From a virus, in IMG/VR virus record IMGVR_UViG_3300042874_000097, positions 1-20,839 of that record: a stretch of DNA of 20,839 nt; one strand, written 5' to 3'. The notes beneath the pieces were generated by a model. The model saw only the letters and a program-made list of their open reading frames with translations. It ran no database searches and was not told the DNA's origin. Within the stretch, counting starts at the first letter, position 1. Each line of letters opens with the position of its first letter. Both the position numbers and the translations under genes were made by a program. Of the stretch, positions 1 to 20,839 are shown piece by piece.

Positions 1-1
1 T

Positions 2-928
2 CCGCTGTCGATCGAGAGCGGGGAGATCGCTTCTTCGCAGATGCTCAAACGTTGCCCCGGCGAGCCCGCGGACAACGGCTGGACGAAACAGATGCGCCTG
101 CGTTATTGGGCGATGAAACAGCACCGCGTTGAAGTTGAGCGCACGGTGACGATGTTTGAGCGCCTCGCTGCGCAGTCGATCGTTGAAGGTAAACAGGACG
201 CGATCCTTGATACCGCCGACGCCTCCCAACAGTACGATTTCAAACGCACCGCCGCGCATGCAATCACGCTCGGCACCGCGTGGACAACCGCCGCGACCGC
301 TACCCCGATCGGTGATCTTGACGATGCCGCCCGGATGGTACAGGCCGACGGCAACGTCCGCGCCGACCTCGCGGTCATGGGTACCGATGCGATCGCCGCG
401 TTTGTGAAAACCGCCGAAGTGCTCGCCCTCGCTGACAACAAAGGATACGAGATCCTCCGCGTCAACCTGGCGAACCCGGTGCCCGCGACTCATCAGTTCA
501 TGGTCGACGCGGGCTTTGTTCCGTGGGGACTCGTTCGGACGTACCGCGGCAACGCGCTATGGGTCTTCACGTACGACGGGCTTTATGAGACCGACGCCGG
601 CGTGATGACCGATATCCTCGAACCCGGAACCGTTGTTGTGGGATCCACACAGGCCCGTTGCGATCGTTGGTTCGGACCTTCCGAGCGCTTCGACGCTTCG
701 ATCCTCGGCATGGACACTTTCTATCGCGACGCTTTCGGCTTCGACGCTTCCGCCATGGCCATGCAGGCCAACGTCGGCGGCGCGACAGGAATTCTGGATC
801 CGCGTATGTTCTACTTCGCGGCATACCCGAACGTATCCGGCACCGTGATCCACACTGAAACACAGAGCGCCCCGATCTTCGCCACCGTGCACACCGATGC
901 ATGGGCCGTTATCGGTAACGCAGCGTAA
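2..928 (+). CDS. Major capsid protein, lambda gpE type (5' end outside window)
   Basis: This protein forms the icosahedral shell of the phage head. The reading frame is open from base 2, so the first ATG at 41 is probably internal and the true start lies upstream; 309 residues are visible, against 341 for lambda gpE. The C-terminal half follows the gpE pattern: a run ending in GTVVVGSTQAR matches the gpE stretch with NTMVLGNTQAR, and the final QSAPIFATVHTDAWAVI matches QSAPLMLLADPDEFVSV. These comparisons are from memory of the family, not from a search. The stop codon overlaps the strong Shine-Dalgarno of the next gene (AAGGAGG at 927-933). Gene order (capsid, small connectors, tail) agrees with this role. 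Confidence in the family is high; the N-terminus is unknown. Confidence 0.92.
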   Translation, partial: PLSIESGEIASSQMLKRCPGEPADNGWTKQMRLRYWAMKQHRVEVERTVTMFERLAAQSIVEGKQDAILDTADASQQYDFKRTAAHAITLGTAWTTAATATPIGDLDDAARMVQADGNVRADLAVMGTDAIAAFVKTAEVLALADNKGYEILRVNLANPVPATHQFMVDAGFVPWGLVRTYRGNALWVFTYDGLYETDAGVMTDILEPGTVVVGSTQARCDRWFGPSERFDASILGMDTFYRDAFGFDASAMAMQANVGGATGILDPRMFYFAAYPNVSGTVIHTETQSAPIFATVHTDAWAVIGNAA

Positions 929-939
929 GGAGGCCTCGC

Positions 940-1182
940 ATGAGTAATCTCGTATGGGCCAAACGTGGCCGCCTGAAGCTGGGACCGAACAACTTTGTCG
1001 ACATGGAGGTCGGCGACGAGATCCCCGGCGAGGTATTGTCGGTACTGGGTAACGCCGTTCCGCAGTTGGTCAAGGACGGTCAGATCAAAGATGTGTCGGA
1101 CGAGCTCGCGGAAGCCGCGAAACGCAAAGCCGAGGCGGTTGAGAAAGCCAAGAAAGCGATCGCGGAGAAGGTCAAGAAATGA
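940..1182 (+). CDS. Small protein of head-completion region, unknown function
   Basis: An 80-residue protein that I do not recognise. It starts at an ATG six bases after a strong AAGGAGG and ends in an ATGA overlap with the next gene, so it is very likely translated. The first 50 residues look globular (GRLKLGPNNFVDMEVGD, then a Leu/Val-rich stretch). The last 30 residues are almost only Ala, Lys and Glu and should form a charged helix. Its place directly after the capsid gene is where phages carry head-decoration, head-completion or connector proteins, but nothing in the sequence identifies which. The function is left open. Confidence 0.8.
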   Translation: MSNLVWAKRGRLKLGPNNFVDMEVGDEIPGEVLSVLGNAVPQLVKDGQIKDVSDELAEAAKRKAEAVEKAKKAIAEKVKK

Positions 1183-1316
1183 AACTCGAACCCGGACAGA
1201 CTGTGGTCATCGGTAAGCGGGTTTACAAGGGCGAGATCCCCGACGGCGTAGCAAAGAACGCGGGGATCAAACTGCCCGAGCCGAAGCCCTCACCGAAGGT
1301 CAAGGGCGAGAAATGA
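1179..1316 (+). CDS. 45-residue small protein, unknown function
   Basis: A very short gene that fills the gap between two clear genes. It starts at ATG 1179 (ATGA overlap with the preceding stop) and its TGA at 1314-1316 overlaps the ATG of the next gene at 1313, so it is translationally coupled on both sides. The protein begins MKLEPGQTVVIGKRVYKGEI and ends in a Lys/Pro-rich tail (EPKPSPKVKGEK). The short beta-rich start with a basic tail resembles small phage head-tail accessory proteins, but I recognise no family. The case that it is real rests on the double overlap and on the lack of any other coding explanation for the 130 bases. Confidence 0.72.
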   Translation: MKLEPGQTVVIGKRVYKGEIPDGVAKNAGIKLPEPKPSPKVKGEK

Positions 1317-1711
1317 TCAACTTACGCGCACGGGTTGAGCGTGACTTGTCCCGGACCCTTGAAGGGGAATTCGGGATGCAGGTTACCCTGATCGATCCGG
1401 CGACGGGCGCGAAGCAAACCGTGCGCGGTCAAGTGCTGTATTTTTCCATGGAGACTGACCCGGCCACGGGCATGCAGATCAAAGTTGAGAAACCATCTGC
1501 AACCGTGCGCCGGTCAGCTCTTACGATCGTTCCCGCACCGGGTGAACGTTGGGGCGTGCGCGTCCCCTCGTCTCCTGTTGAGGGCGCGGCGTTGGAAACG
1601 TACGTGACTGAGATCGGACCCCGTGACGGTAACAGCCTCGGGATGATTACGATGTACTTGACGAAAACCAAGCAGGCCCCTCCTCCTGCGGTGCCCCCGG
1701 TGACGCCGTGA
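1313..1711 (+). CDS. Head-tail connector/attachment protein candidate
   Basis: A 132-residue protein with alternating hydrophobic segments typical of a small beta-barrel. It contains a turn-rich start (TLIDPATGAKQTVRGQVLYF), a middle 'ATVRRSALTIVPAPGERWGVRVP' type segment (residues about 62-85) and a Pro-rich C-terminus. Stop-collar or head-tail joining proteins such as lambda gpFII are of similar size and have a similar layout: an adaptor strand, then a small barrel where a parameter-like strand is followed by a 'W.V..' strand. Position between the capsid gene and the tail terminator supports the role. The assignment is by position and size rather than a decisive motif. The start overlaps the previous stop (ATGA) and the stop overlaps the GTG of the next gene. 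Confidence 0.6.
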   Translation: MINLRARVERDLSRTLEGEFGMQVTLIDPATGAKQTVRGQVLYFSMETDPATGMQIKVEKPSATVRRSALTIVPAPGERWGVRVPSSPVEGAALETYVTEIGPRDGNSLGMITMYLTKTKQAPPPAVPPVTP

Positions 1712-2346
1712 CTATGATGTTTCGACAGGTCAAGGCGTCATTGGTCGCACTGCTGGAGGATAATTCTGGCGGACAGTTTCGAGTGTTCGGATCGCAACGA
1801 CAGGGGCAGAGCGCGGCGGAGTTTGTCGGCGCGGGTCGAGCCGTTCGAGTGTACTACTCGGGCGGGGATTTCCCGAAGTCGGCGGGTTCGTTGCGCGGCC
1901 CGGTTGATCACAGTTTACAGTTTACCCTGGAGCTGCTCGTTGTGGAGCCGTCCGAAGTGGATCTGTCTGTTCTGGAGAGTCCGACAGCTACACCGGCGCA
2001 GCGCGTGACCGCGCTCGCGGGGGGACGCCTCGCGGCCGATCGAGCGGATGATGCGTTTGACGAATTCGCGGAGCTGCTTTTTCAGATCATCATGGACGCA
2101 CGAAATCAGGATCTCGGGCTCGCTGACTACACGGTCGGCTCGCGTTGGATCCGCAGTGTGAACAAACGCGCGGTTGAACCGATCGGCGAGTATGTAATGC
2201 TCGCGGGTGAAATGAATCTGATCGGCAGCGTGGAGGAAACCGTGTCGGGCGTGGTGCCCGTAGCGGGTGAGATTATCAGTGGAGATATCACAATCAAAGA
2301 CGATCCCGCGCTGAATACCGGCGCTGAATCGAGCGTGGAGGTTTAA
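1708..2346 (+). CDS. Tail terminator / tail-completion protein candidate (Mu gp37-like by position)
   Basis: A 212-residue protein placed immediately before the tail sheath, the usual site of the protein that caps the tail tube and stops its growth. The best start is GTG 1708, which overlaps the preceding TGA (GTGA); ATG codons at 1714 and 1717 are alternatives. Visible features are an N-terminal helix (FRQVKASLVALLEDN), a glycine-rich stretch, a beta strand HSLQFTLELLVVEPSEVDL, an acidic helix DDAFDEFAELLFQIIMDARN and a late EYVMLAGEMNLIG strand. The order of helix, strands and central helix suits Mu-type terminators. There is no catalytic motif to check, so the call is mainly contextual. 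Confidence 0.6.
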   Translation: MTMMFRQVKASLVALLEDNSGGQFRVFGSQRQGQSAAEFVGAGRAVRVYYSGGDFPKSAGSLRGPVDHSLQFTLELLVVEPSEVDLSVLESPTATPAQRVTALAGGRLAADRADDAFDEFAELLFQIIMDARNQDLGLADYTVGSRWIRSVNKRAVEPIGEYVMLAGEMNLIGSVEETVSGVVPVAGEIISGDITIKDDPALNTGAESSVEV

Positions 2347-2348
2347 CG

Positions 2349-3893
2349 ATGGCACTGCCTGACAGCACAAGTTTAGCGCCCGTGGTGGCAACGTCGGTTC
2401 GGAACGTGCAGTTCCGGGCGGCTGCGGAAAACCTTCCGCGAAAAATCGGACTAATCGGATCGTACTTGCCGGCGATGACTGCGGTTGTCCCCGAGGTACC
2501 CGTTCAGATTTTGTCCCCTGCGGACGCGGGTTACAAATTCGGTTTCGGATCCATGCTGCACCGCATGGCGATCGCGGCAGCCCGTAAGGGTGGCCAGATC
2601 GAAACGTGGGTGACCCCGCAAGAAGAAGCGAGCGGCGCGGCCGCTGCGGCCGGGTCGGTTGTGGTATCCGTTACGACCGCCGTGGCGGGAACGATCCACC
2701 TGTACGTTAACGGGACAGATTATGTCCCCGTTGCGGTAACGGCGGGACAGACCCCCACCGCGATCGGCGACGCGGTTGTGGCGGCGTTGGCAGCGGCGAC
2801 CGACATCGGCCTGATCGGCGTCAACACGGCGGGGTCGGTCGCGGTCACGGCGAAGAACAAGGGCACCTACGGTAACTATCAGACGATCGCCGTTAACCTC
2901 GGCGTTGGCGAATCCCTCCCCGGCGGCGTGACCCTCGTGATCACCCAGCTCACGGCGGGCGCAACGGATCCGGACGTTGGCGACGCGATGACCGCGCTCG
3001 GCATCGGCGACAACCAGAACGAGCTCGGTATCACCGACCTGATCTGTGGCTACGCGCCGATCACGGCGACGCTCGACGACATCAGTGTTTACAACGGCGT
3101 TGGTGACACCAAGACGGGCAACTTCGCCCCGACGGTCGGGAGGCCTTTCCGCTCGCTGTTTGGCCACGTTGTCGCGGGTTCGGCGGGCTTCACCGCCGCT
3201 GCCGTTATCTCCGACGCAAGGCTTGACGACCGTACCAACGGATTGATCGCGGCCCCCGATTCCCTTTCGCACCCGGTGGAGCTGGCGTGTGAAGTCATGG
3301 GCGACATGGCCGCGTTGAATCAGGCCGACCCGGCGAAGGGCTACACCTCCCGCGCACTGTCCATCGAGACTGGCGACAACGGCGACCGCTGGACGGATGA
3401 TTATGCGACCCGTGACGCTGCGGTAAAACGTGGCATCAGCACCACGCGGATCCGCAACGGCGTGATCACCACGGACAAGGTAGTTTCGTTCTATCGCCCC
3501 TCTGGCGTGCCTGTAACGAGCAACGGCTATCGGTCAATGCGCAACATGTCGATCCTTCAGAATATTCTGTACAACCTGAATCTTCAGTTTGAGCAGACGG
3601 AATGGAAAGGGATCACGATCGTTGCCGACGTGGCGAAAGTAACGGACGCAACGGCGAAGCAAAACGTGCGCGATCTCGACAGTGTGAAAAACGTACTCAA
3701 CACCATGGCCGAAACCTTTGAAGGTAAGTCGTGGCTGTACAGTGCGAGCTACACGAAAAACAATTTGCAGGTCACACTCCGCCCCGGCGGTAACGGGTTC
3801 GACTATGTGTTCCCGGTGGTCCTGTCCGGCGAGGGTGACATCATGAACGGCGAAGTACAGTTCGACATCGCGTTGACTGTATTCACGGCGTAA
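2349..3893 (+). CDS. Contractile tail sheath protein (Mu gpL type)
   Basis: This is the subunit of the contractile sheath around the tail tube. It is 514 residues long, close to Mu gpL (495). The N-terminal part (LPRKIGLIGSYLPAM, then PVQILSPADAGYKFGFGSMLHRM) is typical of Mu-type sheaths: a tape-like strand followed by a region for inter-subunit contact. The middle has a beta-rich insertion (about residues 95-200). The C-terminal segment holds the conserved sheath core, including RDAAVKRGISTTRIRNGVI and a final strand (GEVQFDIALTVF) of the type that exchanges between neighbouring subunits. GGAGG at 2337-2341 lies seven bases before the ATG. With the tube gene next, it marks the virion as a myovirus. 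Confidence 0.93.
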   Translation: MALPDSTSLAPVVATSVRNVQFRAAAENLPRKIGLIGSYLPAMTAVVPEVPVQILSPADAGYKFGFGSMLHRMAIAAARKGGQIETWVTPQEEASGAAAAAGSVVVSVTTAVAGTIHLYVNGTDYVPVAVTAGQTPTAIGDAVVAALAAATDIGLIGVNTAGSVAVTAKNKGTYGNYQTIAVNLGVGESLPGGVTLVITQLTAGATDPDVGDAMTALGIGDNQNELGITDLICGYAPITATLDDISVYNGVGDTKTGNFAPTVGRPFRSLFGHVVAGSAGFTAAAVISDARLDDRTNGLIAAPDSLSHPVELACEVMGDMAALNQADPAKGYTSRALSIETGDNGDRWTDDYATRDAAVKRGISTTRIRNGVITTDKVVSFYRPSGVPVTSNGYRSMRNMSILQNILYNLNLQFEQTEWKGITIVADVAKVTDATAKQNVRDLDSVKNVLNTMAETFEGKSWLYSASYTKNNLQVTLRPGGNGFDYVFPVVLSGEGDIMNGEVQFDIALTVFTA

Positions 3894-3907
3894 CGGAGGG
3901 CTGAAGA

Positions 3908-4279
3908 ATGGCAACTGGAACACTGAGAAAATTTGTGGCCAAGGGGATCAGCTTCGACGTCGCCGCCGATGCCGACCTCGAGGAGACGATCACGCAGTTT
4001 GAAAACACGCTGATCGTCACGACCGGAAAGAGCGTGATCAAGCAGGAGAAACGCGCGCAGCAGGTGGGCGGTCTCGTGCTGATTACCAGCGGCGCTGACG
4101 CGGAGATCCTGCGGGACATCGCCGACAGCGGGCAGGAGATCTCCATGAGCTACACCAAACGCTCAGGGGACACCTACCGCTTGACGGGCACGTTCAACGT
4201 GGAGAACAACACGACCATGGAGTCGCGCACCTCGTTGATCCTGCTCCCCACGTCCGAAGTAACAGCAGTAATCGCCTGA
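3908..4279 (+). CDS. Tail tube protein (Mu gpM-like)
   Basis: A 123-residue protein expected to stack in rings as the inner tail tube. It directly follows the sheath gene, as in Mu where gpM (118 residues) follows gpL. The second half shows the alternating pattern seen in tube proteins: an acidic helix (SGADAEILRDIADSG), a strand EISMSYTKRSGDTYRLTGTFNVE and a final hydrophobic strand SRTSLILLP. GGAGGG at 3895-3900 sits seven bases before the start, which is as strong as the signals of the sheath and chaperone genes and agrees with high expression of a major structural protein. The family call rests on order, size and strand pattern; there is no single diagnostic motif. Confidence 0.72.
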   Translation: MATGTLRKFVAKGISFDVAADADLEETITQFENTLIVTTGKSVIKQEKRAQQVGGLVLITSGADAEILRDIADSGQEISMSYTKRSGDTYRLTGTFNVENNTTMESRTSLILLPTSEVTAVIA

Positions 4280-4303
4280 TAAATCCTGTAGGAGGGACAC
4301 ACC

Positions 4304-4720
4304 ATGGCAAGAGCAAACCCGATCAGTCGTGAAGCAGCGGAACAACAGTGGGAACGCTTCGCGGAGTTTTACGACATCGACCCTGAGTTCGTTCCGGTGG
4401 ATCACCGGGCGTCGTATGACATCCAGAAGGGGCACTTCATCAAAGCCGTTTGTCGCGGCCGTTTGGAAGTGTTTGACGACGCCGGCGGGGTGTCGCTGCG
4501 GCAACACCTGGAGCACCCGATCCGTGAGTTGAAAAGCGTCACGTACGGGACGCTCACGGCAACGGCCAAGCTGGAGATGGATAAGGGCAACGGCCGGCAC
4601 CAGATGATCCAGTACTTGCTCGCGTCGCTGTCGGGTGAACCGTTCGTGACCTTCACAAAATTCGTCGGCGTGGATCAGTCCACGGCGGAAGTGGTGGGAG
4701 CGCTTTTTTCCAATGTGTGA
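4304..4720 (+). CDS. Tail assembly chaperone, zero-frame product
   Basis: A 138-residue protein between the tube and the tape measure, the invariable place of the lambda G/T-type tail chaperones that bind the tape measure during assembly and are absent from the finished virion. The body contains VDHRASYDIQKGHFIKAVCRG, a strand-rich segment LKSVTYGTLTATAKLEM and a helix MIQYLLASLSG. GGAGGG at 4291-4296 is seven bases upstream of ATG 4304. The end carries a CTT TTT TCC run followed, a few codons later, by TGA at 4718-4720, and the -1 frame runs open from 4639 to 4893. A fraction of ribosomes probably shift to make a longer product of about 196 residues. Confidence 0.85.
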   Translation: MARANPISREAAEQQWERFAEFYDIDPEFVPVDHRASYDIQKGHFIKAVCRGRLEVFDDAGGVSLRQHLEHPIRELKSVTYGTLTATAKLEMDKGNGRHQMIQYLLASLSGEPFVTFTKFVGVDQSTAEVVGALFSNV

Positions 4721-4747
4721 CATCGATCGGCGGAATCCCGGTGTCAC
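4703..4747 (+). promoter_or_regulatory. Candidate programmed -1 ribosomal frameshift signal
   Basis: The zero-frame codons CTT TTT TCC contain a T6 run (4704-4709). Eight bases beyond the TTT codon, GTGACA (4717-4722) pairs perfectly with TGTCAC (4742-4747). Inside that stem, CGG (4728-4730) can pair with CCG (4738-4740). The zero-frame TGA lies in the 5' arm of the stem. Phe-tRNA on TTT (4706-4708) can re-pair with TTT at 4705-4707. The textbook heptamer TTTTTTC (4704-4710) is present but one base out of phase; the in-phase heptamer G CTT TTT lets only the A-site tRNA re-pair well. The signal is therefore non-canonical, though spacing and structure fit. Confidence 0.65.
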
Positions 4748-4893
4748 TGTGTGGGCGTGTCGAGTACTGGATGGGGACACTTTTTCTGAAAGGTGTAGAA
4801 CCCGACGGGATTGAAAAAATGGACTTCCACCGGCTGCGGTATTGGTCGGAGATATGGGAGCGACATTTAAAGGCGGCGAAACAGAATGCCTGA
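4708..4893 (+). CDS. -1 frameshift extension of the tail chaperone (gpGT-like)
   Basis: Read in the -1 frame from TTC 4708, this segment gives 61 residues (FQCVTSIGGIPVSLC at the start, a Trp-rich end with FHRLRYWSEIWERHL) and stops at TGA 4891-4893, overlapping the tape-measure ATG at 4886 by eight bases. It fills what would otherwise be a 165-base gap in a region with no other gap. The frame is closed upstream by TGA 4636-4638. Joined to the zero frame at the T6 run it adds to a product of about 196 residues, like lambda gpGT. An alternative is a separate 58-residue gene starting at GTG 4717, which overlaps the zero-frame TGA as GTGA; this start lacks a good ribosome-binding site. Confidence 0.75.
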   Translation, partial: FQCVTSIGGIPVSLCGRVEYWMGTLFLKGVEPDGIEKMDFHRLRYWSEIWERHLKAAKQNA

Positions 4894-7042
4894 GTTTGCA
4901 GTTTCGACAAAATACACCGCCGTCGACGGCCTGACATCTGCACACAACCGCATGGGTGCGAGCGCGACCCGTCTCGGCCGCACGATCAAGACATCGATGA
5001 ACGGAGCCGACGCCGCTATGGGTACCATGGGGCAGACGGCGAAGGGTGTATTCCTCGGCGGCGCCATGGTGTACGGCACGATGGCACTACAGCAGGGCGT
5101 TGCGGGGCTGGCGCGCGAGGTGCTCGATCTCGACAGCAACTTGACGCAGGCGGGCGCGAAGTTCGACGTGCCGATCAAACGTGGGACGGCGGCGTTCAAA
5201 GAGTTGGAACGGGTGGCCAAGGACGTCGGCGCGACAACACAATTCACGGCGGGGCAAGCGGCGCAGGGTTTGGACTTCCTCGCGATGGCGGGTTTTGATG
5301 CGGCGCAGGCAATGTCTGCGTTGCCGGGTTTGGCTGAATTGGCCACGGCGGCGAACATCGATCTCGGTCGTGCGTCCGACATGGCGGCGGATTCGCTCGG
5401 CGCGTTTGGTCTGATGACAAAAGATCCGACGGAACTGGCGAACAATCTGCAGCGCGTGTCGGACGTGTTCGCGAAGACGGCGAACATCTCCACGGTGAGT
5501 ATGGAGTCCCTTTATGAAACCATGCAGCAGGCGGGCCCGGTGTCCAAGACAGCGGGCGCGGACATCGAAACGTTCGCAGCGGCGGCGGGTATGCTCGGCA
5601 GCGCGGCGATCAAGGGTGGCGAAGCCGGAACCACGCTCAAAAACATTTTCTTGAAACTCGCGGGGCCAGTTCCGAAGGCGTCGGCGTTGCTGCAAAAGTT
5701 GGGCGTGAAGACGCAGGATAGCGCGGGCAACATGCGCGACATGTTCGACATTCTCGGCGATCTCAGTGTGGCCACGAAGGGCATGGGAACGGCGACGCGG
5801 TCGGCGGCGATGGACACCTTGTTCGGCAAGTACGCCGTAGCGGGGGCGAACGTCCTGCTCGACAAGGGCGGCGATGAGTTGAAGCGTTACCGTCAGATGA
5901 TGTACGAGGCCAAGGGCTCGACGAAATCAATGTCGGAAGAAATGCGCAAATCCTTGACCGTGCGTTTAGAGATCCTGAAATCGACACTGATGGACAAGGG
6001 CTTGAATATCATCAACGCGTTGACCGGAGGGAAAGACCCCGGCGCGACGTTGGACAAGATCACGAAGTGGGTATCCGAGATCGACGTGAACAAAGTGATC
6101 AGTATCGGTAAGAGCGTCGCGCAAGTAGCGGCGGGGTTCATGGCGTTCCGCGCGGCGTCCGGTGTTGTGGGTACGATCAGCAGCCTCGCGGCGGCGTTGC
6201 CGATGTTGGCCAATCCGGCGGGGATCGCCGCCGCGGCGATCGGCGGGATCGCCGCGGCGGCCATGGCGTCGGGCGTGCAGCTGTCCACCGTGACGGACAT
6301 TATAGAAGACGATTTCGGCCCGGCGGCGAGCGGTCTGCAAACGACGTTGAACGGTCTGGGCGACACGATCGGCGAAAACGAAGGCGGGATCCGCGGTCTC
6401 GTTACCGGCTTGATCTCGTTGGCGTCGTCGGTGTGGTCGCTCCCGTTGGACTATCTATCATGGGCGCTTGAGAAAGTGCGATTCGGTTTTGAAACGTGGC
6501 TCGCTGTAGTGGGTAAGGTCAGGTCGGTCGTGTTTGCCGTTGGCGGCGCGATCGGTTGGACGTTCGGCAAGTTGAGCGCGCTGGACAAACAGCTGCAGAC
6601 GTCAATTCCTTTGTACGGGAAATTCCGCGACGCGTTGAACTGGGTCGGTGGGAAACTGGCGTGGATCGGTCGCATCGTCGGCGAAAAATACAAATGGGTC
6701 TTTGATATGATTTGGGGCGGCGGCGCGGTATCGAGTGCGTTGAACGTCGCGACCGGAGGAGCCCTCGACGAAGCCCGGAGCAAGATGGCGCAGCAGGATT
6801 CTAAACGGGCCCTTGACGCCGGGTGGAACAGCGCAGCGGCGGCGGCATCGTCCGCCCCCGCGGGCGACTTCACCGGCAACCTCGGACAGTCTGGCACCCC
6901 TGCACCGATGGCGATCACAGCGCAGACACAGACCACGGTGAACCTGAATATCACTGGTCTACCGCAGGGCATGACCGCCACGGCGGAGACGCCGAACCGG
7001 ACAGCGCCGCCCGTTAACATGGCGCTCGCGGGTGCCCGATGA
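4886..7042 (+). CDS. Tail tape measure protein (TP901/PhageMin_Tail type)
   Basis: This protein sets tail length and is ejected with the DNA. It has 718 residues; at about 0.15 nm per residue this suggests a tail near 105-110 nm, which is an estimate. Residues about 65-340 match the phage minor tail/TP901 core: an LDSNLTQAGAKFDV segment, a GATTQFTAGQAAQGLDFLAMAGF type motif, then LPGLAELATAANIDLGRASD and the ISTVSMESLYETMQQAGP segment. A long hydrophobic Ala/Gly-rich stretch lies at about residues 410-465, as expected for a protein that may reach the inner membrane. The C-terminus is Ala/Pro/Thr-rich and low in complexity. The start overlaps the chaperone extension by eight bases and the stop overlaps the next ATG. 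Confidence 0.93.
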   Translation: MPEFAVSTKYTAVDGLTSAHNRMGASATRLGRTIKTSMNGADAAMGTMGQTAKGVFLGGAMVYGTMALQQGVAGLAREVLDLDSNLTQAGAKFDVPIKRGTAAFKELERVAKDVGATTQFTAGQAAQGLDFLAMAGFDAAQAMSALPGLAELATAANIDLGRASDMAADSLGAFGLMTKDPTELANNLQRVSDVFAKTANISTVSMESLYETMQQAGPVSKTAGADIETFAAAAGMLGSAAIKGGEAGTTLKNIFLKLAGPVPKASALLQKLGVKTQDSAGNMRDMFDILGDLSVATKGMGTATRSAAMDTLFGKYAVAGANVLLDKGGDELKRYRQMMYEAKGSTKSMSEEMRKSLTVRLEILKSTLMDKGLNIINALTGGKDPGATLDKITKWVSEIDVNKVISIGKSVAQVAAGFMAFRAASGVVGTISSLAAALPMLANPAGIAAAAIGGIAAAAMASGVQLSTVTDIIEDDFGPAASGLQTTLNGLGDTIGENEGGIRGLVTGLISLASSVWSLPLDYLSWALEKVRFGFETWLAVVGKVRSVVFAVGGAIGWTFGKLSALDKQLQTSIPLYGKFRDALNWVGGKLAWIGRIVGEKYKWVFDMIWGGGAVSSALNVATGGALDEARSKMAQQDSKRALDAGWNSAAAAASSAPAGDFTGNLGQSGTPAPMAITAQTQTTVNLNITGLPQGMTATAETPNRTAPPVNMALAGAR

Positions 7043-8352
7043 GCCTTCGATCCCTCGTCGACAAGCTACTTGGTAAGGACGGCAAATACACACCGATGAC
7101 ACCGAGCGGGAGCAAGGGCCGCGTTCGGGAATCGTTTGTCATGACGTCGCCCGCGTTGGACACGTTCACCCCGAAATGGGCGGGCGACGATCGCAGTAAA
7201 GAGAAAATGCTCGGTATGTTTCAGTACGCCCGGATCAAGGGCACCGTCGTGCAGGATCTCGGCGAGGGGTCGGTGTCGTACCCGTTGACCTTGTATTTTG
7301 ACGGGCCGGATCATGATCTCGAAGCGCAGCGATTCTGGCAGGCGTGTAGTCAGTCGGGCGTGTGGGATATCATGCACCCGACGAAGGGCTTCGTCGGTCT
7401 GCAGTTGATGCGCGTTTCGGAACAGATCCAGCCGGTGAAGGCGTCCAATCAAACAACGTTTACGACCGAGTGGATCGAACCGATCGACCCGGTAACGCTG
7501 AAAACCGTTGCGCAAATGGCCGCCGAGGCGGGCATGAAGTTGAACGAATTTAACGACGTCGCGGCGTCGGAGTTCGCGGGGAAAATCAGCGCGGGATCGC
7601 TCGCGGAGCGTATGAAGATCGCGGCGGTCGTTGGCAAGGTTACGGGCGCAATGGACAAGACGCTCGGGCCGATCGCCGAGGCGGTTGTGGGTATCAATGA
7701 AGCGTTTGACGCCGTGTTGCGTGGTGTGCAGGATGTACTCAGCGCTACGATTCTTGACCCGTTGGCGCTCGCTTCGCAAATTCAGATGTTGGCGCAGTTG
7801 CCGATGTTGGCAACGCAGGACATACGCGGTCGGTTGTCCGCCTACAACGATCTCTGTGTGGAGATATTCGGGATCGAGCTGGACGACATCAACGGCGCGG
7901 CGGTGCGCGAGTTGTCCCTGAACGCAATCACGGGCGGCCTGTCACGTATCGCCACGACCGGAACGGACGACCCGGCGGCGGGAGGTTCGGCGTTGCGTTC
8001 CAAGGCGCAGGTGGTCAACGCGATCGAAACGATCGACGCCCAGTACGCGGCGATCCTGACGCAGCTCGACACGGACGCGGTACAGCTCCCCCCGTTCCCT
8101 TCGCAGGTGACGACGTTCACGCCGGGGCTGTTGTTGATCGGGCTCGGCATCCGGTACATGTTGGACGCGTTTTACAATCTGCGGATCGAAAAAGTGTTTA
8201 TCCTCGACGTGCCCTCCACGCCGATCCGCCTCGCGGTCGAGAACTACGGCAACGCCGAGGCGGGGTTGGGTCTGTTGATACAGTCGAACGCGCTCAAGGG
8301 CGACCGGTTGATCTGGCTGCCCGCTGGCACGGAGGTCGTGATCTATGCCTAA
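7039..8352 (+). CDS. Mu gpN-like tail/DNA-circularisation family protein
   Basis: A 437-residue protein whose N-terminal 150 residues fit the 'DNA circularisation protein N-terminus' family that includes Mu gpN: RESFVMTSPALDTFTPKW, then VSYPLTLYFDGPDHDLEAQRFW and VWDIMHPTKGFVGLQLM. In Mu this protein sits at the baseplate between the tape measure and the hub; the name comes from an early claim about an SfV homologue. The middle is mainly helical, including long amphipathic segments at about residues 200-270. It starts in an ATGA overlap with the tape measure and its end overlaps the hub gene by eight bases, so the three are translationally linked. The role is assembly or structure of the central baseplate. 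Confidence 0.87.
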   Translation: MSLRSLVDKLLGKDGKYTPMTPSGSKGRVRESFVMTSPALDTFTPKWAGDDRSKEKMLGMFQYARIKGTVVQDLGEGSVSYPLTLYFDGPDHDLEAQRFWQACSQSGVWDIMHPTKGFVGLQLMRVSEQIQPVKASNQTTFTTEWIEPIDPVTLKTVAQMAAEAGMKLNEFNDVAASEFAGKISAGSLAERMKIAAVVGKVTGAMDKTLGPIAEAVVGINEAFDAVLRGVQDVLSATILDPLALASQIQMLAQLPMLATQDIRGRLSAYNDLCVEIFGIELDDINGAAVRELSLNAITGGLSRIATTGTDDPAAGGSALRSKAQVVNAIETIDAQYAAILTQLDTDAVQLPPFPSQVTTFTPGLLLIGLGIRYMLDAFYNLRIEKVFILDVPSTPIRLAVENYGNAEAGLGLLIQSNALKGDRLIWLPAGTEVVIYA

Positions 8353-9580
8353 GCCCACCCCGGGCACGATGTACACCATCGTTCGCGGTGACACGCTGTG
8401 GGGCATCTCCGCCCGGGCGTATGGAAGGCCGTTGAAATGGAAAGACATCTGGCAAGCGAATTCAACGGTTCTCCGGTCGGGCGATCCGAATCTGATATTC
8501 CCGGGCGAAGTGATTTTTATCCCCGGCGACGTTGTGATCGAAGACGCGAAGCCGGATCTGTCGCTCGACTTGCGCGATCGCGATCCGTACGACTTCGAGA
8601 TCGTCATCGGTGGGAAGGAAACGCCCGTCGAGTCAGCAAACGTGACTCTCACTATGGACACGTTCGCGGACGGGTGGACGGCATCGCTTGCGGATGACCC
8701 GGACAACCCGGTGTTTAAACCGTACGCATACCCCGAGGCGCTCGTGTACATGGGCGGCCGGCGGGTGATCACGGGTCTCCTGTACAGCGTCGAGCCGTCA
8801 CTTGACAGCAGCGGCGCGCGTGTAGCGTTGGAGGGGTGGAGCCGCACGGCTGACCTTGTGGACTCGACGATCAAGGCACCGTACGAAGTGAGCAACGCCA
8901 CCCTGGAGCAACGCGCCCGGGCGTTGATCGAACCGCTCGGGGTGCCCGTTGTGTGGTCATCAAAGGACAACACGAAATTTAAACGGATCAAAGCGCAGCG
9001 GTCGGATCAGATTTTCTCACATCTTGACAAGCTCGCGGAACAACGCGGCGTTTGTTTGAGCTGCACCCGGGACGGCAAGGCGCAGTTTCACGATCCCGCA
9101 ACCTCCGGCACGATCGGAACGATCGCCGAAGGTACCGCAACGCTTGAAACCCTGCGGACGAAATTCGACGGGCGGAAACGTTTCAACGTTTACACCGCGT
9201 TTGGCGCGGGGCCGAAAAAAAATGTTTCCGGCGTTGCGAAAGACGACAACGTCCCGCGCTCGCGGATGACCACGTTTCAAGCGGACGACACGACCGATGG
9301 GGACGTTGGGGCGGCGGCGGAGTACCAACGGAATCAGGCGATCCGCGACGCGCTCACAATAACGCTCCCGGTCGGCGGGTGGTACGGCCCCGACGGGAAG
9401 TTGTGGACACCCGGGACGATCGTCACGGTGATCTCGCGCACGTTGCGACTCCCCAAAGGGTTTGACTTCCTGATCCGTAAAGTTGATTTTACGTGGTCGA
9501 AGGACAAGGCCAGCGCGACGATCGACATTGTACCCCCGTCCGTGTTCACACGCGGGGCGCTTGTGGATCCGTGGGCGTAG
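8345..9580 (+). CDS. Baseplate hub protein (Mu gpP / T4 gp27 type) with N-terminal LysM domain
   Basis: A 411-residue protein with two parts. Residues 9-60 are a clear LysM domain: YTIVRGDTLWGISARAYG, then KDIWQAN and a PGEVIFIPG end. LysM binds peptidoglycan GlcNAc units, and in P2-type phages a separate LysM protein (gpX) is made. The rest (about 65-411) is of the gpP/gpD hub type: DPYDFEIVIGGKETPVESANV, a segment with YSVEPSLDSSGARVALEGWSR and a C-terminal strand-rich ending ASATIDIVPPSVF. GGAGG at 8331-8335 lies nine bases before the ATG. It ends in TAG, the only amber stop on the + strand, and the following spike gene is in the same frame. Confidence 0.88.
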   Translation: MPKPTPGTMYTIVRGDTLWGISARAYGRPLKWKDIWQANSTVLRSGDPNLIFPGEVIFIPGDVVIEDAKPDLSLDLRDRDPYDFEIVIGGKETPVESANVTLTMDTFADGWTASLADDPDNPVFKPYAYPEALVYMGGRRVITGLLYSVEPSLDSSGARVALEGWSRTADLVDSTIKAPYEVSNATLEQRARALIEPLGVPVVWSSKDNTKFKRIKAQRSDQIFSHLDKLAEQRGVCLSCTRDGKAQFHDPATSGTIGTIAEGTATLETLRTKFDGRKRFNVYTAFGAGPKKNVSGVAKDDNVPRSRMTTFQADDTTDGDVGAAAEYQRNQAIRDALTITLPVGGWYGPDGKLWTPGTIVTVISRTLRLPKGFDFLIRKVDFTWSKDKASATIDIVPPSVFTRGALVDPWA

Positions 9581-9595
9581 TGGTACCATGTAGCC

Positions 9596-10132
9596 ATGCT
9601 GGAAACCGGAACCATAACGGGCCGCGCGATATCACAGAATAAGGACGCTGAACGCCCGACCGTAATGCTGCAAGTAGTAGTGTCCGGGCCAGATGACGTA
9701 CAATCAGTAGAGCTGCAGTCGTTCGCGGGTGAAGATTACCAGCCCCCGGACGGGTCGCGCGTTTTTATCGCGGACGTGTCCGACACGTTCCGCGTGGCGA
9801 TCGTTGTAGACGACGGGATCGAACCCGCCGCCGATCTTGAGCAGGGCGAGCGCGAGCTATACAGCAGCGACGCGGGCACGCGCGAGGCAATGATCCGTTT
9901 GCGTAAAGACGGAACGATCCGCGTCAACGGAGGCGACGGTACGGCGGTCGAATACGCGCGGATGAAAACCGCGTTTGACGATCTCGTTACCGCGTTGAAC
10001 GACGTGGTCACATACATAAACAGTCACACGCACGCCGTGGCGGGCACAGTGGCAAACGCGCCCGTTCCGCCCCTTGCGCCCGTGTCGGTCGACATGTCCC
10101 CCGCCGAGTCGGCGACTGTGGTGATCCCATGA
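9596..10132 (+). CDS. Baseplate central spike protein (Mu gp45 / P2 gpV type)
   Basis: A 178-residue membrane-piercing spike. The N-terminal 95 residues suit the OB-fold (VMLQVVVSGPDDVQSVELQ, then EDYQPPDGSRVFIADVSD). The segment AMIRLRKDGTIRVNGGDGTAVEY is the start of a triple-stranded beta-helix, followed by a helix FDDLVTALNDVVTYINSH. The His-x-His pair at about residues 144 and 146 with a Gly/Pro-rich tail is typical of these spikes; in P2 gpV and related proteins such histidines hold an iron ion at the apex. No Shine-Dalgarno is visible before ATG 9596. The frame is the same as that of the hub, separated from it only by TAG and five codons. The end overlaps the next ATG (ATGA). Confidence 0.9.
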   Translation: MLETGTITGRAISQNKDAERPTVMLQVVVSGPDDVQSVELQSFAGEDYQPPDGSRVFIADVSDTFRVAIVVDDGIEPAADLEQGERELYSSDAGTREAMIRLRKDGTIRVNGGDGTAVEYARMKTAFDDLVTALNDVVTYINSHTHAVAGTVANAPVPPLAPVSVDMSPAESATVVIP

Positions 10133-10566
10133 GTTACGAGGGCGATCCGAAAATCTATATCACAGCGAACGGCGCTGACATGTCGTTCCGTGACGGCCAA
10201 CCTGTAATGGATCGCGGCCTTGAAAACGCCGTTGTTCTGTCGCTGCACTCCCGGGCGTGGTTTGGCAATTTGTTTTTACGCGAGGCGTCGCAGAAATTGA
10301 ACGGCCGGTTTGAACCGACCGCCGAAGGCCCGATCACGTTGTCCAATCTCGCGAACATCGAGAACGCGGCGCAGACGGATCTCGCGTGGATGGTAGAAAC
10401 GGGCGTCGCGTCGCGGGTACGCACGGCAACGGAAAACAACACAGGCGTTTCAACACGTACGGTCGTTGCGGTATCCCCGCCCGGTGCGGACGTGTTTACT
10501 CTCGTAGCCACTCGGCACGGGGCTAACTGGATTTCGCAGGCGTTCGATCCTGCAAGCGCGGAGTGA
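10129..10566 (+). CDS. Baseplate wedge protein, Mu gp46 family
   Basis: A 145-residue protein of the GP46 family, functionally like T4 gp25: it links the hub to the wedges and starts the sheath. Visible family features are DRGLENAVVLSLHSRAWFGN near residues 27-46, an LREASQKL helix and LSNLANIENAAQTDLAWMVETGVASRV, where a helix packs before the conserved strand. It has the gp46 length and lies between spike and baseplate J, as in Mu. It starts in an ATGA overlap with the spike gene and is one base from the next gene, so it is almost certainly translated by coupling. Confidence 0.88.
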   Translation: MSYEGDPKIYITANGADMSFRDGQPVMDRGLENAVVLSLHSRAWFGNLFLREASQKLNGRFEPTAEGPITLSNLANIENAAQTDLAWMVETGVASRVRTATENNTGVSTRTVVAVSPPGADVFTLVATRHGANWISQAFDPASAE

Positions 10567-10567
10567 C

Positions 10568-11716
10568 ATGACGCAGCCGACGACACAGGAATTGATTGAC
10601 CAGAATTTGACCGCGTTGGAAACGGCGCTTGGGCAGACTTCGCCCCTGAATGACAAGGCTTTTCTTCGAGTGCTGTCCGTGCTCATGGGGATGAATCAAA
10701 CCCAGCTTTACAAGTACGGGGTTGAACGCGCCGCGCAAACGTTGGCGCTCACGGCGACCGAGGACGATCTCGACACGATCGGCAGGAACTACGGCGTCAC
10801 GCGCAAGCCCGCCGGATCGGCGCGGTTCTCCGCGTCCACCACGGGATCGAACGGCGTTGTGATCAACTCGTCGGCGGTGTACGTGGGCGACTTGAACGGA
10901 GCGCAGTATGTTCCCGACGCACCGGTAACGATCGCGGGTGGCGTCGCAACGTTGGCGCTCACGGCGATACAGCAGGGCGTCGCGGGAAATCTGTCCGTAG
11001 GCGCAACGCTCACGATCGGATCGCAGGTTGCAGGCGTGGCAGCAGCGGCGATCGTGACAGTAATCACGGCGCTCGGTACCGATCGCGAGAGGGATGACGA
11101 CTACCGGACGCGCGTGCTGGATGAGGTCCGCACCGTTGGCGGGGGGTCAAATTCTGCTGACTATCGGCGGTGGGCGCAGGAAGTCGCGGGCGTGCAGCGG
11201 GCGTACCCGTATGCAGGCGCGATCCCCGGCGATCGGATCGTGTACGTGCAGTGCACAACCGATCTTGACCCGGACGGCATCGCGCCGCCGGCGTTGCTCG
11301 ACGCGGTGCGTGTGTCTATCACGACCGACCCGTTGACCGGGCAAGACCGGCAGGCGCTCGGGTCGGTAGATTCGGCGCTTGACGTGGAAGCGATTACCTG
11401 CACGGCGTTGGTCTATGAGGTACGCGGGCTGACGATACCCGGCACGCTCGCCCCGGACGCTATGGCTGCGCTTGAGGTCGCGCTTGCGGATTACACTGCA
11501 ACGTGTCGGCCGTTTGTAGATGGGCTCGACAGCGAAGTAGATCGCAATGACGTGGTAACATCCGTCTCGGCGGGAGCCGCGGTTAACGACGTGCTCCGCA
11601 ACTTCGGCGGGTTCGCGGCGTCCATTGGCGTCGGTATCATCGTGGGATCATATCTCAACAGTTATCAGCTTGACCCCGGCGAGCTCGTCAAGGTCGGACT
11701 GGTGCGGTATGTCTGA
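10568..11716 (+). CDS. Baseplate J-like protein (Mu gp47, T4 gp6 type)
   Basis: A 382-residue wedge protein that with gp46 and gp48 forms the baseplate rim. Signs of the family are the N-terminal helical part (LRVLSVLMGMNQTQLYKYGVERAAQ, then DLDTIGRNYGVTR), a middle beta-rich insert with GVATLALTAIQQGVAGNLSVGATL, and the conserved DDDYRTRVLDEVRTVGGGSNSADYRRWAQEVAGV block at about residues 177-210, which is the most diagnostic part. A YPYAGAIPGDRIVYV segment follows, as is typical. The start is one base after the gp46-like stop, and the end overlaps the next start by eight bases. Confidence 0.92.
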   Translation: MTQPTTQELIDQNLTALETALGQTSPLNDKAFLRVLSVLMGMNQTQLYKYGVERAAQTLALTATEDDLDTIGRNYGVTRKPAGSARFSASTTGSNGVVINSSAVYVGDLNGAQYVPDAPVTIAGGVATLALTAIQQGVAGNLSVGATLTIGSQVAGVAAAAIVTVITALGTDRERDDDYRTRVLDEVRTVGGGSNSADYRRWAQEVAGVQRAYPYAGAIPGDRIVYVQCTTDLDPDGIAPPALLDAVRVSITTDPLTGQDRQALGSVDSALDVEAITCTALVYEVRGLTIPGTLAPDAMAALEVALADYTATCRPFVDGLDSEVDRNDVVTSVSAGAAVNDVLRNFGGFAASIGVGIIVGSYLNSYQLDPGELVKVGLVRYV

Positions 11717-12563
11717 CAGTTTATCACGCCGCGCGTATGACGCGAACCTCCCCGACGGGGCGGCGTGGATCATTGCGCCCTCCGGCGACATGGACAAGTT
11801 GTTTGACGGCATCGCGGCGGGAGAGGATCTCGCGATCGATAATTTGCGCGGGTTGTCCGATACGCGCGACCCGTGGAAAACCACGGACATCGTGACCCTT
11901 GAGCGCGAGTACGGCATGCTTCCCGATCCGAGCCTGACCGACGCGCAACGGCGCGCCAGGGTCGCGGCGCTCGCATACGCCCCGAAGGGCACGGGGTCAC
12001 GGTCGTATCTACAGGCGCGTCTCCACGAGGCGGGATTTACAAATCTGTTTGTTTACGACAACTCGCCGAACGTTGATCCGGATCACCTCGTGGGCGCGCG
12101 TTATCACGCAATGTGTGGATTCGAAACGTCGGTGTGTGGCAATGAGGCGGCACTGTGTGGCGGTTGGGGGGGTGGCGAGTATATCGCTAACGGGGATCGA
12201 TGGTCGCGCAACATCGCATGGACGACCGCTTGCGGCCTCGCTGAATCCGTGTGTGGATACTATGAGGCAACATGCGGCGCGTTTATCGAATCGCGTGATT
12301 TGATCACACCCGACCCTCCCCCGGCAGGAACGTGGAACTTTGTATTTTTCATCGGCGGTGCGGTAATCCGTGACGGCCTCGGCGCGATCATCGAGATCGA
12401 ACAGATAACGATCCCGGAGAATCTGCGGGCGTTGTTTGTGACAGTAGTCACCCGCCACAAACCGCTTTATACGTGGGCCGCGTGCGCGGTCGAGTGGGCC
12501 CCTGTTGAACCGTGGACGGGATATGGATATTTCCCGTACGGCAACAGCGCCTATGGATTGTAA
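11709..12563 (+). CDS. Baseplate wedge protein, Mu gp48/DUF2313-like, with duplicated cysteine array
   Basis: A 284-residue protein in the gp48 position, where Mu and relatives have the DUF2313 protein joining wedge to fibre. The start is ATG 11709, eight bases inside the J gene; the frame is open further upstream, to about 11625, but those starts would lie deep in the J gene. The N-terminal part (LPDGAAWIIAPSGDMDKLFDGIA, RDPWKTTDIVTLEREYG) is like DUF2313, and 'RHKPLYTWAACAVEW' near the end is like the family's RHKPxHT ending. In between are two copies of a CGx5CGx5CG array: Cys 136/143/150 and Cys 175/182/189, each with seven-residue spacing. I do not know this array from the family. Confidence 0.85.
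   Translation: MSDSLSRRAYDANLPDGAAWIIAPSGDMDKLFDGIAAGEDLAIDNLRGLSDTRDPWKTTDIVTLEREYGMLPDPSLTDAQRRARVAALAYAPKGTGSRSYLQARLHEAGFTNLFVYDNSPNVDPDHLVGARYHAMCGFETSVCGNEAALCGGWGGGEYIANGDRWSRNIAWTTACGLAESVCGYYEATCGAFIESRDLITPDPPPAGTWNFVFFIGGAVIRDGLGAIIEIEQITIPENLRALFVTVVTRHKPLYTWAACAVEWAPVEPWTGYGYFPYGNSAYGL
12111..12278 (+). repeat. Duplicated heptad cysteine array within the gp48-like protein
   Basis: Two copies of a short protein repeat, at 12111-12161 and 12228-12278. The first reads MCGFETSVCGNEAALCG and the second ACGLAESVCGYYEATCG. They share CG at positions 2, 9 and 16, SV before the second CG and a small residue two before the third. The offset between copies is 39 residues, with GG-rich and Trp-rich sequence between. 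Identity is clear in protein but the bases differ (TGT in the first copy, TGC/TGT/TGC in the second), so the duplication is old or is held by selection on the protein. Confidence 0.8.
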
Positions 12564-12572
12564 GGAGTAGAA

Positions 12573-15500
12573 ATGCCCGAGCCGCAGACATACACAACTA
12601 ATTTTGCATGGCGCATCGTGCGCAAAGCGTTGTCCCGTTTGGACGTGCGCGACTGGTTCGCCGAGCAGACCACGTTTGCGAATGACATCGACGCGACCGT
12701 GAAAGTCGTGAAGGACACAGCAGACGTGGCCGCGGCGGCGGTTGCGGCGGGGATGGGCATCGGTGATCAGGTCACGATCATTGGGGGCGGGACGGTTGCG
12801 GATCCGTTGGTTGCGGTACAGCAGGATCTGCAGTCCGTACTGGAGACCGGATCCACGGCGACGATTGAGACTGACATTGAAGTGGCGGTTGAAAAAGACG
12901 CGCCGTTGTCCGGAATCAACAATCCGATCCATGTGCATGAACGAATCAGAAACACTGCAACGCTCGGAGTCACTGAAAAAGCGGTACAGATGCGGCGACG
13001 TGCCGAGGGTACAGGCGGAACCAGTTACGCAGAGAGCAATCAGACCGCGTCGGAGTCTGACAGCGCGCGTGATTTTATCAGTGACATTGCGGCGGTGGAT
13101 GTGCAGACAGCGCGCGTCCGGTGTCGGGTGGTTAATGGAGAAGCGCAGATTGTTGAGAGCGCACAAGTAAAGAATGTGGCGCTGAACGGCGACCAGACGG
13201 TTGCTCTTGAAAAAGACCTGCTCCTCGGCACCGTGACCGACACTGAAACCGTGAAGAACATCGGTGTGGGCGCGACGCTGCTGGACGAATCAGGTGCCTC
13301 TAAAATCGTTATCGTCGAGAGCGACAACAACGGCACCGGGGAGGGTCCGCTCGGTCGCGTGACTGTTCGCCAAGAGGCGTCGAACATCGCAGGGGGATCA
13401 TCATCGTCTGAATTCAGCATTGACTTTTTCTCCGGCGGCATTGAGAAGACTGTTGTGAGCAGCGGTGACGATGAGGGCGAAACCTTCCATGAGATCGAAG
13501 CTGACCGCGTAACCCTAAATGGTACTCAGATCGAAATTGAAACGCAGGTAAACGGGATTGAAGTTTATCCGACAATCGGAACAACTGAAACTGTTTACGG
13601 GCCCGAATTGGTAGTCAATCCAACTTTTGAATCTGGCGTTACTGGATGGCTGGCTCAATCAGGGGCGGTGTTGTCATGGCGCGAAGGTGGCCTGATGCGC
13701 ATTGCATATGGTGGAACCAATGACCCATATGCTACACAGTCACCGCTCGCAGCCGGACAGCAGTATATAGCAGAATTGAGAGTCAGAAGCGGCGGGACTA
13801 TGACTCCGCGCCTGATCGACCTGATGTCGGTTGTCTGGACTGGAACCACCGCTACAACGTGGCAACGCGCTACTGTTATATTCACTGCGGCGGGCGCGGG
13901 CGTAGCATTTCAGGGCGTCGGATCTTCGGGCTACATCGAAGTGGATTTGATTTCAGTGCGCAAGGTTTTGACGGCGAATATAACTGACCGGTCGCTTACT
14001 GAATCCGTATACCAGAACGCGCTCAGATATTCGGAAGACCTTTCAAATGCCGCATGGGTCACTACAGCGACAAATAAACTTCCCGGCGTGGGATTTTTTT
14101 CACCCATCAGAAAACTGGACGGGGCGCTTGTGGAGTATCAGGCAATTGCGGCGACAGCAGTCTCCGCAATGCACACAATCGAGCAGACTTTCACCGACAT
14201 CGGCGTTCCGTCGGTATTCCGCATGGCGCTGCGTCCCGGCCGGTCTACATGGGCATTTATTTCCGTGTCGGCTCCGGTGTTTCAGGGGTTTTATTTTGAT
14301 CTTGTGAATGCGGTTGTCGGTACGAAATCAGCGATTACTGATGCTGATATTCGGGTTTCAAAAATCGGTTTCGACGTTCTTTTGTCGGTGAAGTTCACCG
14401 GATCCACAGGCTCGAAAGTTTTGCAGATTGCTCCTGCATTCGGTGACGCGCTGATCAATGTAACCGGCGACGGGGTGACCCCTGAATTGTACCTTGCGGC
14501 TCCGCAGGTTTATTCCGGCGCAGTCGGCGACGGCACCCGGTACGCTACCAGCGTCTCGACGGCTATCGCATCGAGACAGGTTTTCTGTTCTACTCTCGAC
14601 CAGCGTCAAAAATGGGATTCAGGACTTCTGCAACGCACCGACGCGCAACGCGGCAAGGGCAGCGCGGACGGATGGGAAGTGCCGACGCCTACCGGAAGTT
14701 ATTTCCCGACCATGAGCATTGACGAAACGCTCACGGGTAACGGGGTTTCAACTTCTTATGGTGTGGCAAAAGAGGTCATCGCGTGCCTCGGAGACTCAAT
14801 AACAGACGGCCTGAACAACGGTTATCCGGAGCGTCTGAACGCGGTGTTTCCATATCGAAATATGATCAACTACGGCGTGTCCGGGGCAAGCACGGCGCAG
14901 ATGATCGCGAACGATACGCTCACTACCGAGCTTGTGCAGTTGCTTCCGGCTATCGGGCGGCTGTATTGGGATTTCAAGAGCGCGCTGCTTTTCCCGTTTA
15001 CCGCGATTAACTCTGCAGTGTTGTCCATTGCATCCAGCAAACTGAGGGTTACGCAAGGCGCGGCGGCTTCCCCGTCGGCGCAGCTCCGGATAATGAACGT
15101 CGGACAGCGGGTTAAAATCAGCGGCACGGCGTACGGCGACGGAACGGCGGCACCTTCAGTCGTGTCTTCTGCGTACGGCGCATTGTGGACTGGTACCAGC
15201 TCAACCGGCGCTCAGACATTTTCTGTCTATTTGACTTCTACGGTTTACGGCGAAGGGATACAGTTTGCTGTCACGGGCGGAAGCGCTGCAAACTATATTG
15301 AGGTCGCTGGTTTGACTATTGAATTGAATACAATGCCAAGCCCGAAACCTTCGACCCTTATCGCCATGTCCGGGGTTAATGACATCGCGGATTTGACGAC
15401 GCTTGCCGACATCAAAACACATCAGGATTTTATCAGCAGACAGGCACAGCAGCAGGGCATCCGCGCGGTATGGATGAACATCACGCCGGTTGACGCATAT

Positions 15501-16112
15501 GGATTCACAGCGCCGCAGAAGGCCGACATCAAAGCGCTGAATGAATGGCAGTACGGCGGAAGCCTTGCGGACGCAGTGATTGACACGTCTGCGCTCGGAG
15601 ACATCAATCACGAATTGCTTGCTGACTATGACAGCGGAGACCACCTCCACCCGAACGTGGCAGGATATGCTTTCCTCGGAGAAATCGTGAAGGCTGAATA
15701 TTTCATGCAGCCAACTTTCACCGATGACAAAACCCGAAGTGCGAAGGGTTACGCGCAACTTTCCAGCATCGTTTCTGGCGACGTGAGCGGATGGGAAATT
15801 CCGCAGAACTCTACCAGCGCAACACAATATCAATATCGCGCGACACCGGCAGACATTGGCCGCTATGGTGTCAATGTGCGGATGATGAAGTTCGGCGCGC
15901 TGTCGGACGGTGATACTCTGGCAACTGCGACGGCGATACACGGCGGGTCTGTAACCGTGAGCAACGGCACAAACCGAATCACGCTGCCGCTGAATTACAC
16001 AGATGGAACAAACACGGTGTCGATCTTTTTGAGCGGTACAACTGGCAGCGGAACAATAACAGCGTCGATAACTGGTTACACAGTTATCAGCGGTTGCGTG
16101 GTGTACTCATGA
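12573..16112 (+). CDS. Large tail fibre / receptor-binding protein with SGNH hydrolase domain
   Basis: An 1179-residue protein after the baseplate genes, so most likely the main fibre or tailspike; AAGGAG at 12562-12567 precedes ATG 12573. Parts in order: an N-terminal 340-residue region, probably for baseplate attachment and trimerisation; a galactose-binding-like beta sandwich (343-465, NPTFESGVTGW to YIEVDLISV); a second beta-sandwich module (about 485-663, RYSEDLSNAAW start); an SGNH domain (735-1050); a C-terminal beta domain. SGNH motifs: GDSITDG with Ser742, block II Gly768/771 (YGVSG), block III GVND with Asn936, block V DHLHP with Asp1023 and His1026. This suggests deacetylation or ester cleavage of surface polysaccharide; substrate unknown. 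About 120 residues are inserted between blocks II and III. From about 13500 the base composition is poorer in GC than in the tail genes. Confidence 0.88.
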   Translation: MPEPQTYTTNFAWRIVRKALSRLDVRDWFAEQTTFANDIDATVKVVKDTADVAAAAVAAGMGIGDQVTIIGGGTVADPLVAVQQDLQSVLETGSTATIETDIEVAVEKDAPLSGINNPIHVHERIRNTATLGVTEKAVQMRRRAEGTGGTSYAESNQTASESDSARDFISDIAAVDVQTARVRCRVVNGEAQIVESAQVKNVALNGDQTVALEKDLLLGTVTDTETVKNIGVGATLLDESGASKIVIVESDNNGTGEGPLGRVTVRQEASNIAGGSSSSEFSIDFFSGGIEKTVVSSGDDEGETFHEIEADRVTLNGTQIEIETQVNGIEVYPTIGTTETVYGPELVVNPTFESGVTGWLAQSGAVLSWREGGLMRIAYGGTNDPYATQSPLAAGQQYIAELRVRSGGTMTPRLIDLMSVVWTGTTATTWQRATVIFTAAGAGVAFQGVGSSGYIEVDLISVRKVLTANITDRSLTESVYQNALRYSEDLSNAAWVTTATNKLPGVGFFSPIRKLDGALVEYQAIAATAVSAMHTIEQTFTDIGVPSVFRMALRPGRSTWAFISVSAPVFQGFYFDLVNAVVGTKSAITDADIRVSKIGFDVLLSVKFTGSTGSKVLQIAPAFGDALINVTGDGVTPELYLAAPQVYSGAVGDGTRYATSVSTAIASRQVFCSTLDQRQKWDSGLLQRTDAQRGKGSADGWEVPTPTGSYFPTMSIDETLTGNGVSTSYGVAKEVIACLGDSITDGLNNGYPERLNAVFPYRNMINYGVSGASTAQMIANDTLTTELVQLLPAIGRLYWDFKSALLFPFTAINSAVLSIASSKLRVTQGAAASPSAQLRIMNVGQRVKISGTAYGDGTAAPSVVSSAYGALWTGTSSTGAQTFSVYLTSTVYGEGIQFAVTGGSAANYIEVAGLTIELNTMPSPKPSTLIAMSGVNDIADLTTLADIKTHQDFISRQAQQQGIRAVWMNITPVDAYGFTAPQKADIKALNEWQYGGSLADAVIDTSALGDINHELLADYDSGDHLHPNVAGYAFLGEIVKAEYFMQPTFTDDKTRSAKGYAQLSSIVSGDVSGWEIPQNSTSATQYQYRATPADIGRYGVNVRMMKFGALSDGDTLATATAIHGGSVTVSNGTNRITLPLNYTDGTNTVSIFLSGTTGSGTITASITGYTVISGCVVYS

Positions 16113-16738
16113 CCATCGTTGGCAACATCGTCAATCTGGCACGGCGTGTCATCGACGCGCTCGGGCTGGATCTCGACACTGGTTTTCAGCGGGTTGAATA
16201 CGATGATATTTTCCCGGGGAGTGTTTGGGAGGTACCCGCGGGGGCATCCGCGCCGGACATTGAAAACGTGACCATCGCAGGGCTCCCGCTGCGTATGCGA
16301 GCATTCAGCGGCACCCTCACAGAAACCATGTCAAACAGTTGGGAAATTATTCATGGTATTGCTATTGACGCGCTGAATGCGGGTACGATCAAACTTGAGG
16401 GGCATGTGCATGGTTCACCCTCAACGACGGGTGCCGGTACCGCAGTGTTTCAGATTACGGCGATACTCAGACCCGTGAACAATGGTCCTGCGGTAACAAT
16501 GGGAACTGTGCGCTGCGTGTTCACCATCGCGGCCAATCAGCAGTACTATTCTAAAATTGCAGGCGGTGAATTTACTGTTCCGGCGATTGGGTACCAAATC
16601 GGGGATCTGATCAATTTCAACGTGTTCAGAAACCCCGCAGATCCGGAGGATAATTACGGATCTGATTTTCTATTTGACCAATGCGCATTACATGCGCCGT
16701 TCGACAGCAGGGGCAGCCGACAGAGGTACGTCAAATGA
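16109..16738 (+). CDS. Virion appendage protein downstream of the fibre, function unknown
   Basis: A 209-residue protein. It starts at ATG 16109, overlapping the fibre stop as ATGA; the frame is open upstream to TTG 16094 but coupling favours the ATG. The first 25 residues form an amphipathic helix (IVGNIVNLARRVIDALGLDL). From about residue 28 the protein is beta-rich: FPGSVWEVPAGAS, IENVTIAGLPLRMRAFSG, and later GAGTAVFQITAILRPV. The pattern looks like a helical anchor with a beta-sandwich head and so an attachment or fibre-tip protein. The Trp-Glu-Val-Pro near residue 40 also occurs in the fibre. No family is recognised. Confidence 0.75.
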   Translation: MTIVGNIVNLARRVIDALGLDLDTGFQRVEYDDIFPGSVWEVPAGASAPDIENVTIAGLPLRMRAFSGTLTETMSNSWEIIHGIAIDALNAGTIKLEGHVHGSPSTTGAGTAVFQITAILRPVNNGPAVTMGTVRCVFTIAANQQYYSKIAGGEFTVPAIGYQIGDLINFNVFRNPADPEDNYGSDFLFDQCALHAPFDSRGSRQRYVK

Positions 16739-17217
16739 CAAACTGCGGAAACAAAACACAGGGCGGAGGGTCGGAAGTCTCCACCGACGGAAGCTCAATC
16801 ACGATTGACGGCGTGACAACCCCCATTACAGCGAGCGACCCGACCGTTGGCGGGACGAAGTTGAAACGGGTTGACACAAACGCTTATGAGGTGCCTCAGA
16901 CCGGGGTGGAATACTACGCTCCGCCGCCGTATAGTTACTACGGTACGAAGTCACGGGCACGGAGGTTTACCGGATCAGGCACAGGCGCCAAAATTGTATT
17001 GATCGCCTCTGGCATAGCGCGTCCGATCGGGTGCATTGGATCGTGTTTTGAAGACAACGTAGATCAGCACTGCACTCCGGGTTGGCCGGATGCGGGGTAT
17101 ACATTCGCCATAGGATCGGAGACTGCAACTGGTAATTTAACTTTGCAACGTGGATCCGCGTTGTCGAATGAGGCGGGGGACACATATGACATAATAGCTT
17201 TTTATGTAGTGGTTTAA
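16735..17217 (+). CDS. Small appendage protein, function unknown
   Basis: A 160-residue protein starting at ATG 16735, which overlaps the previous TGA as ATGA; an in-frame upstream ATG at 16681 would give 18 more residues but overlaps the previous gene by 58 bases. The N-terminus is Gly/Ser-rich, then comes TDGSSITIDGVTTPI and KLKRVDTNAYEVP, followed by a beta-rich domain with aromatic residues (EYYAPPPYSYYG) and three cysteines (GCIGSCF, QHC). The Thr/Gly/Ser-rich beta pattern suits a fibre-tip or receptor-contact protein. Unrecognised family; its place in the fibre operon is the main clue. Confidence 0.72.
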   Translation: MTNCGNKTQGGGSEVSTDGSSITIDGVTTPITASDPTVGGTKLKRVDTNAYEVPQTGVEYYAPPPYSYYGTKSRARRFTGSGTGAKIVLIASGIARPIGCIGSCFEDNVDQHCTPGWPDAGYTFAIGSETATGNLTLQRGSALSNEAGDTYDIIAFYVVV

Positions 17218-17254
17218 TCTCGTGGAATAACGCGCACGGCGCGAAGGAGCAGAT

Positions 17255-18037
17255 ATGAAAGACTACGCATCCATACCAAACACGACCGGCGCGTTTCCTG
17301 CGGTCGAAGCGATCAACAGTACCACCGCGACAACGTTGGACGGTACGCCCCTGCTTGCCGACAGCGTGAACGAGTGGTGGGGATTTTCACAGGCGTTACT
17401 TGAATTCGTGGGCGCAACGCCGAGCGGTGCGGTTGAGGCGTCCGGCGCGTCGCAGCTGCTCGACTCGTTGCGGCGCATCGCGGGTCACCCAGGGGAGATC
17501 GTTTTCTGGGCGGGCAACGATGACCCGTCCGCATTCCTCGACGGCCTGCGGCTGTTACTGCTTGAGGGGCAGGGGGTACTCGTTGCGGACTACCCTTTGC
17601 TCACTGCGGCGGTGTACGTGGGCGACGCGCTCAACGGATCAGCGGGGGCGTTTTATCGCTGCACCAACGCCAACGGTAGCGGACGCAGTACGACCGGTGC
17701 CTACCTCAAACTCCCCGACGCGGGAGGACGCTTTCCGCGTGTGATCAACACGCCCGGTCAGCCTATGGTCAACCCGCAAGCGTTGATCGCTGGCGACGTG
17801 CAACCCCCCGCCGTGGCGGGTCACGGTCACGTACTGGCCGACGTGGTAAGCGGTAACGTCGCGACCGCCGGGTACACTACGGTCACGACAGGCGCAGGCC
17901 CCGAGGCGTACATTCGATCCGCCGTTGGCGCGGGCGGACTGTATGCCCCGTCGTCGGGATCGATCACGGGTGCAACGGATCCCTTGGACAACCGACCCTA
18001 TGGCATCTGCGCCGGGTCGCTCGCCGTGAGGTATTAA
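17255..18037 (+). CDS. Tail fibre/collar-type protein
   Basis: A 260-residue protein with AAGGAG at 17244-17249 before ATG 17255. The N-terminal segment (IPNTTGAFPAVEAINSTT, DSVNEWWGFSQALLEFVG) and the short motif GASQLLDSLRRIAG are typical of phage tail proteins whose first part attaches to the baseplate. In the middle PDAGGRFPRVI is a tail-collar-like signature (G-R-F-P), followed by a GHGH segment (residues about 189-192). The C-terminus LDNRPYGICAGSLAVRY matches the ending of many collar/fibre proteins (NRP....l...I.Y). It is likely a second, shorter fibre or a host-range variant tip. There is a 37-base spacer after the previous gene, one of the longest here. Confidence 0.8.
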   Translation: MKDYASIPNTTGAFPAVEAINSTTATTLDGTPLLADSVNEWWGFSQALLEFVGATPSGAVEASGASQLLDSLRRIAGHPGEIVFWAGNDDPSAFLDGLRLLLLEGQGVLVADYPLLTAAVYVGDALNGSAGAFYRCTNANGSGRSTTGAYLKLPDAGGRFPRVINTPGQPMVNPQALIAGDVQPPAVAGHGHVLADVVSGNVATAGYTTVTTGAGPEAYIRSAVGAGGLYAPSSGSITGATDPLDNRPYGICAGSLAVRY

Positions 18038-18039
18038 CC

Positions 18040-18576
18040 ATGGGCACCGTGTTTATCCACGACAACCGAGTGACAGGGTTCGCCACGCGCCGCACCGACC
18101 CCGAGGCAACGCGGCGCGTCATCCGTGACACGATCGCCACAACGCCCGAGGGGGTCGAATTCGACGCAGCGTTCGCCGCGTTGCGCGCGGTGCCCCCGTG
18201 TAGATGTGACCGCCTCCGCCGTGCAGACCCCGTGGACGCGGTGCGGTGGTTTAACGACGTGTCCACGTGCAAGGCGCGGATCGTCACCGCGACGGCTGCA
18301 TATGAGGCCAAGCGCGCCGAGCTGCTGCCCGCGTGTCGGCAGTATTTCGAGTTGCGCGACGGCGAACAGATCGTCGAGAATCACGACGCACTCCGCGCCG
18401 CGTTCGCCGGGTTGAAACCGGGCGAGCTGTTACGGCCGGACGGCACGATCGAGGTGGACGCCGCGGCCGTTGCGGCGCACGAAGCGGCACGGGCGGCGGC
18501 GGAGCAGGAGGCGCGCCGCGTTGCGTACCTCGACGCGAAGATCGCCGAGCTGGACGCGTTCGGCACGGTGCCTTGA
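18040..18576 (+). CDS. Unknown protein in fibre/lysis junction
   Basis: A 178-residue protein that starts two bases after the preceding stop. It opens with a short beta hairpin (TVFIHDNRVTGFATRR), has a cluster PPCRCDRLRR at about residues 53-62, and ends in a long Ala/Glu-rich helix (residues about 125-172, VAAHEAARAAAEQEARRVAYLDAKIAELD) that is probably a coiled coil. It could be a tail fibre assembly (chaperone) protein by position directly after a collar-type fibre, since these often are 150-200 residues with a charged helical end. I see no diagnostic motif, so this is only a suggestion. Confidence 0.72.
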   Translation: MGTVFIHDNRVTGFATRRTDPEATRRVIRDTIATTPEGVEFDAAFAALRAVPPCRCDRLRRADPVDAVRWFNDVSTCKARIVTATAAYEAKRAELLPACRQYFELRDGEQIVENHDALRAAFAGLKPGELLRPDGTIEVDAAAVAAHEAARAAAEQEARRVAYLDAKIAELDAFGTVP

Positions 18577-18577
18577 C

Positions 18578-18931
18578 ATGACCGAGCACGACTACATCCG
18601 CCACATGTTCGAAACCGTGAACAACTCGATCCTCACGTTGTCCAGTCAAGTCACCGTACTCACGAAAGAAGTATCCGAGCAGAAGGGCGAGACCATGCAG
18701 TTCCGAAACGAGGTCTTGCGCCATTTCGCAACGTGCCCCGTCGAGGAGTTGCGTGAACACACCGGGCAAATTGACATCGAGTTAGAACGGCTCCGGGCGC
18801 GGCGCAATCCGGATAGCAGCGATAAGATCGGACGGCCGGCAATATCGGATCGAACGGTGCAACTGTTGATCGTGCTGACCGTTGTGGCCATCGGCGGAAC
18901 GGGTGTACTGGTTCAGATCTTCGGGGGGTGA
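18578..18931 (+). CDS. Small protein with C-terminal membrane helix; holin/lysis-accessory candidate
   Basis: A 117-residue protein. ATG 18578 is one base past the preceding TGA and is the natural start; the frame is open further upstream, but only within the previous gene. Residues about 8-75 are predicted to be helical and charged (MFETVNNSILTLSSQVTVL, EELREHTGQIDIELERLR), the rest is a basic linker and one membrane span at about residues 94-115 (VQLLIVLTVVAIGGTGVL) with a short Gly-Gly end. A coiled N-terminus with a C-terminal span resembles XhlA-type proteins, which act with a holin. It could also be an anchor for another lysis protein. No endolysin is next to it, which weakens the lysis reading. 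Confidence 0.72.
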   Translation: MTEHDYIRHMFETVNNSILTLSSQVTVLTKEVSEQKGETMQFRNEVLRHFATCPVEELREHTGQIDIELERLRARRNPDSSDKIGRPAISDRTVQLLIVLTVVAIGGTGVLVQIFGG

Positions 18932-18933
18932 TC

Positions 18934-19494
18934 ATGGCGAAGCGTGAACGGATCGAACGGCTTGAAATTGAAGGCTTCTATGATACGCGTCGGGTATTCC
19001 AGAGGGACTATCAGAAATCGTGTGATCAGTTTCGCGACGATTGGAAAATTATTCTTCCATCGTGGCGCGCATTGCGGCGAATCGGGGATTGGCGCGCGTT
19101 GTGGATACTGCTTGAAAAACATATCACGGTTAAAGCGTACTACCCGAGAGGGCGCTGGAGACAATGGCGGATAGACCGTGGCCATATTTGGGATCAAGCG
19201 TCCGTCCCACTGTTTAAAAACAATCTGCTTGAAGCGCTCATTGCTGCGGCGATACACGACCCTGGATTCTCGCTCCACTGGTACGGCGAAGGTGACGAGG
19301 GTTTTGACGAAGCGAATCATATATTCTTGGACATGCTGCGGATCAGCAAAATGAATCCCGTACTGCGGGGGATTTATTATCTTGCGGTAAGGTCAATTTT
19401 TGGCCGTGCGTTTTTTGAGAATAACACGCGCGCCTTCTGGCATAAAAAGACAGCTCACTACATGGAAGGTCGCTCTGTGGATTCCCACTTCTGA
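18934..19494 (+). CDS. DUF1353-family protein
   Basis: A 186-residue protein of the DUF1353 family, which is common in phage and prophage late regions but whose activity is unknown. Signature pieces are WDQASVP (Asp87-Gln-Ala-Ser90-Val-Pro92), the His-Asp pair at 108-109 (AAIHDPGF) and DEANHIFLDML (Asp125-Ala127), followed by YLAVRSIFG. The family usually begins near residue 60, so about 60 charged residues at the front are extra. ATG 18934 is preferred over GTG 18928 (GTGA overlap) because a G6 run sits just before it. It ends inside the converging minus-strand gene by 37 bases. Base composition is less GC-rich than the tail genes. Confidence 0.82.
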   Translation: MAKRERIERLEIEGFYDTRRVFQRDYQKSCDQFRDDWKIILPSWRALRRIGDWRALWILLEKHITVKAYYPRGRWRQWRIDRGHIWDQASVPLFKNNLLEALIAAAIHDPGFSLHWYGEGDEGFDEANHIFLDMLRISKMNPVLRGIYYLAVRSIFGRAFFENNTRAFWHKKTAHYMEGRSVDSHF

Positions 19495-19706
19495 GCGACG
19501 CCCCAGCGCTCCGGGTGCAACGCGTCGATCATGTTGAGCGGTGCGCCCGACACGACCGCCCCGCAGTCGTCGACTACCGTGACCCACTTGACGTCTTTCC
19601 CGTATGCGATCAGGCACGCTTTACGCGCGGCGGCGAGCTGATCATGCAACGTACCGATCAACGTGATCGGACCGCTCCAGATCTCCGGTTTGGTGCGCAG
19701 GATCAT
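19458..19706 (-). CDS. Small protein of the minus-strand block, unknown function
   Basis: An 82-residue protein read from the right. ATG at 19704-19706 overlaps the TGA of the upstream minus-strand gene, so it is the last of a three-gene coupled chain that begins with the polymerase. The stop is TAG at 19458-19460, and its last 37 bases overlap the end of the + strand DUF1353 gene. The protein contains TLHDQLAAARKACLIAYGKDV, a helix then strand, and VKWVTVVDDCGAVVSGAP. I do not recognise a family. The tail-to-tail overlap is unusual but the ATGA coupling and sensible composition argue that it is real. Confidence 0.65.
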   Translation of the reverse strand: MILRTKPEIWSGPITLIGTLHDQLAAARKACLIAYGKDVKWVTVVDDCGAVVSGAPLNMIDALHPERWGVAQKWESTERPSM

Positions 19707-19879
19707 GTCGTGGCCCCCGTTCCGAACGGGTGATCAAACGTGAGTACCCGCGAGGCAACGCTGTCCGAAAGGGTCTGGATCGCCCGGTTGATCGCGGTCC
19801 TCGTTTCGTCCGTTACGGGATATTTTAACTCCGCGGACAAAATCTGTATGGTGTATGCCCTGTCTTCTATCGCGTTCAT
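19703..19879 (-). CDS. 58-residue helical protein downstream of DNA polymerase
   Basis: A small protein starting MNAIEDRAYTIQILSAELKY. ATG at 19877-19879 overlaps the polymerase TGA (19876-19878), and an AAGAGG lies eight bases before it, which favours this start over an in-frame upstream ATG at 19901-19903. Most of it is predicted to be helical (DETRTAINRAIQTLSDSVASRV), ending in a short Gly/Thr tail. The ATGA junction at both ends makes it part of one transcript with the polymerase and the next gene. Small proteins next to phage polymerases vary widely; the function is unknown. Confidence 0.68.
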   Translation of the reverse strand: MNAIEDRAYTIQILSAELKYPVTDETRTAINRAIQTLSDSVASRVLTFDHPFGTGATT

Positions 19880-20838
19880 TTCTTGTACCTCTTCCCCCGC
19901 CATCCGCCGGCGGCGCGTATCGGCCAGTCATGCGCCCACGCGGGGCGTGTGGCCATCAGTGTTTCAAATTCGCTCACGTCGCCCCAACCTTCGGGCACTT
20001 CCGCGATGACCTCATCATGCACGTGAGCAACGATCGGGTAACCCGCTGCGTCGATGCGCAGCATAGCCTCGGCGAGCAGATCGCGCGATGCGGCCTGTAC
20101 TACGTTCTCGGTCAATACTCCCCCGTGTGTGGACTGCACCGAGGGCTTGCCCGTTTTCTTGTCCGCACCCGTGAACAGTATTTTCTTGATCGGCTGTCGG
20201 CTGAATCGATCCACGTCGTCGGTCAAGCGCGCCTCGTGGTAATACAGATCGCGTCCGGAGGGCAGACGACAATGCAACACGCCGGTCGCAGGATTCAATG
20301 CGTAACTGATCGCCCGGTGTGAATACCACGCGCCTGGATTCAACACGGCTTGCACGGCTGCGCCCTCAAGGCCGTAGCAACACGGCGCGAACGTCCACGG
20401 TGCAACCTCGCGCCACTGCCCTCCCCAGAATTCCACGATCGCAGGGGACGCGGCGCGCCATTTGAGGATCGCGTTTTTAATCGAGGCGTCGTCGGGAAAA
20501 TGATCCGCCGCGCCGAAACGTTTCCACGCGTTTACCCAGCCCCGATATCCGCTCGCGAGCTCCGCAATTTTACCGAGGCTGTTCCGGAGCGCATGATGCT
20601 CCCCCGTGCGCGTTTTATGTTCGGTAATTTCTTCAAACGGGATCCCGGTGATCATCGCGACCGACATTTCATAAATTTTCCCATGCGTGCGGAACACCTC
20701 AAGCCGCCACTCTTCACCGGCCAACGCGGCCAACACTACCGCTTCGATCGCGCTGTAATCGCTGCAGATCAGATCGTGCCCCGGCGCGGCGATCAGTAGC
20801 AGTCGAATCGACTCCGACACCTCGGCCAACGTTCCGCC
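19876..20838 (-). CDS. DNA polymerase, family A (5' end outside window)
   Basis: The C-terminal polymerase domain of a phage replicative family A enzyme; 320 residues are visible and the frame is open to the right edge, so the 5' part (further palm/thumb and perhaps an exonuclease) is missing. Motif A is ICSDYSAIEAVVLAAL (catalytic Asp near 20758-20760). Motif B is GKIAELASGY, a K-x3-L-x3-Y arrangement, with Leu at the site matching E. coli Pol I Phe762. Motif C is HVHDEVIAEV, with the His-Asp-Glu triad around 20011-20019. Between them lies GGVLTENVVQAASRDLLAEAM, typical of phage enzymes. It synthesises phage DNA. It faces the structural genes and opens the coupled minus-strand chain. Confidence 0.93.
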   Translation of the reverse strand, partial: GGTLAEVSESIRLLLIAAPGHDLICSDYSAIEAVVLAALAGEEWRLEVFRTHGKIYEMSVAMITGIPFEEITEHKTRTGEHHALRNSLGKIAELASGYRGWVNAWKRFGAADHFPDDASIKNAILKWRAASPAIVEFWGGQWREVAPWTFAPCCYGLEGAAVQAVLNPGAWYSHRAISYALNPATGVLHCRLPSGRDLYYHEARLTDDVDRFSRQPIKKILFTGADKKTGKPSVQSTHGGVLTENVVQAASRDLLAEAMLRIDAAGYPIVAHVHDEVIAEVPEGWGDVSEFETLMATRPAWAHDWPIRAAGGWRGKRYKK

Positions 20839-20839
20839 C

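Follow-up and report, generated by a model that had tools for sequence, protein, structure and literature searches.

Paired Cys-Gly heptad arrays in a gp48-like baseplate wedge protein as likely docking sockets for a trimeric tail fibre

Fibres are the phage parts most exchanged, and the basis on which a baseplate chooses its fibre is known from few structures. Among the described systems closest to the locus reported here, gp48 of phage Mu and gp45 of phage E217 hold trimeric fibres via loops (PMC11915804, PMC10329688). Phage Pam3 (PDB 7yfz) is reported to carry twelve fibres, two per wedge, which are disulfide-linked to the wedge (PMC10329688, PMC11821841), and BW3 of Milano forms disulfides to short tail fibres (PMC10811340). 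Pseudomonas phage K8 encodes a DUF2612 wedge protein, GP075, which contains the stretch VGAPWYSVG. The main change in K8 variants with altered adsorption is the presence of one to three extra copies of the seven-residue unit APWYSVG, and in a bacterial two-hybrid assay the fibre GP076 associates with unchanged GP075 only; in the original interpretation, the variant acts as an additional binder of the receptor (PMC9887876). The VGAPWYSVG stretch is shared by protein gp89 of PDB entries 9zd7, 9zd8, and 9zdk.

The array-bearing wedge protein and its known counterparts

The stretch of DNA analyzed here, referred to as the window, comprises 20,839 nucleotides of the IMG/VR virus record IMGVR_UViG_3300042874_000097. 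Its gene order, i.e., gp46-like, gp47/Baseplate_J, gp48, and receptor-binding proteins, is the one expected for a Phage_Mu_Gp48 locus. The wedge genes and arrays are located as follows:

10129..10566, plus strand: gp46-like wedge protein (phrog_180); the VP16T orthologue itself bears an array
10568..11716, plus strand: Baseplate_J/gp47-like wedge protein, the wedge partner of gp48 (PF04865, 2.8e-31; phrog_6, 2.7e-34)
11709..12563, plus strand: gp48-like baseplate wedge protein (BW3 type), ORF P0001, 284 aa (Pfam, PHROG, profile and fold matches)
12114..12161, plus strand: heptad array 1, CGFETSVCGNEAALCG, residues 136-151 (pattern match; in register in relatives)
12231..12278, plus strand: heptad array 2, CGLAESVCGYYEATCG, residues 175-190 (pattern match; in register in relatives)

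Within the gp48-like protein, the pattern CGx5CGx5CG occurs twice, with cysteines at positions 136, 143, and 150 and again at 175, 182, and 189, each followed by glycine, and with array starts 39 residues apart. This is exactly the duplication of two Cys-Gly triplets given in the preliminary description. Of the interval assigned to it there (12111-12278), the end is correct and the start lies one codon early, at Met135. The sole cysteine beyond the arrays is C259. Shuffling the protein sequence (7 Cys, 30 Gly) 200,000 times produced neither two arrays nor a single one.

As far as sequence relationships go, this is a remote gp48-like BW3 protein standing outside the Pfam family by its curated threshold. 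The identity, which bears out the earlier naming as a gp48-like baseplate protein in the sense of a remote wedge homologue, is based on several congruent lines of evidence. PF10076 (Phage_Mu_Gp48) scores 14.2 bits against a curated cut-off of 37.4 and is hence below threshold, while phrog_203 (“baseplate wedge subunit”) matches with an E-value of 1.5e-6. A profile built from six sequences, namely the window protein plus five relatives from cultured phages, recovered chain a of PDB 9ki1 (Mu gp48) at 1.6e-9, another family profile giving 1.4e-12. The hhalign comparison of relatives of the window protein with Mu gp48 reached 97.7%, the homology lying in the N-terminal wedge domain. Moreover, the neighboring genes are gp46-like and Baseplate_J, and the fold of the flanking parts weakly matches BW3 proteins of Mu, phiCD508, and others, these Foldseek/VIA matches being confined to the flanking wedge domain. 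PHROG_4920 is the family to which the array-bearing relatives belong (best 1e-77, with matches for all six aligned sequences) and has no function assigned in PHROGs, whereas the window protein matches it only distantly (3e-5), over residues 14-129 only, with the array part outside the match. Scanning viral contigs with the window sequence alone as query (the 284-aa protein) returned zero relatives, profiles being required; the genome scan yielded three relatives only.

The Mu gp48 loop (PDB 9ki1, PMC11915804) resembles the arrays in its BW3 position, in belonging to the C-terminal domain and, if the reading proposed below is correct, in its role of holding a trimeric fibre. However, the Mu loop (residues 133-155) is short, non-repetitive, and located after the second strand, whereas the window family carries an insert of ~90 residues with two heptad arrays before the second strand. 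Because the one follows and the other precedes this strand, the Mu docking loop and the array are probably two separate loops within one domain. E217 gp45 (PMC10329688) offers a likeness in one wedge chain reaching into the N-terminus of a trimeric fibre; it differs as a larger protein for which no heptad repeat is reported. The disulfide networks reported for Milano and Pam3 likewise place cysteines at the wedge-fibre junction; those are scattered pairs, in contrast to a glycine heptad with replaceable Cys. No array-bearing BW3 protein was found in the PDB. In AlphaFold monomers of the window protein and of the relative L078 the arrays are left without a confident fold (pLDDT about 43-57), and this low confidence fits folding on binding and, equally, ignorance on the part of the model.

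Array variation among relatives

Across 132 distinct relatives from cultured phages and viral contigs, the motif takes the general form X-G-x5-X-G-x5-X-G, in which Gly is retained and X is Cys, Asp, Ala, Ser, Leu, Ile, Met, or Thr. The heptad unit follows the consensus X-G-(D/E/N/G)-x-x-(A/S/M)-x with three units per array, the commonest array length, and the number of arrays per protein ranges from 0 to 3. The arrays of the window protein are in register with those of its relatives (five cultured phages, viral contigs, and further cultured phages); Shewanella phage SFCi1 and Vibrio phage VP16T are among the cultured relatives. X is Cys in most relatives and at 232 of the 372 positions of the first set (124 arrays), representing the commonest residue. 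Asp is found in the Vibrio phages 97.13 and 367.14 and thirteen further loci, Ala in L011, L059, L067, and L090, Leu in L080, Ile in L095, Thr in L064, Met in Vibrio phage 1.225.O, MAG7, and relatives, and Ser in the second array of the L161 lineage, the first array of which has Cys. The closest relatives of the window carry Ala, Ile, Cys, or no array.

This variation follows a concerted pattern. Arrays with one X throughout make up 75 of the 124 arrays in the first set, compared with 25% expected from pooled frequencies. Between the two arrays of one protein, X identity amounts to 0.78 vs. 0.44 with shuffled partners (maximum of 0.58 in 10,000; first set), and the X class agrees in all 56 of the 56 two-array proteins of this set. 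A recent 21-nt duplication as the source of uniform X was rejected for most arrays, because X is encoded by differing codons in 71 of the 115 homogeneous arrays and the DNA of heptads 2 and 3 is on average 62% identical. The preliminary description had named cysteines that are lacking or randomly varied in homologues as an observation that would speak against it. This applies by half: the cysteines do vary, but they do so in concert, not at random. Judged from these alignments, a cysteine-specific function is not the conserved property, since X changes to Ala, Ile, Asp, Leu, Met, Thr, or Ser while Gly stays.

Pairing of the arrays with a fibre module

In the relatives, the gene adjoining gp48 encodes a tail fibre whose N-terminal module is conserved (GDGTGTPWEAALVNDLFGFQQALL...), and this fibre module is present at 112 of the 132 loci. 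In the window, the module-bearing fibre gene lies 4.7 kb downstream of the wedge gene, with an unrelated receptor-binding protein encoded in between:

12573..16112, plus strand: adjacent 1179-aa protein with a GDSL esterase domain (PF13472, 3e-14), probably a second receptor-binding protein
17255..18037, plus strand: tail fibre protein of 260 aa with the family's N-terminal docking module, the presumed plug for the arrays (phrog_26525 “tail fiber protein”, 9.3e-7, residues 9-74; profile match)
17273..17494, plus strand: N-terminal module of this fibre as aligned to the profile, containing LDGTPLLADSVNEWWGFSQALLEF

Because the GDSL-esterase protein, which was absent from the matches of the docking module profile, sits between the wedge gene and the module-bearing fibre, the window phage probably has two kinds of receptor-binding protein. 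At four loci (L053, L065, L076, and L079) the module-bearing fibre is encoded upstream of gp48, not downstream; a single, partly degenerate array is retained in each of them. In the L161 lineage, unlike arrays (Cys, then Ser) are found together with two unlike fibre modules. No fibre module was found near Met-type arrays, and a PDB search with the module returned zero homologues.

The two partners covary at defined positions. Asp-type arrays are accompanied by an Arg at offset 7 or 8 of the GTPWEAALVND motif of the fibre in 15 of 15 loci, compared with one of the 80 others; L077 provides an example of an Asp-type pair. Within the 87 fibre columns, the two Arg-bearing ones have the highest mutual information with the array type (0.42 and 0.52 bits), while the best column of the wedge N-domain reaches 0.13 bits. 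This Asp-Arg pairing is, from the trees at hand, not phylogenetically secure. Independent Asp events are few or uncertain, because the supported branches force two changes to Asp only; the independent Asp-Arg pairs on well-supported branches number two, both concordant (p 0.5), and a single Asp clade is compatible with the tree test on the smaller set (p-AU 0.205), the strict phylogenetic test of this covariation being underpowered. Asp types are scattered over the wedge N-domain tree, and some of the spread of this pairing may be due to the C-terminal part of the wedge protein and the fibre having been exchanged jointly. Such an exchange would still tie both together.

In a complementary approach, seven cultured phages were gathered by the fibre module alone and the gene directly upstream of the fibre gene(s) was then scored for an array. 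In four of them (Klebsiella phage KpV79, Vibrio phage 1.054.O, the latter with two module-bearing genes in tandem, Pseudoalteromonas phage J2-1, and Iodobacter phage phiPLPE), the top array-like stretch among 122-244 ORFs sits in the wedge gene that immediately precedes the fibre gene(s) on the upstream side, and the encoded wedge proteins belong to DUF2612, a separate Pfam family. Absolute array scores are modest except for KpV79, those of three of the four positives being no better than low-complexity stretches elsewhere. The other three are without a clear neighboring array: Vibrio phage F18 gave a weak result, and the Aeromonas phages PhAER-4 and PAc (L218 and L220; 115-124 kb) were negative, carrying the N-terminal fibre module with no recognizable adjoining array. 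VP16T combines two module-bearing fibre genes with two arrays, of which gp48 carries one and the N-terminus of a gp46-type protein the other. At L009 the fibre module occurs without an array, and several phages with one or three arrays carry two fibre genes, so that simple counting breaks.

GP075 of phage K8 also has an X-G heptad whose copy number is changed by seven-residue duplications, and only its unchanged form gave a two-hybrid signal with the fibre. It differs in belonging to another wedge family, in having two units, and in its fibre. As the fibre module could not be detected in the latter, K8 serves as an analogue only.

A socket reading and its alternatives

The observations comprise the repeat itself, its occurrence across the family, the coordinated change of X, the pairing of arrays with the fibre module, and the Asp-Arg covariation. 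On these grounds, we consider it likely that the two CGx5CGx5CG stretches are docking sockets for a trimeric tail fibre. The array, situated on the C-terminal domain of the wedge protein, would be largely unordered until it meets the N-terminal module of the homotrimeric fibre. Number and uniformity of the units suggest that the three X-G units would each touch an identical site, one unit per fibre chain. If a single fibre residue faces all three array positions, the usual uniformity of X within an array would be accounted for, as would the shared X of both arrays where a single fibre gene serves them. Two arrays would hold two fibre trimers per wedge, resulting in twelve per virion as in Pam3, and one array would hold one trimer. 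The cysteines of the window would then provide small side chains buried within the socket and would not form a metal site, although they may oxidize incidentally after release. The wedge-fibre junction, proposed in the preliminary description as the place of action, is likely on this reading. Counting against the socket are the low confidence of the arrays in the monomer models, the phylogenetically insecure Asp-Arg pairing, the three module-bearing phages lacking a clear neighboring array and the modest scores of three of the four positives, the K8 fibre without a detectable module, the different position of the Mu loop, the distance between wedge and fibre genes in the window, and the loci that break simple counting.

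A metal or Fe-S site, also suggested there, would suit the regular Cys spacing and the six ligands present in the window and some relatives. Nevertheless, Asp, Ala, Ser, Leu, Ile, Met, and Thr replace the cysteines in register with Gly kept, and the array persists even where Ala, Leu, Ile, or Met fills every or nearly every X position; Asp-type arrays could bind other metals, the Leu, Met, Ile, and Ala types not in the same way. We regard such a site as highly improbable. The same in-register replacement weighs against disulfides, be it the ladder considered earlier or bonds that the array cysteines form mutually or with the fibre after release, locking the fibres as in Pam3 and Milano. Despite these two precedents and Cys being the commonest X, post-release locking is quite unlikely: the number of array cysteines is odd in 31 of 75 Cys-type proteins, and 62 of the 66 fibre modules paired with Cys-type arrays are devoid of Cys, as is the aligned fibre module of the window. 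Direct Cys-Cys pairing between array and fibre was rejected on this last ground. Neither Cys ligands as in a metal site nor paired Cys as in Milano and Pam3 are conserved among the homologues, and the Fe-S, metal, and disulfide-ladder readings are all disfavored because X varies while Gly is conserved.

The array could also be a self-contained beta-solenoid or turn-rich spacer which stiffens the wedge arm, its co-occurrence with the fibre module reflecting hitchhiking in a shared exchange module. The seven-residue periodicity, the invariant Gly, and the variable array number (0-3) would agree with this, and the scattered placement of Asp types in the wedge N-domain tree hints that the C-terminal part was exchanged together with the fibre. 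We nonetheless find this explanation unlikely, since the top fibre covariation falls on two adjacent residues and is not spread across the module, DUF2612 and gp46-type wedge proteins encoded close to this fibre module also carry arrays, and the K8 two-hybrid data speak against a mere spacer.

Extending the socket reading beyond this family, it is a serious if tentative possibility that the X-G heptad is a general transferable socket across unrelated wedge proteins, in which array number sets fibre number, three units match three chains, and X together with one or two fibre residues provides a pairing code. By analogy, the duplication in K8 might also be a change in the fibre socket. If this holds true, a sequence-readable repeat and a covarying residue would allow prediction of fibre-wedge matches, the published seven-residue duplications of K8 would be explained, and the array would provide a clean case of one chain matching a three-fold partner through tandem repetition. 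A fibre docking element in a wedge protein is of a known kind; a search of open-access literature found no paper on the array, nor a description of the repeat, its recurrence in three wedge families, or its covariation with the fibre.

Several further features were seen in the course of the survey. Two proteins encoded upstream of gp46/gp47 (L200, 604-1947, the same protein as L044, 3-923; and L116, 97-1830) contain Cys-Gly heptad arrays interleaved with long repeats (e.g., ATAATQGQVASSVGPVSVSAQ). A long, beta-propeller-like repeat insert (SADGAVVYVVDSSTGSVYRSTDSGDSFTDLG) directly precedes the array region in the gp48-like proteins of L135 (3477-5102) and L136 (1152-2201), and that of L094 (2176-3393) has an extra inserted domain of ~120 residues resembling a carbohydrate-binding module. 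Near the contig end of the window, an ORF on the minus strand (19876-20829) resembles, by eye only, the C-terminal part of a family A DNA polymerase.
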